A stretch of DNA of 64,000 nt from Halogeometricum sp. S1BR25-6 (lineage in GTDB: Archaea > Halobacteriota > Halobacteria > Halobacteriales > Haloferacaceae). This document shows, one piece after another, positions 1 to 64,000 of this stretch. Location: positions 310,001 through 374,000 of the forward strand of contig NZ_JAMQOP010000002.1 in assembly GCF_031624495.1 (NCBI RefSeq). Reading direction: 5' to 3'. Positions within the stretch are counted from its first letter, which is position 1, and each line of letters starts with the position of its first letter. The position numbers and the translations under genes are program-made. Below the pieces are notes generated by a model. The model was not told the DNA's origin and did not search any database. It was given only the letters and a program-made list of their open reading frames with translations.

Positions 1-147
1 ATGTGCAGCTTCGATGGCGAGTTCGTGTACCTCGTCGGTGATCTCGAGCCCAGATTCTACGGAGAGGGGCTCGGGGCGGAAATACGAATGAGGATGAGAC
101 GGTACGTATTCGCCCGGTGGCTCATGGGATGAATCCTCATTCTGCAT
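1..147 (-). CDS. Partial hypothetical protein (N-terminal 49 residues)
   Basis: An ATG-initiated frame on the minus strand starts at 147 and runs off the left window edge without a stop. The visible 49 residues are acidic and proline-rich (EPPGEYVPSHPHSY near residues 9-22), followed by a likely helical stretch ending ELAIEAAH. Haloarchaeal codon choice and acidity support coding. I do not recognise the family, and the length and function cannot be judged from this fragment. Confidence 0.5.
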   Translation of the reverse strand, partial: MQNEDSSHEPPGEYVPSHPHSYFRPEPLSVESGLEITDEVHELAIEAAH

Positions 148-693
148 AACGCGTACTCTTCGTACTATCGGATGGGACAAAGGTATTCTCGCGCGCGGGT
201 TTTTTGCTCAACTGGTGTTCTGGACGGACGACAGAAGCGTTTTATCCCCAATATTCTACAAACCCCATATACTCTAGTAATGATGGTTGTTCTGGAGGAA
301 GTTAACACAGAAGGGGAGAGGAGCAGTCCTGGCGATAGTAGTCAACGAACAACTCGCCCGATCTCGGGGTCAACATCGTTCAAGGAATGATGAAGCGGTC
401 ACGAGATACGATTTCGTCTTCGGTCTCTAATATGCGATTCGCGAGCGATCGAGAACACTTGAAACGTACTCTCCCCCCTCGATCCCGACCAAAATGTGGC
501 CCGAGCGAAGTCATCAGTGATGACCGCCACGATCATTGTCCTCAGGTTCTCAACGTTCTGGACGACGGCTATGACGTTTAACCCTCCATACTTGAATGAC
601 GCGTAGTAACAACCCCGGTACTCAGTGGTCTAACTTTCTAATCTGAAATTGTCCATCAGACGGGAGCTGAATCGGCTATCCGTGTATCCACAA

Positions 694-956
694 CGAATCA
701 CTCACTCTGGATACTCCGCTGATGGACACTGGTCTGTTGCCCCCCCAATCCCAACTGGTCAGCTGTCAACCAGACCACGTCGCCTCCCCCGAGGCGACGT
801 TCATCCTGCGACGACAGTTAGTCTGCCGTCGCTTACGTCTATTCCGACTACGCATCTCACTGCAACAGCGACGAGCGGAGAGTTCATACATGTTCCCTGT
901 TAACGTCCACTGTGGAAATCGTGTGCCAGCAGTGTAGCTGGTCAGTGAGTGATTCG
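694..956. mobile_element. MITE-like segment bounded by perfect 13-bp inverted repeats
   Basis: The sequence CGAATCACTCACT at 694-706 recurs as its exact reverse complement at 944-956, bounding a 263-bp stretch with no convincing gene. Inside are a perfect 10-bp-arm hairpin (777-800) and a GGTCTG/CAGACC pair (731-736 and 771-776). Terminal inverted repeats around a short non-coding core are typical of miniature inverted-repeat transposable elements. I could not see a clear target-site duplication, so it could also be a decayed insertion sequence or a chance pairing. Confidence 0.4.
777..800. repeat. Perfect hairpin, 10-bp arms and CCCC loop
   Basis: Arms ACGTCGCCTC (777-786) and GAGGCGACGT (791-800) are exact reverse complements separated by CCCC. 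It lies within the inverted-repeat-bounded segment and could be a terminator or a structural part of that element. Confidence 0.5.
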
Positions 957-1121
957 GGCGATCTGACGCCCTGTGAGTTCAACAGGCGGTCGATAGAGCA
1001 CTTCGTAGAGACGGGCCATTCAGTCTGTAGTACCGACCATCATCCGAGAGAAAGGGGCTATTAGCTCCGACTACCTGATTATTTATTTCCGACGGTGGGG
1101 TATCGCAGTAGACTGTAACTG

Positions 1122-1337
1122 CTATACTCGTTCGGGGTGTGCGTGACTGCAGTATGCACACTCGTAGACTCGGTGCGGTTTTCTGGCGCACTTCTCGTTT
1201 TCCGGCTTCACGTTGTCTCGCCGTATCACCGGCGTAATCGTCAGCGATATCTCGTGCTCGCGTTCCCCTCCGCAGTTCGAGCAGTGTCTGAGTACCATTC
1301 CATCCCGTTCCGACCATTCGAGGTTTTCTTTTGACAT
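1122..1337 (-). CDS. Small zinc beta-ribbon protein (DUF7835-like)
   Basis: This 71-residue protein carries two zinc-knuckle cysteine pairs, CSNC near residues 19-22 and CAYC near 60-63, spaced as in a zinc beta-ribbon. The middle segment (ENEKCARKPHRVYEC) matches the haloarchaeal pattern of short zinc-ribbon proteins that I believe are grouped as DUF7835, which are frequent in plasmids and integrated elements. The role is unknown; nucleic-acid or protein binding is likely. ATG is at 1335-1337. It is the first of three minus-strand regulatory-type genes (with 1423-1767 and 1869-2546). Confidence 0.65.
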   Translation of the reverse strand: MSKENLEWSERDGMVLRHCSNCGGEREHEISLTITPVIRRDNVKPENEKCARKPHRVYECAYCSHAHPERV

Positions 1338-1422
1338 CTTTATGCGGGGTTACTGCTGAGCGGTTGACCATCAGAAGCGATCGTTGGGAGAGACACGAAC
1401 GCCATACGCTGGATACGGTGCA

Positions 1423-1767
1423 TCAATCATCCACGGCCTCTGGAGCACGAACTGACCGACTGGATTCGTAATCAAATACCGCGTCTATCTTCTCGTCGCC
1501 GTTGTACTGGACGCTCTCGGCTCGATCATCGAAGTCGATAACACCGTAGTCAGCCAGTATCGGAAGGTGACGGTGGTGCAGGTCGATGGCGACGGCCTCT
1601 CTGTCCGGTGCCGACGACTGTCCCTCCCGTTCGGTTACGTAGTCGACGAGGTCGTCGAACGATGCAGTATCGTCGTCGCTGTTCCGAAAGTAGCCGAGGA
1701 TGTGCCGTCGACGTTCGTCTGCGAGGCACCGGAACACCGAATCAGAGGTGGGATCTTCCATCCGCAT
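1423..1767 (-). CDS. DUF7344-type winged-helix protein
   Basis: This 114-residue protein begins with the pattern SDSVFRCLADERRRHIL, the opening helix of the haloarchaeal DUF7344 winged-helix family of putative DNA-binding proteins. A later helix, HHRHLPILADYGVIDFDD, fits recognition helix plus wing. It probably binds DNA, but its target is unknown. ATG at 1767 and a second in-frame ATG at 1761 are both possible starts. It lies between the zinc-ribbon gene and the Bat-like regulator, same strand, with gaps of about 85-100 bp. Confidence 0.7.
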   Translation of the reverse strand: MRMEDPTSDSVFRCLADERRRHILGYFRNSDDDTASFDDLVDYVTEREGQSSAPDREAVAIDLHHRHLPILADYGVIDFDDRAESVQYNGDEKIDAVFDYESSRSVRAPEAVDD

Positions 1768-1868
1768 CGTTCATCTCTGGTTCACTCGTCCGGTTCAACT
1801 ACCTGCTTGACATATCTTCTCTGCCTCTCCCTACCGGATATGGAAAGCCATTTTAAGTAGAACTGATA

Positions 1869-2546
1869 TCACGACTCGTTGGTCGACTCGAAATTCTCAG
1901 CGACGAGACCAATCAACGACTTTCGGAGGACTGTCTCGGCTCCACGCCGGACACGCTCGGAGGTGGCTTGCCTGCTGATGCCCAATTGATCGGCGATCTC
2001 GTCGAGTTTTATTTCTCGGGGGACCGAGAAGTAGCCCTCTTGGACGGCCATCGTCAACGCCTCTCGCTGTTCGGGCGTGAGACCGAAGCCGTATTCGGTT
2101 CGGGAGGCTTCGTCGGGGGCGTACACGCGGTCGATGTGAACGGGGTAGTTGTGGGCCTGATAGAACTGGTGGAACCGCGTCAGGTCGGCGTGGCTCCGGA
2201 AGCGAACGGTGAACGACCACTCGGAATTACCGTGGGCGTCCATGATCGCCCCGTTGTGCTCGCTGAGACCGTTCAGGAACGTTTCCTTGTCCGTCTCCCA
2301 CTCGACGTAGTAGAGGACGCTCCCGCCGAGTCGCGTGACGGCCTCGAGGTGTTTGACCACCTCGCTGTCTCGAAGGTGTTGTTCGAACTGCTCGAACTCC
2401 TCTCCCGTCGCCCACAGGAAGGGGATACGGGATTCTCTGAGGGGGACGAGACGTTCGAGTTGGACCCGGACGTTCGGGTCCCCGCTCGTTGCCCGTCCGA
2501 ACGGGAACGAATTCGAGGGAAGCGTAAACTCAAGTACGACGCTCAT
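1869..2546 (-). CDS. Bat-type HTH-10 transcriptional regulator
   Basis: The 225-residue protein has an N-terminal Bat-associated sensor-like domain (about residues 1-150) and a C-terminal HTH_10 domain beginning near GFGLTPEQREAL, with helices LDEIADQLGISRQATSERV. This is the layout of haloarchaeal bacterio-opsin-activator-like regulators. No PAS or GAF domain is fused, so it is a short member. A purine-rich GGAGGA at 2556-2561, about 10 nt before ATG 2546, supports the start. A 15-bp palindrome at 2583-2597 is a candidate autoregulatory site. The target genes are unknown. Confidence 0.85.
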   Translation of the reverse strand: MSVVLEFTLPSNSFPFGRATSGDPNVRVQLERLVPLRESRIPFLWATGEEFEQFEQHLRDSEVVKHLEAVTRLGGSVLYYVEWETDKETFLNGLSEHNGAIMDAHGNSEWSFTVRFRSHADLTRFHQFYQAHNYPVHIDRVYAPDEASRTEYGFGLTPEQREALTMAVQEGYFSVPREIKLDEIADQLGISRQATSERVRRGAETVLRKSLIGLVAENFESTNES

Positions 2547-3234
2547 TGGGGCTTTTCCTCCGGGCAGTGAATGGGTGATGGACGGACAGGCTGTCCGACG
2601 ATCGAGAGATACTGTTTGTTCTCTGAGTTGGATACGTGGGTACTGTCATACGTGACTGATGATGGTGCGGAACTAACATGCTGAATGATATGTTCCGCGT
2701 GACTGCCACGCGAGGAGAACGAGGAGACTGCCTCCTTGACCGGGTATCCCGGCTCAACGGCCCCTTCATCTTAGGGACGCGAACACAGAGTGCGGTAGTT
2801 CCGTTACTCAGATCTTCGTAACAGAGCCGGATAACGGTTTGGCTGAGTTACTTCGATCGGTATAGAGAATAGAGCTGTCACAGTTCCAAAGGGTGACGAG
2901 TTCTGCTCAATGTGTCATGATAGACCGAACCTCTAATCAATTCGTACGCGCTACTGAACAGCTGATTCGACAGAGATGATGTGGAACGCATCCCGTACTA
3001 ATCCCACCACAGATTGGTCTGCGCAGAGGAGGAATTCTCGTGACGGCTGTCTCGAAGATGCTCAATGGGCGCCGACGAGGAACTCTGGTTCGACATCACT
3101 GATCCGTATCCGGGAGACACCTCTCGGGGAAATGTCGCATGCACCCCGAGACTGAGGAAACTACTGTCGAGGCTCACTCGTAATCCCTCGGACGTACAGT
3201 CGATAGCTAATTGAAATCGAAGTTATCAGATCGC
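2547..3234. other. Non-coding stretch of about 690 bp
   Basis: No open frame here has haloarchaeal amino-acid composition. The stretch holds the RBS and a perfect palindrome upstream of the Bat-like gene and otherwise shows nothing I can name. Confidence 0.5.
2583..2597. promoter_or_regulatory. Operator-like palindrome upstream of Bat-type regulator
   Basis: CGGACAG-G-CTGTCCG is a perfect 7+1+7 palindrome 37-51 bp upstream of the start codon at 2546. Its position in a promoter region and its symmetry suggest a dimeric regulator site. This is inference; only the symmetry is directly seen. Confidence 0.4.
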
Positions 3235-3456
3235 TCAGCACTCGGAAGAAGTCGACCGGAACTCGTCGATATGGTCGTAGTAGTACGCGAGAGCGGTGTG
3301 GATATCACCAAGACTGAGGTAGGGGTACAACTGCGTGATTTCGTCGGGATCGTAGCCACAATGCACGTGGGCGATCGCGATGTCCTTCACTCGCACCCCC
3401 GTGCCTTCCATTGTCGGTGCGCCATTGCTGTGTTCTGGGTCCTGTACGATGCTCAT
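3235..3456 (-). CDS. DUF433-family antitoxin-like protein
   Basis: The 73-residue protein has the DUF433 pattern: MEGTGVRVKDIA (the GTR-type motif), then GYDPDEI, then YPYLSLGDIHTALAYYYDH. DUF433 proteins are small helical proteins often encoded beside DUF5615 PIN-like toxins. The ATG at 3456 gives the standard N-terminus (MSIVQDPE); an upstream in-frame ATG at 3489 would add 11 atypical residues. No intact toxin gene is next to it. A 47-bp segment upstream (3501-3547) resembles the C-terminal coding part of such a toxin but contains a stop, so this may be an orphan antitoxin. Confidence 0.75.
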   Translation of the reverse strand: MSIVQDPEHSNGAPTMEGTGVRVKDIAIAHVHCGYDPDEITQLYPYLSLGDIHTALAYYYDHIDEFRSTSSEC

Positions 3457-3500
3457 GTGGCGAAGAGGAGAGACGTTGACTTGAAGCACGGGGTCACTGA

Positions 3501-3547
3501 GGACTTGCTCTCAGTGCAATTCGACGAAACTCTCGTCGGCCGAGATC
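3501..3547. repeat. 47-bp direct repeat, copy 1
   Basis: This segment matches 4071-4117 at 42 of 47 positions in the same orientation. Read on the minus strand it encodes ISADESFVELH followed by a stop and EQV, compared with ISTDERFVGLHWEQV in the other copy. Both look like the LISTDxxFV end of a DUF5615/PIN-like toxin, so the repeat is probably what remains of two related toxin genes. Confidence 0.5.
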
Positions 3548-3667
3548 TGGTTATTATCGGAAGACGTTTCGCCGAGAGTGGTCAATGAAAAGCCCGCTCA
3601 ATCACTATTCAGGATTACTGAATCAGCGAACGGTATGAGGAGTAGTGAGGTGATCATGGGGGTGAAT

Positions 3668-3961
3668 TCAGCTCTCTGTATCGTCTTCCCGGGACTCGTT
3701 TATGTCTGAGAGCTCCTCGAACAGTTTGTTGGCTTCCTCTTGGCGACGGGCGAGGCCGTAGCTCGTGGCTTCGCGACTCCGCTGGGCAGCATTCACGAAC
3801 TCGTCGATGTCGCCCTCGTAGGTACCGATACTGTGTCGCCAGTCCGATGTCACCTCCGCTATAATTCGCTTGACGGCGTCGCTGAAGCTCTCATCGTCTC
3901 GCCTCTCCGCTTTGAGGAGGTCGTACGCCTCGTCATCGAGCTCGATCCTATTCGTCCCCAT
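3668..3961 (-). CDS. VapB-family antitoxin (DUF217 type)
   Basis: Starting at ATG 3961 gives MGTNRIELDDEAYDLLKAE, the standard opening of archaeal VapB antitoxins, followed by ESFSDAVKRII. The 97-residue length fits. An upstream in-frame ATG at 3991 would add 10 atypical residues. VapB proteins bind and silence PIN-domain VapC ribonucleases and repress their own operon. No vapC follows within the next several hundred bases, so it seems to be an orphan. The gene lies just downstream of a toxin-like pseudogene fragment (4020-4218). Confidence 0.8.
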   Translation of the reverse strand: MGTNRIELDDEAYDLLKAERRDDESFSDAVKRIIAEVTSDWRHSIGTYEGDIDEFVNAAQRSREATSYGLARRQEEANKLFEELSDINESREDDTES

Positions 3962-4019
3962 GGTAGTGGATAAATTGTGATGGTATACCAAAATAGAATC
4001 GGCGACGCGGTTTTTGAGT

Positions 4020-4218
4020 CTACGAGATCAACCCGAACGATATCGTCTTCCTGATTGTGGATTAAATGGGGGACTTGCTCCCAGTGCAATCCGACGAATC
4101 TCTCGTCGGTTGAGATCAGCACTGCTCCGTGTGAATTCTCGCGCGCGCTATTTTCCCGATGTCGAGTTGTTGATCGGGCGATAGCAGGCTCGTAGCTGTG
4201 GAATTTTACCCGCTCCAT
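4020..4218 (-). pseudogene. Fragment resembling a DUF5615/PIN-like toxin C-terminus
   Basis: An ATG-started frame from 4218 reads ARENSHGAVLISTDERFVGLHWEQVPHL when pieced together from residues about 26-50. The motif (A)REnxxxVLISTDxxFV is what I would expect of the second acidic cluster of DUF5615 PIN-like toxins. The N-terminal catalytic half is missing, and the frame continues into unrelated-looking sequence overlapping vapB. It may be the wreck of a toxin gene. The 47-bp core is duplicated at 3501-3547. Confidence 0.4.
4071..4117. repeat. 47-bp direct repeat, copy 2
   Basis: Same-orientation partner of 3501-3547 (five mismatches). In both places the repeat sits on the 5' side of an antitoxin-like gene on the minus strand, which suggests duplication of a toxin-antitoxin unit followed by decay. 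Confidence 0.5.
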
Positions 4219-4527
4219 ATACTCTATCAGAGGAGTTGTCTACGACGGAGTTGCTCATGTGGGGTTGCTGCCGAAGGAGATGGTTCGAGTTGTGTCTCTA
4301 TTCTCCGTGGTAGAGGTGATGGATACTAACTGGTTTCCTGAGCGGATGTCTTGCGTGTTCTCACTCCCCCCTCTTCTGTGATAACTTTCCTCTGATGTTA
4401 CAGACAGTACTTCGCTGTCCCAGTTGTCTCCAATGGGAAACCTCCCAAGTCGAGAGGATGAACTATCAGACAACCAGTGACTCGGCGCCAACAGATCCGC
4501 ATCAGTCGGCGCAGACAGGGCCGGCTT
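4219..4527. other. Non-coding stretch of about 300 bp
   Basis: I see no supportable gene here. A minus-strand open frame at 4255-4491 is serine-rich and lacks any recognisable pattern or promoter. Confidence 0.4.
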
Positions 4528-5577
4528 CTACAGTGATAGAGTCGAGTCGGAGACGACCACTTCGCTCGTTTCGACGTCACCGTCGCGCCCCTTCGTATCT
4601 GGTTCGAGCTCGAATCGAACAACGTTGCCAGCTCCGATATCAGTCTCGTTTGTTCGTTCCCACCCAATCACCTCTCCAGCTGGATTATAGACCTTCGCGA
4701 CCACTTCGACATAGTCAAGCGATCCGTCTCGCTGGTTCTGAACCTGCCCTCGAACGAGTACTTGGGACTCTGACGACCGAAGTTCAACACCGGACAATGT
4801 TACTCCGTCCGGGTCCAACGTAGTGGCCAGAGCCACGTTTCCAACGCTCACCTCGAAGTCGTCGATCACGCTGTAGTCGTCGACATCAATCGATGGGTCG
4901 ATACGCGCAGACCATGTCTCGCCCACACCGAGAGTCTGGACGTAGCCCTCACTGGAAGCAAGGTATTCGCCGGCATCGTTGAGCCAGTCCACAGTGACCG
5001 GGAGTCGTTTGGTGGGAGATTCGCCGTCGTTCGTCACGAGCACGCCGGCCATCGGTCTCGTCTCATATCCCGTGTCGACCTCGACTAGACTCGTCTCACC
5101 GATTGTAATGTCTGGCTGGGGGACGACGACGTCGTACGACCATTCAGTGTCGTAGTCGACTAATCGGAATTGGAGCTGATACGCTTGATCGAAGCTGACG
5201 TCGTCCGACGTGAACTTTCCTGTCTCACCGGGGGCGACGTCTTCGATCTGGAAGGAGCCGATTTCCTCCCAGCGAGTCGCGTCGGCGGTGCTGAGCTCAA
5301 CGGTCGTCTCGAAGGTTCCTGCTTGATCGCCTGTGTTTCGGATGCGAACGGTGAAGTTGTGTTCCTCACCCGCTTGGACCTGGTCGGGAGCATCGACACC
5401 GATGACCTCGAATGACGCAGATCCTCCTTCTGATGCCTGGGTCGAGGTAGACTCTTCCTGGGTCGTCTCCGTGTTCTCATTACCCTCGGTGGCACCATCC
5501 GAGTTGTTCGTGCCACCCGCGCATCCTGATATGCTAATAATACCCACAGTTAGAGCCAGATAGCTTCGACGTCGCAT
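4528..5577 (-). CDS. Secreted lipoprotein with FxLYD-like beta domains
   Basis: The 349-residue protein starts with MRRRSYLALTVG and a lipobox ISGC (cysteine near residue 19), so it is probably a lipid-anchored cell-surface protein. A threonine/glutamate-rich linker (about 20-50) leads to a CARDB-like beta domain (FTVRIRNTGDQAGTF) and a C-terminal domain resembling FxLYD (VRGQVQNQRDGSLDYVEVVAKVYNPAGEVI). Such domains are common in haloarchaeal surface proteins. Substrate and partners are unknown. A TTAATC element about 26 nt before ATG 5577 fits a leaderless start. Confidence 0.75.
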   Translation of the reverse strand: MRRRSYLALTVGIISISGCAGGTNNSDGATEGNENTETTQEESTSTQASEGGSASFEVIGVDAPDQVQAGEEHNFTVRIRNTGDQAGTFETTVELSTADATRWEEIGSFQIEDVAPGETGKFTSDDVSFDQAYQLQFRLVDYDTEWSYDVVVPQPDITIGETSLVEVDTGYETRPMAGVLVTNDGESPTKRLPVTVDWLNDAGEYLASSEGYVQTLGVGETWSARIDPSIDVDDYSVIDDFEVSVGNVALATTLDPDGVTLSGVELRSSESQVLVRGQVQNQRDGSLDYVEVVAKVYNPAGEVIGWERTNETDIGAGNVVRFELEPDTKGRDGDVETSEVVVSDSTLSL

Positions 5578-5976
5578 TCATGAACCGAAGAAGTGTCATC
5601 TGATTAACTTTGGTGTTCCAACAATAGGATGTGTGCGCACAGGTGAATCCTGAGACTGATGGAACTGAACACTCAACGATCGGCTCACAGAACACCAGAT
5701 TTCTCGGTGGTGGGAGTCCACCAAGCTCCGTGTGTTCCGATTAGTTCAGTGGATGTGGGCACGAAACAACTCTTCAGTAGAGTCGTACGCCTTGAGTGGC
5801 TGATTTATCTCACCTCTCGTACCGTCATCTGGACACCACTGATAGTATGTCAGTATAAGGTTTCCAGTCCTTATCTACACGTCGCAGCGACCGCCTTTCG
5901 AAACACTTCCCATTCCTCAGACAATATTTGATATCGTTAAAAAGATTGAATATTTCACACCTCCTGAGAGTTCTGT
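5578..5976. other. Intergenic promoter region, divergent genes
   Basis: About 400 bp between the divergently transcribed lipoprotein and the 5977 gene. The right end is AT-rich (TTAAAAAGATTGAATATTT at about 5937-5955), fitting a promoter about 27 nt before ATG 5977. Nothing else recognisable is seen. Confidence 0.4.
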
Positions 5977-6579
5977 ATGGATCCCTACGAGGAAATAACG
6001 CTCTGGTTTACAATCGAAGACGATTACGAGGTTGAACTCCCCGAAACGGGAGACACGAAGCCAGCAGTGAGAATGGGAGATCTCGGGTTGTTCTTTTTCA
6101 AATATGCCGGCCTCGTCGGTGCAGCGGACGAGATGCTCTCAGGGAATGAAGAGATGGAATCGTATGTATTTGAGGTTCTCCAGCAGATTACGCCAGGGGA
6201 GATTACAGAATTTCAAGTGCCGGATGACTTTGAAGAGAAACTCCATGAGTGGGGTGTCATTGATGCATTCAGAGGCCGACCCGAGAGTTTCGCTACTTCT
6301 GCTTCCATGAGCCTCCAGTATCTCAACAAGCCAAATTTCATCGATTGTGGTGCCCTGACTGGTCCGATTGCCATTCTTATTTTCTCCCTACTCCTGAAAA
6401 ACGTGGGTGGGGGCAACATAACGGAGACGACGTTAATTGAGCGGGATACCAAGGGGAACGTCACGAAGACCGAAACCCGAAAACGGGGTATCTGGTTGGG
6501 GAAAGAAGAAGAGACTCCACCTCTTTCGGACCTCCTCGCAGTGATCAATGAACTGTCGGGAGGAGACATCTGCGAGTAG
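5977..6579 (+). CDS. Hypothetical protein, possible membrane-associated
   Basis: I do not recognise this 200-residue protein. It begins with an acidic segment (MDPYEEITLWFTIEDDYEVELPE when read in parts) and has one hydrophobic stretch near residues 129-143 (GPIAILIFSLLLKNVGGG), then a charged segment with a repeated-threonine patch ending at ELSGGDICE. Codon use is lower in GC than the core genes, as for its neighbours. An AT-rich promoter lies just upstream. It might sit on the membrane by the single hydrophobic segment; function cannot be assigned. Confidence 0.6.
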   Translation: MDPYEEITLWFTIEDDYEVELPETGDTKPAVRMGDLGLFFFKYAGLVGAADEMLSGNEEMESYVFEVLQQITPGEITEFQVPDDFEEKLHEWGVIDAFRGRPESFATSASMSLQYLNKPNFIDCGALTGPIAILIFSLLLKNVGGGNITETTLIERDTKGNVTKTETRKRGIWLGKEEETPPLSDLLAVINELSGGDICE

Positions 6580-6709
6580 CACCGACAAGGCATTAACCTC
6601 CACTGAGCGAACGGGCTCTTCGGGTTACGGGGCTCCACCCTCACCCGTGACACAACTCCAGCGGAAAACCCACAGAGAATGCTCGTCTTGCCACAGCCAA
6701 CAGTGCCAT

Positions 6710-6727
6710 CCAACGGACATCCGTTGG
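6710..6727. repeat. Perfect inverted repeat in leader of the RNase H-like unit
   Basis: CCAACGGA-CA-TCCGTTGG is an 8-bp perfect inverted repeat about 90 bp upstream of ATG 6818. A second pair, ACTACT (6752-6757) and AGTAGT (6763-6768), follows. These could be an operator or leader hairpins for the 6818-7385 gene pair. Confidence 0.4.
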
Positions 6728-6817
6728 TTCCTGGTTAAGTACAGCGCCGTGACTACTAATTGAGTAGTGGGAGTCGGTACGGCCACACCGAGCAGTACCT
6801 GCGCTCCCACAGTCAAT

Positions 6818-6961
6818 ATGTCTGATCCGAAATTTAGCACCATCCATATCCAACGAACAGATCTTCAGGATCTCGATGACTACGCCAAGAGGGAGTTCGG
6901 GACCACTGATATCCCGTACCGCGTGATCGTCCAGCACCTCCTCGCCGAACATGTGGAGTAA
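6818..6961 (+). CDS. Small RHH-like protein overlapping RNase H-like gene
   Basis: This 47-residue protein reads MSDPKFSTIHIQRTDLQDL then DDYAKREF and TTDIPYRVIVQHLLAEHVE. A short beta-like segment followed by two helices resembles ribbon-helix-helix antitoxins and repressors, though similarity is only by pattern. The end overlaps the start of the RNase H-like gene at 6951 by 11 bp, so the two are very likely cotranscribed and translationally coupled. ATG 6818 is preferred over an upstream frame start because the RHH-like part begins here. Confidence 0.5.
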   Translation: MSDPKFSTIHIQRTDLQDLDDYAKREFGTTDIPYRVIVQHLLAEHVE

Positions 6962-7385
6962 ATTCTGGTCCACGGCAGAGGAACCGGCGTACGATGTCAC
7001 TCTCAACTTCGCTGGAGCCTGCCGGGATAATTCGGGCCCCAGCTCGTATGGACTCGTACTCCAACGCTCGGGGGAGAGAACTACGTATTCTGGTGAGCTC
7101 GGAGTCTCAACGAGTAGCGGGGCAGAGTTCCGAGCACTGATTTTCGGATTGAAGAAGGTGCTCGTCGGGGGTGCATCACATCTCCAGGTGCGAGGCAGCT
7201 CCGAGGTTGTTCTGAGGCCACTCCAGGGAGAGTACCAGATGCCAGACGGTCCTCTCTGGAGAGATTACTACTGCGCGAACTGGCTCATTCGACAGCTCGA
7301 CGACGTTGAGATCACCTGCGTTCCTGCTCATCTCAACAGGGAGGCGACGAGACTAGCCGAAGATGCGCTAGACGATCACTTCTAA
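6951..7385 (+). CDS. RNase H-fold protein with degenerate active site
   Basis: The 144-residue protein aligns to RNase HI along its whole length: FAGACRDNSGPSSYGLVL (first strand), GAEFRAL (helix A), RGSSEVVLRPLQGEY, and VPAHLNREATRLAEDAL (last helix). Compared with the intact paralogue at 8603, the first catalytic Asp is Ala21, the second is Ser83 and the last is Thr134; only Glu59 of the DEDD set is kept. It should therefore lack hydrolase activity but may still bind RNA/DNA hybrids. It is coupled to the small 6818 gene. Decay is unlikely to explain this, because the frame and fold motifs are otherwise intact. Confidence 0.7.
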   Translation: MWSKFWSTAEEPAYDVTLNFAGACRDNSGPSSYGLVLQRSGERTTYSGELGVSTSSGAEFRALIFGLKKVLVGGASHLQVRGSSEVVLRPLQGEYQMPDGPLWRDYYCANWLIRQLDDVEITCVPAHLNREATRLAEDALDDHF

Positions 7386-7752
7386 ATGACACAATTAACT
7401 CCTTGCTTCGGATAGATAGAGTCACAATTCTTCTGTTCGGGAGTATTGGCGGGGAAATGATGTTGACCTGCAGTGTTTCTGAATCAACTGGACGCTATCT
7501 GTCTTCTGTGTAGTCAGATTCGTCACTCCCATCCTCTGCTTGATTTGATGAGTAATCGTGCTGAGTCTCTTTTTTTATACAGCAACTTTTTCAGGGACGA
7601 ATGTCCCGGTAGTACCTCTCCGAGAAAATATGAGTATCTGCTGCTACGATTTTGCCCATGGGTTTCCACGGAGAACCTCTGTAAAGTCGCATATATACTC
7701 GGTTAACGCAGAGGGAGAGAAACGTGCTCACGTTAACTAACGCGGGCCCAAT
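7386..7752. other. AT-richer non-coding stretch
   Basis: About 370 bp without a convincing gene. A plus-strand open frame at 7473-7706 is cysteine- and leucine-rich, unlike haloarchaeal proteins, and is rejected. No repeat was noticed. Confidence 0.4.
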
Positions 7753-7893
7753 CTAATACTGATCGTTGAGGCAGGCGTCGTAGCGCATCTGCCCAACTTG
7801 GTGTTGTAGCTCTACGCTTGACTCGTTGACGTGGCTCAGTATGCCTCGAATACGCGACGATGCGCAGCCAGGGTAGTTCTCCTCGTCGCTCAT
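7753..7893 (-). CDS. Candidate 46-residue small protein
   Basis: From ATG 7893 the frame encodes MSDEENYPGCASSRIRGI followed by LSHVNESSVELQHQVGQMRYDA and ends in NDQY. The acidic start and helix-like middle are plausible for a haloarchaeal small protein, and GGAG lies close upstream of the ATG. I do not recognise a family. It could be spurious. Confidence 0.35.
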   Translation of the reverse strand: MSDEENYPGCASSRIRGILSHVNESSVELQHQVGQMRYDACLNDQY

Positions 7894-8002
7894 GGTGTCT
7901 CCATTCGGTGCCCGCGACCATGGAAGTATCGCCGGCAACGGCCACCATCGCGTGGTCTGCGGGGCACAGGAACACTAAGGCACGACGAGTACAGTCTCAT
8001 CT

Positions 8003-8365
8003 ATGGGTTCGGGAAGCATCGATATCGGCGAGTTTGAATCCGCTAGCGAGGACGAATTCCGGTCAGCGTCAGGTACTGAAGATGTGATCACATTTCTAAA
8101 TGAGCATCGCGATCGGGCATGGACAGCGAGCGAGCTCGCATCGCGTACCGAGCTCGATCCCGACTCCGTGAGGACGATTCTGTGGCGCCTGAAGGAGCGA
8201 GATTTAGTCAGGTACAAGGAACCGTATTGGGCGCTCACGGATGATACCGATCGACTCAGTAACGCGTATTACCTCCACAAGACCACTGAGCGTCTCAATC
8301 GTCGATATGGGACGGAGAATCTCAAGGAGTGGATGACCGAGGATTCTAGATCAATAGAGGACTGA
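8003..8365 (+). CDS. MarR-like winged-helix protein, possible antitoxin
   Basis: The 120-residue protein has a winged helix at about residues 25-80: VITFLNEHRDRAWTASELAS, then LDPDSVRTILWRLKERDLV and the wing RYKEPYWALTDD. Haloarchaeal proteins of this size and pattern are often encoded next to MazF/PemK- or RelE-like toxins and serve as antitoxin/repressor. Here the following 237 bp contain no toxin gene, so it appears to be an orphan. The C-terminal helix (LHKTTERLNRRYGTENLKEW) is typical of the group. The toxin link is from general knowledge, not from this locus. Confidence 0.65.
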   Translation: MGSGSIDIGEFESASEDEFRSASGTEDVITFLNEHRDRAWTASELASRTELDPDSVRTILWRLKERDLVRYKEPYWALTDDTDRLSNAYYLHKTTERLNRRYGTENLKEWMTEDSRSIED

Positions 8366-8445
8366 GTTCAGGTGCAGTAGCAAGCGTGTGAATAGCACTC
8401 GTGCGCCAGTCATCTAAAATATTATCTCTCCATCTCACCAACGAT

Positions 8446-8507
8446 TGGATGAGTCGTGTCCGGGGAATGTTCTCCGGGGACGACTAATACAGCCCTCAGG
8501 TTCGACG
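8446..8507 (+). repeat. Structured repeat, copy A (upstream of RNase HI gene)
   Basis: The 62-bp unit begins TGGATGAGTC and ends AGCCCTCAGGTTCGACG, both shared with copy B at 9286-9343. Between them lies a two-part stem: outer AGTCGT (8452-8457) with ACGACT (8480-8485), inner CCGGGGA (8460-8466) with TCTCCGG (8471-8477, one G.T pair), loop ATGT. The flanking sequence is conserved while stem sequences differ from copy B yet still pair, which points to a selected structure in RNA or single-stranded DNA. Confidence 0.6.
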
Positions 8508-8602
8508 ATCCCCTTCCGATACTTCGCCTGGTCAGTCGTGTACACGACTAGCCGAGGCTATGTCGGGTAGGAGACCGCGTTGGCTCGAGGGCATAACCGT
8601 CT

Positions 8603-9046
8603 ATGATGAAGAAAATCCCAACAAAACAATCGGAAACCGAGAAGCAGAGCAACGAAAACACCACAGGTACCCTCCATTTCGATGGTGGATCGCGGTTAAA
8701 TTCTACATCCGCTGCGTACGGATTTGTGTTAGAGATCGGTTCGACATTAGTTGAGGAATCAGAACACATCGGTCACGGAACGAACAACCAGGCGGAGTAT
8801 GCGGGACTCGTAGCAGGACTCAGCAAGGCACGTGAGATGGGCGTCACCAAAATACATGCCTTCGGAGATTCTGAACTAATTGTAAAACAGGTAACAGGCG
8901 AATACGCAGCGAAACATGAGAATATTCGCCCCCTGTACGAACGAGCAAAGGAGCTCATCCCTGAGTTTGACGAGTTTACGATAGAACACCTTTACCGGGA
9001 CGAAAACTGCCGAGCGGATAAATTAACCAAGCAAGAGCTCGATTAG
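8603..9046 (+). CDS. rnhA: Ribonuclease HI (RNase H type 1)
   Basis: RNase HI cleaves the RNA strand of RNA/DNA hybrids such as primers and R-loops. The 147-residue protein keeps the full catalytic set: Asp27 in FDGG, Glu65 in NNQAEYAGL, Asp89 in GDSELIV and Asp139 in CRADKL. It is the short archaeal type without a hybrid-binding extension. It starts at ATG 8603 (a second ATG follows directly). Structured repeats lie upstream (8446-8507) and downstream (9286-9343). With the PrimPol gene at 10121 it suggests a replication role on the integrated element. It is intact, unlike the degenerate homologue at 6951. Confidence 0.85.
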   Translation: MMKKIPTKQSETEKQSNENTTGTLHFDGGSRLNSTSAAYGFVLEIGSTLVEESEHIGHGTNNQAEYAGLVAGLSKAREMGVTKIHAFGDSELIVKQVTGEYAAKHENIRPLYERAKELIPEFDEFTIEHLYRDENCRADKLTKQELD

Positions 9047-9431
9047 CCAACGCAACTCAGAGATGTTCAGTACACCCATCTTTACTGAGTAGGCTACTCA
9101 CGAGCGTCTCCTTCTATTCACGGGTAGTGGAGGCCGAGTAGACGATCTGTGAGAAAGTGGTGGATCGGGCAATTTATTTGGGAGATTTCATTTAGTAATG
9201 GCAATAGTCTAACTGAATGAACGGAGTTAATTCACCCTCATACAAGATTTGTACTAAAATCTTAATACGTCCTCGTTCCTGGATCTGGATGAGTCACTGG
9301 GAATGATTCCCAGCACGACTATCAAAAGCCCTCGGGTCCGACGCCCTCCAACTCGGCGATTCCACTGAGATCCCTTATGACCTCCAGCGGATGCGCTGTC
9401 AAGCGGTGTCACCAGAGGCAAAGAATGCCAA
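9047..9431. other. AT-rich intergenic region carrying structured repeat
   Basis: About 385 bp without a gene. The left half is AT-rich (about 9170-9270), and the right half holds copy B of the structured repeat. An AT-rich tract beside hairpins, close to a primase gene, could mark an origin, but nothing proves this. Confidence 0.4.
9286..9343 (+). repeat. Structured repeat, copy B (upstream of the PrimPol unit)
   Basis: This copy starts TGGATGAGTC and ends AGCCCTCGGGTCCGACG. Its inner stem is CTGGGAA (9297-9303) with TTCCCAG (9307-9313), perfect, loop TGA; the outer stem is AGTC (9292-9295) with GACT (9317-9320). The inner stem differs from copy A at several positions but remains paired. Confidence 0.6.
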
Positions 9432-10124
9432 ATGAAAGCAATAAATTACTTTCCCGACATGCGGAAGTACCGACGTGCGAGCAACCAAGCAGAACGAAAA
9501 CCGGTCGAGAAAACTCGGTATCTGCCACTGGAGAGCAAGTACGCTGCTTCCATGTCGAACCCCGGGTTTGGGGCGACCACTGAGAGTCTCGAAGGATATC
9601 CAGACGGAGTCGAATTTCTGCCGAGGATAGCCTTTCGCGAGCCTGCGACAACGCTGTATGCGAGAGACGCTCCAGAGGACCTCGAAGATCTGTATAATCG
9701 TCTCTGGAAGCATCAGCACGGTCGCCTCGCTACCCCGAGGTTCAAGATCTCCAGCGAGGTGGAAAAGGGGCTCATGGTCGATTCAACAGAGGAGGAGAAA
9801 TATCTCCGCATCCGGCCTCTACTGGACTTGGTACCGCAGTGCCGACGGTACGCCGTTATCCGTCGGTTTCAGCGGGCAAATCTACGTCGTTTCAGCGCTC
9901 ACTACGGGGGCAACGAAGGTGCCTTCATCGGTGCTGCCATCATCGAGATGTACGACGATCTGGAGTCGTTCCTGAACGCTGAGTCGGATCTACACGATCG
10001 CGCAAGAGAATACTGGGACGTCTACCAGCCGGAGCGCGATGAAAATGACGAGAGGAAAAAGTACATTCCAGAGCTCGAGGATCTGGCGGAGTTCGCTTTC
10101 GAGGTGTGGGGTGACGAGGAATGA
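9432..10124 (+). CDS. Hypothetical protein in operon with PrimPol
   Basis: I do not recognise this 230-residue protein. It is charged throughout, with basic N-terminal segments (MRKYRRASNQAERK) and an acidic C-terminus (PELEDLAEFAFEVWGDEE). The middle reads RRYAVIRRFQRANLRRFSA, a possible nucleic-acid-binding helix. Its stop overlaps the start of the PrimPol gene (ATGA at 10121-10124), so the two are translationally coupled, which suggests an accessory role in replication or priming. Copy B of the structured repeat lies about 90 bp upstream. Confidence 0.7.
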   Translation: MKAINYFPDMRKYRRASNQAERKPVEKTRYLPLESKYAASMSNPGFGATTESLEGYPDGVEFLPRIAFREPATTLYARDAPEDLEDLYNRLWKHQHGRLATPRFKISSEVEKGLMVDSTEEEKYLRIRPLLDLVPQCRRYAVIRRFQRANLRRFSAHYGGNEGAFIGAAIIEMYDDLESFLNAESDLHDRAREYWDVYQPERDENDERKKYIPELEDLAEFAFEVWGDEE

Positions 10125-11161
10125 GTGCCCCAGCAGAACCAGCTGACCGTTACGTCGTCACAAATCCTGATCGCATCCCCGTAGAGTTGCGTGAGAGGAA
10201 AGAGTGGCTCGTCGCGCGAGTCACCGAGAACGGGAAGCCACCACTCGCCCCAAACGGCGGTGATTCGTGGAACGACACGTCTCAATCGCTCTTAGAGTTC
10301 GACGACGCATATGAACTGACCTGCGAGATCGCGCAGTCCGGGCGGATTGATACTGATGCTGGTGAACGGGTAGCACTTGCATACCGGCTCACTGCCGGTG
10401 ACCCGTATACTGGAATCGACATCGACGATATCGAGGACATCACTCTCGTTTCCGGTCTGATCGAGAAGTTTTCCACCGGATACATCGAGAAGTCCGTCTC
10501 AGAGAACGCTCACATCATCGTGAGAGCCTCAATCCCCGAAGTGACTGGTGGTAAGTATTCACTGTCGGATGTGGATGGTGCTACAGTGGAGCTGTACGAC
10601 CGGAACCGCTATCTCGTCTTCACCGGTGACGTAGTTCGCTCGGCCTTACCCATCGGCGATGGTCAGGAAGAGATGGATGCACTCGTCGACGAACTAACGG
10701 CGAAAAACCAGAGCCGAAGAAGAACTCACTCCTCCCCTACGAGGGGCGGTCCGAAGCAAACGAGCTCAATCACCGACATCGGGAAGCGGTCTGCTCGGTG
10801 GTATGCTCAGGGTTCAACCCGATCGAGCACTGACCGACCAACTGCGGACGAGGTTGTAGCCACAGCCAGAGAGTACGACCATGGATTTGACTCCCTCTGG
10901 CGCGGTCAGACGTCTGGGTATGAGACTCAGTCAAATGCAGACATGGCTCTCGCTACCAAGCTCGCGTTCTGGTGCAAAGGAGATGAGTCGCTGATGGACG
11001 AGTGCTTCCGTCAGAGCGATTTCTACGGCTGCCGAGGTCAAGAAATCCCGAAGTGGGATGCAGTGCGCAAGAGCTCCGGTGATACCTACGGAGATCTTAC
11101 GCTTCGAGAGGCGAGGCGACTCAATGCAGGGAGATACCAAGGGTCGTACCTTCGTCAGTAA
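10121..11161 (+). CDS. NrS-1-like primase-polymerase (PrimPol) without helicase
   Basis: Residues about 1-190 look like a primase-polymerase domain: PDRIPVELRERKEWLV, the acidic cluster GIDIDDIED, and ATVELYDRNRYLVFTGD, as in phage/plasmid PrimPols of the NrS-1 group. A basic linker (about 195-225) leads to a C-terminal helical bundle domain (SLWRGQ, QSNADMALATKLAFWC, DECFRQSDFYGCRG, KWDAVRKSSG) known from NrS-1 polymerase. At 346 residues it lacks the helicase domain of the phage enzyme. It probably makes primers or copies DNA for the integrated element. It is coupled to 9432-10124 and ends about 215 bp from the tRNA. Confidence 0.75.
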   Translation: MSAPAEPADRYVVTNPDRIPVELRERKEWLVARVTENGKPPLAPNGGDSWNDTSQSLLEFDDAYELTCEIAQSGRIDTDAGERVALAYRLTAGDPYTGIDIDDIEDITLVSGLIEKFSTGYIEKSVSENAHIIVRASIPEVTGGKYSLSDVDGATVELYDRNRYLVFTGDVVRSALPIGDGQEEMDALVDELTAKNQSRRRTHSSPTRGGPKQTSSITDIGKRSARWYAQGSTRSSTDRPTADEVVATAREYDHGFDSLWRGQTSGYETQSNADMALATKLAFWCKGDESLMDECFRQSDFYGCRGQEIPKWDAVRKSSGDTYGDLTLREARRLNAGRYQGSYLRQ

Positions 11162-11376
11162 TCATGTCTATCGTTGTCGTAACCAGGGATATGCCAGTCT
11201 GCAATAGATTTAATATTCTACCCATGTTCCTTTGGCACAGACCAGCAGATGGCGTCAATGCCAACAGTAGTCTTGCTCGAATGTCACAAGCGTCATGACC
11301 GGAACTAAATCGGATCCCGGGGATAGAGGACTCATGAGCTCCGATAACGGTAAATTACCTTCAGGCAAGAAAGAAG

Positions 11377-11451
11377 TGGGTTGGGGCGGATTCGAACCGC
11401 CGGCCTGCTCCGTGTGAAGGAGCCGTCATAACCTGGCTAGACCACCAACCC
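11377..11451 (-). tRNA. tRNA-Val (anticodon CAC)
   Basis: The minus strand folds into a standard 75-nt cloverleaf: acceptor GGGTTGG/CCAACCC, D arm GTC/GAC, anticodon stem GCTCC/GGAGC with loop TTCACAC (anticodon CAC, reading GTG valine codons), a 5-nt variable region, T arm GGCGG/CCGCC with TTCGAAT, and discriminator A at 11377. No intron is seen and CCA is not encoded. The 3' end faces the low-GC accessory region, so this gene is the probable attachment site of the element to its left. Confidence 0.95.
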
Positions 11452-11500
11452 AGGCAAAAAAATCTAGCTCCGGGTGAGACTTAACCGTTCTGCTTCGGTC

Positions 11501-11770
11501 TCACTCGGCGGCGCCGCCGCGGTACCGCTTCACACGCCCGCGCGCTCGCTTGATAGCCTTCTTACCGCCGCGTTCGGCGCGGTGCGGAACGTTTCGGAGT
11601 TCCGTCTCCAGGCGCTCGCGTCCGGTCGGTTCGGATTCGACCGGTCGTTCCCGTCCGACCGCCCGGCGAACGCGCCGTTCGAACGGGGCGGCCTCTTCGC
11701 GTAACCCGACTGCGAGGTGGTCGCCGGCCCGTCGGAGGTAGTACCAGGCGTCTTCGAAGTGTCGGTTCAT
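11501..11770 (-). CDS. DUF7553-like small helical protein
   Basis: From ATG 11770 the 89-residue protein begins MNRHFEDAWYYLRRAGDHL and continues as amphipathic charged helices ending in RARGRVKRYRGG. This matches a conserved haloarchaeal family I believe is called DUF7553, of unknown function. AATAAAA at 11793-11799 (TTTTATT on the coding strand) is 26 nt before the ATG, which indicates a leaderless transcript and decides the start against an upstream frame start at 11821. A TTAGGC-type palindrome (11863-11876) lies further upstream. Confidence 0.75.
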   Translation of the reverse strand: MNRHFEDAWYYLRRAGDHLAVGLREEAAPFERRVRRAVGRERPVESEPTGRERLETELRNVPHRAERGGKKAIKRARGRVKRYRGGAAE

Positions 11771-11862
11771 ACGCGTCGGTAGACCGTCTGCGAATAAAAG
11801 GATTATGCGGGTCGTTACCACCGTGTTTTAGGCCAACCAAAACCGAAGCGCTTTAGTGGTTG

Positions 11863-11876
11863 TTAGGCATGCCTAA
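11863..11876. promoter_or_regulatory. Palindromic operator-like site TTAGGCATGCCTAA
   Basis: The 14-bp perfect palindrome lies about 93 bp before the DUF7553 gene. A related half-site, TTTTAGGC, is at 11826-11833, and the palindrome extends to GCCTAAAA on its right. TTAGGC-containing palindromes resemble metal-dependent DtxR/SirR-type operators, but that assignment is inference. It could serve the leftward gene or a lost rightward gene. Confidence 0.45.
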
Positions 11877-11964
11877 AACTGATGCGACGCCGGTTCGCCG
11901 GTGTCCATCGAGAGTCTGTCCCAACGTGGCCGGCCGTGGGCATCATCACCGTCGGTCCACACCC

Positions 11965-12048
11965 TATAGTAGCGTTCGCAACTGATTATCCATCTGACCG
12001 CACGGTGTCGTGCGGTCGAGTGAGTGAAGACTTGCGGACGCTACTATA
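11965..12048. mobile_element. MITE-like nested palindrome, 84 bp
   Basis: Terminal inverted repeats TATAGTAGCGTTCGCAA (11965-11981) and its reverse complement with one mismatch (12032-12048) enclose a second perfect hairpin, GACCGCACG (11996-12004) with CGTGCGGTC (12009-12017), loop GTGT. The nested layout and lack of coding fit a miniature transposable element or a palindromic end of an IS. It lies 5 bp from the stop of the adenosyltransferase gene, so it could also act as that gene's terminator. Confidence 0.55.
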
Positions 12049-12052
12049 TCAC

Positions 12053-12589
12053 TCAGTCGTACGTCGGCGACTCCTCGGGTACCTCGTCCCGCTTGTTTAC
12101 CAGCCGCGCGAACACGAACAGCGCGTCCGACAGGCGGTTGAGGTAGCGAATCGCCTCCGCGTTCACCGGTTCCTCGTCCGCGAGGGCGACGGCGCGGCGC
12201 TCCGCCCGGCGCGTCACCGCCCGCGCGTGGTGGAGTTTCGCCCCGGCGTCGCCGCCGCCGGGAAGGATGAACGACCGGAGCGGTTCGAGTTCCTCCTCGG
12301 CCTCGTCGATGTACGCCTCCACCTGTTCGACGTGGTCGGCGCGCACGACGGGGGCGTCATCGTCGGGGTCCGGGTTGGCGAAGTCGGCCTGCACGACGTG
12401 GAGGTGGTTCTGTATCCGCTCCAGTTGCTCGTCCACGTCGTCGTAGCCGGTGGGGCGGACGCTCCCCACCAGCGCGTTCGCCTCGTCGACGGTGCCGTAC
12501 GCCTCGATGCGGGTGTTCGTCTTCGACACCCGCGACATATCGCGCAGGTCGGTCTTCCCCTCGTCACCCCGACCCGTGTAGATGGTCAT
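12053..12589 (-). CDS. pduO: Cob(I)yrinic acid a,c-diamide adenosyltransferase (PduO type)
   Basis: The enzyme transfers adenosyl from ATP to cob(I)alamin to make adenosylcobalamin. The 178-residue protein begins MTIYTGRGDEGKTDL, the nucleotide-binding N-terminus of PduO enzymes, and has the C-terminal motif RYLNRLSDALFVFARL. The internal helix RRAERRAVAL carries the conserved arginines. ATG 12589 is chosen because it begins at the conserved TGxGDxGxT motif and overlaps the upstream gene by 4 bp (ATGA). It is cytosolic and cotranscribed with the glutaredoxin-like gene. Confidence 0.92.
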   Translation of the reverse strand: MTIYTGRGDEGKTDLRDMSRVSKTNTRIEAYGTVDEANALVGSVRPTGYDDVDEQLERIQNHLHVVQADFANPDPDDDAPVVRADHVEQVEAYIDEAEEELEPLRSFILPGGGDAGAKLHHARAVTRRAERRAVALADEEPVNAEAIRYLNRLSDALFVFARLVNKRDEVPEESPTYD

Positions 12590-12828
12590 GCCGCGAGCGT
12601 CTTCTCGACGTACTGGAGGATGTTCTCGGATTCGCCCATCGTCACCCCGCGGTCGTGGTCGATGAGGACCGGAACGGCGCGCTGGCCGCTCACGCGCTTG
12701 ACCTCGTCGCGTTCGGAGTGGAGCGCACCGACCCACTCGGTCTCGTACTCGACGCCCTCCTCTTCGAGGGCGTCGTGGACTTTCTCACAGTACGGACAGC
12801 CGTCCAGAGCGTACAGCGTGATGCTCAT
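12586..12828 (-). CDS. Glutaredoxin-like / GST N-terminal thioredoxin-fold protein
   Basis: The 80-residue protein starts MSITLYALDGCPYCEKV with a CPYC redox centre at residues 11-14, followed by GQRAVPVLIDHDRGVTM (the cis-proline loop AVPVL) and a final helix. It is a glutaredoxin-size thioredoxin fold and likely reduces disulfides or mixed thiols in the cytosol. ATG 12828 begins exactly at the domain. It overlaps the adenosyltransferase start by 4 bp, forming a two-gene operon; a role in keeping cobalamin or its enzyme reduced is possible but only inferred. Confidence 0.88.
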   Translation of the reverse strand: MSITLYALDGCPYCEKVHDALEEEGVEYETEWVGALHSERDEVKRVSGQRAVPVLIDHDRGVTMGESENILQYVEKTLAA

Positions 12829-12990
12829 GGGGAGACGTTCGGACTCCGCGCGCAAAGAGATTTGGCCGCCGGCAGCGCCCGTCCGCGTTCCCCGCCGACA
12901 CCTCGGAACGCCCCCGAAACCTCACGAACGACCGGAACGAACGCTCTCGCGTGTCAGAAGCGTTAATCGGGGCGTTCGAGTAGGACGTGT

Positions 12991-13449
12991 ATGATCGACG
13001 TCGAGGAGACCTACATCGAGAACCGCGTCCTGGTCCACCCGAACGACACGAACAACTACGACATGGCCCACGGCGGCAACGTGATGAAGTGGATGGACGA
13101 GGTGGGGGCGATGTCCGCGATGCGCTTTGCGGGCGAGACGTGCGTCACGGCGCGGATGGAGAGCGTGAACTTCCACCGTCCCATTCCGCGCGGCGACGCC
13201 GCCCTCATCGAGTCGTACGTCTACGAGGCCGGACAGACCAGTGTGAAGGTCCGCCTCCGCGTCTTCCGGGAGGACCCCCTTACCGGCGACACGGAACTCA
13301 CCACCGAATCGTACTTCGTCTACGTCGCCGTCGACGAGGACGGCGACCCGACGGAGGTGCCCGAACTGGAGACGAACACCGAGTACGGTCGCGAACTCGT
13401 CGAAACCGCCCTCGAAGGCGAAAAGGAGTCGAACGGACACGACGAGTAG
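12991..13449 (+). CDS. Acyl-CoA thioesterase, hotdog fold
   Basis: Acyl-CoA thioesterases hydrolyse acyl-CoA to free acid and CoA. The 152-residue protein has the YciA/BFIT-type motif NYDMAHGGNVMKWMDEVGAM near residues 23-42, with the active-site Asn/Asp region, and VNFHRPIPRGDAALIESYV later. One hotdog domain is present and the tail is acidic. The start ATG 12991 directly precedes MIDVEETYIENR. It is transcribed alone between the glutaredoxin-like gene and the DICT gene. Confidence 0.88.
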   Translation: MIDVEETYIENRVLVHPNDTNNYDMAHGGNVMKWMDEVGAMSAMRFAGETCVTARMESVNFHRPIPRGDAALIESYVYEAGQTSVKVRLRVFREDPLTGDTELTTESYFVYVAVDEDGDPTEVPELETNTEYGRELVETALEGEKESNGHDE

Positions 13450-13517
13450 CGGAGAGCGAGGAGAGCACGCCCCGCCGCACCTCGAATCTCGTGTTCGATA
13501 ACTGCGGCGCACCGTTT

Positions 13518-14312
13518 ATGTTCTACAGTGACAAGTCGAATTCGAAGAGGAAACCCGTGACCGGACCACTCAGCACGCTCGTCGAGGAAGTCGAAGCGTC
13601 CTCGCAGACGCTCTCCATCGTCAACTACGGCGGCTCCGAGGCGGCGACAGACCGCATCGTATCGTACTTCGAACCCCAACACGTGGCGGTGAGAGACGGC
13701 GTGTCGGCGCCGTCGCTCCCCGCCGACTTCGCCGTGTTGCACGACGGCGACTCGTTCGTCGCCGCCGCCGCGGTGGCCGATATCGACTGCCACCTCTCCG
13801 GGGAGAGCTACCTCGAAGACGGCGGCTTCGGATTCGCCGAACGACCCGCCATCCTCCGGCACGTCGACGACCGAACCTTCACGAGTTACGACCGCCGCCG
13901 GATGACGCTCGCCTCCCGTGAGATAGAGTCCTACGCCTACCACGCCGGCGGAGGTGAGATTCACGCCGGCTTCCAACGTTTCTCGATTCTGCGTCCACAG
14001 ACGCGGATATACGAGCGAATCGACGAGGCGGGCGTCGACGTGCACGCCTACGGCGCCCCCGACGCGAACGCCCCCGAACCCGTGGTCGCGCACCCTTCCG
14101 AGGACGCGGAGATTCTGGGCTCGTGGTTCGTCGTCTACGAGGGCGACGGCCCGGGCGACGCGCGCGCCCTCGTCGCCGTCGAGACGGACGCCGGCGCGGG
14201 AGAGTTCTCCGGGTTCTGGACGTACGAGACCGAGACGGTCGAGACCGTTCTCGAACGCCTCCGCGCGGAGTACCCCGCGACGACCGACGCCCCCGCGCCG
14301 ACCGGCGACTGA
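13518..14312 (+). CDS. DICT sensory-domain protein
   Basis: The protein (264 residues from ATG 13518) shows the DICT pattern: ASSQTLSIVNYGG, then YFEPQHVAVRDG, SYDRRRMTLASREIE and GFQRFSILRPQTRIYERI. DICT domains are thought to sense signals and are often tied to bacterial/archaeal light or diguanylate-related proteins; the ligand here is unknown. A GTG at 13557 gives a start closer to the domain, and TTTATG at 13515-13520 may be its promoter rather than a start codon, so the N-terminus is uncertain. Confidence 0.8.
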   Translation: MFYSDKSNSKRKPVTGPLSTLVEEVEASSQTLSIVNYGGSEAATDRIVSYFEPQHVAVRDGVSAPSLPADFAVLHDGDSFVAAAAVADIDCHLSGESYLEDGGFGFAERPAILRHVDDRTFTSYDRRRMTLASREIESYAYHAGGGEIHAGFQRFSILRPQTRIYERIDEAGVDVHAYGAPDANAPEPVVAHPSEDAEILGSWFVVYEGDGPGDARALVAVETDAGAGEFSGFWTYETETVETVLERLRAEYPATTDAPAPTGD

Positions 14313-14429
14313 GCCGACCGTCCGGGGACGCTCGACGCCCTCGCGAACGCTGCGACGCGAGCGCCCGGTTCTCCGCCAGCGTTTGCCACCTCGCGAACGA
14401 CTTTTGCGGTCGACGCCGGACGCGGGTAC

Positions 14430-15407
14430 GTGCCCCTCACCATCGGAATCCACCCGTCCGTCGCCCGCATCGTGCCGCCCGAACGCCTCGAATCGGAACT
14501 GACTGACGCCGCCCCCGAGGCGACCGTTCGCGTCCTCGACGGTCACGGCGACGGCAGGGGCGGCAGGGACGTGACCGTCGACCCGGCTTCCGTCGGCGAC
14601 TCGATAGACGTCGTCGCCTCGTTCGGCTTCGAGGAATGGTTCCTCGACGCCGGTCTCGAGTGGGTCCACGTCGTCCGCGCCGGTCACGACGAGTTCCCGG
14701 TCGAGGCCCTCCGCGACCGGGGAATCGCGCTGACGAACAGTTCCGGCATCCACGGCGCGCCCGTCGGCGAAACGGTACTGGGCTACATGCTCCAGTTCGC
14801 CCACGGCCTGCACCGCTACCGCGACGACCAACTCGACCGCGAGTGGAACCCGCGGCCGTGGGGCGAGTCGTTCACACTGGAGGGCGAACGCGTCTGCGTC
14901 GTGGGACTGGGTACCCTCGGACGCGGTATCGCTCGCCGCGCGGACGCCATCGGGATGTCGGTGACCGGCGTGCGCCGGACGCCCGCGCCCGTCGACCACG
15001 TCGCGGAGCGGTACTCGCCCGAGAACCTCCGGGAGGCGGTCTCGGACGCGCGGTTCGTCGTGCTCGCGGTTCCCCTGAACCCGGCGACGGAAGGGTTGTT
15101 CGGCGCCGAGGAACTGGCGGCGATGCGCGAAGACGCCTACCTCGTGAACGTCGCGCGCGGCCCCGTCGCGGACCAATCGGCCGTCGTCGACGCCCTCAAA
15201 TCCGAGTCCATCGCCGGCGCCGCTCTGGACGTGACCGACCCCGAACCGCTCCCACAAGAGTCGCCGCTGTGGGGGATGGAGAACGTCGTCGTCACGCCGC
15301 ACGCCTCGGCCGCCGACGAGGCGTTCCCCGAACGGGTCGCGGACATCGTCGGCGAGAACGTTCGCCGCCTCGAATCCGGCGAATCGCTGGCGAACCAGGT
15401 GGTCTGA
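14430..15407 (+). CDS. D-2-hydroxyacid dehydrogenase (NAD-dependent)
   Basis: The 325-residue protein belongs to the SerA/GyaR superfamily, which oxidises or reduces D-2-hydroxyacids. The Rossmann motif VCVVGLGTLGRGIARRA lies near residues 153-169, the catalytic arginine in NVARGPVADQ and the catalytic histidine in VTPHASAADE. The start codon is GTG at 14430 (reads PLTIGIHPS). Substrate specificity cannot be read from the sequence. It ends shortly before the convergent chaperonin gene. Confidence 0.9.
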   Translation: MPLTIGIHPSVARIVPPERLESELTDAAPEATVRVLDGHGDGRGGRDVTVDPASVGDSIDVVASFGFEEWFLDAGLEWVHVVRAGHDEFPVEALRDRGIALTNSSGIHGAPVGETVLGYMLQFAHGLHRYRDDQLDREWNPRPWGESFTLEGERVCVVGLGTLGRGIARRADAIGMSVTGVRRTPAPVDHVAERYSPENLREAVSDARFVVLAVPLNPATEGLFGAEELAAMREDAYLVNVARGPVADQSAVVDALKSESIAGAALDVTDPEPLPQESPLWGMENVVVTPHASAADEAFPERVADIVGENVRRLESGESLANQVV

Positions 15408-15427
15408 GACCGAAGGGGTCGTCCGAC

Positions 15428-17089
15428 TCAGTGTCCGATGGCCCACGGGTAGCCGCCGGTCGCCCGACTCCGGCGGGGGGCGCCGTTTCCGCTCCCGCCG
15501 GGCCCGCCCTCGTCCGAACCGGGAGCGTCGGCCGCGTCGACCGCGAGCACGTCGTCGACGCGGAGCACCGCCGAAACGGCCTCGAACGCCGTCGTGAGCG
15601 TCCGGTCGAGGACGGCCGACGGCTCCAGCACCCCGGCCTCGACCATCTCACGGAGCGCCCCCGACCGGCCGATACCGACGGTCGAGTCGCCCTCACTGTG
15701 CCGGGTCCTGAGTTCGACCAGCGAGTCGACGGGGTCGAGACCGGCGTTCGTCGCCAATTGGCGAGGTATCGCCTCCAGCGAGTCGGCGAACGCCTCGACG
15801 GCCGCCGCCTCTCGCCCGCCGACGCCCTCGGACCACGCGCCGAGGTCCCGCGCGAGGGCCGTCGCCGCCGCGCCGCCGCCGGGGAGGACGCCCTCGTCTC
15901 GGAGGGCGCGCCGGACGAGCGTCCGGCAGTCCTCGACGATGCGCTCCGTCTCCTCGGCGACGTGCGGCGTCCCGCCGCGGAGCAGCAGCGTCGCCCGCGA
16001 CTCCCCGCGACCGCCCGTCACGACGAGCGTATCGGCCGTCCCGACGGTCCGCCGACGGACCTCGCCCGCGCGTCCCAGGCGCTCGGGGGAGAGGTCCGCG
16101 ACGGCCATCGTCGGGTCCGCGTCCGTCGCGCGGGCGAGAGCGTCGAACTCGTCTCGCCGCGTGCGCTCGACGACCAACACGCCCGCGCGGGCGAGTTCCG
16201 ACCGCACCGCCCCGTCGACGGACTTCTGACAGAACAGCGCGTCGGCGCCCGACCCCGAGACCGCCCGGACGGCGTCGGCGCGGACCGACCGCTCGTGTTC
16301 GCGCAGGGCGTCGAGTTCCTCGGGTCCGTCGAGACCGAGCGACCCGGCCCCGCGGGGCGTCTCGACGGCGAGTTCGGCGTCGAGCATCGCCACTCGCGCG
16401 TCGGCGAGCGTCCGCGGTCCCTCGACGGCGCCGTCCTCGACGCCCGTCGAGGAGGTGTCGGTGTCGACGAGGACGCCGTCGAGGAGCGTCGACTCCCGGA
16501 GTTCGCCACCCGGGTAGGCGCACAGGTCGAGACGGGCGTCGTCGAAGCCGACGGCGCGGAGGCCGGAGACGGCGAGGCCGGCGAACCGCTCGGCGGCCGC
16601 GTCGTCCCACCGACCCGTGACGGCCGTCTTCGCCACGCTTCGCAGGCGCTCCTCGTCGCCCTCCTCGACCGGAAGTTCGTAGGCGGGAAGCCGTTCGCGG
16701 GCGCGGGTCGCCGCCAGCGCGTACCCCTCGACGACCGTCGTCGGGTGGTAGCCGTCCGCGACGAGCGACGACGCCGCCGAGAGCAGTTCGTCGACGAGGA
16801 GCAGGGTCCCCGTCGCGCCGTCGCCGACGCGCGCTCGCTGGGTCCGGACGGCCCGCGACAGCACCCGAGCGACGGGGTCCTCGACGTCGAGTCGGTCGAG
16901 GATACTCGCGCCGTCGTTCGTGACGACGACGGTGCCGTCGGAACCGACGAGCATCTTGTCGCGGCCGTTCGGCCCGAACGTCGACCGGACGGTGCCCGCC
17001 AGCGCCCGCGCGGATTCGGCCGGTGTCGGTACCTCTCCGTCTCGCCCGTCCCCGGTCTCCGCCAGAGGCGGCCGCGCTACGTCCGACAT
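15428..17089 (-). CDS. Divergent thermosome / group II chaperonin subunit
   Basis: The 553-residue protein keeps the chaperonin frame: GPNGRDKMLV, VVTNDGASIL, RVGDGATGTLLLVDELL (canonical GDGTTT), and VLPGGGAAATALARDL. Motif order and length match group II chaperonins, which fold proteins with ATP in a double ring. It is clearly diverged: the ATP-site GDGTTT has become GDGATG, and the tail ends in YPWAIGH rather than the Gly/Met-rich end. Haloarchaea usually have two or three thermosome genes; this looks like an unusual extra paralogue, perhaps a minor subunit or a hetero-oligomer partner. Confidence 0.8.
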   Translation of the reverse strand: MSDVARPPLAETGDGRDGEVPTPAESARALAGTVRSTFGPNGRDKMLVGSDGTVVVTNDGASILDRLDVEDPVARVLSRAVRTQRARVGDGATGTLLLVDELLSAASSLVADGYHPTTVVEGYALAATRARERLPAYELPVEEGDEERLRSVAKTAVTGRWDDAAAERFAGLAVSGLRAVGFDDARLDLCAYPGGELRESTLLDGVLVDTDTSSTGVEDGAVEGPRTLADARVAMLDAELAVETPRGAGSLGLDGPEELDALREHERSVRADAVRAVSGSGADALFCQKSVDGAVRSELARAGVLVVERTRRDEFDALARATDADPTMAVADLSPERLGRAGEVRRRTVGTADTLVVTGGRGESRATLLLRGGTPHVAEETERIVEDCRTLVRRALRDEGVLPGGGAAATALARDLGAWSEGVGGREAAAVEAFADSLEAIPRQLATNAGLDPVDSLVELRTRHSEGDSTVGIGRSGALREMVEAGVLEPSAVLDRTLTTAFEAVSAVLRVDDVLAVDAADAPGSDEGGPGGSGNGAPRRSRATGGYPWAIGH

Positions 17090-17162
17090 CGGAGCGCCGG
17101 ACGGAGACGGTTCGGGGTCGCGCCCGCGTTCGCGTCCGGAGTTGCCGCTCGCATCCGTCGGG

Positions 17163-18437
17163 TCACCCGAGCGGGTCGTCCGTGACGACCAGGTCGCCGC
17201 GGTCGGTCTTCGACTCCTCCAGTCCGCCCGGCGAGACGTCGAACTCGAAGACGCCCTTCGGGAGCGCGAGCGTCGAACACGCGTTCGGCACGTCGACGAC
17301 GCCGCTCTGCCGCCCCTCGACGGGCACCGTCCCGAGCAGGTGGTAGGCCTGCTGGCCCGTGTAGCCGAACTTCTTCAGGTAGTCGATGGCCTGCAGGCAG
17401 GCGCGACGGTAGGCGACGTGCGAGTCGATGTAGTGCTGCTCGCCGTCCTCGGTGACCGAGTAGCCGCAGAAGGTCACGTAGTCCTCGAAATGCGGGCCGC
17501 GGTGGCCGGGTTCGAAGATGGGGTGGTCGACGCCGTGCGCCTCCATGCCGCCCTTCACGAGGTCGAACTCCACGTCGACGTAGCCCGGCATCTCGATGGC
17601 GCCGCAGAACGTTATCTCGCCGTCGCCCTGCGAGGCGTGGAAGTCGCCGACGCCGAACTTCGCCCCCTCGACGTAGACGGGGAAGTACACCGTCGACCCG
17701 ATGGAGAGGTCCTTGATGTCGTGATTGCCGCCGTGTTCGCGCGGCGGCACCGTCCGCGCGGCCGTCTCGGCCGCCTCCTCGGCCGCCTCGGGGTCCATCT
17801 CGCCCATCTGGGCGCCCTCGGTCGTCGGGAGGTTCGCCACGCCGGGTTCCTCCTCGCCGGTGGGGTGGTTGTGAATCGACTCGGGGTCCGCCTCGTGTTT
17901 CTCCGCCAGCGCCCGTTCGCGCTCGTTCCACTCCTCCAACAGTTCCTCGCTCGGCGCACACCCGGCCAGTCCGGGGTGAATCTTCCCCTCGTAGCGCACG
18001 TCGGGCACGTGCCGCGAGGAGACGGTGTAGCCGTCGATGTCCCAGACGGACTTGGCGGCGTCGGGGAAGTGGTCCGTCAGGAAGCCGCCGCCGTTCTGCC
18101 GGGAGAACGTGCCGGTAAAGCCGAACTCGCACCGGTCGTTCAGCGGCCCCATGTCGAGGAACTCGACCTTCAGTAGGTCGCCGGGTTCGGCGCCCTCGAC
18201 GTGTACCGGGCCGGCGAGGTAGTGGACCTGGCTCAGGTCCACGTCCCGGACGTCGTTGGCGTTGTCGTCGTCGGCTATCTGGCCGCCGGTCCAATCGAGC
18301 GCCTCCAACCGCATCGTCTCGCCGGGTTCGGCCTCGACGGCCGCCGGAATGTCCGGGTGCCAGCGATTGAACGGGTTCGCGCCGGGTTGCTCGTCGGGCG
18401 GACTGTCGACGTCGACCTCGAATTTTACTTCTGGCAT
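17163..18437 (-). CDS. fmdA: Formamidase / acetamidase family protein
   Basis: FmdA/AmdA enzymes hydrolyse formamide or acetamide to the acid and ammonia. From ATG 18437 the 424-residue protein shows the family pattern: NPFNRWHPDIPAAVEAEPGE near the start, LSGRIHPG-like KIHPGLAGCAPS, GGNHDIKDLSIGSTVYFPV and FHASQGDGE, which form the metal-linked active site region. It is likely cytosolic and provides nitrogen. An in-frame start 15 nt upstream is less likely because PEVKFEVDVD is the typical beginning. Single gene, no transporter adjacent. Confidence 0.92.
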   Translation of the reverse strand: MPEVKFEVDVDSPPDEQPGANPFNRWHPDIPAAVEAEPGETMRLEALDWTGGQIADDDNANDVRDVDLSQVHYLAGPVHVEGAEPGDLLKVEFLDMGPLNDRCEFGFTGTFSRQNGGGFLTDHFPDAAKSVWDIDGYTVSSRHVPDVRYEGKIHPGLAGCAPSEELLEEWNERERALAEKHEADPESIHNHPTGEEEPGVANLPTTEGAQMGEMDPEAAEEAAETAARTVPPREHGGNHDIKDLSIGSTVYFPVYVEGAKFGVGDFHASQGDGEITFCGAIEMPGYVDVEFDLVKGGMEAHGVDHPIFEPGHRGPHFEDYVTFCGYSVTEDGEQHYIDSHVAYRRACLQAIDYLKKFGYTGQQAYHLLGTVPVEGRQSGVVDVPNACSTLALPKGVFEFDVSPGGLEESKTDRGDLVVTDDPLG

Positions 18438-18717
18438 CGAACGTATCTCCACGCTGGCTGACAGTTCGAGTCGAGATAAACGTTTTTCTAACTTCGAGGT
18501 ACTCTCTCGATTTTCTGTCCGTGAATATGCGAGGAGTTTGCTCGAATAGTATGGTAATTCCGGGGTGAAGCTTCATAAACACTATCCCGAGTTAGAATTC
18601 GAACGAACCCGCTTTCTTCCGAGTCGCCGCCGTGGAACCCCCCGAACGTCGGCGACGCCGAGGAGGGCGGACGCGGCGGCCCGAACGTATACCCGCGCGG
18701 GTGCCGAGTCGCAGTCC

Positions 18718-19011
18718 ATGACTGACACCGACGACTACGACCGGCGGACGCTCCTCCGCGGCATCGGGGCCGGCGCGCTCGGAATCGGACTCGCGGGTTG
18801 TGCGGCCCCTGGCGGCGAAGGTGAAGAAGGTGAAGAAGGCGGAGAGGGCGGCGAAGGCGAGGAAGGCGGAGAGGGCGGCGAAGGCGAAGAAGGCGGCGAG
18901 GGCGGGGAAGGCGGCGAAGGCGGCGAGGAGGGCGACGACATCGAAGCGGGCGGGGACGAGGAGGGAGGCGAGAGCGACCGTTTGGAGGCGCCGGCCGCCT
19001 CGACGCGATAA
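18718..19011 (+). CDS. Tat lipoprotein with Gly-Glu repeat region
   Basis: From ATG 18718 the 97-residue protein begins MTDTDDYDRRTLLRGIGAGA, with a twin-arginine motif (DRRTLLRG), a short hydrophobic stretch and lipobox LAGC. It should be exported folded by the Tat pathway and lipid-anchored. The remainder, about residues 33-75, is a near-pure repeat of GEE/GGE units without other residues, then a short acidic tail. No domain is recognisable; it may be a flexible, highly charged surface spacer. The tandem DNA repeat could vary in length between strains. Confidence 0.65.
   Translation: MTDTDDYDRRTLLRGIGAGALGIGLAGCAAPGGEGEEGEEGGEGGEGEEGGEGGEGEEGGEGGEGGEGGEEGDDIEAGGDEEGGESDRLEAPAASTR
18811..18939. 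repeat. GGCGAAGGC-type tandem repeat inside the lipoprotein gene
   Basis: The coding sequence is made of imperfect 6- to 9-bp units such as GGCGAAGGCGAGGAAGGC that encode Gly-Glu runs. It is coding microsatellite-like DNA, prone to slippage. Confidence 0.7.
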
Positions 19012-19101
19012 CGTGCGTCCCCCGACCGACGGCTCGCAGTCGGTTCTCGAACCGCGGCCCGCCACCTCGCTTAACCGTCCGCTCCGACTACCCGCCACCA
19101 G

Positions 19102-20112
19102 ATGAGCGAGTCGACGTTCGACCGTCGCACGGCGCTGAAGTCGCTCGCCGGGTTCGGCGTCGCGGCGGTCCTGTTGTACCTCTTCGGTCGGGTCCTCGGC
19201 TGGGACTCCATCATCTCCGCGCTGTCGAAGGCGGACCCCGTCCCCGTCGCCCTCGCCTGCGGGAGTTCGCTGGTCGCGCTCACCGCTTGGGCGAGGGGGT
19301 GGGACGTAGTTCTCTCGTCGCTCTCGGTGGAGATTCCGTACCGCGACCTCGTCCCGACGTACTACGCCGCGACGTTCGCCGACTACGTCACGCCGTTCGG
19401 CAAGGCCGGCGGCGGTCCGTTCGTCGCCGCCGTGCTGTCGGCGGACCACGCGGTGAGCTACGAGGAGTCGCTGGCCAGCGTCGTCACCACCGACTCGCTG
19501 AATCTCCTCCCGTTCTTCACCTTCGCGGGCGCGGGCGTCGTGGTGCTCGGCGTCACCGGTAGCGTCCCGACGAACGTGCGTCCGCTGGTGTACGCGCTCG
19601 GCGCCGTCGCGGTGTGCGTCCCCCTGCTCGCCTACCTCGTCTGGCGGGTCCGAGGGCGGGCGACGCGGCTGATAACCCGCGTGCTGGACCCCCTCGCGTC
19701 TCGGGTGGGGTTTCTCGACGCCGAAGGTATCGAGGAACGGGTGGCGCGGTTCTTCTCGCTCGTCGGCGACCTCGGGCAGCGCCGGTCGTGGGTGCTCGAA
19801 ACGGTCGCGCTCGCCTACGTCGGGTGGGTGTTCTTCGCCCTTCCCTTGTGGCTGGCCGGGCAGGCGATGGGCGTCGCCCTGCCGCTCCAACTGGTCGCGT
19901 TCATCGTCCCGGCGAGTTCGATGGCGAGTCTCGTCCCCACCCCCGGCGGTCTCGGCGGCGTCGAGGCGGCCGTGACGGGCCTTCTCGTGACGCTGGCGGG
20001 CGTGCCGACGCCGACGGCGGCGGCCATCGCGCTCCTCTACCGCGTCGCCAGTTTCTGGTTCGTGCTCCCGGTGGGCGGCGGCGCGACGCTGTGGCTCACC
20101 TACCGGAGCTAG
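19102..20112 (+). CDS. Flippase-like / LPG-synthase TM-domain membrane protein
   Basis: The 336-residue protein has about eight hydrophobic segments and the family landmarks TWARGWDVVLSS-like (LTAWARGWDVVLSSL), ATFADYVTPFGKAGGGPF and SSMASLVPTPGGLGGVEAAV of the UPF0104/lysylphosphatidylglycerol-synthase membrane domain. Related proteins are proposed lipid flippases or anchors. The N-terminus has DRRTALKSLAG, which looks like a Tat motif but is followed by a transmembrane segment. Substrate unknown. It lies convergent to the small gene at 20114. Confidence 0.85.
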   Translation: MSESTFDRRTALKSLAGFGVAAVLLYLFGRVLGWDSIISALSKADPVPVALACGSSLVALTAWARGWDVVLSSLSVEIPYRDLVPTYYAATFADYVTPFGKAGGGPFVAAVLSADHAVSYEESLASVVTTDSLNLLPFFTFAGAGVVVLGVTGSVPTNVRPLVYALGAVAVCVPLLAYLVWRVRGRATRLITRVLDPLASRVGFLDAEGIEERVARFFSLVGDLGQRRSWVLETVALAYVGWVFFALPLWLAGQAMGVALPLQLVAFIVPASSMASLVPTPGGLGGVEAAVTGLLVTLAGVPTPTAAAIALLYRVASFWFVLPVGGGATLWLTYRS

Positions 20113-20113
20113 C

Positions 20114-20377
20114 CTATATCTCGTCGTCCGGGTCGTGCTCGCTCGCCACTCGCTCGGCCTCCGCCGCGTAGCGCTCGCGCGTCTCGGGGTCGCCGACCGA
20201 TTCGAGGTTGTCGGGGTCCACGTCGCGGGCGGCGGTGACCGTCGAGGAGTCGACCACCTGCGCCGCGAGTTCTCGGCGGTACGCCCGGTCGCCCTCCGGC
20301 GTCGCGTACGTGAGGATGATCAGGTCGCGGTCGTTGTAGTCGCGCTCGACGAACCAACAGCGGACGGTGTCTGCCAT
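20114..20377 (-). CDS. Conserved haloarchaeal small protein
   Basis: The 87-residue protein begins MADTVRCWFVERDYNDRDLI and continues ILTYATPEGDRAYRRE, then a helical acidic C-terminus (DPETRERYAAEAERVASEHDP). I recognise the overall pattern as one that recurs in haloarchaea, but it has no assigned function (an uncharacterised DUF). ATG at 20377. It is convergent with the flippase-like gene, with a 1-bp gap between stops. Confidence 0.75.
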   Translation of the reverse strand: MADTVRCWFVERDYNDRDLIILTYATPEGDRAYRRELAAQVVDSSTVTAARDVDPDNLESVGDPETRERYAAEAERVASEHDPDDEI

Positions 20378-20497
20378 ATTGGGTCTTCGTAGGCGAGCGG
20401 TTTCTACTCTGCGCCGGCGCCCGCCCGCGGTCCGCGACCCGCGACCCGCCGACTGCCGGGGGGCGAACGCTTTAGCGCCAGTCTGTGGTGTTGACTC

Positions 20498-21925
20498 ATG
20501 ACAACGAGCGACGTCGAGACGGTGAAGCGGGCGCTGTTCGAGGACATCGACGCCGAAGGCGAGCGGTTGCGGACGCTCGCCCGCGACATCTGGGAGAACC
20601 CGGAGGTGGCGCTCCGGGAATCCGAGTCGAGCGAACGGCTCCAGTCGGTGCTACGCGAGGAGGGGTTCGAGGTGGAGACGGGCGCGGGCGGCATCGACAC
20701 GGCGTTCGTGGCGCGGTACGGGGAGGAAGACCCCGTCGTCGGCACGATGGGCGAGTACGACGCGCTGCCGGGGATGAGCCAGCGCGCGACGGCCGAACGC
20801 GACCCCGTCGAATCCGGCGCGCCCGGTCACGGCTGCGGGCACAACCTCTTCGGCGTCGGGAGCCTCGGCGGCGCCCTCGCGGTCAAGCGCGCAATCCAGC
20901 GCGGCGACCTCTCGGGGTCGGTCGTCTTCTTCGGCACGCCCGCCGAGGAGGCCGGCGGCGGCAAGGTGTACATGGTTCGCGACGGCGCCTTCGACGACGT
21001 GGACGCCGTCGTCTCGTGGCACCCCGGTTGGTACAACGCGCCGGGCAAGGGCTCCTGTCTCGCAAACGACGGCTTCGACTTCACCTTCCGCGGCGAGACG
21101 TCGCACGCGGCGGCCGCGCCCGAGTCCGGGCGGTCGGCGCTCGACGCGGTCCAACTGCTGAACACCGGCGTCGAGTACATGCGCGAACACGTCCCCGACG
21201 CCGCGCGCGTCCACTACGTCGTCCGGAACGGCGGGTCGGCGGCCAACGTCGTCCCCGGCGAAGCCAGCGTCGAGTACCTCGTCCGCGCGCCCGAACGCGC
21301 GGAGGTCGAACGCATCTCCGAGTGGGTGCGCGATATCGCCGGCGCGGCGGCGACGATGACCCGCACGGACCTCGACGCGACGAAGACCGCGGGGATGTAC
21401 GGCGTTCTCCCGAACCATCCCATCGCCGACGCCGTCCGCGAGAACATGAACTCGATCGATTTCGAGTTGGGCGACGAGCAGGCCGCGTTCGCCGAGGACC
21501 TCCGCGAGACGCTCGGGGACGTCGAGGGCGCCCTCCGACAACTGCCCGAGTCCGACCGGGAGGCGGCCCGCGGGTCGGCGATGTTCTCGGACCCCATTGA
21601 GGCGCCCGACGAGGGGCAGGTCGGGTCGTACTCGACGGACTCGGGCGACGTGTCGTGGAACGTTCCGCTCGGGCGGTTCACGGCGGCGACGTGGGTCGTC
21701 GGCACGCCCGCACACTCCTGGCAGGCCGTCGCGGCCGGGAAGGACCTCGGCACCGTCGGCATGACGTTCGCCGCGAAGACCATCGCGGCGACGCTCGCCG
21801 ACCTGCTGGCGGACGACGAACTCCGCGCGCGGGCCCGGGCGGAGTTCGAGGACCGCTCGGCCGGCCACGAGTACGAGAGTCCGCTCCCAGAGGGCGCGGA
21901 CCCCTACGAACTCGTGAGCCGCTGA
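20498..21925 (+). CDS. M20-family amidohydrolase (aminobenzoyl-glutamate hydrolase-like)
   Basis: The 475-residue protein is an M20/M28-type metallohydrolase closest in layout to AbgB. Metal-binding motifs GHGCGHNLFG and TPAEEAGGGK are present, followed by the dimerisation-lid region (GETSHAAAAPESGRSALDAV) and a C-terminal metal histidine segment around HSWQAVAAGKDLG. Such enzymes cleave amide bonds of p-aminobenzoyl-glutamate or N-acyl amino acids; substrate is uncertain here. TTTAGC at 20471-20476 is about 25 nt before ATG 20498, indicating a leaderless start. Confidence 0.9.
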   Translation: MTTSDVETVKRALFEDIDAEGERLRTLARDIWENPEVALRESESSERLQSVLREEGFEVETGAGGIDTAFVARYGEEDPVVGTMGEYDALPGMSQRATAERDPVESGAPGHGCGHNLFGVGSLGGALAVKRAIQRGDLSGSVVFFGTPAEEAGGGKVYMVRDGAFDDVDAVVSWHPGWYNAPGKGSCLANDGFDFTFRGETSHAAAAPESGRSALDAVQLLNTGVEYMREHVPDAARVHYVVRNGGSAANVVPGEASVEYLVRAPERAEVERISEWVRDIAGAAATMTRTDLDATKTAGMYGVLPNHPIADAVRENMNSIDFELGDEQAAFAEDLRETLGDVEGALRQLPESDREAARGSAMFSDPIEAPDEGQVGSYSTDSGDVSWNVPLGRFTAATWVVGTPAHSWQAVAAGKDLGTVGMTFAAKTIAATLADLLADDELRARARAEFEDRSAGHEYESPLPEGADPYELVSR

Positions 21926-22017
21926 ACGGCGGCGTTCGTCCCGCCGGAACCGACCGACCGATACCGGCGGACTGCTGGTAGCCGAACCGTTTTGGGTCGC
22001 AGTCTCCGATTCCGGAT

Positions 22018-23046
22018 ATGGACCTCTCTCTCGTCGACCTCTCTCCGGTCCCCGACGGCGGCACCGCCGCCGACGCCTACGCGAACACCGTCGAGACGGC
22101 GAAACGGGCCGAGAAACTGGGCTACTCGCGGTTCTGGGTGGCCGAGCACCACGGGATGGCGAGCACGCTCGCGGGGACGACGCCCGAAGTGCTGCTCGGC
22201 CGCCTCGCCGGCGAGACGGACGCGATTCGCCTCGGCACCGGCGCCGTCCTCCTGAACCACTACAGTCCGTTCAAAGTCGCCGAGGCGTTCGGCGCGCTGG
22301 ACGGCCTCGCCCCCGGCCGCGTCGACGCCGGCCTCGGGCGGGCGAACGGGTCGCCGGCGTCCGACAGCGCCCTCGGCACCGAACGGCACGTCGAGGACCC
22401 CGACGGCGACCACCGCGAGAAGATAGAGGCCGTCGTCAGCCACCTCTACGACGAGTACCCCGAGACGCACGCCTACGCCGACTTGGAGATTCCGCGCTCG
22501 GACGCCGAACCCCCGGCGCCGTGGGCGCTGGGGTCGAGTCCCTCCAGCGCTGCCATCGCGGGCGAACTCGGCCTCCCCTACTGCTTCGCGGCGTTCATCC
22601 GCCCGCAGTTCGCCGCCCACGCCGTCGCGGAGTACCGCGAACGGTTCGAACCCTCCGAATCGGCGGGCGGCCTCGACGAACCGCACGTGATGGTGGCGCT
22701 GAACGCCGTCTGCGCGGAGACCGACGAGGAGGCGGCCCGCCGCCGCGCGGTGGCCGAGGCGTCGTACAAGCGGATGCGGCGCGGCGAGGTGGGCACCCGA
22801 CCCTCTATCGAGGAGTCCATCGACGAACTCGGCGGCGTCCCCGACCCTACGCCCGAGACGCTGGACGAAGACGAGTGGCCGCGGGCCATTTCGGGGAGTC
22901 CGGAGACGCTCTCCGGACCCCTCGACCAACTCGCGGAGCGCGTCGGCGCCGACGAGATGATGATACAGCAGGTGGTCACCGAGCACGACCACGCGCTGGA
23001 GTCGCACGAACTGCTGGCGGAGGCCGTCGGACTGGACGGTCGGTGA
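22018..23046 (+). CDS. LLM-class flavin-dependent oxidoreductase (luciferase-like)
   Basis: The 342-residue protein is a bacterial-luciferase-like TIM barrel: opening DLSLVDLSPVPDGGTAAD, YSRFWVAEHHGMASTLAG, IRLGTGAVLLNHYSPFKVAE and GRVDAGLGRANGS. Such MsnO8-type enzymes use FMN or F420. The reaction cannot be read from sequence. ATG at 22018. It stands alone, with a divergent-function membrane gene convergent downstream. Confidence 0.9.
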   Translation: MDLSLVDLSPVPDGGTAADAYANTVETAKRAEKLGYSRFWVAEHHGMASTLAGTTPEVLLGRLAGETDAIRLGTGAVLLNHYSPFKVAEAFGALDGLAPGRVDAGLGRANGSPASDSALGTERHVEDPDGDHREKIEAVVSHLYDEYPETHAYADLEIPRSDAEPPAPWALGSSPSSAAIAGELGLPYCFAAFIRPQFAAHAVAEYRERFEPSESAGGLDEPHVMVALNAVCAETDEEAARRRAVAEASYKRMRRGEVGTRPSIEESIDELGGVPDPTPETLDEDEWPRAISGSPETLSGPLDQLAERVGADEMMIQQVVTEHDHALESHELLAEAVGLDGR

Positions 23047-23058
23047 CGGCGCTCCGGG

Positions 23059-23499
23059 TCAGGCACCGATGCGGAGGAGCAGACCCGCCGCGGCGAACAG
23101 CGCCAGCGCCGTCCCGCCGGTGATGAGGACCGACGTGATGCCGGCGTGAACGGAGACGAACAGCGTGAACGCGAGCGCTCCGAGGCCGACGACGACGCAC
23201 GCGCCGGCGGCGCCGAACCGCCAACCCGAACGTTCCGTTCGCACCGTCAGCGTCCGGAACAGGCGGGCGACGAGGCCGCCGACGACGCCGAGACCGAGGA
23301 GGTACGCGCCGAACCAGAACGGGTACCGTTCCCCCGTCGACCCGAGCGCGAACTCCAGCCAGTCGAAGCCGACGACGAGGAGGTAGCCCGGTATCTGGAG
23401 GGGCTGAAACGGGACGCGCATCAGGGCGTACAGCGCGACGACCACGGCGACGCAGACGGCGACGTCCCGGACGAACGCGCGTCGACGAACGTCTAACAC
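23059..23499 (-). CDS. Four-helix membrane protein, unknown function
   Basis: The 146-residue protein (GTG start at 23499) has four hydrophobic segments at about residues 10-27, 60-80, 97-117 and 122-143, separated by short charged loops (LRTERSGWR-like). A conserved-looking loop reads FALGSTGERYPFWFGAY. I do not recognise a function; it resembles haloarchaeal integral membrane proteins of unknown role. Confidence 0.65.
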   Translation of the reverse strand: MLDVRRRAFVRDVAVCVAVVVALYALMRVPFQPLQIPGYLLVVGFDWLEFALGSTGERYPFWFGAYLLGLGVVGGLVARLFRTLTVRTERSGWRFGAAGACVVVGLGALAFTLFVSVHAGITSVLITGGTALALFAAAGLLLRIGA

Positions 23500-23754
23500 G
23501 GGTCCGCAGGCGTCGGTCGACGACTCGGTATCGTCCGCGCCGCCGGAGGCGACCCGTGAGTGGTGTCGACGAGTTCGGCGCCGTCGACGGGCAGTGCGTC
23601 CATATCGGACCCGACGCGGGCGGACGAGTTTACGTCACCGCCCGGCGCGTGTGACGGCCCGCGTCGTCCGCGTCGCGGGTTGTCGTCGCCCGGTGGTCGG
23701 TGCGTCTCGCGGCCGACGGCAGGGTTTTTCTCGTCCGTTCCGATAGGGGGAGGC

Positions 23755-24525
23755 GTGACCGACGACCCCGCGCGGTTCCTCGCGGATTCGCCGGACCGTC
23801 TGACCCTGCTTCGGCGCCTCTCCGAGGGCGGCGCGTCGCCGAGCGAACTCGCCGACGACCTCCCGTTCTCGCGGCGGAGCGTCCAGCGGAACCTCGCGGC
23901 GTTCGTCGACCGGGGGTGGGCCGAGAGCGGCGGGGGGACCTACCGAGCGACCGTGACCGGCACCCTCGTCGCCGAGGAGCACGCGGCGTACGTCGACGCC
24001 CTCGACCGAATCGGCGAGTTCGCGCCGCTGTTCCGCCACCTGCCGGACCGCGACCACGCGCCGGACCCGGCGTGGCTGGCCGGCGCCGAACTGACCGCCG
24101 CGACCGACGACGACCCGCAGGCTCCGGTCCACCGCTACGTCCAGAGCGTGAAGCGCCTCGACACCGACCGTGTCAGGATGCTCTCGCCGGTGCTGAGCCG
24201 CCTGTTCCACGACGCGCACGCGTCGCTGGCGATGCGCGGCGTACACACGGACCTCGTGATGCCAGCGCCGATGGTCCGACGGGCCAGAGAGCGCAACCCG
24301 ACGGAGTTCGCGACGGTCGTCCGTCTGGACGTGCTCTCGCTGTACCGCTGTCGAGATTTCTTCTCGGTCGGACTCGTCCTCGGCGACGACCGGGTGCTGC
24401 TGGCCGCCTACGACAGGGAGAAACGGTTGCGAGCGCTCGTCGAGTCCGACGACGCCCGGGTTCGCGCGTGGGCGGCGGAGTTATTCGAGCGGTACCGAGA
24501 GCAGTCGGACCGGGTGACGGAATAG
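23755..24525 (+). CDS. HTH transcriptional regulator with FilR1-like middle domain
   Basis: From GTG 23755 the 256-residue protein has an N-terminal winged helix (RLTLLRRLSEGGASPSELAD, FSRRSVQRNLAAFVDRGWAE) and a C-terminal domain of the FilR1/DUF1724 type (LSPVLSRLFHDAH, GVHTDLVMPAPMVRRARE, CRDFFSVGLVLGDDRVLLAAYD). Haloarchaea contain many such regulators; targets are unknown. The GTG starts right at TDDPARFLADSPDRL; an upstream in-frame start would add a long low-complexity leader. Confidence 0.8.
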   Translation: MTDDPARFLADSPDRLTLLRRLSEGGASPSELADDLPFSRRSVQRNLAAFVDRGWAESGGGTYRATVTGTLVAEEHAAYVDALDRIGEFAPLFRHLPDRDHAPDPAWLAGAELTAATDDDPQAPVHRYVQSVKRLDTDRVRMLSPVLSRLFHDAHASLAMRGVHTDLVMPAPMVRRARERNPTEFATVVRLDVLSLYRCRDFFSVGLVLGDDRVLLAAYDREKRLRALVESDDARVRAWAAELFERYREQSDRVTE

Positions 24526-24665
24526 GTGGTCGGGCGCCGCTGATTCCGAATTACGTATCGCGGTATGCGATATACGAGGCCTGTCGGCCGGTTCGACGAG
24601 TTCCGACGGGGCCCGCGAGTGGGAGAACCAGTATCTTCAACTGCCATCGACGCAGAACAGCGAGT

Positions 24666-24824
24666 ATGAGTCTGGAGATGGAACGCGACTGCCCCGAGTG
24701 CGACAGCACCGAGTTCTGGAAGACGGCGTACATGGAGATTCACCTCGGGAAGAAGACGAAGTGGCGCTGTAGCGACTGCGGGTTCGGCTTCATCCAGATA
24801 GACGGCGACATCAGCACGGCGTAG
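24666..24824 (+). CDS. Small zinc beta-ribbon protein (DUF7838-like)
   Basis: The 52-residue protein has two CxxC pairs, CPEC near residues 9-12 and CSDC near 34-37, forming a zinc ribbon, with TEFWKTAYMEIHLGKKTKW between. It matches a universal haloarchaeal micro-protein family I believe is DUF7838. Function is unknown. ATG 24666; the frame is too short for many gene finders. Confidence 0.75.
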   Translation: MSLEMERDCPECDSTEFWKTAYMEIHLGKKTKWRCSDCGFGFIQIDGDISTA

Positions 24825-24835
24825 GCTCGCACTGT

Positions 24836-24850
24836 TCTCTCTCTCTCTCT
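24836..24850. repeat. CT dinucleotide tract
   Basis: A short run of CT dinucleotides between convergent genes. It is probably part of the T-rich end of the zinc-ribbon transcript. Confidence 0.5.
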
Positions 24851-24867
24851 TCGCGCTTCGTTCGAGC

Positions 24868-24884
24868 GGCGGCCAAAAAGAGCC
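24868..24884 (-). terminator. T-rich terminator after gcvPB
   Basis: On the minus strand the sequence after the gcvPB stop reads GGCTCTTTTTGGCC, a run of five T in GC-rich context. Archaeal terminators are usually T-tracts of this kind. Confidence 0.35.
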
Positions 24885-24896
24885 GTCGCGCGGTCG

Positions 24897-26330
24897 CTAC
24901 TCCTCGCTTTCGTCAGAGTCCAGCGCCCGCCACGATAGGCGGGGTTCGCGCGCGGCGGTCACCTGGTCGATACGTCGCGCCGTCGTCTTCGAGGGCGCGT
25001 TCTCCAACTCCTCGTCGGAGTCGGCCATCGCGGCGTTGAACGCGTGCGCTAAGTCGTCGAGCGAGTCGCGGTTCTCTATCTCAGTGGGTTCGGTAAGCAT
25101 CGCCTCGGGGACGAACTCGGGCCACTTCGTCGTCGGCGGGTGGACGCCGTAGTCGAGCATCCGTTTGGCTACGTCGGCGGCGTCTCTGTCGCCGGCGGTG
25201 GCGGCGAACTCGTGGTGGAACGGTTCGTACGGCACCTCGTAGTCTATCTGCGAGGCGAGGTAGTTCGCGTTCAGCACGGCCTTCGCGGAGGCGTCCGCCA
25301 GTCCCGTATCGCCGAGGCGGGCGATGTAGGCGTACGCCTTGACGAGGACGAACCAGTTGCCTTGGTAGCCGTGGACCTTGCCAATTGACTCCTCGGGGTC
25401 GAACAGTTCGTAGTTGCCGCCCGTCTCGCGGACGCGCGGACTCGGCAGGTAGGGGGCGAGTTCCTCGACGACGCCGACGGGGCCGGCGCCTGGGCCGCCG
25501 CCGCCGTGCGGCGTGGCGAACGTCTTGTGCACGTTGTAGTGCATGATGTCGAAGCCCATGTCGCCCGGACGGGCCCGGCCGAGCAGGGCGTTGAGGTTCG
25601 CGCCGTCGTAGTAGAGCAGACCGCCCACGTCGTGTACCATCTCCGCGATGTCGACGATGTCGCGTTCGAACAGGCCCACCGTGTTCGGATTGGTGAGCAT
25701 CAGCGCCGCGGTGTCCTCAGAGAGGGCGGCGTCGAGGGCGTCCACGTCGACGCGGCCGTCCTCGTCGCTCGGGAGTTCCACCACGTCGTAGCCTGCCATC
25801 GCGGCCGACGCGAAGTTCGTCCCGTGCGCGGAGGCGGGGACGACGACTTCGTGCCGATCGTTGCCGTTGGCCTCGTGGTACGCCTTCGCGACGAGGATAC
25901 CCGCGAACTCCCCAGCGGCGCCCGCGGGCGGTTGCAGCGTCACAGCGTCCATCCCGCCGATACGCGCGAGGTAGTCCTGCAGGTCGCAGAGGAGTTCGAG
26001 CGACCCCTGCACGCTCCCGGCCGAGCGGTCGGGGTGGACCGCCGCGTTCGGGTCGGCGGCGACGTCCTCGGTGAACGAGGGGTTGTACTTCATCGTGCAG
26101 GACCCCAGCGGGTACGGCCCGCTCTCGACGCTCCAGTTCATCTGCGAGAGGCGCGTGTAGTGGCGGGCGAGTTCGGGTTCCGAGAGGTCCGGAAGTTCCA
26201 CCGAATCGCGCGTCAACTCGGCCGGCAGCGGCGAGTCATCCTCGTCTATCTCGACGCGTGCGGCGTTCTTCTCGGCGAGTAGCGGTTCGTACTGGTCGTC
26301 GCGCGAGTAGCGCGCTTGGTCGTAGTTCAT
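24897..26330 (-). CDS. gcvPB: Glycine dehydrogenase (decarboxylating) subunit 2
   Basis: P-protein beta subunit of the glycine cleavage system; it carries PLP and, with GcvPA, decarboxylates glycine and passes aminomethyl to the lipoyl arm of GcvH. The PLP lysine lies in NVHKTFATPHGGGG (Lys about 269). Other landmarks: GSCTMKYNPSF, GLLYYDGANLNALLG, QPPAGAAGEFAG. The 477-residue start is ATG 26330: GGAGGTG lies just upstream, and the in-frame GTG at 26339 falls within that ribosome-binding site. Last gene of the gcvT-H-PA-PB operon. Confidence 0.96.
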   Translation of the reverse strand: MNYDQARYSRDDQYEPLLAEKNAARVEIDEDDSPLPAELTRDSVELPDLSEPELARHYTRLSQMNWSVESGPYPLGSCTMKYNPSFTEDVAADPNAAVHPDRSAGSVQGSLELLCDLQDYLARIGGMDAVTLQPPAGAAGEFAGILVAKAYHEANGNDRHEVVVPASAHGTNFASAAMAGYDVVELPSDEDGRVDVDALDAALSEDTAALMLTNPNTVGLFERDIVDIAEMVHDVGGLLYYDGANLNALLGRARPGDMGFDIMHYNVHKTFATPHGGGGPGAGPVGVVEELAPYLPSPRVRETGGNYELFDPEESIGKVHGYQGNWFVLVKAYAYIARLGDTGLADASAKAVLNANYLASQIDYEVPYEPFHHEFAATAGDRDAADVAKRMLDYGVHPPTTKWPEFVPEAMLTEPTEIENRDSLDDLAHAFNAAMADSDEELENAPSKTTARRIDQVTAAREPRLSWRALDSDESEE

Positions 26331-26393
26331 TCGAGACACCTCCGTGGCGAGAGTGAACGAGGCTGGGCGCCTCGCGTCCGGACGTACTCCATC

Positions 26394-27716
26394 TTACAGA
26401 ACCTCCTCGAACGCCGCGACCAGTTCCTCGGTCTTCCGGGCGTTCAGGTCGGTGACGCACACCTGCAGTTCGTGCTCCCCGACGACGTGGACGGCGAAGC
26501 CCTCCGCCTCCAAATCGGAGGCGATGGCCTCGGCGGGTTGGTCGGTGTGCGCGACGAACTCGCGGAAGTGGTGTCGGTCGTGGACGGGGGCTTTGACGCC
26601 CTTCAGGTCGTTCAGCGCGGCCGCGAGCGACTCGGCGTCGGTGACGCAGCGCTTCGCCAAGTCGACGAGGCCGTCGGGACCGAGGTACGCGACGTGCATC
26701 GCCGTCCGGAGGGCGACCCACGCCTGGTTCGTACAGATGTTCGAGGTGGCCCGCTCCTTGCGGATGTGCTGCTCGCGCGTCTGCAGCGTCAGCGTGTACG
26801 CCCGCTTGCCACCGGCGTCCTCGCTCGCGCCGACGAGTCGCCCCGGCACCTGCCGGAGGAACGACTCGCGGGTGGCGAACAGACCGAGTCCCATCCCGTA
26901 GGCGGTGGGCATCCCGAGGGCGTCCGCCTCGCCGACGACGACGTCGGCGCCGACGCTCGCGGGTTCTTCGAGCAGTCCGAGCGCCACGATGTCGGTGCCG
27001 AGGCAGAACAGCGCGCCCGCCTCGTCCGCCACGTCGCCGATTTCCGAGAGACGCTCCTCGACGGCGCCGCGGACCGTCGGGTTCTCGGCGTACACCATCG
27101 AGACGTCCTCGCCGACCGCGTCCCCGAGAGCGTCAACGTCGACGTTGCCGTCGTCCATCGGGTACGTCTCGACGGTCAGGTCCGTCCCGGAGACGTAGTT
27201 ATCGAGGACGCTCCGCTTGCCGGCGTGGAGCGTCTTCGGAACGAGAATCCGAGTCCCGGAGACGCGGCGGACGCGGTTCGAGAGGCGCGCCGCCTCCGCC
27301 AGCGCCGTCGCGGCGTCGTACATCGAGCAGTTCGCCACGGGGAGGCCAGTGAGTTCCACCAGCAGCGACTGGTACTCGAACAGTACCTGCAGGAATCCCT
27401 GCGTTATTTCGGGTTGGTACTGCGTGTAGGAGGTGAGAAACTCCGAGCGGCGCGAGATGTCGTCGACCAGCGCGGGGACGTAGTGGCCGTGGTGACCGCG
27501 TCCGAGGAACTCGGTGAGGTCCGCGTTCTTCGCGAACGTCCTCGACAGTTCGGTCCGCAGTTCCCGCTCTCCGCGCGCGTCGATGCCGAACTCGCCGTCG
27601 AACCGCACGTCCTCGGGGATGTCAAACAGCGACTCCTCGCCGTCGGCGTCGACGGCGTCGAGCATCGCCGCCGTCTCCGCCTCGGTGTGGGGTGCGTAGG
27701 GGCTTCCGCGCGTCAT
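26394..27716 (-). CDS. gcvPA: Glycine dehydrogenase (decarboxylating) subunit 1
   Basis: P-protein alpha subunit, 440 residues, pairing with GcvPB. Landmarks: [20 protein letters not shown] at the start, [32 protein letters not shown] and [17 protein letters not shown], all typical of GcvPA. The catalytic PLP lysine resides in the other subunit. ATG 27716 overlaps the gcvH stop by 4 bp (ATGA), so translation is coupled; upstream frame residues are discarded. The gene is separated from gcvPB by 63 bp carrying the gcvPB ribosome-binding site. Confidence 0.96.
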
Positions 27717-28093
27717 TCGGTCTGGTCGCGGTACTCCTCGGGCGAGAGCAGTTCGTCGAACTCGTCGGCGTCCGACACCTCGACTTCGAGCATCCACCCC
27801 TCCCCGTAGGGGTCCTCGTTGACGAGTTCCGGCCGGTCGAACAGTTCTTCGTTCACGCCGACCACCGTGCCGGAGACGGGCGCGTAGAGGTCGGAGACGG
27901 CCTTGATGGACTCGACGACGCCGAACTCCTCGCCTCTCGTCACGTCGTCACCCTCCGCGGGGAGTTCGACGAAGACGACGTCGCCCAGTTCGTCCTGGGC
28001 GAAATCGGAGATGCCGATGGTGGCCGTCTCGCCGTCGGTGGTTGCGTACTCGTGCGATTCCAGATACTTGCGGTCTTCGGGTACTTCGAACAT
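27713..28093 (-). CDS. gcvH: Glycine cleavage system H protein
   Basis: The 126-residue lipoyl carrier protein shuttles the aminomethyl group from P-protein to T-protein. The lipoylated lysine is Lys64 in [17 protein letters not shown]. The fold landmarks [12 protein letters not shown] and [14 protein letters not shown] are intact. ATG 28093 lies 2 bp after the gcvT stop, and the 3' end overlaps gcvPA by 4 bp, so it is in the middle of the operon. Lipoylation enzymes are not in this window. Confidence 0.97.
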
Positions 28094-28095
28094 TG

Positions 28096-29196
28096 TTAAT
28101 CCTCCAGGAAGGGCGTGCTAACTACCTTCGCGCGTTTCTCCTGTTCCCGGACGGCGACGCGCAGGCGCGTTCCGGGGTCGGCGTACTCGACGGGGACGTA
28201 GCCGAGCGCTATCGGTTCGTTCAGGGTGGGACTCATCGTTCCGCTGGTGACGTGGCCGACGACGTGCCCGTCCTCGTCGACGACGTCGTAGCCGTGTCGG
28301 GCGACGCCGCGGTCCAGCAGTTTCAACCCGACGAGCTTCTCGTCGACGCCCTCCTCGTAGGCGGCTTCGAGGGCGTCGCGGCCGACGAACTCGGTATCGA
28401 GTTTCACCGCGAAGCCGACGCCGGCCTCGTAGGGGTTGCGAGGCTCCGTCTCGGGGTCGAAATCCTGCCCGGAGAGCAGGAAGCCCATCTCGATGCGGAG
28501 GGTATCGCGCGCGCCGAGGCCGCACGGCGTACAGCCGTGGTCGTCGACGAACGCGTTCCACATCGCCTCCGCCTCGTCCCACGGACAGAGTATCTCGAAG
28601 CCGTCTTCGCCGGTGTAGCCGGTGCGGGCGACCCACGACCGGACGCCGCCGACGTCGGCGTAACGGGCCTCGAACTTCGGGAGGTCGGCGGCGCCGTCGG
28701 CCGCGGCGGCGACGGCGTCCCGGGCGTCGGGACCCTGCACGGCGAACATCGCCCATTCCTCGGTGACGTTGTTCACCTGCGCGTCCAACCACCGCTCCTC
28801 CCGGTGGGCGGTCCACCGGTCGTGCATCTCGGCGTCGTGCCCGGCGTTCGGGATGAACAGGTAGCGCTCTCCCTCCTCGTCGGGGAGGCGGTAGACGACC
28901 GTGTCGTCCAGAATCGTTCCCTCCTCGTCCGTTATCATCGCGTACTGGGAGTCGCCGGGGTCGAGGCGCGTCACGTCGTTCGTGGTGAGTCGTTGCATCA
29001 GCGTCGTCGCGTCCGGTCCGGACACCTCCACCTCGCTCATGTGCGAGACGTCGAAGATGCCGACCGATTCGCGGACGGCCGCGTGCTCTGTCCGAATCGA
29101 GTCGAACTCGACCGGCATGTCCCACCCACCGAACTCCGTGAACTTGGCGTCACGGGCCGCGTGAGCCTCGCGCAACGGCGGTTTGCGAAGGGCCAT
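28096..29196 (-). CDS. gcvT: Aminomethyltransferase (glycine cleavage T protein)
   Basis: T-protein transfers the one-carbon unit to tetrahydrofolate, releasing ammonia and methylene-THF. The 366-residue protein shows [41 protein letters not shown] and [19 protein letters not shown], the canonical folate-binding frame. ATG 29196 begins [12 protein letters not shown]; an upstream frame extension lacks family similarity. It heads the operon gcvT-gcvH-gcvPA-gcvPB on the minus strand; the promoter lies in the 29197-29440 region, shared back to back with the EF-1alpha side. Confidence 0.96.
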
Positions 29197-29452
29197 ACCT
29201 CCGAGTTGGTTCGGGCGAAGTAATGCTTTGGTATGTCGGTTCGGGGTTCCGGTGAGCGGGCGTTCGTCGCGGTAAACTGAATGCCGCGATAGGAAATCTA
29301 CATTTGAGGGGGCGTCCGACGAACGAGGTTCAGACGAGTCCGTCCAGTTCGGTGACCCGAGTGTCCGTTTGGGAGCAGTCCGAAGAATTGATAAATAGAT
29401 GTCACTATAGTTGTCAATCGACTGCACTGACGAATCAAAATCCGTGAAATAG

Positions 29453-29458
29453 GTTTAT
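29453..29458 (+). promoter_or_regulatory. TATA-like box for leaderless small ORF
   Basis: TTTATA is centred about 28 nt before the ATG at 29484, the usual distance to the start of a leaderless haloarchaeal transcript. This is what makes the downstream 33-codon frame worth noting. Confidence 0.5.
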
Positions 29459-29483
29459 ATTGCTGGCTACCGAATAAGTTACT

Positions 29484-29585
29484 ATGATAGTAGCAAATAC
29501 TCACAACCGAGACGTCCGTGCTGACGACCGCGACCGCCGAACGGCCACCTTCGCCGACATGGACCGTCTGATGCGAAGCATCTAA
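29484..29585 (+). CDS. Candidate 33-residue small protein
   Basis: ATG 29484 to TAA 29583-29585 encodes MIVANTHNRDVRADDRDRRT followed by ATFADMDRLMRSI. It has an acidic/basic helical tail and GC-biased third positions over most of its length, and a well-placed TATA-like element. No family is recognised. It lies between gcvT and EF-1alpha, read in the direction of EF-1alpha. It could be a small protein gene or a leader peptide. Confidence 0.45.
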   Translation: MIVANTHNRDVRADDRDRRTATFADMDRLMRSI

Positions 29586-29716
29586 TCGGCTGAAACTCTC
29601 TCTTTCGGGCGCTCTCGCCCCGAGAAACTGTTTTGTCCTCTCGCATCCATCTAGATTGATAGGCGTCGCGGACCGCGCCCGCTTTCGCGGGTGCGACCGC
29701 CGACGCGTTTCCTATC

Positions 29717-30982
29717 ATGAGCGACAAACCACACCAGAACCTGGCCATTATCGGACACGTCGACCACGGGAAATCCACCCTCGTCGGCCGACTGCTGTTC
29801 GAGACGGGGAGCGTCCCCGAGCACATCATCGAGCAGCACCGCGAAGAGGCCGCCGAGAAGGGCAAATCGGGCTTCGAGTTCGCCTACGTCATGGACAACC
29901 TCGCCGAGGAGCGAGAGCGCGGGGTGACCATCGACATCGCCCACCAGCGCTTCGACACGGACAAATACTACTTCACCATCGTGGACACGCCCGGTCACCG
30001 CGACTTCGTGAAGAACATGATTACCGGGGCCTCCCAGGCCGACCACGCCGTCCTCGTGGTCGCCGCCGACGACGGCGTCGCCCCACAGACCCGCGAACAC
30101 GTCTTCCTCGCGCGCACGCTGGGCATCGAGACGCTCATCATCGCCATCAACAAGATGGACACCGTCGGCTACAGCGAGGACACCTACGGGGAGATTCGCT
30201 CGGAGGTGCAGGACCTGCTGAAGCAGGTGCGCTTCGACACCGACGACGCCCGCTTCATTCCCATCTCGGCGTTCGAGGGGGACAACATCGCCGAGCGCTC
30301 GGAGAACATGGACTGGTTCGACGGCCCCACCGTGCTGGAGGCCCTCGACAACCTCCCGGCGCCGTCGCCGCCGACGGACGCCCCCCTTCGCATCCCGATT
30401 CAGGACGTCTACACCATCTCCGGCATCGGCACGGTCCCCGTCGGACGCGTCGAGACGGGGACGCTCAACGTCGGGGACAACGTCTCCTTCCAGCCCTCGG
30501 ACGTCTCCGGCGAGGTGAAGACCATCGAGATGCACCACGAGGAAGTCGACAGCGCGGGCCCCGGCGACAACGTCGGATTCAACGTCCGCGGCATCGGCAA
30601 GGACGACATCCGCCGCGGCGACGTGGCGGGTCCCGCCAATGCACCCCCCTCGGTCGCCGAGACGTTCCAGGCGCAAATCGTCGTGATGCAGCACCCCTCG
30701 GTCATCACCGCGGGCTACACGCCGGTCATCCACGCGCACACCGCGCAGGTGGCCTGCACGTTCGAGTCCATCGACAAGAAACTCGACCCGAAATCCGGCG
30801 AGGTCGCAGAAGAGAGCCCCGACTTCATCAAGGCCGGCGACGCCGCCGTCGTGACCCTGCGCCCGCAGAAACCGCTGGTGCTGGAACCCTCCTCGGAAAT
30901 TCCCGAACTCGGCTCCTTCGCCATCCGCGACATGGGTCAGACCATCGCGGCCGGGAAGGTGCTCGAAGTCCACGGGCGGTGA
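29717..30982 (+). CDS. tef1a: Translation elongation factor EF-1 alpha
   Basis: The GTPase carries aminoacyl-tRNA to the ribosome. The 421-residue protein has all G motifs: GHVDHGKST (residues 13-21), [14 protein letters not shown], plus the domain II/III landmarks [13 protein letters not shown] and [14 protein letters not shown]. It is fully archaeal in type. In haloarchaea EF-1alpha is usually next to rpsJ and fusA in the str operon; here it stands alone between the gcv operon and a YihY gene, so this may be a relocated or second copy. The leader contains a CCCGC-TTTC-GCGGG hairpin at about 29687-29700. Confidence 0.97.
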
Positions 30983-31053
30983 CCGACTCCCTTCTTTCAA
31001 CGCGGCGGTCCGCGAGCGAGCGGTGAGCCGCGTTTCCGCGGGGTGACCGAGTC

Positions 31054-31836
31054 TCAGGCCGACCCGGCGGCGGTCGTCGCCGTCGAGAGCGTCGCGTTCA
31101 CGACGAACCCGAGCATGAGCACGACGGCGGCGAGATAGAGGCTCGAGAGCACGAGCAAGATGACGCTGAGGACGCCGAAGACCGCGTACGCGGCCGCGTT
31201 CGCGATGTAGAACCGGACGGCGGCGAGCAGGACCGTCCACCCGAACGCGGCGGCGACGCTCCCCGGAAGCGCCGCCGTCGGGGAGGGGAGTTCGCTCGTC
31301 GGGACGTAGTACAGGGGGAGGAGCACGAGCGAGAGCGCGACGAAGAGGGAGCCAAGACCGGCCACGGCGGGGACGACGCTGGGTAGGAGGACGAAGAACG
31401 CGCTCGCGGCGACGACCGACCCGACGCTCAGTCCGACCGAAGCGAGGATGCTGGCCGCGTCGGCGAGTCGGCCGCGCGGCGACTCGTGAGCGGCGTCCTC
31501 GACGCGGGAGATCACCGTCTCGAAGCCGGCGGTGGCGTTGGCGGCGCTCCAGACGAGGACGACGACGGCGAACAGGGTCGCACTCGCCTTCCCGGCGGAG
31601 TTTGACAGCGCTCGCGAGACCAGCCCCTGCGCCTGCGGGGTGAGAAACTGCGACGTCGCCGCTCGGACCGGTTCGATAATCGGTTTCCCGACGACGACCA
31701 ACAGCAGCACCAACACCGGGAGCAGCGAGGCGAAGCCGTAATACGCCAGCGCCGCCGCCGGATACTGTATCCGGTGCTCGTACGACGTCTCGACGACGGT
31801 CCGCACCGTCTCGACGGCGGTGTCGGGTCGCGGCAC
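31054..31836 (-). CDS. YihY/virulence factor BrkB family membrane protein
   Basis: The 260-residue protein has about six hydrophobic segments and the family pattern YPAAALAYYGFASLLPVLVL near residues 19-38 and TAGFETVISRVEDAAHES later. YihY family proteins are polytopic membrane proteins of uncertain function (once confused with RNase BN). The start codon is GTG at 31836. Monocistronic; a palindrome-rich region lies upstream (31940-31983). Confidence 0.88.
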   Translation of the reverse strand: MPRPDTAVETVRTVVETSYEHRIQYPAAALAYYGFASLLPVLVLLLVVVGKPIIEPVRAATSQFLTPQAQGLVSRALSNSAGKASATLFAVVVLVWSAANATAGFETVISRVEDAAHESPRGRLADAASILASVGLSVGSVVAASAFFVLLPSVVPAVAGLGSLFVALSLVLLPLYYVPTSELPSPTAALPGSVAAAFGWTVLLAAVRFYIANAAAYAVFGVLSVILLVLSSLYLAAVVLMLGFVVNATLSTATTAAGSA

Positions 31837-32159
31837 ATCAGCCCTAGCGGGAGCGCACTGAAAACGCTGTGTGGCCGTCGTCGACCCCGACTAGTCGCTC
31901 CGGGTTTCGCGTCGCTCGCGCGCCGCCGGTCTCGACTCGGCGTCACGGGGCGTCACGGTGCGCCATGACGCATCGCGTCACGGATTCGGAGAACGGAAGC
32001 GAGGGGGCGAACGCACCAGGCGGGATGTGCACGCTCCCTCGGGACGTATCGGGAGGGACGGTTGATACAGACTAACGTGGAACGTCGGCGGGCGTTCCGG
32101 TGGCGGTACAGCGGGGACCGCTCGTGGTTGGATTCGGCGCGGTTGGTGCCTCCGTTTTC
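31837..32159. other. Non-coding region with repeated GCGTCACGG motif
   Basis: About 320 bp without a gene, upstream of the leftward YihY gene. It contains three GCGTCACGG copies and a perfect palindrome; see 31940-31983. Otherwise nothing recognisable. Confidence 0.5.
31940..31983. promoter_or_regulatory. Three GCGTCACGG repeats with TGACGC/GCGTCA palindrome
   Basis: GCGTCACGG occurs at 31940-31948, 31950-31958 and 31975-31983. The last overlaps the perfect inverted repeat TGACGC-ATC-GCGTCA (31966-31980). The first two are 10 bp apart, one helical turn, which suggests a regulator-binding site; proof is lacking. Confidence 0.4.
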
Positions 32160-32417
32160 TCACCCACCTGCGGCCGCGTCGTTTCGGAGGTACACGCCGT
32201 CGGCGCGCCATCCGTTGCCGCGGGCGCCGGCCCGCGTCAACTCCATCGTGACGGGCGCTCCCGTCGGAAGTCCGGCGAGTCGTTCGCGGAGGCCCTCGTG
32301 AGCGTACTCGACGACGTGGTAGGTCGCGTTCGTCTCGTGGGTCCGTAGGGTCAACGCGCCGTGGGCGTTCATCTCGCCGACGACAGTGAACGTTTCACCA
32401 ATCTTTGCTACACTCAT
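32160..32417 (-). CDS. Small conserved haloarchaeal protein (DUF7999-like)
   Basis: The 85-residue protein starts MSVAKIGETFTVVGEMNAHG and reads LTLRTHETNATYHVVEYAHE, then GAPVTMELTRAGARGNGWRA and VYLRNDAA, a beta-rich single domain. It matches a recurrent haloarchaeal family I believe is DUF7999; function unknown. ATG 32417 preceded by an AT-rich region (32420-32460). Alone on its strand. Confidence 0.7.
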   Translation of the reverse strand: MSVAKIGETFTVVGEMNAHGALTLRTHETNATYHVVEYAHEGLRERLAGLPTGAPVTMELTRAGARGNGWRADGVYLRNDAAAGG

Positions 32418-32611
32418 TCTTACTTCATCAACTTGTGCGCGAGATAGATAGATAAATCTGGCCCACTAGGTGTATAAGGTGTACATACGGGGTTGGGATG
32501 GGATGAACCCCGCCCGCGCGTCACGGTAGTCACGGAGCGACCGGACGGACCGTCGGATTCCCCCTTCGCCGAATCAGCGGGGTTATTCGGGTTCGGGCGG
32601 AACGGACGCGC

Positions 32612-33199
32612 ATGAACCCCTCGCGACGGGACGCCGCGCCCGAGGACACGGAGACCGCGACGGGAGCGGACGCCGGCGTCTCCGACGACGACGACGCCCG
32701 CACCGATACCGCGACCGACGCCACTACCGACGGCGTTCCCCCCGGCGGAGACCCGCGCGTCGCCCTGTTCGTCGACGGGCCGAACGTCCTCCGCGAGGAG
32801 TTCGACGTGGACTTGGACGACGTGCGCGAGGCGGCCGCCGCCTTCGGCCGACCCGCCGCTACGCGGCTCTACCTCGACGAACACGCCACTCCGGGGCTGA
32901 TTCAGGCCGCCGAGGCACGCGGGTTCGAGGTGGTCGTCACCAGCGGCGACGTGGACGTCCGCCTCGCCGTCGACCTGACGCGCTTCGCCGTCGAAGGGCG
33001 GGCCGACGTCGTCGCCGTCGCCTCCCGCGACACGGACTTCAAGCCCGCCATCGAGACGGCCAACGCCTACGGTCTGCGCACCGTGGCAATCGCCCCCGGC
33101 GCGTTCGGCCGGTCGGACGCCCTGCGGAACGCCGCGACGGAGAGCGTCACGCTGGGCGACGACGAGGACGGCCCGTCGCTGGTCGGTTACGACGGGTAG
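32612..33199 (+). CDS. NYN-domain (PIN-like) putative ribonuclease
   Basis: NYN domains are PIN-like nucleases. The 195-residue protein has a low-complexity acidic N-terminus (1-48), then the domain: VALFVDGPNVLREEF (first catalytic Asp and the DGPN signature), VVVTSGDVDVRLAVDLTRFA and VVAVASRDTDFKPAIETANAYG with the acidic cluster. It resembles the TIGR00288-type archaeal family. Target RNA is unknown. ATG 32612. Confidence 0.85.
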   Translation: MNPSRRDAAPEDTETATGADAGVSDDDDARTDTATDATTDGVPPGGDPRVALFVDGPNVLREEFDVDLDDVREAAAAFGRPAATRLYLDEHATPGLIQAAEARGFEVVVTSGDVDVRLAVDLTRFAVEGRADVVAVASRDTDFKPAIETANAYGLRTVAIAPGAFGRSDALRNAATESVTLGDDEDGPSLVGYDG

Positions 33200-33277
33200 C
33201 ACGACGCGAGAATCAGTGCCGACGCGCCGACGGTCGGGAGCGACCAACCTTTTACTCGAACCGTCCGACCCCGACGT

Positions 33278-34126
33278 ATGGAAGACCTGGGTACGCCGGT
33301 CCTCGACAACCACCTGCACCTGAACCCGACGCACGGTCGAGGTATCGACGCCGTCCGCGACTTCGCGCGCCTCGGCGGCACCCACCTCCTCGTGGTGAAC
33401 CGCCCGTCGTGGCACTTCGGTATCGAGGCCAGCGAGCGGGAGGATTTCCGACCCGTCTTCGAGGAGACTATCGACGTCGTCGAGGAGGCGACCGAGGAAC
33501 TGCCGGGGCGCGCGTGGCCCGTCCTCGGCGTCCACCCCGGCCTCGTCTCCCGCCTCGTCGACGAACGCGACCTCTCGGCGGCCGAGGCGCGCGACGTGAT
33601 GCGCTCGGGGTTGGACCTCGCGTCCGAGTACGTCCGCGACGGGGCGGCCCTCGGTCTGAAGTCGGGGCGGCCGCACTACGACGTGGACGACGAGGTGTGG
33701 GAGGCGTCGAACGACGTGATGCGGCACGCCTTCGACCTCGGCGCGGAACTGGACTGCGCCGTCCAACTGCACACCGAGTCGACCGAGGACCTCTCGGAGG
33801 TCGCCGAGTGGGCCGCCGAGGCGGGGATGGACCCCGAGAGGGTCGTGAAACACTACGCCGCGGGGCGACTCGCGGGGCCGACGCCGAGCGTCATGAGCGA
33901 GAAGGACCGCCTCGAAACCGCGGCCGACCGGGGCGAATCGTTCCTGATGGAGACGGACTTCGTCGACGACGCCGACCGGCCGGGCGCGGTGCTCGGTCCG
34001 AAGACGGTGCCCCGGCGCGTGCGGTGGATGCTGGAGGAGGGGTGGGACGACGCCGTGGAGACGGCGCACGTCGAGACGCCGCGGGCCGTGTACGGTATCG
34101 ACACGCGCGGAACGCTGGAGCGCTGA
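33278..34126 (+). CDS. TatD-family metal-dependent hydrolase
   Basis: TatD proteins are TIM-barrel metallohydrolases, some acting as DNases. The 282-residue protein has the HxH motif in LDNHLHLNPTHGRG, then VLGVHPGLVSRLVDERDLS, LKSGRPHYDVDDEVWEASN, and QLHTESTEDL for further metal ligands, plus a terminal acidic region MLMETDFVDD-like (FLMETDFVDDADR). It is the archaeal subtype. TTTTAC at 33250-33255 lies 26 nt before ATG 33278, which indicates a leaderless start. Confidence 0.9.
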   Translation: MEDLGTPVLDNHLHLNPTHGRGIDAVRDFARLGGTHLLVVNRPSWHFGIEASEREDFRPVFEETIDVVEEATEELPGRAWPVLGVHPGLVSRLVDERDLSAAEARDVMRSGLDLASEYVRDGAALGLKSGRPHYDVDDEVWEASNDVMRHAFDLGAELDCAVQLHTESTEDLSEVAEWAAEAGMDPERVVKHYAAGRLAGPTPSVMSEKDRLETAADRGESFLMETDFVDDADRPGAVLGPKTVPRRVRWMLEEGWDDAVETAHVETPRAVYGIDTRGTLER

Positions 34127-34292
34127 ATCCGTCCGGTCGGCGACCCGGAGACTCGGGAACGCGCTCACGCCCCGTGAGGCGCCCACACCGTCGATTCGCC
34201 GCCGTCGACCCGCCGATTCGCCGCGAACGCGCCGCGCTCGGACCCCGCGGACATAGGAAAGGCATTTGAACGACCACCGGGATGGTTGAGAC

Positions 34293-34883
34293 ATGACCGA
34301 GGCCGAGGAGACCTACTACACGAGAGAGCGTTGGCAGAACTGGATTTCGCGCGTCGAGGAGGAGGAACTCGACCCGGAGAACGAGGACTCCGCTCGACTG
34401 CTCTTGAATCTGCAGGACGACGCCGCCATCGCGGTGGCGAAAATCGTCTCCGCCTACGAGGAGGGGACGCTCTCCGAGGAGGACGCTCTCGAAGAGATAG
34501 AGGGCGTCCGCGAAATCGTCCTCTCGGAACCGGAGTTCGAGGGCGACGACGTCGAGGAGAAGGTGATGCTCATCGACGGCGTCCAGACGAGTCTTGTCTG
34601 CGTCTTCTACGCCGCCGAGGAGTACATCGTCGCCGGCCCCGCCGAGGAGGCCCCCCTGGAAGAGTACGTGCAGGTGGCCGCCGAGGCCGAACAGGAGGAG
34701 GACTTGGACGCCGCGCTCGGCTACCTCGTGCAGGCGGGCACGCGCATTATCGAGGGCGACGAACTCGACATGTCCGTCGCCGAAGAGATCGAGTACGGTC
34801 TCGTCTCCGAGTGGCTCAATGGCCTCGACAGCCTCCAGAGCGCCATGAGCGACCCCGAAGTCGTCGAAGAAGAGGACGAGTAG
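34293..34883 (+). CDS. DUF2150 family protein
   Basis: The 196-residue acidic protein begins MTEAEETYYTRERWQNWISRV and has the DUF2150 pattern (LLLNLQDDAAIAVAKIVSAY, VCVFYAAEEYIVAGP). DUF2150 is an archaeal family with no assigned role; it is mostly helical. ATG 34293. It is followed by an intergenic region bearing the promoter of the pilin-like gene. Confidence 0.88.
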   Translation: MTEAEETYYTRERWQNWISRVEEEELDPENEDSARLLLNLQDDAAIAVAKIVSAYEEGTLSEEDALEEIEGVREIVLSEPEFEGDDVEEKVMLIDGVQTSLVCVFYAAEEYIVAGPAEEAPLEEYVQVAAEAEQEEDLDAALGYLVQAGTRIIEGDELDMSVAEEIEYGLVSEWLNGLDSLQSAMSDPEVVEEEDE

Positions 34884-34988
34884 ACGAGCGAGCGACGGCC
34901 GGACGCTCTTCGCCGGGCCTCGCGCGCCCGCGCCTCTCTACGGTCTCCCGGAGGAATACTTTTATCTGACAGTCACACAATCCGATGT

Positions 34989-36914
34989 ATGGACTTTGGG
35001 GGGGACGACCGGGGGGTCACCGTTCAGATCGGGGCGGTGCTGTTGTTCGGGTTCCTCGTGGTGTCGATGTCGCTGTACCAAGCGACGGTGGTTCCGCAGG
35101 AGAACGAACGCGTCGAATTCAACCACAACCAGCGCGCGGTGAGCGACATGCAGGAGGTACGGAACGCCGTCGTTCGAGCAGGAACGACGGGCGAATCCGC
35201 GCCGGTCACGGTCGAACTCGGGACGCGATACCGCGCGCGCGCGATGTTCGTGAACCCGTCACCGCCGGGCGGAACGCTCTCGACGTCGCCGCTCGGCGAG
35301 GTGTCGATTCGGAACGCCGCCGTCGATGACGCGACTACGGCGGAGAGCGACTACCCCGACATCGCCGATTTCTGGAACGAGACGCGCCGGTATCCGACGA
35401 ACTCGCTCACCTATCGCCCGTCGTACAACAGGTTCCGAGACGCGCCGACGACGGTGTACGAAAACGGCGTCCTCTACAACCGCTTCGACCGCGGGAACGA
35501 GACGGTGACTCTCGCGAAGACCGGACAGACGCTCGTCTCCGGTGAACGCATCTCAGTCGTGACGCTGACCGGAAACCTCTCTCGCGGCGGGTCTCGGACG
35601 CTCTCCGTCGACCCCGAGACGGTGAGTCAGTCCTCCCGAACGATATCGGTCACGAACGAGTCGGCGGGTCCCCTCACCGTCGTCGTCCCGACGGGCCTCT
35701 CCGCGAACGACTGGCGGGAACTGCTCCGAGACTCCGGACAGATGCGGGGCGACGGCGGGCGCGTCCTCAACGTGTCCGCGGGACCGTCGACCGGAACCGT
35801 CGAAATCACGCTGGAACCGGGAGTGACGTATCAACTCAGTCTGTCGCGCGTTCGCGTCGGCGCAGGATCCGAACGCCCCGAAGCGCGGTATCTGACGAAC
35901 GTCGAGACGCTCGAACCGACGCTCAGAGTCGGCGAGTCCGACGCGTTCGTCGTCGAAGCGCGCGACGAGTACAACAACCCGGTCGGCGCGACGGTGAACT
36001 GGTCAGTCGAGGGCGGCGTCATCGACGGTCCGGTCACCGTGGCCCCCGGGCGCTACCGCTTCGTCTACACACCGTCGGACGAGACGACCACCGACGAGGT
36101 GCGCCTGAGTCTCGACGACCCCACCGACGCCGAGTTCGACGCGCGCGACCCCCGAGACGTGCGGGTCGAGGTCGACATCGCCTCGGGCGGCGGTGACGGC
36201 GATGGCGGCGGAGACGACGGTGGAAACGTCGACGACCCCGGGTTCGCCTACAACGACGTGGACGGCGACGGGAGCTACGATTCGACCCAGGATGCCAAGA
36301 TTCCGGAGAGTGAACTCGCGGACGGTCAATACGATGCCGGGAACGACCAGTTGGTCATCCCCGCGAGCAGTTCCGACATCAGCGCGGACAGCATCGACTT
36401 CCAAGGCGGTCAGGGCGTCTACCTCGCCCCAGACGTGACCGCGACAGCCGGCGGTGCGACGGGGAAAATCACCATCGACGGCGGCGACGGCGACGTGATC
36501 GTCGCGGGCGCGACGCTCACGGCGAACGGTGACAACGCGGACGCTTCCCTCAGCGCGAACGGAAACATCGACGTTCGGGACTCAACCATCGCTGGCCACG
36601 GGGACGTCCGACTCAGCGCGACCGGATGGGTGAACGCCTCCGGTGCGACGCTCCACGCCGACAAGGACCAATCGGACGTCATCCTCGAGTCCAGCGGGGA
36701 CGACATCGACCTCACGGGTGCGGTCTTAAAGGCCACGCGGAAGGATCAGTCCAATACTTCGCCGCAAAACGACGTTATCGCGCGGGTACCAAACGATCCC
36801 TCGCAGTATACGGTGTTCGTCGACGGGGCGACGTTCGTCGACGAAGACGACTCTCTCGACGTCTCGCCGGACGGAGCGGAGAGCGGAACCCCCGCTTCCG
36901 GCGGCGTCGTCTGA
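34989..36914 (+). CDS. Large pilin-like secreted surface protein
   Basis: The 641-residue protein has an N-terminal signal resembling archaeal class III (pilin-type) sequences: GGDDRGVTVQIGAVLLFGFL and VVSMSLYQATVVPQENERVEF (residues 5-45), then a long beta-rich exposed part. The middle holds an Ig-like or CARDB-like segment (GATVNWSVEGGVIDGPVTVA) and a Gly/Asp-rich linker (GGGDGDGGGDDGG), and the C-terminal third is a series of parallel-beta-like repeats rich in Asp and Ser. It resembles haloarchaeal surface proteins whose function is unknown. TTTATC at 34961-34966 lies about 26 nt before ATG 34989, so it is leaderless. Confidence 0.75.
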   Translation: MDFGGDDRGVTVQIGAVLLFGFLVVSMSLYQATVVPQENERVEFNHNQRAVSDMQEVRNAVVRAGTTGESAPVTVELGTRYRARAMFVNPSPPGGTLSTSPLGEVSIRNAAVDDATTAESDYPDIADFWNETRRYPTNSLTYRPSYNRFRDAPTTVYENGVLYNRFDRGNETVTLAKTGQTLVSGERISVVTLTGNLSRGGSRTLSVDPETVSQSSRTISVTNESAGPLTVVVPTGLSANDWRELLRDSGQMRGDGGRVLNVSAGPSTGTVEITLEPGVTYQLSLSRVRVGAGSERPEARYLTNVETLEPTLRVGESDAFVVEARDEYNNPVGATVNWSVEGGVIDGPVTVAPGRYRFVYTPSDETTTDEVRLSLDDPTDAEFDARDPRDVRVEVDIASGGGDGDGGGDDGGNVDDPGFAYNDVDGDGSYDSTQDAKIPESELADGQYDAGNDQLVIPASSSDISADSIDFQGGQGVYLAPDVTATAGGATGKITIDGGDGDVIVAGATLTANGDNADASLSANGNIDVRDSTIAGHGDVRLSATGWVNASGATLHADKDQSDVILESSGDDIDLTGAVLKATRKDQSNTSPQNDVIARVPNDPSQYTVFVDGATFVDEDDSLDVSPDGAESGTPASGGVV

Positions 36915-36988
36915 TTAGCTCTGAGTTCGACAGCTGACGTAACACCTCATCGACAAACCCATATGGCCGGGCTTCGGAGTGAAGAACT

Positions 36989-38326
36989 ATGACAGCCGTC
37001 GGCATCGACGCCATCGAGATATGGACGGGCAAGCTCAGACTCGACCTGCCGAACACGTTCGCGCCGGCGATGGGCGAGGACCCCGAGAAGTACACGAAGG
37101 GACTCGGTCTCGAATCGTCATCGTTCCCTGATACGTACGAGGACATCGTCACCATGGGTGCGAACGCGGCCAAGCGCCTGATGGACCGCAGAGGGCTGAC
37201 GCCCGACGATATCGGTCGCATCGACGTGGCCACCGAGTCGGCGTTCGACAACTCCAAGCCCGTCTCGACGTACATCGCGGGCTGTCTCGAACAGGTGTAC
37301 GACGGCGACTTCCACCACGCGAACAAAGGTGAGCGCAAGTTCGCCTGCCTCGCCGGCACCCAGAGCATCGACGACGCCTACAACTGGATCAAGGCGGGGC
37401 GCAACCGCGGCCTCGGCGCCCTCGTCATCGCCACCGACACCGCCCTGTACGAACGCGGCGACCCGGGCGAGGCGACACAGGGCGCCGGCGCCGTCGCCAT
37501 GCTCATCACGGAGAACCCCTCCATCGTCGAACTCTCGACCGAACAGGGCTACGGCAGCGCCGACGAGACGGACTTCCTGAAGCCGAACCAGCAGTTCCCG
37601 AGCGTCGACGGCAAACGTTCGGTCCAAGTGTATCTCGCGCGCATGCGGGAGGCGCTCGAAGACTACGAATCCGTCTCGGGGGACACCCACCCCGACGACT
37701 TCGAGTACATCCCGTTCCACACGCCGTTCCCCGGCATGGTCCGGAAGGCGGCCGTCCTCGGCTACCGGCACATGACGCGCGACACCGACGTGGAGGAGGC
37801 CCTCGCCGAGGAGATCGGGATGCAACCCCGCGAGGAGGCGTACGACTCCCGCGAGGAGTACGAGGAGGCCATCCGCGCCTACATGGACGAACTGAAGGGG
37901 ACCGACCGCTACCGCGAGTGGTACGGTCGCGTCATCGAACCGACGCTGGAGATATCGCGCAACGTCGGCAACTGGTACACGGGGTCGGTCCACATCGCCC
38001 GCCTCTCGGCGCTCCGCGACGCCCTCGAACGCGGCGAGGACCTGACCGGCAAGAAGTTGCTCGTCGGGTCGTACGGCTCCGGCGCCCAGGCGGAGATTCA
38101 CGCCGAGACGGTCGTCGAGGGCTGGGAGGACCACGTCGAATCCATCGACGTGGACGACCAACTCGCCCGCCGGTACGACATCTCCTACGACGAGTACGAA
38201 CTCGTCCACGACGTTCACAACCACGACAAGGAGACCGACGTCGACCGGTTCAGCCCCCCCGAGGAGGAGTTCGTCTTTACCGGATGGGGTCGGATGAACG
38301 AGCGCCGCTACGACTACGTGGAGTAG
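36989..38326 (+). CDS. hmgB: Hydroxymethylglutaryl-CoA synthase
   Basis: It condenses acetyl-CoA with acetoacetyl-CoA to HMG-CoA, the first committed step to mevalonate and archaeal lipids. The 445-residue protein has the catalytic Cys120 in RKFACLAGTQS and Glu83 in ATESAFDNSK, plus HTPFPGMVRKAAVLGY and VGSYGSGAQAEIH. All expected archaeal-type features are intact. ATG 36989. HTH regulators of unknown target lie convergent on the other side (38415 and 38793). Confidence 0.95.
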   Translation: MTAVGIDAIEIWTGKLRLDLPNTFAPAMGEDPEKYTKGLGLESSSFPDTYEDIVTMGANAAKRLMDRRGLTPDDIGRIDVATESAFDNSKPVSTYIAGCLEQVYDGDFHHANKGERKFACLAGTQSIDDAYNWIKAGRNRGLGALVIATDTALYERGDPGEATQGAGAVAMLITENPSIVELSTEQGYGSADETDFLKPNQQFPSVDGKRSVQVYLARMREALEDYESVSGDTHPDDFEYIPFHTPFPGMVRKAAVLGYRHMTRDTDVEEALAEEIGMQPREEAYDSREEYEEAIRAYMDELKGTDRYREWYGRVIEPTLEISRNVGNWYTGSVHIARLSALRDALERGEDLTGKKLLVGSYGSGAQAEIHAETVVEGWEDHVESIDVDDQLARRYDISYDEYELVHDVHNHDKETDVDRFSPPEEEFVFTGWGRMNERRYDYVE

Positions 38327-38414
38327 CGGGGAGCGTTCGCTCCCCTCGACCGCACCGGTCCCGTCGGCGCGCGACTCCGCTCCGGGCGCGTTTTACTCAA
38401 CCCGACTGCCCGAG

Positions 38415-38732
38415 TCAGCCGTCGGCGTCGTCCGGACGGTTCCGGTCGAGGTCGGCCGCGAGACCGTCCGCGCCGACGCCGAACGTCACTTCTTCGAGGC
38501 GGCAGGCGTACGCCGCGTAGTGGTTGCCGTCGGCGTCGTAACGCGTCTCCCGCGCCAGCAGGTCGCGGCCTTCGAGCGCGTCGAGTCGTCGGTAGACGGT
38601 CGGTTTCGACACGTCGCAGGCGGCGGCGAGTTCGCTCGCGGAGCGCGGGCACTCGCTGGTGTGCACGAGTATCCGCCTGACCGACCGGTCGCCCAGCAGG
38701 TCGAGCAGTCCCCCCGCGTCGGCGTGTGACAC
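38415..38732 (-). CDS. Winged-helix ArsR-like regulator
   Basis: From GTG 38732 the 105-residue protein reads SHADAGGLLDLLGDRSVRRI then VHTSECPRSASELAAACDVS and KPTVYRRLDALEGRDLLA, a clear winged-helix DNA-binding domain with wing RETRYDADGNHYAAY. Haloarchaea have many such one-domain regulators. The alternative start at 38759 is TTG and yields an atypical extension. No metal ligands are conspicuous; the signal is unknown. It is next to the 38793 HTH gene and opposite hmgB. Confidence 0.75.
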   Translation of the reverse strand: MSHADAGGLLDLLGDRSVRRILVHTSECPRSASELAAACDVSKPTVYRRLDALEGRDLLARETRYDADGNHYAAYACRLEEVTFGVGADGLAADLDRNRPDDADG

Positions 38733-38792
38733 GGTCGCACGAACGGACGACGCACACAAGAGTCCGGCGGCTGGGGGGGGGAGGTGACGAAG

Positions 38793-39500
38793 CTACGAGA
38801 TGGTGCGCAGGTCTTCGAGCATCGCGTCGAGGTCGCGGTTCGCGATGGCCAGCGAGAAGCCGTCGATGCCGGCGAGGGCCGGGGCGTGCTCCCAGAGGTC
38901 CTCCTCTTCCAGTCCGTGGAGGATGACGGCGTTCGGCGTCGGGTTCACGACGCGCATGGCCACGAGCGGCGACTCCCCGCGGCTGACGTGCGTGAACACG
39001 AGCGCGCGACTGGTCGACTGGCCGTACAGGCGGTAGAACTCCTCCGAGGAGAGTCGGGTGATGGCCTGGATGCTGTTGATGACGGTGTGACCGCTCACCT
39101 GGTCGTGGTCGCCGCGGACGAGTTCGGTCGCGTCCATCACCTCGTAGAGGCGTTCCAGCGGCACGGAGGTGGGATACTCGCGGAGGTCTTGGACGATGTC
39201 GCTCTCGAACCCCGCGGAGATGACGCGGGCGTACTGCCGGATGCGACTGCCGCCGCGCGACTCGTCGATGTCGAGGAGCGCCTCGACCATCCGGCGGACG
39301 ACGCCGATGCCGGGGCTCTCGCGCCGTCCGCTCTCGTAGTCGGAGATGACGGACGACGACACGTCGAGTTCCTCGGCGAGCACGGTCTGTGAGATGTCGA
39401 AGTCCGTGCGCCACTTGCGGAGCGTCGCGCCCGCGTCGTCGCTCAGCGTTATCTCGCCGGCGATACGGCGCGCGAGTTCGTCGCGCGGGACGTCCGTCAT
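38793..39500 (-). CDS. HTH (Cro/C1-type) transcriptional regulator
   Basis: The 235-residue protein has an N-terminal lambda-repressor-like HTH (about residues 23-70: LRKWRTDFDISQTVLAEELD, VSSSVISDYESGRRESPGIG) and a C-terminal domain of about 140 residues of the COG1709 type found in archaea (SGHTVINSIQAITRLSSEEFY, ALVFTHVSRGESPLVAMRVV). It likely senses a metabolite or interacts with another protein. ATG 39500. It lies next to hmgB, a linkage I recall from other haloarchaea, so a role in isoprenoid gene control is possible but untested. Confidence 0.85.
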   Translation of the reverse strand: MTDVPRDELARRIAGEITLSDDAGATLRKWRTDFDISQTVLAEELDVSSSVISDYESGRRESPGIGVVRRMVEALLDIDESRGGSRIRQYARVISAGFESDIVQDLREYPTSVPLERLYEVMDATELVRGDHDQVSGHTVINSIQAITRLSSEEFYRLYGQSTSRALVFTHVSRGESPLVAMRVVNPTPNAVILHGLEEEDLWEHAPALAGIDGFSLAIANRDLDAMLEDLRTIS

Positions 39501-39662
39501 CGGATGCCTCCCGCGCCTCGGTCGTACCGATCCATGCTAGTCTACTGCCCTCTGCGCGACTGCGACGCAAAAGAATATCGAAAGTGGGGTTCGACGAACG
39601 ACGAGCGCGAACGACTGCCGTCCCGAGCAAACGTTCAAGAGGAGTCCGAGACAGTGACTGTC

Positions 39663-40343
39663 GTGCCATCTACTATCGTCCACCTCGCGATAGCCGGTCT
39701 CGTCGCCGCCGCCCTCCTCGGCGAGGAGTTCGACGCGCGGAGCGCACTCGTCGTCGCCGGCTTCACCGTCCTCCCGGATTTGGACGTGCTCGCCGAACCG
39801 GTGCTCCCCGGCGCGCACCGCTCGCTCGGTCACACGCTGTTGCTTCCAGCGCTGGTCTTCGCCGTCCTCCTCTGGGACACGCGCCGCGGCGCCGCCTCCG
39901 CCCTCTACCGCCGCTACTGCGTCCGCGGACTGAAAGTGGCGTGGACGGGGGCGTTCTGCCTGTTCGGAGCCGCCATCCTCCCGGACCTGTTTCTCGGCGG
40001 CGTCAACGCCTTCTACCCCCTGCACGACCGCTTCTACGTGTTCAACGGGGAACTGTACTACTCCACCGACCGGGGGTGGGTGCAGACGTTCGTCGACCTC
40101 TCGCCGCCGGACCTGAATCCGGAACCGAATTCGTTGCGGACGACGGCCAACTTCCGGTTCCGGACGGTGCTCGACGCGGCGCCGACGCGCGGGGTGGAGC
40201 AGACGGTCGAAGCGGAACGCGTCGAACGGCTCTTCCCGGTGGCGATGGCCGGGTTCCGCTTCGCGCTGGTGCTCGTCTCGGCCGTCGTGGTGGCGATTCG
40301 ATTCGGTGGCGACCGGTATCTGGCGCGCCTGCTCGGCGAGTAG
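39663..40343 (+). CDS. Membrane-bound metal-dependent hydrolase (YdjM-like)
   Basis: From GTG 39663 the 226-residue protein has four to five membrane segments and the YdjM/LexA-binding hydrolase-like motifs PSTIVHLAIAGLVAAALLG, TVLPDLDVLAEPVLPGAHRS and LGHTLLLPALV, with HLA, PDLD and HR-S-GHT-type metal ligands. Function is uncertain; it may hydrolyse a phospho-ester at the membrane. The upstream ATG at 39504 is rejected because the extension is not membrane-like. Alone between HTH and GNAT genes. Confidence 0.85.
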   Translation: MPSTIVHLAIAGLVAAALLGEEFDARSALVVAGFTVLPDLDVLAEPVLPGAHRSLGHTLLLPALVFAVLLWDTRRGAASALYRRYCVRGLKVAWTGAFCLFGAAILPDLFLGGVNAFYPLHDRFYVFNGELYYSTDRGWVQTFVDLSPPDLNPEPNSLRTTANFRFRTVLDAAPTRGVEQTVEAERVERLFPVAMAGFRFALVLVSAVVVAIRFGGDRYLARLLGE

Positions 40344-40421
40344 CGTCGTGGGCGCGGCGGCGTCGATATCCTCGCCGACGGTACCGGCGCGTTCTTGTCT
40401 CCCAGCGACGACGAGGAACCG

Positions 40422-40943
40422 ATGACCGACGCGACGATTCGACCGTACGAGGGCGGCGACGCCGAGGGGCTGTGGAGACTGAAGCGCGGCTTCGAACTCG
40501 GCATCGGCGCGGAGACGGGTCCCGACGGAAAGGCGGCGGCGTACGAGGCGAAACTGACGGACGACTACCGGAAGCGGTGGCTCGACTGGGTCGACCGCTG
40601 CGTCGACGAGGACGGCGCGTGCGTGAACGTCGCCGTCGCGGCGGACGGCGGGGGCGAGGAGTCCGCGGGCGCCGAACTCGTCGGCTACTCGTTTCTGCTC
40701 CCCGAGTCGCTGTCGTTCGTCTGGGACGCTGCCGTCCTCAACGAGATATTCGTCGCGCCCGAGCGCCGGGGGTCGAGCGTCGCGGACGGTCTGATGGACG
40801 CCGCCGTCGACTGCGCCCGCGCGCAGGACCTCCCCTTAGAGCGGATGGTGCTCGACGTGGACCGCGAGAACGACCGGGCGAAGGCGTTCTACGAGCGCTA
40901 CGGCTTCTCGCACTGGGGGGAGATGGTCGCGCGGGACCTGTAG
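40422..40943 (+). CDS. GNAT family N-acetyltransferase
   Basis: The 173-residue protein has the GNAT fold: DATIRPYEGGDAEGLWRLKR at the start, LNEIFVAPERRGSSVADGLM (motif A, acetyl-CoA pyrophosphate loop) and RAKAFYERYGFSHWGEM (motif B). Such enzymes acetylate amino groups of proteins or small molecules using acetyl-CoA. Substrate is unknown. ATG 40422. The neighbouring gene on the opposite strand is also a GNAT. Confidence 0.88.
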   Translation: MTDATIRPYEGGDAEGLWRLKRGFELGIGAETGPDGKAAAYEAKLTDDYRKRWLDWVDRCVDEDGACVNVAVAADGGGEESAGAELVGYSFLLPESLSFVWDAAVLNEIFVAPERRGSSVADGLMDAAVDCARAQDLPLERMVLDVDRENDRAKAFYERYGFSHWGEMVARDL

Positions 40944-40948
40944 TCAGG

Positions 40949-41584
40949 TCACTCGGACGCCTCGTCCGTCCAGCGGAGCGTCGCGGTTCGCTCGCCGCCC
41001 GCCTCGCGCCACTCCTCCTGCGAGACGCTGTACCGGACGGCCGGCGCCGGGTCGCCGTCGCGTTCGATTCGATTGCGGAACTCGCCCTCGCGCCGCCCGC
41101 CGGCCGCCTCGACGTACCGGCGGATGGCGGCCTCGCTCTTCTCGTTGCCGGAGATGTGCTCGACGGCGCACAGCGACACGTCGAACTCGCCGAACGCCAC
41201 CTCGAAGAACGCCCGCGCGCGTTCGCCGGAGTAGCCGCGGCCCCAGAACCGCTTTCGGAGCCACGTGCCGAAGACGGCGGTGTCGCGGTCCCACTGGAAG
41301 TCGAGTCCGGCCATCCCGGCGAACTCGCCGGCGCCGTCCTCGCCCTCGCGCGGGCGGACGACGTAGGCGGCCGCCTCCCCGTCGTCCCAGCGCTCCTCAC
41401 ACCGGACGAGGTAGTCGCGAGACTCCTTCGGCGTGGCGTGCGGGTCCCACGGGACGTACTCGGTCACCTCGTCGATGCCGTCCGCGTCCTCGCGGCAGTA
41501 GTCGTAGCACTCTCGCGGGGACACCTCCTCGCGCGTCGCGCGGCGGAGGCTGAGCCGGTCGGTGCGAATCTCGACGGGAAACAC
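40949..41584 (-). CDS. GNAT family N-acetyltransferase (RimJ/RimL type)
   Basis: The 211-residue protein has a RimJ/L-type layout: EIRTDRLSLRRATREEV at the start, EFAGMAGLDFQWDRDTAVFG, and the A motif LRKRFWGRGYSGERARAFFE, then SGNEKSEAAIRRYVEAAGG. It likely acetylates an N-terminus or small amine with acetyl-CoA. The start codon is GTG at 41584. Convergent with the other GNAT gene; no operon. Confidence 0.88.
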   Translation of the reverse strand: MFPVEIRTDRLSLRRATREEVSPRECYDYCREDADGIDEVTEYVPWDPHATPKESRDYLVRCEERWDDGEAAAYVVRPREGEDGAGEFAGMAGLDFQWDRDTAVFGTWLRKRFWGRGYSGERARAFFEVAFGEFDVSLCAVEHISGNEKSEAAIRRYVEAAGGRREGEFRNRIERDGDPAPAVRYSVSQEEWREAGGERTATLRWTDEASE

Positions 41585-41656
41585 GCTATCGAGATGTGAG
41601 TCCGCCGAAAAGAAACTGTCCCGGGTGTGTCACTCGGTGGCTCGGCCCGCCGCGCG

Positions 41657-42109
41657 TCACTCGATACCGCGCGACGTCTTCTCCTTGCGGCCGGTGAGTT
41701 CGTCGGGTTCGAGGCGGTACATCTCGAACTCCAACTCCGCGGAGGGGCGGTCGTAGATGGTGACGAACGGGATGTCCATCGTCCGCATCGCCTCGACGAC
41801 GGTAGAGTCCAGGGCCGCTTCGGTCACCTCCGCGAGGTGGCCGCGGGCGACGACGGATTTCCACCCGTCCGGCGTCTTCTCGTCGACGACGAGGGAGACG
41901 AGGCTCGTGGCGTTGACGAACGTCCGCTTCTCGGACTCGGGAGCGAACGCCAGGCGCAGGTAGACTCGTTCCTCGTCGGGATCGAAGCCGTAGGAGACGG
42001 GAATCGCGTAGGACTCGTTGTCCTTGGCGAACGCGACCACGCCGGTGCCGCCGTCTCCGAGAAACTCGACTACCTCTTCGTGGCTCATGGCGACGGACTG
42101 GTCGGACAT
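41657..42109 (-). CDS. Pyridoxamine 5'-phosphate oxidase-family FMN-binding protein
   Basis: From ATG 42109 the 150-residue protein is a split-barrel flavin-binding fold: SHEEVVEFLGDGGTGVVAFA, ESYAIPVSYGFDPDEERVYL and FVNATSLVSLVVDEKTPDGW. Such haloarchaeal proteins bind FMN or F420 and are not necessarily PNPOx enzymes. An in-frame upstream start at 42142 adds unrelated residues. It is in a stretch with the 42182 membrane gene, same strand, with a 70-bp gap. Confidence 0.85.
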   Translation of the reverse strand: MSDQSVAMSHEEVVEFLGDGGTGVVAFAKDNESYAIPVSYGFDPDEERVYLRLAFAPESEKRTFVNATSLVSLVVDEKTPDGWKSVVARGHLAEVTEAALDSTVVEAMRTMDIPFVTIYDRPSAELEFEMYRLEPDELTGRKEKTSRGIE

Positions 42110-42181
42110 GTCCGGAGAGACGCGCGCCAGCGGCATAATCATCCCTGATGAATCCCATCTCGCGGGAGCGCGCGTCCGGCG

Positions 42182-42928
42182 TCAGACGAGGAGGAGGACG
42201 ACGGTGTAGCCGACGAGGCCCGCGCCGAACGCCCGGAAACGGCTGTCTCGCTCCTCGGGGAGTTCCTCTTTGATGACGTTGAGAACGATGCCGCCGGCGA
42301 GAAACGCGAACAGGAGCGAGAGCGCCGTCTCGGGGACGCCGACGAGGAACCCGGCGCCGACGCCGGCGAGGACGGCCGCGGCGAGCACCCAGCGTCCGAT
42401 TCGGTCGTACGTCTCGCGGTGGTGGTCCCGCAGGCCGTAGTCGGTGACGAGGAAGTGGACCGCCATCGCCCCCGCGTACAGGAGGAGGTTCGCGACGCCC
42501 GCCTCCTCGCGGTGGAGGAGGAGGTAGCCGACGAGGGCGTTGTACACCGCGAACGACCCGACGTGGACCCAGAAGACGCCCGTCGGCGCCGCCGAGGACT
42601 CCGAATCGCCGCCGCGGCCGGACCCGGACTGCCTGGCGAACTGTTCGAGACCGTAGAAGGCGGTGAACCCGGCGAGCGCCGCGAGGAAGACGGCGTGTTC
42701 GGTGAGCGTCGCGAGGAGGGCGCTCGCCGCCGCGGGGCCCTCCGTCAACTGCACGTGGTGATGGGTGATTTCGGGGAAAATGTGCACGAACACGTACGCG
42801 ACGGAGACGCCGCCCGCGGCGGAGAGCCACCGACTGCGCGGGACGGCCTGCAGGAACCGGAGTTTGCCGGCGAAGACGTGCACCGCGGCGAAGCCGACGG
42901 CACAGAGGACGTCGAGCGTCGGGAACAC
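42182..42928 (-). CDS. Membrane protein resembling ZIP-type transporter
   Basis: From GTG 42928 the 248-residue protein has about seven hydrophobic segments; landmarks are VSVAYVFVHIFPEITHHHVQ (a His-rich loop), HAVFLAALAGFTAFYGLEQF and AGGIVLNVIKEELPEERDSR. The last motif, with the earlier His cluster, resembles ZIP-family metal transporters, but the match is weak. The start is set by TTATTC about 25 nt upstream, typical of leaderless genes; an upstream open frame is rejected. It may be a metal transporter or a membrane protein of unknown role. Confidence 0.65.
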   Translation of the reverse strand: MFPTLDVLCAVGFAAVHVFAGKLRFLQAVPRSRWLSAAGGVSVAYVFVHIFPEITHHHVQLTEGPAAASALLATLTEHAVFLAALAGFTAFYGLEQFARQSGSGRGGDSESSAAPTGVFWVHVGSFAVYNALVGYLLLHREEAGVANLLLYAGAMAVHFLVTDYGLRDHHRETYDRIGRWVLAAAVLAGVGAGFLVGVPETALSLLFAFLAGGIVLNVIKEELPEERDSRFRAFGAGLVGYTVVLLLV

Positions 42929-43123
42929 GGCGGGGTCGTTCGAGACCGGGATGAATAAGGTCGGGGGCCGGCCTGAGCGCGAGGGTCGTCCGAAGGGGTC
43001 GCCAGACGCTTTTTCGGCCGCGGGCGTCAAACGAGGGACTATGCGTTCACGGACGCTCGCAGCGCACGGCGAACCGCTCGGATTCGGGGCTCGGAGCGAC
43101 TCTTCCGGACGCTCGGACGGACG

Positions 43124-44119
43124 ATGAAGCCTGTCTATCTGTTCTCCGGAGCACTCCTCCTCTCGGTCGCGAGCGTCGACGTCCTCTGGACGACGCTCTG
43201 GGTCCAAGGGGGGGCCGGTCCGCTCACCTCGCGGCTGATGGACCTCGTTTGGAGACTGTTCCGGCGGGTGTTCGGCGACCGGCACCGGCTCCTGTCCCTC
43301 TCGGGACCGACGATGCTCGTCTTCGGCCTCGTCGTCTGGGTCGCCCTCCTCTGGGGCGGGTGGACGCTGCTGTTCGCCGGCGGCGACCCCGCTCTCTTCG
43401 ACACCCGTCAGAACGACCCCGTCGACTGGGTCGAGCGGTTCTACTTCGTCGGCTACACGCTGTTCACGATGGGGAACGGCGACTTCACACCGAACGAGGG
43501 CGTCTGGCAGGTGGCGACCGCGCTGATGACCGCCTCGGGGATGCTGTTCGTGACGCTGATGGTCACGTACATCCTCTCGGTGCTGGACGCGGTCACGCAG
43601 AAGCGCGCGTTCGCCAGCGGGGTGAGTAGCCTCGGCGACCAGAGCCACGAGATACTGCGCAACGCGTGGAACGGCGAGGAGTTCCGCGGGCTCGACCTCC
43701 CGCTGAACTCGCTGGCGTCGGACCTCGACACCCTCACGGCGAACCACAAGGCGTACCCCATCGTGCACTACTTCCACAGTAAACGAGCCAGAAACGCCCC
43801 CGCCGTCAGCATCGTCCGCCTCGACGAGTTGTTGACTCTCCTCCGCTTCGGGACGCCGCGGGAAGGGGAACCCGCCGACGTCATCGTCGACAGCGCGCGG
43901 TCGAGCGTGGAGGATTACCTGTCGATACTCAACGGTGCCTTCATCGACCCGGCGGACGACCCGCCACCCGCCCCCTCCGTCGAGTCGCTCCGCGACGCCG
44001 GGATTCCCGCGGCGTCCGACGAGGCGTTCGCCGACGCCCTCGACGACCTGACGGAGCGCAGACGGCAGTTACGCGGCGTAGTCGAATCTGACCTCCGCGA
44101 GTGGCCCAACCGGGAGTGA
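43124..44119 (+). CDS. Two-transmembrane-type ion channel family protein
   Basis: The 331-residue protein has hydrophobic segments at about 1-25, 64-84 and 105-155 and a pore signature YTLFTMGNGDFTP (residues 111-123), related to the potassium filter TxGYG/TxGFG but reading TMGNGD. It is probably a cation channel; ion selectivity cannot be assigned because the filter differs. The C-terminal 170 residues are cytosolic. ATG 43124. Single gene. Confidence 0.82.
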   Translation: MKPVYLFSGALLLSVASVDVLWTTLWVQGGAGPLTSRLMDLVWRLFRRVFGDRHRLLSLSGPTMLVFGLVVWVALLWGGWTLLFAGGDPALFDTRQNDPVDWVERFYFVGYTLFTMGNGDFTPNEGVWQVATALMTASGMLFVTLMVTYILSVLDAVTQKRAFASGVSSLGDQSHEILRNAWNGEEFRGLDLPLNSLASDLDTLTANHKAYPIVHYFHSKRARNAPAVSIVRLDELLTLLRFGTPREGEPADVIVDSARSSVEDYLSILNGAFIDPADDPPPAPSVESLRDAGIPAASDEAFADALDDLTERRRQLRGVVESDLREWPNRE

Positions 44120-44134
44120 CGGGGAGCGTCCGCC

Positions 44135-44914
44135 TCAGTCGTCCTTACAACCCCACCCGAACGCCGACCACCCGCCGTCGGCGGTGAGCACCTCGCCGGT
44201 GACGAAATTGTCGTTGGAGGCGAGAAAGGAGACGCAGTTCGCCACTTCGTCGAGCGTTCCGAACCGGTCCAGCGGCGTTCGGTTCCGGACGTCCTCCCTG
44301 TCGAAGTCGGCGTCCTCCTGCGCCTGTTCGACCATCTCGGTTTCGATGTATCCGGGTGCGAGCGCGTTCACCTGGATGTCGTGCTCCGCCCACTCGACGG
44401 CGAGACAGCGCGTGAGGTTGTTGACGCCGCCTTTCGTCGTGTTGTAGGGCGTCCGGTCCTGCTGGCCCATGCTGCCCATCATGCTGGAAATATTGACGAT
44501 GCTGCCGCCGTCGCCCTGTTCTATCATCCGTTTACCGGCCGCCTGCGCGCAGAAGAAGACGCCGGTCAGGTTGACGTCGAGGACCTGTTGCCACTCCTCG
44601 GGCGTGACGTCCTCGGCGGGGCCGCGGATGTTGATGCCGGCGTTGTTCACCATCACGTCGAGTCGGCCGAACCGGTCGACGGCCTCCTCGATAAGGTTCT
44701 CGACCGACGGCTTCTCGCTCACGTCGACCTCGACCGCGTGGGCCGACCCGCCGTCGTCTTCTATCTCCGCGGCGACCGCTTCGCAGTCCGCCAGCGACCG
44801 CGAACAGACCACGACGTTCGCGCCGTCCGCGGCGAACCGCTTCGCGACGTGCTTTCCGATTCCTCTGCTCGACCCGGTGACTATCGCCGTTCGCTCGTCG
44901 GTTGCGTCGTCCAT
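44135..44914 (-). CDS. SDR-family NAD(P)-dependent oxidoreductase
   Basis: The 259-residue protein is a classical short-chain dehydrogenase: TGSSRGIG (14-21) for NAD(P), NNAG (90-93), catalytic Ser near 143-144 in VNISSMMGS, Tyr157 and Lys161 in YNTTKGG, and the PGYIETEM segment. Related haloarchaeal enzymes act as 3-oxoacyl-ACP reductases or glucose dehydrogenases; substrate is not clear. ATG 44914. Convergent with the channel gene. Confidence 0.93.
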   Translation of the reverse strand: MDDATDERTAIVTGSSRGIGKHVAKRFAADGANVVVCSRSLADCEAVAAEIEDDGGSAHAVEVDVSEKPSVENLIEEAVDRFGRLDVMVNNAGINIRGPAEDVTPEEWQQVLDVNLTGVFFCAQAAGKRMIEQGDGGSIVNISSMMGSMGQQDRTPYNTTKGGVNNLTRCLAVEWAEHDIQVNALAPGYIETEMVEQAQEDADFDREDVRNRTPLDRFGTLDEVANCVSFLASNDNFVTGEVLTADGGWSAFGWGCKDD

Positions 44915-45128
44915 GTGGCGTGTGTACCTCGTTAGCCGGTTCGCCGCGTCCGTCGCAAAGAACTGCCGGTACGGGGTTCGAGGTTCGTGTCACGGCGAAC
45001 TCGAAGCGGTTAGCGCACTTCGTTCGACGTCGTTCGCCCCGAGAGATACGGGACGGATCGAGCTGAGAGTGATGGGTGAAAATTCGATTTCAGGGAACTG
45101 TTTTTATTTTACCCACCGTACGAGAGGT

Positions 45129-45359
45129 ATGTCCGACGCGACGCTCGACGACAGAGGACGTCTGACGCTCCCGAAGGAAATCCGAGAGCGGTACGGCGAC
45201 CGTTATCACGTCGTCGACGTCCGCGACGGCATCAGGCTGATTCCGGTCGCGGACGACCCGCTCGACGAGCTTCGAGACGAATTCGCGGACGTCGAGAAAA
45301 CGGCCGAAGAGTTGCGCGACGAGACTCGCGAGGCGGCGCTGGACAAGGCCGGGCGCTGA
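45129..45359 (+). CDS. vapB: AbrB/MazE-type antitoxin (VapB)
   Basis: The 76-residue protein has a SpoVT-AbrB swapped-hairpin domain: SDATLDDRGRLTLPKEIRER followed by YGDRYHVVDVRDGIRLIPV, then a C-terminal helical segment rich in Glu that would wrap the toxin. Its stop TGA (45357-45359) is directly followed by the toxin ATG at 45360, typical of vapBC. Promoter context is GC-poor. It appears intact and should be able to neutralise and autoregulate; the toxin next to it is broken. Confidence 0.88.
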   Translation: MSDATLDDRGRLTLPKEIRERYGDRYHVVDVRDGIRLIPVADDPLDELRDEFADVEKTAEELRDETREAALDKAGR

Positions 45360-45733
45360 ATGTACGCCGAGACGGACTTCCTGCTGGCGCTCATCAAGGA
45401 CGAGGACTGGCTCGGCGAGGCGGCCGAGACGGTGTATCGAGAACACCGGGACGAACTCTGGACGTCGCAGTTCACCTCATCGAACTACTGCTCGTCGCCT
45501 ACCGCGAAGACCGCGATACGGAACGGGTCGTCACGAATGCCGCGGCGCTAGTCGAGGTTCGCGGCGATGTCGATACGGTCGTCGCGGCGGCGACGTACGT
45601 CGAAGACCACGGCTTCACGCCGTTCGACGCGCTCCATCTCGTCGAATCGAACGGCGACACAATCGTCCCCAGCGACGGCGCGTACGAGGGGTTCGCCCCG
45701 CGACTCGACCTGCGCGACACGAGCGAGGAGTAG
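45360..45733 (+). pseudogene. vapC: VapC PIN-domain toxin, frameshifted
   Basis: The frame starts MYAETDFLLALIKDEDWLGE, with the N-terminal PIN Asp (ETDFLLAL), and continues to WTSQFT, then loses frame near 45478. Reading from there in another frame gives LIELLLVAYREDRDTERVVT, VEDHGFTPFDALHLVESNGD and PSDGAYEGF to a stop at 45731-45733. The later PIN motif (FTPFDALH, then SDGAYE) is thus present but separated by the frame change. One base seems to be missing between TTCACC and TCATCGAA. Either the toxin is inactivated or there is a sequencing error. Confidence 0.8.
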
Positions 45734-45780
45734 CGTAGCGCTCCGCAACCACTAAACGCGGTTCGTCCCTCCCTCCGACA

Positions 45781-47292
45781 ATGGCAGACTGGACGGAGAA
45801 ATACCGGCCGTCGACGCTGGCGGAGGTCCGCGGGAACAACAAGGCCCGCGACGCGTTCGAGAAGTGGGCGAAGACGTGGGACGACCACCGCGAAGCCGTC
45901 GTCCTCCACGGCGCGCCCGGCGTCGGCAAGACGTCCGCCGCGCACGCCCTCGCCGCCGACATGGGGTGGGAGACGGTCGAGTTGAACGCCTCCGACCAGC
46001 GGACGGCGGACGTCATCGAACGCTTCGCCGGCCGCGCCGCGAAGAACGCGACGCTGGCGGGCGCGTCGGCCGGCGACGCGAGCGGAACGCGCGAGGGTCG
46101 ACAGCTAGTGATTCTCGACGAGGCGGACAACATCCACGGCAACTACGACCGCGGCGGCGCGGGCGCCGTCACCCGGCTCGTCAAGGAGTCGAACCAGCCC
46201 ATCGTTCTCATCGCAAACGAGTACTACGACATGTCGAACGGCCTGCGGAACGCAACGCAGGACATCGAGTTCCGCGACGTCTCGGCCCGTTCCATCGTTC
46301 CCGTCCTCCGGGACATCCTCCGCAAGGAGGGAATCGAGTTCGACGACGACGCCCTCGACAGAATCGCCGAGGTGAACTCCGGCGACCTGCGCTCGGCCGT
46401 CAACGACCTGCAGGCGGCCGCCGACGGCAAGGAACGTCTCGCCGTCGAGGACGTGGTGACGGCCGCGCGCGACCGGGGTATCGGCCTGTTCGAGTACATC
46501 GACTCGGTGCTGAAGGAGGATTCGGCGCGAGACGCCATCCAGTCGGCGTACGCGGTGGACGAGACGCCCGACGACCAGGTGAAGTGGATCGAGGACAAGG
46601 TCTCCTTAGTCTACGACGCGGAGGAACTCGCCCGCGCCTACGAGTTCCTCGCCAACGCCGACGTCTGGTTGGGTCGCGTGATGGCCACGCAGGAGTACTC
46701 GTACTGGCGGTACGCGACGGACAACGTCGCCGCGGGCGTCGCCGCCGCGCGCGACGGGACCTACGGCGGGTGGACGCGGTATGGCGGCGCACCGTACCGG
46801 TCGACCCGCGACAAGACGCGCGACGACGTCGTCCGCAAGATAGCCGAGTCGGGCGGCTTCTCGATGGGCACCGCCCGCCGCGACGTGCTCCCCTTCCTCG
46901 CGACCGTCACCCACCACTGCAAGCCGCGGGACGTGACCGTCGCCATGGCCGCGTGGTACGACCTCGACGAGTCGGCCGTCTCCTTCGTCACCGGGAGCGG
47001 CGAGACGACGAACAAGGTGCAGTCCATCGTCGAGGACGCCGCGGAGATGCGCGAGGCCGAGATGGAAGCGCATACCGGCGGCGCGTTCACCGGGTCCGTC
47101 CCCGACGACGCGGCGGAGGGAGCGGACGGAAACGAGGACGACGCCGGAAGCGACGAGGGAGCAACCGACGCGGACGACGAACTCGACGCCGACGTGTTGG
47201 ACCGCGAGGAGGACGAGACCGACGCCGGCGCGGACGGGGACCCGGACGCCGAGGACGACGACGGCCAGTCCGGACTGGACGACTTCTTCTGA
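45781..47292 (+). CDS. rfcL: Replication factor C large subunit
   Basis: RFC loads the PCNA clamp at primer-template junctions. The 503-residue protein has the AAA+ Walker A GAPGVGKTS (residues 44-52), Walker B VILDEADN, sensor-type ANEYYDMSNGLRN, then a helical collar to about 420. The last 70 residues are highly acidic and end in a PCNA-interaction motif QSGLDDFF, typical of archaeal RfcL. ATG 45781. It follows the broken vapBC; it is not in an operon with the small subunit here. Confidence 0.96.
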   Translation: MADWTEKYRPSTLAEVRGNNKARDAFEKWAKTWDDHREAVVLHGAPGVGKTSAAHALAADMGWETVELNASDQRTADVIERFAGRAAKNATLAGASAGDASGTREGRQLVILDEADNIHGNYDRGGAGAVTRLVKESNQPIVLIANEYYDMSNGLRNATQDIEFRDVSARSIVPVLRDILRKEGIEFDDDALDRIAEVNSGDLRSAVNDLQAAADGKERLAVEDVVTAARDRGIGLFEYIDSVLKEDSARDAIQSAYAVDETPDDQVKWIEDKVSLVYDAEELARAYEFLANADVWLGRVMATQEYSYWRYATDNVAAGVAAARDGTYGGWTRYGGAPYRSTRDKTRDDVVRKIAESGGFSMGTARRDVLPFLATVTHHCKPRDVTVAMAAWYDLDESAVSFVTGSGETTNKVQSIVEDAAEMREAEMEAHTGGAFTGSVPDDAAEGADGNEDDAGSDEGATDADDELDADVLDREEDETDAGADGDPDAEDDDGQSGLDDFF

Positions 47293-47400
47293 GGTCCGGC
47301 CGTCTCGTCTCGGCGACCCCGCCGACCGTCGTAACGCCCGACGGCGACCCATGAGTGTTCTGCCACGCCGTTTATTTCACCCCCGCGAGAAGCCGCAGTT

Positions 47401-48348
47401 ATGCCCGAGTTCGGATACACGCTATCGAGCGAGGAGTTCGCCGGGAGCGAACTGGTCGAATCGGCGCGGGAGGCCGAATCGCGCGGTTACGACTTCCTCT
47501 CCGTCTCGGACCACTTCCACCCGTGGCTGACGGAGCAGGGCGAGTCGCCGTTCGTCTGGAACACGCTCGGCGGCGTCGCGGCGGCGACCGACGACATCGA
47601 CCTCGGCGTCGGCGTCACCTGCCCCACCGTCCGCATCCACCCCGTGAACGTCGCGCAGGCGGCGGCGACGACGAAGGAGATGCTGGAGGGCCGGGAGTTC
47701 TACTTCGGCGTCGGTTCCGGGGAGGCTCTGAACGAACACGTGACCGGCGAGCACTGGCCCGAACACGACGTGCGGATGGAGATGCTCGAAGAGGCGGTCG
47801 ACGTCATCCGGAGTCTCTGGACGGGCGAGCAGGTGAGCCACCGCGGCGAACACTACACCGTCGAGAACGCCCGCCTGTACACCCTGCCCGAGGAACTGCC
47901 GTCGCTGGTCGTCTCGGCGTTCGGCGAGGAGTCCGCGCGGCGGGCGAGCGACATCGGCGACGGCTTCTGGTCGGTCGGCCCGCAGGACGTCGTCGAGGAG
48001 TACGAGGGTGACGGCCCGAAGATGACCCAGTTGACGATGTGCGTCGCCGACTCCGAAGACGAGGCCGTGAAGACGGCTCACGAGAACTGGCGGCAGTCGG
48101 CGCTGCCAGGCGAACTCAACCAGATTCTCCCGACGCCGAAGCACTTCGACGAGGCGAGTCAGATGGTGACCGAGGAGACGGTCCGCGAGGGGTCGACGAT
48201 AACCGATCAGGACCCGCAGACGCACATCGACAACATCCAGCAGTGCCTCGACGCCGGCTACGACCACGTCTACTTCCACCAGATCGGCGACGACCAGGAA
48301 GCGTTCTTCGAGTTCTACGAGGAGGAAGTCCTCCCGTCGTTCCGGTAG
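47401..48348 (+). CDS. F420-dependent LLM-class oxidoreductase (TIGR03557-like)
   Basis: The 315-residue TIM-barrel enzyme opens PEFGYTLSSEEFAGSELVES and reads SVSDHFHPWLTEQGESPFVW, GVGSGEALNEHVTGEHWPE and IDNIQQCLDAGYDHVYFHQI, the TIGR03557 pattern of F420-using oxidoreductases. Such enzymes transfer hydride between F420 and an unknown alcohol or sugar. ATG 47401. It precedes the zinc alcohol dehydrogenase gene by about 55 bp, same strand, so a shared pathway is possible. Confidence 0.92.
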   Translation: MPEFGYTLSSEEFAGSELVESAREAESRGYDFLSVSDHFHPWLTEQGESPFVWNTLGGVAAATDDIDLGVGVTCPTVRIHPVNVAQAAATTKEMLEGREFYFGVGSGEALNEHVTGEHWPEHDVRMEMLEEAVDVIRSLWTGEQVSHRGEHYTVENARLYTLPEELPSLVVSAFGEESARRASDIGDGFWSVGPQDVVEEYEGDGPKMTQLTMCVADSEDEAVKTAHENWRQSALPGELNQILPTPKHFDEASQMVTEETVREGSTITDQDPQTHIDNIQQCLDAGYDHVYFHQIGDDQEAFFEFYEEEVLPSFR

Positions 48349-48403
48349 GCGAATTCGGTCTCGGAGCGGGATTTCTTTTGTCGTCGCGGTCCGACCTCCG
48401 GGT

Positions 48404-49465
48404 ATGCGCGCCGCAGTCCTCCGCGAACACGGCGAACCGCTGAGCATCGAAGACGTGCCCGAACCGACGGCGGACCCCGCGGGGGCCGTCGTCGACGTGG
48501 AGGCCTGCGGCATCTGCCGGAGCGACTGGCACGCCTGGATGGGGCACGGTGAGTGGGCCGACGACGCCGTCTCGACGGGACAGATTCTCGGGCACGAACC
48601 CGCCGGCCGGGTCGTCGAAGCGGGCGACCGCGTGGAGACGCTGACCGAGGGCGACCGCGTGGCCCTCCCGTTCAACCTCGCTTGCGGGTCCTGCGGCCAC
48701 TGTCGGACCGGCCACGGCAACGTCTGCACCGGCGACCACCCGCACGCCCTCGGGTTCGAGCAGTCCGCGCAGGGGGCGTTCGCGGAGCGAGTCCACCTAC
48801 CGTCGGCCGACTACAACGCCATTCGCCTCCCCGAGGACGTCGACTCGCGGGACGTGGCCGCCCTCGGCTGTCGGTTCATGACCGCCTACAACGCGCTGAA
48901 CGCGCGGGCCGGCCTCGGTGCGGGCGAGTGGGTGGCCGTCCACGGGTGCGGCGGCGTCGGCCTCTCGGCGGTTCAGGTCGCCCGCGTCCTCGGCGCGCGC
49001 GTCGTCGCCGTCGACGTGCGGGAGACGGCGCTCGAAGCGGCGGCGGACCTCGGCGCCGAGGTGTTGGTGAACGCCTCCGAGTCCGACCCCGTCGAGCGGG
49101 TGCGCGAGGTCACCGGGGGAGGGGCGCACGTCTCGCTCGACGCGTTGGGCGTCGCGGAGACCTGTCGTAACTCCGTTCGCTGCGTCAGGCCGCGCGGAGC
49201 GCACGTGCAGGTGGGACTGACCACCGACGAGGAGAAGGGCGAGGTGTCGCTGCCGACGGACTGGATGACCAGACACGAGGTGTCGTTCCTCGGGGCGCGC
49301 GGCATGCCGCCGACGAGCGCCGACGACCTGCTGTCGCTGCTCGCTTCGGACGCCGTCGATCCCGGTGCGCTCGTGACGCGGGAGGTGTCGCTCGACGACG
49401 TTCCGGACCGACTGGCGGCGATGAGCGAGTACGACACCGTCGGCGTCGAAGTGATGACGTTCTGA
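48404..49465 (+). CDS. Zinc-dependent alcohol dehydrogenase
   Basis: The 353-residue MDR-type enzyme has catalytic-zinc ligands in ACGICRSDWH and GHEPAGRV, structural-zinc cysteines in CGSCGHCRTGHGNVC, and the NAD-binding motif HGCGGVGLSAVQVARVLG. It should oxidise an alcohol or reduce an aldehyde with NAD(P). Substrate is not determined. ATG 48404. It follows the F420 oxidoreductase closely and could be cotranscribed. Confidence 0.93.
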   Translation: MRAAVLREHGEPLSIEDVPEPTADPAGAVVDVEACGICRSDWHAWMGHGEWADDAVSTGQILGHEPAGRVVEAGDRVETLTEGDRVALPFNLACGSCGHCRTGHGNVCTGDHPHALGFEQSAQGAFAERVHLPSADYNAIRLPEDVDSRDVAALGCRFMTAYNALNARAGLGAGEWVAVHGCGGVGLSAVQVARVLGARVVAVDVRETALEAAADLGAEVLVNASESDPVERVREVTGGGAHVSLDALGVAETCRNSVRCVRPRGAHVQVGLTTDEEKGEVSLPTDWMTRHEVSFLGARGMPPTSADDLLSLLASDAVDPGALVTREVSLDDVPDRLAAMSEYDTVGVEVMTF

Positions 49466-49483
49466 CCGGAGTGACCGGGAAAA

Positions 49484-49672
49484 TCAGGCGATGCGGACGA
49501 CGGCCAGCGACGCCTCGCAGTCGGGACAGGAGACGGTTTCGTCGCCGGCGTCGGCGGTGCGCGACCAGTCGTCCAGCGGCGCCGCACGGTCGCAGTCGGG
49601 ACAGAACAGGACGGATTTTCTCAGGGTTTGCGTCTGCCGCTCGGAGCGCGAGCGGGGAGTGAGGGCGTTCAT
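49484..49672 (-). CDS. Small zinc-ribbon protein
   Basis: The 62-residue protein has CxxC pairs CPDC (24-27) and CPDC (49-52) connected by DRAAPLDDWSRTADAGDETV, so it folds as a zinc ribbon. It resembles a haloarchaeal micro-protein family (possibly DUF8106). Function unknown. ATG 49672. Convergent with the alcohol dehydrogenase. Confidence 0.7.
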   Translation of the reverse strand: MNALTPRSRSERQTQTLRKSVLFCPDCDRAAPLDDWSRTADAGDETVSCPDCEASLAVVRIA

Positions 49673-49729
49673 AGCCGAAGTATCGTCGTCCGAGCAGATG
49701 AACGTGTCGCAGATTATTACTTTGTGTAT

Positions 49730-50461
49730 TTAGAGAATTTTTGAGAGGAACCGCTTGCCGCGGTCCGTCTCGGGGTTCTCGAAGAACCGCTTCGGTTCTC
49801 CGGTTTCGACGACGCGGCCGTCGGACATGAGGACGATTCGGTCGCCCACCTCGCGGGCGAACCCCATCTCGTGGGTGACGACCATCATCGTCATCCCCTC
49901 GTCGGCGAGCGTCCGCATCACCTCGAGCACCTCCCCCACCAGTTCGGGGTCCAGCGCGCTCGTCACCTCGTCGAACAGCATCACCTTCGGGTCCATCGCC
50001 AGCGCGCGGGCGATGGCGACGCGCTGTTGTTGGCCCCCAGAGAGCTGATTCGGGTAGGAGTTCAGTTGGGCGCCGAGTCCCACCCTATCGAGGAGTTCCT
50101 CGCCGCGCGCCTCCGCGACGTCGTCGTCGAGTCCGCGGACCTTCCGCGGCGCGAGCGTCACGTTCTCCAGGGCCGTCTTGTGCGGGAAGAGGTTGAACGA
50201 CTGGAACACCATCCCGATGCGCTGCCGGAGGAGGTTGATGTCCGCCTTCGGGTCGGAGATTGACTCGCCGTCGAGGCGAATCTCCCCGCCCTGAATCTCT
50301 TCGAGGCGGTTCGCACAGCGCAGGAGCGTCGACTTCCCCGACCCGGAGGGGCCGACGACGACGGTCACGTCGCGGTCCTCGATGTCGAGAGAGACGTCCT
50401 TCAGGACGTGCGTCTCGCCGAAGTACTTGTCAACGTGGTCGAACTCCAAGAGGGGGTTCAC
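49730..50461 (-). CDS. Polar amino acid ABC transporter, ATP-binding subunit
   Basis: The 243-residue ATPase has Walker A GPSGSGKST near residues 37-45, the Q loop, signature LSGGQQQRVA, Walker B VMLFDEVTSALD and the H-loop VVTHEMGFAR: a PAAT-family (GlnQ/HisP-like) import ATPase. It drives import of an amino acid with the permease and binding protein in this operon. The start codon is GTG at 50461, overlapping the permease stop by 4 bp. It is the last gene of the operon binding protein - permease - ATPase. Confidence 0.94.
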   Translation of the reverse strand: MNPLLEFDHVDKYFGETHVLKDVSLDIEDRDVTVVVGPSGSGKSTLLRCANRLEEIQGGEIRLDGESISDPKADINLLRQRIGMVFQSFNLFPHKTALENVTLAPRKVRGLDDDVAEARGEELLDRVGLGAQLNSYPNQLSGGQQQRVAIARALAMDPKVMLFDEVTSALDPELVGEVLEVMRTLADEGMTMMVVTHEMGFAREVGDRIVLMSDGRVVETGEPKRFFENPETDRGKRFLSKIL

Positions 50462-51288
50462 TGGCTGTCACCTCCCCAGTCCGAGCGCTCCTCCAAGTAG
50501 GTCACGAGTCGCATCAGCGGCAGCGTGATGGAGAGGTACGCGATGGCGACGAGGACGAGCGGCGTCCACGGGTCGAACGTCGCGCTGTTGACGCTCCGGA
50601 ACGCCTGCATCAGTTCGGGGATGGCGATGATGGTGAGCAGCGAGGTGTCCTTCACGAGGATGACCTGGTCGTTACCGATGGCCGCGAGGGCGTTGCGCCA
50701 CGCCTGCGGGACGACCACCTCGCGCATCCCCTGGATGTAGCCCATACCCAGCGAGCGGGCGGCCTCCATCTGTCCGTCGGGGACGGCGCCGATGCCGCCG
50801 CGGACCGCTTCGCCGACGTAGGCAGCGTGGTTGAGCGTCAGCGCGATGATGGCCGTCGGAAAGCCCCAGTCCTGGACGGGGAACGTGCCGGGCCACAGCG
50901 TCGGGATACCGAAGTAGATGACGAATATCTGGAACAGGAGCGGCGTCCCGCGGAAGAACTGGACGTACGCCGTCGCGATGCCGTTCGTTATCGACGTCTT
51001 CGAGACGCGCGCGAGGCCGACCAACACGCCCGCCGTCACCGAGAGGATGCCGCCGATGACGACGATTTGGAGCACCAGTAGGTACGCCGAGACGAACTGC
51101 GGGAAGATGGTCTGTAGCAGGGCGAAGTCGACCTGCGTGGCGACGATGTAGACGACGAGCGCCAAGACGGCGAGCGCGAACAGACTCGACAGCCCCACGC
51201 CGAGCCACTTCAGGCTCTTGTCGTCGACGAACCCGCCGCTCCCGCGGTCGCCCTCGTCGGCGGTCGCCCCGGAGTATGAATCAGCCAT
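50458..51288 (-). CDS. Polar amino acid ABC transporter, permease subunit
   Basis: The 276-residue protein has about five or six membrane segments and the EAA-loop motif AVRGGIGAVPDGQMEAARSLGM, which contacts the ATPase. VQFFRGTPLLFQIFVIYFGI is the standard HisM/GlnP start of the core domain. The soluble N-terminus is about 30 residues. It imports polar or basic amino acids as a homodimer, since only one permease gene is present. ATG 51288. In operon with 51328 and 49730. Confidence 0.94.
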   Translation of the reverse strand: MADSYSGATADEGDRGSGGFVDDKSLKWLGVGLSSLFALAVLALVVYIVATQVDFALLQTIFPQFVSAYLLVLQIVVIGGILSVTAGVLVGLARVSKTSITNGIATAYVQFFRGTPLLFQIFVIYFGIPTLWPGTFPVQDWGFPTAIIALTLNHAAYVGEAVRGGIGAVPDGQMEAARSLGMGYIQGMREVVVPQAWRNALAAIGNDQVILVKDTSLLTIIAIPELMQAFRSVNSATFDPWTPLVLVAIAYLSITLPLMRLVTYLEERSDWGGDSQ

Positions 51289-51327
51289 GAGTTCGAGTGT
51301 CTCGTCGAAAGGTAAAGAGGGAGGCGT

Positions 51328-52245
51328 TCAGCCCTCGAAGTACTCGGCGTATATCTCGTCGTACGTCCCGTTCTCCTTGATGGCGGCGAGCGCCTCGTTC
51401 ACCCGCTGACGGAACTCGTCGTCATCCTGTCGGAACGCGATTCCGTAGTTCTCGACGGTGAGCGTGAGGTAGTCGGGGGCGTTCTCGCCGGACTCGGCGG
51501 CCGCGCCCTCGCCCTGAAGGAAGCGGACCTGGCCCTCGCCCTGGTTGTTGACGAACTCGGCGTTGACGGTGTTGTCGTTGATGACGGCGACGACCTGTCC
51601 GTTGACGAGCGCCTGGAACGCGCCGTTGACCTGGTCGTACTGGTTGAGTTCCAACTCGCCGTCGAACTCCTCTTTCAACTGCTGGGCGGCGTCGGCGCCG
51701 GTGGTGCCCTTCTGGACGCCGACGGTCGTCCCGCGGAGGTCCGCCTTGGACTGGATGTCGCTGTCCTGCCGGACGATGACCGTCTGGTACGCGGTGAAGT
51801 AGGGGTCGGAGAAGTCGACTTCCTGCGCGCGTTCGTCGTTGATGGTCATCGCCGACATGATGATGCGGAAGTTGTTGTTCTTCAGCGAGGGGATGATAGA
51901 GTCGAAGCTCGTCGGTTTGAACTCGTAACTCGTCCCCAACTGCTCCTCGAAGACGGCCTGCGCGATGTCCACGTCGAAGCCGGTGAGTTCGCCCGACGCC
52001 GTGTTGTACTCGAACGGCCGGTACGGGATGTCCGACCCGATGACGACGTTGTCCGGGACGACGTCGCCCGAGGACTCGGTCCCCGTTTCGGTCCCGTCCG
52101 CCGTGCCGTCTCCGTCCGTCGCCGTCGCCCCCGAGGTAGTCGTCTCGGTCGACCCTTCGCCCGCTCCGTTACCACCCGAACAACCCGCGAAGAGTCCGCC
52201 AGCGACCACTCCGGCACCAGTCTTCAGATACGCACGTCTGTCCAT
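51328..52245 (-). CDS. Amino acid ABC transporter, Tat-exported binding protein
   Basis: From ATG 52245 the 305-residue protein has a Tat motif DRRAYLKTGAGVV and lipobox FAGC, so it is a lipid-anchored surface receptor. A Thr/Gly-rich linker leads to the SBP_bac_3 domain (VIGSDIPYRPFEYNTASGEL, VDIAQAVFEEQLGT, IIPSLKNNNFRIIMSAMTIN, GTTVGVQKGTTGADAAQQ), type GlnH/HisJ. The ligand is probably a polar amino acid. It is first in the operon. Confidence 0.94.
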   Translation of the reverse strand: MDRRAYLKTGAGVVAGGLFAGCSGGNGAGEGSTETTTSGATATDGDGTADGTETGTESSGDVVPDNVVIGSDIPYRPFEYNTASGELTGFDVDIAQAVFEEQLGTSYEFKPTSFDSIIPSLKNNNFRIIMSAMTINDERAQEVDFSDPYFTAYQTVIVRQDSDIQSKADLRGTTVGVQKGTTGADAAQQLKEEFDGELELNQYDQVNGAFQALVNGQVVAVINDNTVNAEFVNNQGEGQVRFLQGEGAAAESGENAPDYLTLTVENYGIAFRQDDDEFRQRVNEALAAIKENGTYDEIYAEYFEG

Positions 52246-52423
52246 AACACCCGTCCGTAGCCAATCCTGGTATAACACCTCTTCGGTTCGGAGAACGCGA
52301 CCTGTCCACGAATACCGGGCAGAGGCGGAGTATCGACCACCGCGGCCGGCTGAACCCGACCGTCCGGAGACCGACGCGAGCGCGCTCGTGCGATTGGACG
52401 CTGCGGTTGACGCCGTCCAGCCT

Positions 52424-53248
52424 TCAGTCGCTCCCGCCGGGGACGCCGCGGGACTGCCGACTCGGACGGTTCCGGAGGGCGTAGGAGGCGGCGCCGACGA
52501 GTCCGAGGACGACGACGGTGCCGCCGACGGAGACGTACTCCAGTCCGCCGCTGTACACCTGCCGACCGAGGACGAGGAGGGCGACGAGGAGGAGGGCGGC
52601 GCTCCCCGTCAGGAGGCGGACGCGGCCGGAGCCGTCACCGACGCCCGAACCGAGCCACGCGGTGGCGGCGACGAGGACGCCGTAGGCGACGAGTCCGACC
52701 GTGTAGTAGACGGCCTGTAAGTTCGCGCCGAACGGGAGGAACGCGTGGGGTGCGAGGACGACGAGGGCGGCGATACCGACGGCGGTGCCGCCGAGGGCGC
52801 GGCGGAGTTCGTCGGCGCTCGGGGGGTCGTACGCCCGCGCGAACGCGAGGACGACGGCGGTGAAGATAATCGAGGCGGTGAGGAAGTGCGCCGAGAGGAT
52901 GACCCACTCGTACGTCGTCACCGTCAGCGCGCCGAGGATAATCTGCGAGGGCAGGAGGATGGTGGCGAGGGCGAGCGACCGGCGGACGCGGCGGTCGGCG
53001 CCGGCCCGCCACGCCTGCACCGTGGTGCCGAGGATGAGGAAGCCGACGAGCATCGCCACGAGTCGGTGGAACCACTCGATGAAACTGCTCCAGTTGGCCG
53101 GAAACAGGCCGAGGAAGCCGTCGCAGAACGGCCACCGGCCGGCGCACGTGAGTCCGGCGCCGGCGGCGGCGGTGTACACCCCGAGTACCATCAGAAAGCC
53201 CGTGAGCGGCACGGTGAGTGCCACGAGGCGTCGGAGGCGAGCGTTCAT
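52424..53248 (-). CDS. ctaA: Haem A synthase / COX15-CtaA family protein
   Basis: CtaA converts haem O to haem A for aa3-type oxidase. From ATG 53248 the 274-residue protein has about eight membrane segments. The first half is canonical: the cysteine pair CAGRWPFC, EWFHRLVAMLVGF with its haem histidine and SAHFLTASIIF with the second His. The second half lacks a matching EWxHR motif, so only one set of haem-binding histidines is visible, as in some archaeal short forms. An ATG-free upstream open extension is rejected. Confidence 0.88.
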   Translation of the reverse strand: MNARLRRLVALTVPLTGFLMVLGVYTAAAGAGLTCAGRWPFCDGFLGLFPANWSSFIEWFHRLVAMLVGFLILGTTVQAWRAGADRRVRRSLALATILLPSQIILGALTVTTYEWVILSAHFLTASIIFTAVVLAFARAYDPPSADELRRALGGTAVGIAALVVLAPHAFLPFGANLQAVYYTVGLVAYGVLVAATAWLGSGVGDGSGRVRLLTGSAALLLVALLVLGRQVYSGGLEYVSVGGTVVVLGLVGAASYALRNRPSRQSRGVPGGSD

Positions 53249-53344
53249 GTTCCGCTCTCGGGGTCGCGTCCACTTGAACCCCTCTCTCCGCAGACGCGCG
53301 AACCACCGGAACGTTTCAAATGGGTGCCGCGGGAACGGTCGGGT

Positions 53345-54502
53345 ATGACCGACGAGGACCCCGGCGCGAACGCCGCCGGAAGCGAACACGACATCGTCAC
53401 CGACCACCTCGACGACCGACGGGAGCGACTGTCGGAGTACCTCGACCGGGAGGAACTCGACGCGGTCTGGTTCGCGGCGCCGAACTCCTTCGCGTGGCTC
53501 ACCGGCGGGAGCAACGTCGTCAGTCGCGGCGCCGACGTTGGCGTCGCCGCTGCGGGCTACACCCGCGACGACGGGTGGGTCGTCGTCACGGACAACATCG
53601 AGGCGAACCGACTCGCCGACGAGGAGGTGCCCGAGGCGTTCGACGTCCGGCAGACGAACTGGTACGAGTCGTCGCTGGCCGACGGCGTCGTCCGAGAGAC
53701 CGACGGGAGGGGGGCGGCGGACTTCGAGGTTCCCGGACTCGACTCGGTAGACGCGAGCGAACTCCGGCAACCGCTCTCGGAGACGGACGTCGAGCGCTAC
53801 CGCGAACTCGGGCGCGAGGCGGCCGACGCCGTCGAACGGGTCGCGCGCGAACTCGAACCAGGGGACACCGAACACGAGGTGGCCGCGGCGCTGAAAATAG
53901 CGCTGGCGACGCGGGGCATCGAGGCGCCCGTCGTCCTCGTCGGCGGGTCCGAACGCGCCCAGCAGTACCGCCACTACACCCCGACGTACGCGGAGTTGGG
54001 CGACTACGCCCTGCTGTCGGTGACGGCCGAACGCGGCGGTCTGCACGCGAGCACGACCCGAACCGTCGCCTTCGACCCCCCGGAGTGGCTGGCCGAACGA
54101 CACGCGAAGGCCCAGCAGGTCGAGACGAGTGCGCTGGCGGCGACGCAGGCAGTCGCGCGACTCGGCGGCACCGCCGACGACGTCTTCGACAACATCATGG
54201 CCGCCTACGAACATCTCGACTACCCCGAGGAGTGGCGCGAACACCACCAGGGCGGCGCGGCCGGGTTCGCCGGTCGGGAGTGGTTCGCCTCGCCCGGCGA
54301 GGACGCCCCGGTGGAGACGCCGATGGCGTACGCGTACAATCCGACGATACAGGGGGCGAAATCGGAGGACACCGTCCTCGTCACCGAGGACGGCGCGGAG
54401 GTGCTGACGGCGACGGGCGAGTGGCCCACCCGCCCCGTGAAGGGATGGGACCACGAGTTCGCCGTCGAACGGCACGAGATACTGCACCTCGACGCGGAGT
54501 AG
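53345..54502 (+). CDS. M24-family protein with degenerate metal site
   Basis: The 385-residue protein has the creatinase/aminopeptidase-P N-domain ([20 protein letters not shown]) and the pita-bread C-domain: [32 protein letters not shown] and [15 protein letters not shown]. In M24 peptidases, the third segment carries two metal Asp; here the pattern reads [12 protein letters not shown] and the acids are absent, so metal-dependent peptidase activity is doubtful. It may bind or hydrolyse a small substrate in another way. ATG 53345. Confidence 0.82.
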
Positions 54503-54615
54503 GGCAGCGATTCGGAGTAAAGAAGTACTCGTCGGCGAGTATCATTTCGTCGTCTGTCGAAGTCAATTTTCGACAGTACGGTAGCTTTTTCACGGTTCCA
54601 CGGGTGCCCTCGGGC

Positions 54616-56862
54616 ATGGGATTAGACGACGACGCGCGGGAGTATCACCGCGAAGAGCCGCCGGGTAAAATCGAAATTTCGACGACGAAACCGACGAACA
54701 CGCAGCGAGACCTCTCTTTGGCGTACTCGCCGGGCGTGGCGGCGCCGTGCCGCGACATCGCCGACGACCCGGACAAGGCCTACGAGTACACGGCGAAAGG
54801 GAATCTCGTGGGCGTCGTCTCCGACGGGTCCGCCGTCTTGGGTCTAGGTGACATCGGCGCGCAGGCGTCGAAACCGGTCATGGAGGGGAAGGGCGTGCTG
54901 TTCAAGCGTTTCGCGGACATCGACGTGTTCGACATCGAGCTAGAACCCGAGAACGTTGACGAGTTCGTGAATATCGTCAGCGCGATGGAACCCACGTTCG
55001 GCGGCATCAACTTGGAGGACATCAAGGCGCCGGAGTGTTTCGAGATAGAGTCGCGCCTGCGCGACGAGATGGATATCCCCGTGTTCCACGACGACCAGCA
55101 CGGGACCGCCATCATCTCCGGCGCAGCCCTGCTGAACTCGGCGGACATCGTCGGCAAGGACCTCGAAGACCTGGACATCGTGTTCTCGGGGGCGGGGGCG
55201 TCCGCCATCGCCAGCGCGCGCTTCTACGTCTCGCTCGGCGCGCGGAAGGAGAACATCGTGATGTGCGACTCCGACGGCGTCATCAAACCCGACCGCGACG
55301 ACGTCAACGAGTTCAAAGCCGAGTTCTCCAACGACGTCGAGGCCGACACGCTCGCGGAAGCGATGGAGGGCGCGGACGTCTTCGTCGGCCTCTCCGTCGG
55401 CGGCCTCGTCGACCAGGAGATGGTCGCGTCGATGGCTGAGGACCCCGCCCTCTTCGCGATGGCCAACCCCGACCCCGAAATCGGTTACGAGGCGGCCAAA
55501 GAAGCCCGTGACGACACCGTCATCATGGCGACGGGTCGGTCGGACTACCCCAACCAGGTGAACAACGTGCTCGGCTTCCCGTTCATCTTCCGCGGCGCCC
55601 TCGACGTGCGAGCGCGCGAGATAAACGAGGAGATGAAGCGCGCGGCCGCCGAAGCCCTCGCCGAACTCGCCCGTAAGGACGTTCCCGACGCCGTCGTGAA
55701 GGCCTACGGCGACCAACCCCTGCAGTACGGTCCCGAGTACGTCATCCCCAAACCGTTGGACCCCCGCGTGCTGTTCGAGGTGGCGCCCGCCGTCGCGCAG
55801 GCGGCGATGGACAGCGGGTCGGCCCGCAGCGAACTCGACACGCAGGAGTACGAAGAGACGCTCGAAGCGCGCCTCGGGAAGTCCCGCGAGATGATGCGCG
55901 TCGTCCTCAACAAGGCGAAGTCCGACCCCAAGCGCGTCGCCCTCGCGGAGGGCACCGACGAGAAGATGATCCGCGCCGCCTACCAGATTCAAGAGCAGGG
56001 AATCGCCTACCCCGTCCTCATCGGCGGCGAGGACGAGATTCGGCAGACCGCCGAGAACCTCGGCCTCGACTTCGAACCGGAGGTGGCCGACCCGCAGAAC
56101 GGCGACTGGGACCACTACGCCGACCGCCTGTACGAACTGCGCCGGCGCAAGGGCCTGACGAAGAACGAGGCGCACGAACTCGTCCGCCGCGACACGAACT
56201 ACTTCGCCAGCGTGATGGTCGAACAGGACGACGCGGACGCGATGCTGACGGGTCTGACACACCACTACCCCTCGGCGCTCCGCCCGCCGCTTCAGGTCGT
56301 CGGGACGGCCGACGACGCCGAGTACGCCGCCGGCGTCTACATGCTGACGTTCAAGAACCGCGTCGTCTTCTGCGCGGACACGACGGTGAACCTCGCGCCC
56401 GACTCCGACGTGCTCGCGGAGATAACGAAGCACACCGCCGAGTTGGCCCGCCGGTTCAACATCGAACCGCGGGCGGCGATGCTGTCGTACTCGAACTTCG
56501 GCAGCGTCACGAACGAGGGGACGCGCAAACCGCGCGACGCCGTGAAACTGCTCCACGACGACGCCGAAGTCGACTTCCCGGTCGACGGGGAGATGCAGGC
56601 CGACACGGCCGTCGTCGAGGACATCCTCCAGGGGACCTACGAGTTCTCCGACCTCGAGGACCCCGCGAACGTCCTCGTCTTCCCGAACCTCGAAGCGGGC
56701 AACATCGGCTACAAACTGCTCCAGCGACTCGGCGGCGCGGAGGCCATCGGCCCGATGCTCGTCGGCATGGGCAAACCCGTCCACGTCCTGCAACGAGGCG
56801 ACGAGGTCAAGGACATCGTCAACCTCGCGGGCGTCGCGGTCGTCGACGCGCAGAACGAGTAA
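54616..56862 (+). CDS. maeB: NADP-dependent malic enzyme with PTA-like C-terminal domain
   Basis: The enzyme decarboxylates malate to pyruvate with NAD(P). The 748-residue protein has an N-terminal malic domain (about 1-200: [55 protein letters not shown]), a Rossmann domain ([31 protein letters not shown]) to about 420, and a phosphotransacetylase-like domain (about 430-748) as in E. coli MaeB, probably regulatory. ATG 54616. Complete and monocistronic. Confidence 0.94.
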
Positions 56863-56933
56863 CGTCGCGGTCAGCGCGAACACTCTTTTGTCGACTCCCG
56901 CCCCGGAGAAGGAGCGGTCGCCGGCGGCGACGG

Positions 56934-57620
56934 TCAGTCGCTCGCGCGACTCTCGAACCGCGACGGCGGCGGGAACTGCGGGTCGTCGGCCTCGGTTTCG
57001 GCTCCGGTTCTGGTTCCGGTCCCGGTCCCGGGGCCGGCGTTCGCCGGCGAGGGCGAGTCCGGCACGACGCAGCGGTCCTTTCGCTCGTTGACGTGCGCGT
57101 ACTCGTTCGGCGCGTTCGCGAGGGGATGTGCGGGGTTGTTCCGGCCGTCGATGCGCGCGGCGCGGAGTTCGGCGAATCCGGCGATGCGGGCGCGGATGCC
57201 CCGCCAGTGGTTCTCGCTGCCGGCCGGCGGCGACGTGGGTCGGCGCGTCCGACGCCACTCGGGGTCGGCCTTCGCGAGGACCTCGGTGTTGACGTTCGCC
57301 GCGAGGGCGTCGTGGTCGATGAGGACGCCGACCCGGGCGCTCGGCGGCGCGCGGGCCGCGAGCACGTCCAGACCGAGGTGGAGCGCGCGGTACTCGGAGA
57401 CGTTGTTGTTCGGCGCCGCGTCGGGCACGGCGACCCGAGCCACCCGCGTGCCGTCGCGCGTCTCGATGACGACACCCAGTCCGCCGTCGCCCGAGGACCG
57501 ATACGACCCGTCGGTGGCGACGTAGAAGTGGCGGTGGTGGGTGCGCGGCGGATGCGCGATGTGCGGCGTGGGAGACTCGTCGAACAGGTCTCGAAGTGAT
57601 TGACGGCCGTGAACGGCCAT
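56934..57620 (-). CDS. RNase H-fold protein, long C-terminal extension
   Basis: From ATG 57620 the 228-residue protein has an RNase H-like core (about residues 30-170): HFYVATDGSYRSSGDGGLGV with the first Asp, NNNVSEYRALHLGLDVL with the Glu, and VGVLIDHDALAANVN with a further Asp. The last catalytic position is not clear (NAPNEYAHVNER). The C-terminal 60 residues are Thr/Gly-rich and unstructured. A TTTATATTT element centred about 27 nt before ATG 57620 indicates a leaderless start. Distinct from the two RNase H homologues in the accessory region; role unknown, possibly RNA/DNA hybrid processing. Confidence 0.72.
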   Translation of the reverse strand: MAVHGRQSLRDLFDESPTPHIAHPPRTHHRHFYVATDGSYRSSGDGGLGVVIETRDGTRVARVAVPDAAPNNNVSEYRALHLGLDVLAARAPPSARVGVLIDHDALAANVNTEVLAKADPEWRRTRRPTSPPAGSENHWRGIRARIAGFAELRAARIDGRNNPAHPLANAPNEYAHVNERKDRCVVPDSPSPANAGPGTGTGTRTGAETEADDPQFPPPSRFESRASD

Positions 57621-57640
57621 GCTCGTCCCTACCAAACCCA

Positions 57641-57655
57641 GAAATATAAATATAA
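57641..57655. promoter_or_regulatory. AT-rich TATA region between divergent genes
   Basis: GAAATATAAATATAA provides a TATA-like box on both strands between the RNase H-fold gene (57620, leftward) and the CBS gene (rightward). For the leftward gene the spacing is about 27 nt to the start codon. Confidence 0.45.
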
Positions 57656-57717
57656 CCCGAATTTGCACCGTGAACGAAAAGGAACAGACAGATGGACCGC
57701 GTCCGCGTAGGGAGGGT

Positions 57718-58236
57718 ATGGACCTCTCCGCTCGGGAGTTGATGACGACGGACGTGAAGACGGTCGCCCCGGACGACGACGTGAGCAACGTGTTGGGTCG
57801 CCTCGCACGCGCCGACTTCAACGGGTTCCCCGTCGTCGACGAGGACGGCGCCGTCGTCGGCATCGTCACGCAACACGACCTCGTGGAACTGTTTCAGACC
57901 AAAGAGCGGACGCTGTGGATTCCCGTCGGCCTCCCGCCGTTCACGGAGACGCTCACCTACGCCGTCGACGTGTCGTGGGACGACCTCGACCTCGGCGTCG
58001 ACTTGGCGAAGAACGCCGACAGACCCATCAGCGAAGTGATGACGACGGACGTGGTGACCGTCGGCCCCGACGCGGACCTCGACACCGTCCTCGACCTCCT
58101 GTCGGGCGACGACCGCGATATCAACCGCTTGCCGGTGGTCGAGGACGGCCGCCTGGTCGGCATCGTCGCCCGTCAGGACGTCGTCCGGGCGATGCGAGAC
58201 CTCCGTCGCGGCACCGGAGAGACCGCGAGACGATAA
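57718..58236 (+). CDS. CBS-domain pair protein
   Basis: The 172-residue protein consists of two CBS motifs: DLSARELMTTDVKTVAPDDD with GFPVVDEDGAVVGIVTQHDL, and ISEVMTTDVVTVGPDADLDT with RLPVVEDGRLVGIVARQDVV. CBS pairs bind adenosyl ligands and regulate partner proteins. A GTG at 57670 in frame, about 20 nt after the TATA region, is an alternative leaderless start that would add 16 residues. GGGAGG lies just before ATG 57718. Confidence 0.88.
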   Translation: MDLSARELMTTDVKTVAPDDDVSNVLGRLARADFNGFPVVDEDGAVVGIVTQHDLVELFQTKERTLWIPVGLPPFTETLTYAVDVSWDDLDLGVDLAKNADRPISEVMTTDVVTVGPDADLDTVLDLLSGDDRDINRLPVVEDGRLVGIVARQDVVRAMRDLRRGTGETARR

Positions 58237-58293
58237 GAGGCAGCGCGCGCACCCGAACGAAACGTTGAGGGAGGTAACCGAGAAACCGCAGGT

Positions 58294-59259
58294 GTGAGCC
58301 GGTACCGAAACCTCGCGCTGTTCGTCTTCCTCGCCGCCGCGTGGGGGGCGTCGTTCATGGCCATCAAGGCGGGTCTCGGCACGCCCACCGACCCCGGCGG
58401 CTTCCTCGAGACGCCCGTGCTCTTCGCGGCGATTCGCTACGACGTGGCGGGCGTGTTGATGCTCGGCTACGCCGTCTACGCCACCGACAGCCCCCTCCCG
58501 CGCGGACGCGACGAGTGGGCCACCGTCGTCGTCGGGTCCGTCCTCATCATGGCGGGCTACCACGCCCTGCTGTTCGTCGGCGAGACGGACCCCGCCGTCA
58601 CCTCCGCCGCCGCCGCGGTCATCGTCAGCCTCAGCCCCATCCTCACCGCCGGATTCGCGCGCGCCTTCCTGCCGTCCGAGCGCCTCGCGCCCGCCGGCCT
58701 CGTCGGTCTGTTGTTGGGGCTGGCGGGCGTCGTCGTCCTCTCGAACCCGGACCCGAACAACCTCCTCTCGGGCGGCGCCGTCGCCAAACTGCTCATCTTC
58801 GGCGCGGCGACGGTGTTCGCCCTCGGGTCGGTGCTGACCCGCCGCATCGACGCGGACCTGCCCATCGAGACGATGGAGGCGTGGACGATGCTCGGCGGCG
58901 CCCTCCTGATGCACGTCGTGAGCGTCGCCATCGGCGAATCCGCCTCGGACGTCTCGTGGACGACCGACGCGTTCCTCGCGCTCGGGTACCTCTCGGTCGT
59001 CGCCAGCGCCGTCGGCTTCCTCGTCTACTTCGTCCTCCTGAAGCGCCTCGGCGCCGTCGAGATAAACCTCGTCTCCTACGTCGCGCCGGTGTTCGCGGCG
59101 CTGACTGGGTGGGCGTTTCTCGGGGAACTGCCGACCGTCTACACCGTCGCCGGGTTCGCGCTCATCTTCGTCGGCTTCCTCCTCCTGAAGCGCGAGAGCA
59201 TCCGGCGCGAACTCCCCCGACTGCGGCGGGGACTCGAATCGTTCGGCGCGCGCGACTGA
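58294..59259 (+). CDS. EamA/DMT family transporter
   Basis: The 321-residue protein has ten hydrophobic segments in two EamA repeats, opening YRNLALFVFLAAAWGASFMA and ending with the second repeat (SAVGFLVYFVLLKRLGAVEI, FAALTGWAFLGELPTVYTVA). DMT transporters of this type export amino acids, sugars or other small molecules. Substrate unknown. The start codon is GTG at 58294. It lies downstream of the CBS gene on the same strand with a 57-bp gap. Confidence 0.9.
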   Translation: MSRYRNLALFVFLAAAWGASFMAIKAGLGTPTDPGGFLETPVLFAAIRYDVAGVLMLGYAVYATDSPLPRGRDEWATVVVGSVLIMAGYHALLFVGETDPAVTSAAAAVIVSLSPILTAGFARAFLPSERLAPAGLVGLLLGLAGVVVLSNPDPNNLLSGGAVAKLLIFGAATVFALGSVLTRRIDADLPIETMEAWTMLGGALLMHVVSVAIGESASDVSWTTDAFLALGYLSVVASAVGFLVYFVLLKRLGAVEINLVSYVAPVFAALTGWAFLGELPTVYTVAGFALIFVGFLLLKRESIRRELPRLRRGLESFGARD

Positions 59260-59282
59260 GTCGAGGCCGTTCGAGGGGAGAA

Positions 59283-59567
59283 CTACTCCTCGACGCGTTC
59301 GGCAGCCGTCACCTCGCCGACCATCGTCCACCCCTCCTCGTCCGGCCCCTTCCGCCCGAGCAGCACCGACTCGGCGTCCTCGGTGGTGACGAGTCGGTAC
59401 GCGGCGCCCGCCTCGTCGAGGCGTTCGCCCTCGGCCTGGAACTCCCGCTGGAAGAACTCCGTGCTGTGCATCCGGTACACCGCCGAGTCGCCGCCGTCGA
59501 GGGTGAGGCGGACGGGCGTCGGCGAGACGTTGTGAATTCGCTTTGCGACCGGGTTGAGATCCGCCAT
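59283..59567 (-). CDS. Conserved haloarchaeal protein, unknown function
   Basis: The 94-residue protein reads MADLNPVAKRIHNVSPTPVR then LTLDGGDSAVYRMHSTEFFQ and a charged C-terminal part (KGPDEEGWTMVGEVTAAERV). It appears to be a single small alpha/beta domain. I recognise no family. It is cotranscribed in all likelihood with the CMP-kinase-like gene upstream (37-bp gap). Confidence 0.65.
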   Translation of the reverse strand: MADLNPVAKRIHNVSPTPVRLTLDGGDSAVYRMHSTEFFQREFQAEGERLDEAGAAYRLVTTEDAESVLLGRKGPDEEGWTMVGEVTAAERVEE

Positions 59568-59603
59568 GCCGACCGAAGGCGGCGTCGAGGAAAAGCGGTG
59601 TCG

Positions 59604-60218
59604 CTACAGTTCGACGTCGGGCGTCCGGAACGCGCCCTCGTCGCTCCCGGCCTCGTACTCCTCGACGGCGGTGAGGACGATTTCGAGGAGGGCGTCGGGG
59701 CTCCAGCGGGCGGTGTTTATCCGGAGGTCGTAGAACGACTGGTCGCTGACGTCGATGCCGTAGTAGGACTCGTAGCGGCCCGCCTCGCTCACCTCGCGGA
59801 CGCGCATCTCGGCCTCCATCTCCTCGCGGTCGCGGGTCCGGTCGACGCGGACTTCTTCGGGGGCGTCGAGCCAGATGCGGAGGTCGGCGCGGTTGCCCGC
59901 CAGCCACCCGGCGAGGCGGGATTCGAGGATGAACGCCTTGTTCGCCGTCCCCCACTGCTCGGCGATAGTGCGGAGGCGCTTGTCCAACGCGCGGTCGATG
60001 TCGTCTTTCTCGTCGGCCTTCGCGATGAGTTGCGACAGCGACATCTCGTGGTCCTCGGCGAGTTCGCGGAAGATGTCGCCTCCGGAGACGTACCCGCAGT
60101 CGAGCGACCGCGAGAGTCCCTCGCAGAGCGTCGTCGCTCCGCACCCCGGCGGGCCGGAGACGGTGATGAACAGGTTGCTATCGACTGACCGCCTCGGCGT
60201 GGGACTCTCCTCCAGCAT
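59604..60218 (-). CDS. Cytidylate-kinase-like protein lacking the P-loop lysine
   Basis: The 204-residue protein matches archaeal CMP kinase along its length: LFITVSGPPGCGATTLCEGL, GYVSGGDIFRELAEDHEMSL, AFILESRLAGWLAGNRADLR and YGIDVSDQSFYDLRINTARW. However, the Walker A sequence reads GPPGCGATT, with Ala28 where kinases have lysine, so phosphate transfer should be impaired or use another residue. ATG 60218 is preferred (a GTG at 60233 is possible) because a T-rich element lies about 27 nt upstream. It may be a paralogue with a binding or regulatory role. Confidence 0.8.
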   Translation of the reverse strand: MLEESPTPRRSVDSNLFITVSGPPGCGATTLCEGLSRSLDCGYVSGGDIFRELAEDHEMSLSQLIAKADEKDDIDRALDKRLRTIAEQWGTANKAFILESRLAGWLAGNRADLRIWLDAPEEVRVDRTRDREEMEAEMRVREVSEAGRYESYYGIDVSDQSFYDLRINTARWSPDALLEIVLTAVEEYEAGSDEGAFRTPDVEL

Positions 60219-60286
60219 CTTGTTCGGCCCCACTCTCTACGGGCACAAAAACCCGCTGAACCGACCCGTCTCCGCGTGGCGGCGCC

Positions 60287-61273
60287 TCACTCGAACGTCG
60301 CCTCGACCGCTTCCCGCGAAAGGCCGGCGGTAAGGCCGAGGACGAGTTTCACCCGCGCCTTCGCCGTCGAGAGGTCGCCCGCGTAGGCGACGCCGTGGCT
60401 CCGGAGGGTGACGCCGCCGCCGGCCGTCCCGTACACGGCCTCGGTCGGCCCGGCGTGACACCGCGAGGAGACGACCACCGGGAGCGTCTCGACGGCGTCG
60501 GCGACGGTATCTCCCAGCGGCCCCGTCGCGTTCCCGAGTCCGGTACCCTCCACGACGACGGCGTCGGCGCCGTCGAGGACCCGTTCGAGGAACGACCCGT
60601 CGACGCCGGTTCCCGAGTGGACGACGGGGACGTCGGCGTAGTCGGCGGCGTCCCGGTCGGGGTCGAGCGTCCCGTCCGGCAGCGACGTCTCCGAGGTCGC
60701 CCGCGTGGGGTCACGGTGGAGGCGGGTCGTCGCGCGGGTGAACGTCGCCACCGGACCCTTCCCGGGCGACTGGAACGTATCGAGGGCGTTCGTGTGCGTC
60801 TTCACCGCGTCGCGGGCGGCGTGGAGTTCGTCGTCGAAGGCGACGTGGACGCCGGGCGCGAACCGGTCGTCGACCGCGGCCCGCACCGCCGTGAGGAGGT
60901 TCGCAGGCGCGTCGGAACCCGGTTCGTCGAACCGGCGCTGCGACCCGGTGACGAGGACGGGGACGGGGACGTCGCACGCGAGGTCCAGTGCGTACGCGGT
61001 GTCGGCGATAGTGTCCGTCCCCTGCGTGACCACGACGCCGTCCGCGCCGTCGGCGACGGCGTCACGGGTCGCCTCGGCGGCCGCCGCCACGACAGAAAAG
61101 TCCATGTCGAACCCCGGGCGCGACCCCACGTCGGTCACGCGCAGGTCCGCGTACTCGGCGACGTCGGGGACGGCGGCGACGAGTTCCTCGCCCGCCTTCG
61201 CCGGAGCAGCCCCGTCAGCCGCCGGTTCGCTCGCTATCGTTCCGCCGCATCCGACCACGTGTACCGTAGGCAT
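60287..61273 (-). CDS. ansA: L-asparaginase
   Basis: It hydrolyses asparagine to aspartate and ammonia. The 328-residue protein has the first catalytic threonine in GCGGTIASEPA and the second site in VVTQGTDTIADTAYAL, plus TGSQRRFDEPGSDAPANL, as in bacterial/archaeal type I/II asparaginases. ATG 61273. It supplies nitrogen along with the formamidase and amino-acid transporter found in this window, although the genes are not linked. Confidence 0.93.
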   Translation of the reverse strand: MPTVHVVGCGGTIASEPAADGAAPAKAGEELVAAVPDVAEYADLRVTDVGSRPGFDMDFSVVAAAAEATRDAVADGADGVVVTQGTDTIADTAYALDLACDVPVPVLVTGSQRRFDEPGSDAPANLLTAVRAAVDDRFAPGVHVAFDDELHAARDAVKTHTNALDTFQSPGKGPVATFTRATTRLHRDPTRATSETSLPDGTLDPDRDAADYADVPVVHSGTGVDGSFLERVLDGADAVVVEGTGLGNATGPLGDTVADAVETLPVVVSSRCHAGPTEAVYGTAGGGVTLRSHGVAYAGDLSTAKARVKLVLGLTAGLSREAVEATFE

Positions 61274-61663
61274 CGGCCGCGACGACGGTCCCCCGCCGAT
61301 TACCTCTTTCGCACCGGCCAGCGGGTCGGGTCCGGAAGAGGGATGGCCGGGGAGAGCGACCGCGCGGCGTCGCCGGTCGAACGTGCCGTCGCTCCCCGAA
61401 GGGTGACAGGAAGGCGCGGACCGACCGCAGGCGGCGCGGGGAATCGCCTCACAAATAACTGTATTAAATAATGTAAGCTACTAGAGACTGTTTCATAAGA
61501 AAACTAGTAAGAAAGACCTAAAGACTGTTTAGAGAGTTCTTGTCGAGTTTGGAACAGTGCCGATACTGTTACAGTTCCGCTGAAATTCTCCGAACTGACG
61601 CGAACGCTCTAACGGGTTAATATGAGTGTCTGCCTTTCGGACATGTGAGGTGTGACACAGATA
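61274..61663. other. Intergenic region with AT-rich core
   Basis: About 390 bp without a supportable gene. The centre (about 61450-61560) is AT-rich, unlike the surroundings, and contains AGACTGTTT twice (61491-61499 and 61522-61530). It may be a remnant of an insertion sequence end. Confidence 0.45.
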
Positions 61664-61945
61664 ATGTCGAACTCGTCATCCACGGTCCCCCGCAAGCACG
61701 TCGTCCGTCTCCGCGAAGTACTCGAGACGACCCCGAACGCCCTCCGCTTCGGACTGAGGGTGGTCGCGTATCCCGTCCAGTTCGCCGCGTTCTGGCTGGC
61801 GGTCGCCCTGCCCTTCCTCTACATGCCGCTTCTGTACGGCGGCGTCCACGGGGAGCAGGCGACGGTGTTCGGGTCGCTTCTCGCGCTCAACGCCGCCGCC
61901 CTCGTCGTCGGGCACGGTCACAGCCGCGACCGAGGAGACGGCTGA
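61664..61945 (+). CDS. Small membrane protein, unknown function
   Basis: From ATG 61664 the 93-residue protein has two hydrophobic segments (about 36-60, FGLRVVAYPVQFAAFWLAVA, and 68-85) and a hydrophilic basic N-terminus (VPRKHVVRLREVLETTPNAL). No family is recognised. It may span the membrane twice. The ATG follows an in-frame GTG at 61652 that is less likely as a start. Confidence 0.6.
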   Translation: MSNSSSTVPRKHVVRLREVLETTPNALRFGLRVVAYPVQFAAFWLAVALPFLYMPLLYGGVHGEQATVFGSLLALNAAALVVGHGHSRDRGDG

Positions 61946-62076
61946 CCGAACCGATTCGGCCCTCCAACCGCCGCATTCCGTTCTCGCCGCCCGCCTCCTT
62001 TTTCGTTCTCCTGCTCCCCGTGAGCAACCGCGCCGAAACCGTCAGAGGTACCGGGGCAGACGCCGTAGACGGCGAC

Positions 62077-62658
62077 ATGACCGAGCAGAACGCTTCAGCG
62101 GACGTCGACCCCGAGTCGTACGCCGACGAACTGCGGCGCAAGCGCGAGGAGAAGAACGACTTCTTCGGGTCGCACCCGCAGTCGCCGATTCCCCCCGAGG
62201 AGCGCGACGCCTTCGACGGACTGGACTACTTCGACCCGAACCCGGACGCGCGCGTCGAGGCGACGGTCAGCGTTCACGAGGACCCCGAACCCGTACCGAT
62301 GGAGACGACGGCGGGCAACGAGGTGCGGTACCTCCGGCTGGTCACCTTCTCTTTCGAACTCCGCGGCGAGGCGGTCGAACTGCACGGCTACCAGCAGGAA
62401 CGCGAGGACGACGAGGCGGTGTTCGTCCCCTTCCGCGACAAGACGACCGGTCAGCAGAGCTACCGGAACGGGCGGTACATCGAACTCCACCCCGACGAAC
62501 CGCTCGCGGACGGCGAGACGATCGTCCTCGATTTCAACCTCGCCTACACGCCGTTCTGCGCGTACAGCGAGACGTTCGCCTGCCCGCTCCCGCCCGAGGA
62601 GAACTGGCTCGACGTGGCCGTCGCCGCGGGCGAACGCGACTGGAACAGTACCAATTAA
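62077..62658 (+). CDS. DUF1684 domain protein
   Basis: The 193-residue protein reads YADELRRKREEKNDFFGSHP, then SPIPPEERDAFDGLDYFDPN, HGYQQEREDDEAVFVPFRDK, TTGQQSYRNGRYIELHPDEP and LDFNLAYTPFCAYSETFACP, the DUF1684 pattern found in bacteria and archaea. Its function is unknown. ATG 62077, preferred over an upstream in-frame extension, because it begins at the conserved part. Single gene. Confidence 0.9.
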   Translation: MTEQNASADVDPESYADELRRKREEKNDFFGSHPQSPIPPEERDAFDGLDYFDPNPDARVEATVSVHEDPEPVPMETTAGNEVRYLRLVTFSFELRGEAVELHGYQQEREDDEAVFVPFRDKTTGQQSYRNGRYIELHPDEPLADGETIVLDFNLAYTPFCAYSETFACPLPPEENWLDVAVAAGERDWNSTN

Positions 62659-62720
62659 TAGTCCTAGAATCGGGAGACGAAAGCGCAATACACATATTCG
62701 GCGCCTCCGCAGGGACAGCC

Positions 62721-62909
62721 ATGGGACTGCTCAGTAGCAAGAAAGCGCTCGTCGGTCTGGTGCTGATGGTCGTCGGTACGCTCGCATTCTTCCCGAGCCT
62801 CATGGCGAACGCCGGCAACGTTTCGGTGTACCTGCTGGCGGTGGCCGCCGTCGTCCTCACGGCGGGGACGTATCTGCTCGGTACCTCCGGCGACGGCCGT
62901 CCGGTCTAA
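62721..62909 (+). CDS. Small two-helix membrane protein
   Basis: The 62-residue protein has two hydrophobic segments, KALVGLVLMVVGTLAFFPSL and SVYLLAVAAVVLTAGTYLL, joined by a short polar turn. It starts at ATG 62721. Function unknown. Small paired-helix proteins are common in haloarchaea but this one is not recognised. Confidence 0.6.
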   Translation: MGLLSSKKALVGLVLMVVGTLAFFPSLMANAGNVSVYLLAVAAVVLTAGTYLLGTSGDGRPV

Positions 62910-63028
62910 GAATCGTCGTTCGATTTTCGGATTCCGACAGCAGGCTCTGAGCTGTTGCTGTGAAGTTCGGATTCCGTAGTGCTGTCGCTCGGCGATGTTG
63001 CGTCAATAAAGGAAAGGGACGGTCGCGG

Positions 63029-63517
63029 TTAGTTGCTCGGCGCGGTGTACTCCGACAGCGTGGCGGAGCTTTCGCCGGTCTCTGCGTTCCAGACGACGCG
63101 GAACGTCCCACCCTTGAGGTCGCTCCCTTCAGCGATGAGCGTGTCGCCCGCGCTGACGCTCGCGCCCTCGCTGAACGCATCGGTATCAGTGAACGCTTCG
63201 GACTGGGTTACGTTGTCGCCAGTCTCGGCAGCGCTTCCCGGAAGGTACACGTCAACACCAACATCGGTCTTTAAGCTGAGTTGATCGGCCGGAATCGTGG
63301 CACCAGTTTCGTGAGTGATGGTGACGTTATCCGTCGTGCCATCCTCAAAGTTGAATCCGAACGACGCTTGCGGCGTCGTCTGGGAGACGCTTCCCCCCAG
63401 ATTCAGGACGAACGTGCCGATGACGGCGGCCAGTATGACGGTGATAGCGACCATCAGGATAACCCCAATGACCGGCGACACCGCGGAATCGTCCGTGAAC
63501 AGTTGTTTCAGTTTCAT
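63029..63517 (-). CDS. Type IV pilin subunit (PilA-like), copy 1
   Basis: The 162-residue protein starts MKLKQLFTDDSAVSPVIGVI then LMVAITVILAAVIGTFVLNL, the class III signal peptide cleaved by PibD followed by the hydrophobic H-domain. The C-terminal domain is beta-rich and acidic, ending LSEYTAPSN. Subunits assemble into pili for surface adhesion and, in Haloferax, share an identical H-domain that also affects motility. The neighbouring gene 63526-63954 has the same first 56 residues. Confidence 0.92.
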   Translation of the reverse strand: MKLKQLFTDDSAVSPVIGVILMVAITVILAAVIGTFVLNLGGSVSQTTPQASFGFNFEDGTTDNVTITHETGATIPADQLSLKTDVGVDVYLPGSAAETGDNVTQSEAFTDTDAFSEGASVSAGDTLIAEGSDLKGGTFRVVWNAETGESSATLSEYTAPSN

Positions 63518-63525
63518 TTGCGGTT

Positions 63526-63954
63526 TTAGTTACTGGGAGCCGTACTCTCGCTCAGCGTCGCGGAGTTCTCGTTGTTCTCGGAACTCCAGACGACACGGAC
63601 GGTCTCGCCGGACCAGCCGTCAGAGTTTTGGAGGTTCACAGAGTCTCCAGCACTGACACTCTGGTCAGAGTAGGTTTCGTTCCAATCTTGACCAGTGACT
63701 GAGAATCCTTTCGTAGTAAGGCGGTCGCTCTCGATAGAGCTACCCGATTCGTGGGTGATAGTGACGTTTCCATTTGACGTATTGTAGTCAAACCCGAACG
63801 ATGCCTGCGGCGTTGTTTGCGATACGCTTCCCCCCAGATTCAGGACGAACGTGCCGATAACTGCGGCCAGAATAACGGTGATGGCGACCATCAGGATGAC
63901 CCCGATGACCGGCGACACCGCGGAGTCGTCCGTGAACAGTTGTTTCAGTTTCAT
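63526..63954 (-). CDS. Type IV pilin subunit (PilA-like), copy 2
   Basis: From ATG 63954 the 142-residue protein repeats MKLKQLFTDDSAVSPVIGVI and the whole H-domain of the adjacent pilin, then diverges. It lies 8 bp upstream of copy 1 on the same strand, so both are probably cotranscribed, with this gene first. DNA differences within the shared N-terminal region fall mainly at third codon positions. ATG 63954 is chosen over the in-frame ATG at 63972 because it aligns with the paralogue. It is an adhesion or pilus subunit; the exterior domain differs from copy 1. Confidence 0.92.
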   Translation of the reverse strand: MKLKQLFTDDSAVSPVIGVILMVAITVILAAVIGTFVLNLGGSVSQTTPQASFGFDYNTSNGNVTITHESGSSIESDRLTTKGFSVTGQDWNETYSDQSVSAGDSVNLQNSDGWSGETVRVVWSSENNENSATLSESTAPSN

Positions 63955-64000
63955 GGTTGGTTGTTCGGACACACTCCGACGACAGAAGAGTCGGCGGCTC

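Follow-up and report, generated by a model that had tools for sequence, protein, structure and literature searches.

Can a gene that has kept the open frame and the fold of an RNase HI, and lost most of the residues with which the enzyme holds its metals, still serve its carrier? The question is raised by a locus of Halogeometricum sp. S1BR25-6, within the stretch of 64,000 nucleotides analysed here (the window; contig NZ_JAMQOP010000002.1, positions 310,001 to 374,000), where an RNase H-like protein of 144 residues is encoded directly behind a protein of 47 residues. An earlier, sequence-only reading had proposed that precisely the catalytic residues were lost, through selection for the binding of RNA/DNA hybrids without cleavage, and that the two genes form a toxin-antitoxin or sensor-effector pair. 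The explanation favoured here, with a probability of about 0.5, is that the longer protein is a true pseudoenzyme of the RNase HI fold, kept for this fold in a non-catalytic binding role, with its small partner probably acting as a regulator. This reading is preferred because three of the four metal ligands, the active-site arginine and the substrate-side asparagine and glutamine residues are gone, while the core and the frame have been kept.

Fold and catalytic face

The frame (6951-7385, plus strand) is intact over its 144 codons, and the full RNase HI layout described by the sequence-only reading was borne out. The protein scores above the family cut-off with Pfam RVT_3 (PF13456, E=1.3e-12), and reaches E=2.6e-18 with the NCBIfam model of haloarchaeal RNase HI (NF041306, RnaseHI_Halo), with a score of 66.6 bits that stays below the model's cut-off of 300. 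Its best relative in the PDB is 4e19, the RNase H1 of Halobacterium (36% identity). Structure prediction and alignment to RNase HI, both suggested earlier, gave an RNase H fold: the strands and helices follow the RNase H order and the mean pLDDT is 92.7, in a model for which 28 sequences of active relatives were aligned and which is therefore biased towards this fold. In a Foldseek comparison, the model matched 4e19 with TM values of 0.84/0.91 and an rmsd of 1.3 Å. The likeness to the haloarchaeal enzymes (Halobacterium RNase H1, 4e19/4nyn; NF041306) includes the length of the domain, the GPxxxG turn and the AE[YF]xAL and VPxxxNxxA helices, and the same fold is found in the short archaeal RNase HI of Sulfolobus tokodaii (2ehg, 3aly; TM 0.82).

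The likeness ends at the active site. In Halobacterium RNase H1 this is formed by Asp75, Glu115, Asp139 and Asp189 (PMC4182655), and the alignment to 4e19 places A21, E59, S83 and T133 of the 144-residue protein at these metal ligands, in place of the D-E-D-D set of active RNase HI. Ala21 and Ser83 had been named correctly in the sequence-only reading; the third residue, given there as Thr134, is Thr133. In an alignment of 79 relatives, made up of haloarchaeal and viral sequences and the RNase HI of the same integrated element, D21, D83 and D133 are 100% conserved, so that their loss goes beyond chance, and six of the 12 fully conserved positions have been lost in the 144-residue protein (D21A, N56S, D83S, Q90P, R126A and D133T).

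The loss is not, then, one of precisely the catalytic residues, since R126A, N55S, N56S, Q57G and Q90P, all missed earlier, include a conserved active-site arginine and substrate-side positions. Position 126, arginine in 100% of the relatives and alanine here, aligns in 3aly with Arg118 of the S. tokodaii enzyme, which we take from earlier work to be a fifth active-site residue. The positions of N55 and N56 align with N44 and N45 of the E. coli enzyme, which contact the hybrid in the minor groove. Unlike the haloarchaeal enzymes, the protein is without three of the four metal ligands, the arginine and the NN and Q positions; the S. tokodaii enzyme likewise differs from it in keeping both the acidic ligands and Arg118, where A/E/S/T and alanine are found here. 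As read from these alignments, the entire catalytic face is altered, beyond the three aspartates, and the protein is very probably catalytically dead: the two catalytic metals should no longer bind, and the RNA of RNA/DNA hybrids would not be cleaved. In Halobacterium RNase H1 the double substitution D75A/D139A abolished metal binding and raised stability by 11 °C (PMC4182655); these two residues are the equivalents of A21 and S83, so that the loss of the site can also favour the fold.

Had the protein been selected to bind hybrids without cleaving them, as first suggested, it might sit on R-loops or primers and protect or sense them. The RNase H fold is kept, as are E59 and the residues N27 and T54, the counterparts of E. 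coli N16 and T43, and catalytic aspartate mutants of RNase H are still able to bind hybrids. However, N55, N56, Q90 and the active-site arginine have become S, S, P and A, and the metals, which ordinarily form a bridge between enzyme and RNA, are not expected to bind. Because conserved residues of the substrate side are lost, this role is a less likely one, and we regard it as doubtful.

The overlapping small gene

The gene of the 47-residue protein (6818-6961, plus strand) overlaps the start of the longer frame by 11 nt (ATGTGGAGTAA), in agreement with the earlier description, and 90 bp upstream of it lies a candidate operator, the perfect 8-bp inverted repeat CCAACGGA-CA-TCCGTTGG (6710-6727). 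The small protein matched no Pfam or NCBIfam model, no plasmid or phage protein and, by profile, nothing in viral contigs; it belongs to a family with an 'FGTxDIPYR'-like motif that is present in 22 of 392 haloarchaeal genomes. Its model (pLDDT 80) comprises an extended N-terminus, whose strand is unpaired in the monomer, and helices at residues 13-27 and 34-46. The size and this extended-helix-helix layout are those of ribbon-helix-helix antitoxins and repressors of the MazE and CopG type; unlike them, the protein gives no significant fold or family match and has no C-terminal toxin-binding tail. The ribbon-helix-helix resemblance noted earlier is therefore upheld in part, the conserved family and the two helices being consistent with it and the best fold match, to the antitoxin MazE-mt1, being non-significant (E=3.2). 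On the strength of the family and the model, the protein is probably a ribbon-helix-helix DNA binder.

The surroundings of its relatives indicate the kind of gene to which it belongs. A paralogue with 42-45% identity lies on the same element, 9.6 kb upstream (L049:15211-15375; G000:C2:307210-307374), 94 nt before a gene resembling those of replication proteins, an order that recurs in a further locus (L050). Several members of the family share a start-stop overlap with a downstream mobile-element gene, and the genes that follow the relatives (L113-L136), resemble, by inspection, Rep, HNH or tape-measure genes, or are unknown. The regulation of mobile elements is thus the probable role of the small gene. 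Its pairing with an RNase H-like gene was seen at this locus only, there being no RNase H beside any of 25 relatives.

These neighbourhoods bear directly on the proposed pair, in which the ribbon-helix-helix-like protein would be the antitoxin and the RNase H-fold protein the effector. An antitoxin-like gene order, the overlap and the resemblance to MazE-mt1 are what such a pair would display, but 47 residues leave no room for a toxin-binding tail, an active site cannot be recognised in the would-be effector, a comparison with defence models gave no match and the relatives of the small gene precede genes of the kinds listed above, never RNase H. The conserved pairing that a toxin-antitoxin system requires is thus absent, and no homologue with the substitutions was encountered. 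The sequence-only reading had itself held that the lack of a conserved neighbour gene would refute it, and the search for the same upstream small gene revealed no such neighbour. A toxin-antitoxin or sensor-effector pair is accordingly very improbable. Also unlikely is a two-gene regulatory module made of a free RNase HI pseudoenzyme and a ribbon-helix-helix protein, in which the old substrate face would read a nucleic-acid or protein signal and pass it to the DNA binder. Under the pseudoenzyme reading, the 47-residue protein would be a DNA-binding autoregulator, with its translation coupled to that of the overlapping gene.

Relatives, and decay or retention

Orthologues of the 144-residue protein were sought in one genome per species of the Halobacteriales (392), supplemented with the genus and three large families, about 550 genomes together, among which the closest matches had about 39-42% identity. 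Plasmid and phage collections gave matches of only 25-36% identity, a collection of genome contigs a single distant and partial bacterial match, and viral contigs none. A separate profile search of viral contigs was seeded with intact motifs and is biased towards active copies. Homologues with the same three substitutions, proposed earlier as a check, were not found in the haloarchaeal genomes or in the plasmid, phage and viral collections. The protein is a singleton, whose function we infer. In all relatives inspected, the first three acids are D/E/D where covered, and the fourth is D, N or H; since D10, E48 and D70 are present in each of the other RNase HI relatives with examined residues, a copy that is complete yet dead is out of the ordinary.

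Of the four RVT_3 proteins that score above the cut-off in the host genome, two are encoded by the element, a third lies on contig C4 and the fourth, on contig C1, falls in the RnhA clade; all carry D/E/D/D except the 144-residue protein. In the tree, whose deep nodes are unresolved, the protein stands on a long branch (1.94) outside the chromosomal RnhA clade (95/83), and a recent duplication of the host RnhA is not supported.

The gene might also be decaying, redundant with the element's other RNase HI and the two host copies, functionless and open only by chance. The intact RNase HI on the element, the pair of RNase HI-like genes on other host contigs, the length of the branch and the lack of orthologues all speak for such a course, and the long branch and the rarity of the element would also suit a gene that is being lost. 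Nevertheless, the 144 codons have stayed open despite changes at nine of 16 conserved polar positions, and a frame in which 40% of the amino acids had changed at random would still be open with a chance of about 1.5%. Furthermore, of the positions with at least 95% conservation among haloarchaeal RNase HI, 20 of 28 non-polar and seven of 16 polar ones are unchanged in the protein, and 16 of 27 and 15 of 16, respectively, in the active neighbour on the element; the structural core is better preserved in the dead copy than in its active paralogue.

A Fisher test of polar against non-polar positions is weak when taken alone (p=0.11, falling to 0.0045 only when four conservative changes are excused after the fact), and a neutral simulation was therefore made, in which four active genes were randomly mutated until nine polar positions were lost. 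An open frame with equal conservation of the core was obtained in only 1-3% of the runs, indels not being counted. The simulation and the retention of the core favour a kept fold over simple decay, without proving it, and decay seems to us possible but rather unlikely. To judge from its residues, the protein has probably been retained for its fold. The features that define a pseudoenzyme (a retained fold, the loss of catalytic residues and a constrained core) are found together, the constraint being a statistical one drawn from a single sequence.

Two minor observations concern the fourth acidic position in other proteins. An RNase H-like protein encoded in the window outside the element (56934-57869, minus strand; RVT_3 E=0.0019, below the cut-off) keeps, by eye, the first three acids and has histidine at the fourth. 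The same histidine occurs in a different genome (L044:2734-3141), in a stand-alone RNase HI of 135 residues encoded close to a methylase-like gene.

The integrated element and a putative role

Both genes are carried by an element of 25 kb integrated at a tRNA-Val gene (11376-11451, minus strand). Its right end is marked by the att core at 11375-11394, at the 3' end of the tRNA gene, and the other copy of this 20-bp repeat lies beside an integrase (G000:C2:296341-296360). The G+C content is about 53% in the element and about 68% in the remainder of the window, and the lower value fits a foreign origin. The intact RNase HI noted earlier at 1.2 kb on the same element is indeed there (8603-9046, plus strand); it begins 1,217 nt downstream of the RNase H-like gene and has all of D, E, D and D. 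Farther downstream lies a gene for a protein resembling the NrS-1 polymerase/primase (10121-11161, plus strand; Pfam PF22763, 7.9e-17; PHROG primase, 4.3e-35).

According to the pseudoenzyme reading, the 144-residue protein would serve the element by binding or as a scaffold, without catalysis, most likely as a protein partner in its replication, beside the active RNase HI and the primase-like protein. By analogy with known cases, a tether- or scaffold-like role is the mechanism on which we would bet. The tether domain of retroviruses derives from an RNase H that, once another RNase H had been acquired, degenerated and kept a structural role (PMC9040795), and the tether (connection) domain of retroviruses and of Odin elements shares with the present protein the situation of a degenerate RNase H beside an active one on the same mobile element. 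Unlike the tether, which is a domain of the Pol polyprotein in eukaryotic retroelements, the protein described here is free and belongs to an archaeal element, in which no reverse transcriptase was seen. Prp8 is a further precedent for a degenerate RNase H used as a structural domain (PMC3985635); its RNase H-like domain has the fold and an incomplete active site, in an unrelated context.

A complete but dead copy offers a natural test of what the RNase H fold can do without catalysis. It adds one example to a known phenomenon, the enzyme turned non-enzyme, and a modest one that as a singleton opens no field yet; its interest depends mainly on the finding of orthologues, which would make it an archaeal counterpart of the degenerate retroviral RNase H.

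As regards the remainder of the element, no close relatives were found through the primase-like gene in the 392 genomes or in viral contigs, and proteins with about 31% identity to its product occur on many haloarchaeal plasmids. Two proteins of the element, of 200 residues (5977-6579) and 230 residues (9432-10124), have no significant family match, the latter being also without a plasmid match. Finally, genes for a type I restriction-modification system (HsdM, HsdS and HsdR), for a YgjP-like metallopeptidase and for a Fic protein are also present on the element (L049:7116-13688 and 17003-18181).

What the first reader, a model, noticed from the sequence alone, without database searches (positions are those of the whole stretch)
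8603..11161. Possible primer-handling module: RNase HI, unknown protein and helicase-less PrimPol beside a tRNA
Intact RNase HI, a coupled unknown 230-residue protein and a 346-residue NrS-1-like PrimPol lie in a row at the tRNA-proximal edge of the accessory region. The PrimPol has the polymerase and helix-bundle domains but not the helicase, so it may work with host helicase or with the coupled protein. With the structured repeats this looks like a compact replication system for an archaeal integrative element. The combination is not one I know as described.
Basis: partly seen in the sequence, partly recalled or inferred. Interest (0 to 1): 0.6.

Follow-up and report, generated by a model that had tools for sequence, protein, structure and literature searches.

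The report
Tiny archaeal element's primer-making gene set
Three neighbouring genes - an RNA-cutting enzyme (RNase HI), a previously unnamed small protein predicted to have a cyclin/transcription-factor fold, and a DNA primase-polymerase - form an inherited set carried by mobile elements of salt-loving archaea that insert into tRNA genes; the smallest such element (4.5 kb) holds little more than these genes and an integrase, which makes the set a candidate minimal DNA-copying kit.

Summary
8603-9046 is an intact RNase HI; 10121-11161 is an NrS-1-type PrimPol plus helix-bundle domain without helicase; 9432-10124 (ORF2) matches no named family. ORF2 and PrimPol overlap (ATGA), and the pair recurs at 14 further haloarchaeal loci. 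ORF2-linked PrimPols form one supported clade. A non-housekeeping RNase HI lies nearby at six of the 15 pair loci (one broken), and the element RNases form their own clade. The window is the right end of a 25.05-kb element in tRNA-Val: 20-bp att repeats, SNJ2-type integrase at the far end, empty site in a sister species. Five more elements have att repeats (4.5-14 kb); the 4.56-kb one holds only RNase HI, PrimPol, ORF2 and integrase as recognisable genes. ORF2's C-terminal domain is predicted to be a single cyclin box (TFIIB/TFB-like). Structured leaders precede ORF2, and RNase HI shares cis-sequence with the ORF2 operon in two unrelated lineages. Best reading: a compact priming/replication cassette using host helicase; replication itself is inferred, not shown. 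Lack of a helicase is not special: most haloarchaeal PrimPols of this type lack one, and those sampled mostly sit beside conjugation genes.

The parts
1..11394 (.). Right-hand 11.4 kb of a 25,054-bp integrated element (G000:C2:296341-321394); the left part, with the SNJ2-type integrase (C2:296575-297642, +), lies outside the window
   Evidence: 20-bp att direct repeat and integrase next to the far copy; GC 0.538 inside against 0.69 outside; empty site in sister species G392
8445..8594 (+). Structured leader upstream of RNase HI, related in sequence to the ORF2 leader
   Evidence: Fold z-score -5.6, 0 of 200 shuffles as stable; similarity to the ORF2 leader score 57, best of 200 shuffles 35; motif pair 2 found against 0.01 expected
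8603..9046 (+). RNase HI with intact catalytic acids, member of an element-borne RNase HI clade
9285..9430 (+). Structured leader directly upstream of ORF2
   Evidence: Fold z-score -3.1, 0 of 200 shuffles as stable; structured regions at the same place in several other elements
9432..10124 (+). ORF2, 230 aa, new family; C-terminal domain (about residues 107-230) predicted single cyclin box
   Evidence: Conserved partner of short PrimPols; models and fold comparison; profile comparison with TFB
10121..11161 (+). Short NrS-1-type PrimPol with helix-bundle domain, no helicase; overlaps ORF2 by ATGA
11375..11394 (+). att repeat at the tRNA end (AGTGGGTTGGGGCGGATTCG); identical copy at C2:296341-296360
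11376..11451 (-). tRNA-Val (CAC), the integration target
6951..7385 (+). Second RNase H-like gene, probably catalytically dead (three of four acids replaced); peripheral to the module
   Evidence: RVT_3 1.3e-12; alignment

Best explanation
RNase HI, ORF2 and PrimPol are the priming/replication cassette of a family of haloarchaeal integrative elements that use an SNJ2-type tyrosine integrase to enter the 3' ends of tRNA genes. After excision as a circle (inferred), ORF2, a cyclin-box protein, would bind the conserved structured region in front of its own gene and recruit or control PrimPol; PrimPol would make the first primers there with the help of its helix-bundle domain, relying on the host helicase (MCM) and replicative polymerases; RNase HI would remove RNA stretches or R-loops there. 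Shown: protein families, gene coupling, single branch for ORF2-linked PrimPols, co-inheritance of RNase HI, shared cis-sequence between RNase HI and the ORF2 operon, element ends, empty site. Inferred: replication, the roles of ORF2 and RNase HI, use of host helicase.
For: ORF2-PrimPol pair at 15 loci, 12 with 1-8-nt overlaps; ORF2-linked PrimPols are one side of a 99%-supported branch. Of 12 non-housekeeping RNase H hits in 12 genomes, 7 lie within 6 kb of this locus, and the element RNase HIs form a supported clade. Six att-bounded elements, the smallest (4.56 kb, G313) with integrase, ORF2, PrimPol and RNase HI as its only convincing genes, so no other candidate replication gene is there. 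Catalytic motifs kept. Leader conserved at 90-94%, above ORF2 and PrimPol coding sequence, in the G313 group. NrS-1 PrimPol+HBD without helicase primes and polymerises in vitro (PMC7102993, PMC8718748).
Against: No experiment or sequencing read shows excision or replication. RNase HI is missing from most pair loci. The window PrimPol is a long branch and has lost the two glycines of motif II (SVSENAH instead of SGTGLH), near residues that matter in NrS-1, so this copy may be weakened. Some distant ORF2 relatives live without PrimPol. A Thermus mobile-element PrimPol was dispensable for element replication (PMC7693054). The leader has little covariation. The window element also has a 284-aa protein with an HxH motif that could be another replication protein.
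Confidence: 0.6

Rival explanations
1. The cassette is for establishment or defence rather than for replication of the element: PrimPol acts on incoming single-stranded or foreign DNA (second-strand synthesis after transfer, or interference with DNA uptake).
For: Thermus ICETh2 PrimPol is not needed for replication of its element but lowers transformation 100-1000-fold (PMC7693054). Haloarchaeal PrimPols of the sister group lie beside DUF87/VirB4 transfer genes at 24 of 29 sampled loci.
Against: No PADLOC defence model matches RNase HI, ORF2 or PrimPol. No transfer genes in the 4.5-5 kb elements. The element PrimPols are a separate group from the transfer-linked ones.
Confidence: 0.2
2. ORF2 is a TFB-like transcription regulator of the operon and of RNase HI (and perhaps of integration), not a replication protein; PrimPol alone supplies priming.
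For: Cyclin-box fold shared with TFB; the same cis-sequence precedes the RNase HI gene and the ORF2 operon; ORF2 relatives occur without PrimPol. It differs from the best explanation only in the job of ORF2.
Against: ORF2-PrimPol coupling is kept at all 15 loci (one frameshifted), which suggests a stoichiometric partnership; single box, no zinc ribbon seen. No profile hit to SNJ2 recombination accessory proteins.
Confidence: 0.15
3. Chance neighbours: unrelated cargo genes at an integration hot spot.
For: The 25-kb element does carry unrelated cargo (type I restriction-modification, Fic protein).
Against: Pairing, clades and RNase HI enrichment; stand-alone 4.5-5 kb elements built around these genes.
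Confidence: 0.02

Closest known systems
NrS-1 phage primase-polymerase (PDB 6a9w, 7rr4; PMC7102993, PMC8718748)
   Same: PrimPol domain with SxS loop instead of zinc finger, plus helix-bundle domain; profile E 3.4e-48 over both domains
   Different: No C-terminal ring helicase; translationally coupled to ORF2; carried by an integrative element with its own RNase HI
SNJ2 (Betapleolipovirus) and other elements with SNJ2-type integrases (PMC8371274, PMC13107129)
   Same: Integrase of the same type (44.6% identity over 99%); integration into tRNA 3' ends
   Different: No SNJ2 accessory protein relatives; SNJ2 replicates by the rolling-circle protein Rep-Arvir (PMC13107129), whereas the small elements here show only integrase, ORF2, PrimPol and RNase HI
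Haloarchaeal PrimPols of conjugative-type plasmids (e.g. Halarchaeum pCBA1220-02; C6 of this genome)
   Same: Same NrS-1-type enzyme, also without helicase
   Different: 390-520 aa, next to DUF87/VirB4 genes, no ORF2; separate group on the tree
PrimPol-PV1 mobile elements integrated in tRNA genes (PMC5862659)
   Same: Same kind of arrangement: AEP primase on a tRNA-integrated element with direct repeats
   Different: The set with a cyclin-box protein and RNase HI is not described there in the passages read; membership of PrimPol-PV1 was not tested
TFB/TFIIB and cyclins
   Same: Predicted fold of the ORF2 C-terminal domain
   Different: A single box; sequence similarity only marginal

Membership tests
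NrS-1-type PrimPol | AEP motifs I-III (DxD, SxS...H, acidic) and the NrS-1 helix-bundle domain | tested here: met
   D100, D102, S125, S127, H131, E157 present; HBD 7.9e-17; PDB profile 3.4e-48. Motif II glycines lost in the window copy
NrS-1-type PrimPol | C-terminal helicase region as in full-length NrS-1 polymerase | tested here: not met
   Protein ends after the HBD at 346 aa; hence 'NrS-1-type PrimPol', not an NrS-1 polymerase orthologue
NrS-1-type PrimPol | De novo primer synthesis | not testable with these tools
   Needs purified protein
Elements with SNJ2-type integrase | SNJ2-type integrase and att repeats at a tRNA gene | tested here: met
   phmmer of SNJ2 gp1 to the window element integrase 2.4e-77; 20-bp repeats; empty site
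Betapleolipovirus | Virion genes and Rep-Arvir replication protein (DUF7845) | tested here: inconclusive
   The four genes of the G313 element match other families and none matches DUF7845; the 20-kb cargo of the window element was not scanned in full
Cyclin-box (TFB/cyclin) superfamily, for ORF2 | Five-helix cyclin fold | tested here: inconclusive
   Two models: top hit cyclin B1 Z 6.1; 33 of 33 best entries TFIIB/TFB/cyclin, Z 4.3-6.3, next 3.4. Consistent, but below the Z 8 that would settle it
Cyclin-box (TFB/cyclin) superfamily, for ORF2 | Sequence similarity to TFB repeats | tested here: inconclusive
   hhalign P 1.6e-4, probability 50%; best of 30 column-shuffled controls 7.7e-3
RNase HI | Catalytic D-E-D-D | tested here: met
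   Present in 8603-9046; three of the four replaced in 6951-7385

The most novel reading that the evidence does not exclude
A cyclin-box protein acts as the dedicated replication initiator or primase loader of a minimal archaeal replicon, and element-encoded RNase HI processes an RNA made from the structured leader into the first primer or clears its R-loop (a ColE1-like start, but with a PrimPol), so that four genes and one leader suffice to move and copy a 4.5-kb element.
Probability: 0.2. Interest if true: 0.8.

Novelty: new variant of a known kind. Interest (0 to 1): 0.6.

Why it matters
It defines a widespread but sparse family of haloarchaeal elements (ORF2 or a distant relative in 20 of 392 genomes of the order) whose smallest members may be among the simplest self-mobile replicons of archaea, and it offers a candidate cyclin-fold partner of a primase-polymerase. 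The set is small enough to be tested gene by gene in a laboratory Haloferax strain.

Tried and rejected
ORF2 as an SNJ2 recombination accessory protein: no hit of its profile to SNJ2 gp2/gp3. ORF2 as a helicase, nuclease or other named family: nothing credible in Pfam, PHROGs, NCBIfam, PADLOC or PDB sequences. Leader as a known RNA: no Rfam match above threshold. Leader structure by covariation: only 1 of 55 and 2 of 63 pairs show two-sided changes. Relatives of ORF2 in sequenced plasmids and phages: none by tblastn. Profile scan for ORF2 in IMG/VR not possible, alignment too diverse. Close relatives of the window PrimPol in IMG/VR: none; the clade profile finds only virus relatives at 24-31% identity. 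An early 17-mer att search missed the far copy because it reached past the repeat. A first TFB alignment mixed strands and was discarded; the corrected one still contained two wrong-frame rows (L188, L192) in the 'all' and 'C' sets, not in the N-repeat set that I quote. The 284-aa protein with an HxH motif in the element (L050:16473-17327), a possible rolling-circle protein, had no family or plasmid match.

Full report
OBSERVATION. 8603-9046 is RNase HI with all four catalytic acids. 10121-11161 carries the NrS-1 helix-bundle domain (Pfam PF22763, 7.9e-17) and matches phage primases over its length (4.3e-35); a profile of its clade hits the solved NrS-1 primase at 3.4e-48 across both domains. 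Motif I (DIDDIED), the SxS loop, the histidine and the acidic motif III are present; motif II has lost its two glycines, which makes the window copy an outlier. 9432-10124 (ORF2) has no credible family. A tRNA-Val lies 215 bp downstream on the other strand.

CONSERVATION. A search of 293 genomes of the order with ORF2 alone found six others; for G068, G231 and G224 the matches stand directly in front of a short PrimPol, and ORF mapping showed the same pair in G164, G088 and, frameshifted, G150. With a profile, 20 of 392 genomes have ORF2 or a distant relative; family-level searches added G416, G486, G497 and G477. In all, 15 loci have ORF2 followed by PrimPol (window, G068, G231, G224, G313, G088, G150, G164, G336, G322, G082, G416, G486, G497, G477); in 12 the genes overlap by 1-8 nt, in eight of these by 4 nt. 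On a tree with transfer-linked and viral PrimPols the ORF2-linked ones are one side of a branch with 99% support (quick method, the other haloarchaeal rows were chosen as best matches to the window protein).

RNASE HI. In 12 genomes with the pair or its remains there is one housekeeping RNase HI each; of the 12 other RVT_3 hits, 7 lie within 6 kb of the ORF2-PrimPol locus (window twice, G224, G313, G336, G165 and a broken copy in G231), where about 0.04 would be expected if they were spread evenly (12 hits x 12 kb / 3.6 Mb, my arithmetic). G165 has only an ORF2 fragment and a degenerate PrimPol, so it is not among the 15 pairs. G416, outside that set of 12, adds another. Thus six of 15 pair loci have one nearby (window, G224, G313, G336, G416, and G231 broken). 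The element copies form a clade apart from the chromosomal copies (95/99), so they travel with the element.

ELEMENT. Direct repeats of the tRNA 3' end bound six elements: window 25,054 bp (20-bp repeat, C2:296341-321394), G336 14.3 kb, G164 9.0 kb, G224 5.2 kb (28 bp, 2 mismatches), G088 5.1 kb, G313 4.56 kb (30 bp). In five of these a tyrosine integrase lies next to the far repeat; in G164 no SNJ2-type integrase was found in the stretch read. The integrase is of the SNJ2 type (44.6% identity of the G313 protein to SNJ2 gp1). In the sister species G392 the two flanks of the window element are about 295 bp apart. The G313 element reads tRNA-Tyr / RNase HI / PrimPol / ORF2 / integrase / att, with no other convincing gene. 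The window element has the same order with cargo (type I restriction-modification, metallopeptidase, phosphoesterase, Fic) between integrase and RNase HI. The module near the tRNA and the integrase at the other end are the constant parts; in G336 the module is turned round relative to the tRNA.

ORF2. AlphaFold models of the window protein (block pLDDT 84-94 over most of the C-terminal domain) and, separately, of the G224 C-terminal domain (mean pLDDT 83) are helical. VIA-align puts cyclin B1 first for the former (Z 6.1, 96 residues, 4.0 A; next entry 3.2). For the latter the 33 best entries are all TFIIB, archaeal TFB or cyclins (Z 4.3-6.3) and the first unrelated one has 3.4. Foldseek scores are weak (E above 1), though cyclins and TFIIB recur among its best, and TFIIB-like proteins also appear among weak viral matches. 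Profile comparison with the host's own TFB first repeats gives P 1.6e-4, probability 50%; a reversed control gives nothing and the best of 30 column-shuffled controls 7.7e-3. I take a single cyclin box as likely (about 0.75), not proven. Distant relatives of ORF2 without PrimPol also occur, some near SNJ2-type integrases, so ORF2 may have a role that is not tied to PrimPol alone.

CIS SEQUENCES. Directly upstream of ORF2 lies a structured stretch of about 150 nt in the window and in two lineages whose sequences do not obviously align (z -3.1 in the window; over 200 nt G068 -5.0, G231 -2.3; over 150 nt G313, G224, G416 -1.7 to -2.9; no signal in G088, G164, G150). In the G313 group it is 90-94% identical, above ORF2 (73-88%) and PrimPol (69-88%) and equalled only by the integrases of the closest pairs. 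In the window a related copy precedes RNase HI (z -5.6; similarity 57 against 35 at most in 200 shuffles). In G313, G224 and G416 a different sequence (CCGCCCGATTGTCATAG...) is shared by the RNase HI upstream region and the integrase-ORF2 gap, 0 of 200 shuffles each; in G088 it precedes a membrane-protein gene instead. Sharing in two lineages ties RNase HI to the ORF2 operon, by common regulation or by a common origin-type site. Covariation support is minimal, so DNA-level conservation is as possible as RNA structure.

OTHER PRIMPOLS. Most haloarchaeal NrS-1-type PrimPols have open frames of 390-520 aa, too short for the helicase; 24 of 29 sampled loci (two of the 29, L026 and L030, are not of the long type), plus the second PrimPol of this genome on C6, have a DUF87 transfer-type gene close by. 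They fall in a separate group. That suggests priming of transferred single strands for those, and is the basis of one rival reading here.

MECHANISM. Best reading (0.6): priming/replication cassette. NrS-1 PrimPol+HBD alone primes and polymerises (PMC7102993, PMC8718748); the 4.5-kb element has no other candidate replication gene; the pair is translationally coupled. Shown: gene families, coupling, co-inheritance, element ends, empty site. Inferred: excision, origin in the leader, PrimPol as starting primase, ORF2 as DNA-binding adaptor, RNase HI as remover of RNA, host MCM as helicase. Rivals: an uptake/establishment function after the Thermus ICETh2 precedent (PMC7693054), and ORF2 as a plain transcription factor.

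NOVELTY. PrimPols on tRNA-integrated elements are known (PMC5862659), SNJ2-type integrases are known from haloarchaeal elements (PMC8371274), and SNJ2 itself replicates by a rolling-circle protein with a hairpin origin (PMC13107129). I found no description of the RNase HI / cyclin-box / PrimPol set in the papers searched (most subscription literature is not covered). Hence: new variant of a known kind.

Noticed in passing
6951-7385: A second RNase H-like gene in the same element with three of the four catalytic acids replaced (A, S, T); looks catalytically dead, perhaps kept for RNA/DNA-hybrid binding.
   Followed up: partly
L051 (G000:C6:84000-103900) and L014-L042: Long haloarchaeal NrS-1-type PrimPols (about 420 aa) lie next to a DUF87/VirB4-type transfer gene at 24 of 29 sampled loci, plus C6 of this genome: a conserved plasmid-transfer association of a helicase-less PrimPol.
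   Followed up: partly
L050:16473-17327 (C2 about 307472-308326): 284-aa protein with a SHWHVYW motif, possibly a rolling-circle HUH-type protein, without any family or plasmid match.
   Followed up: partly
L050:8116-19181 (C2 about 299115-310180): Cargo of the element: type I restriction-modification (HsdR, HsdS-like, HsdM), YgjP-like metallopeptidase, phosphoesterase and a Fic protein matching PADLOC SoFic.
   Followed up: no
L087:11765-12726 and L080:2727-3702: In elements with a distant ORF2 but no PrimPol, a conserved pair of small unknown proteins (about 95 and 230-250 aa) lies downstream; possible alternative partner genes.
   Followed up: no
L231 (G392:C2:742000-744500): The empty tRNA-Val site of the sister species keeps a second partial att copy about 100 bp from the tRNA, as does G394; looks like the scar of earlier integrations.
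   Followed up: no
3235-3991: DUF433 and VapB-antitoxin-like genes on the minus strand in the accessory region, with a 47-nt 89% repeat at 3501 and 4071; candidate toxin-antitoxin remnants.
   Followed up: no
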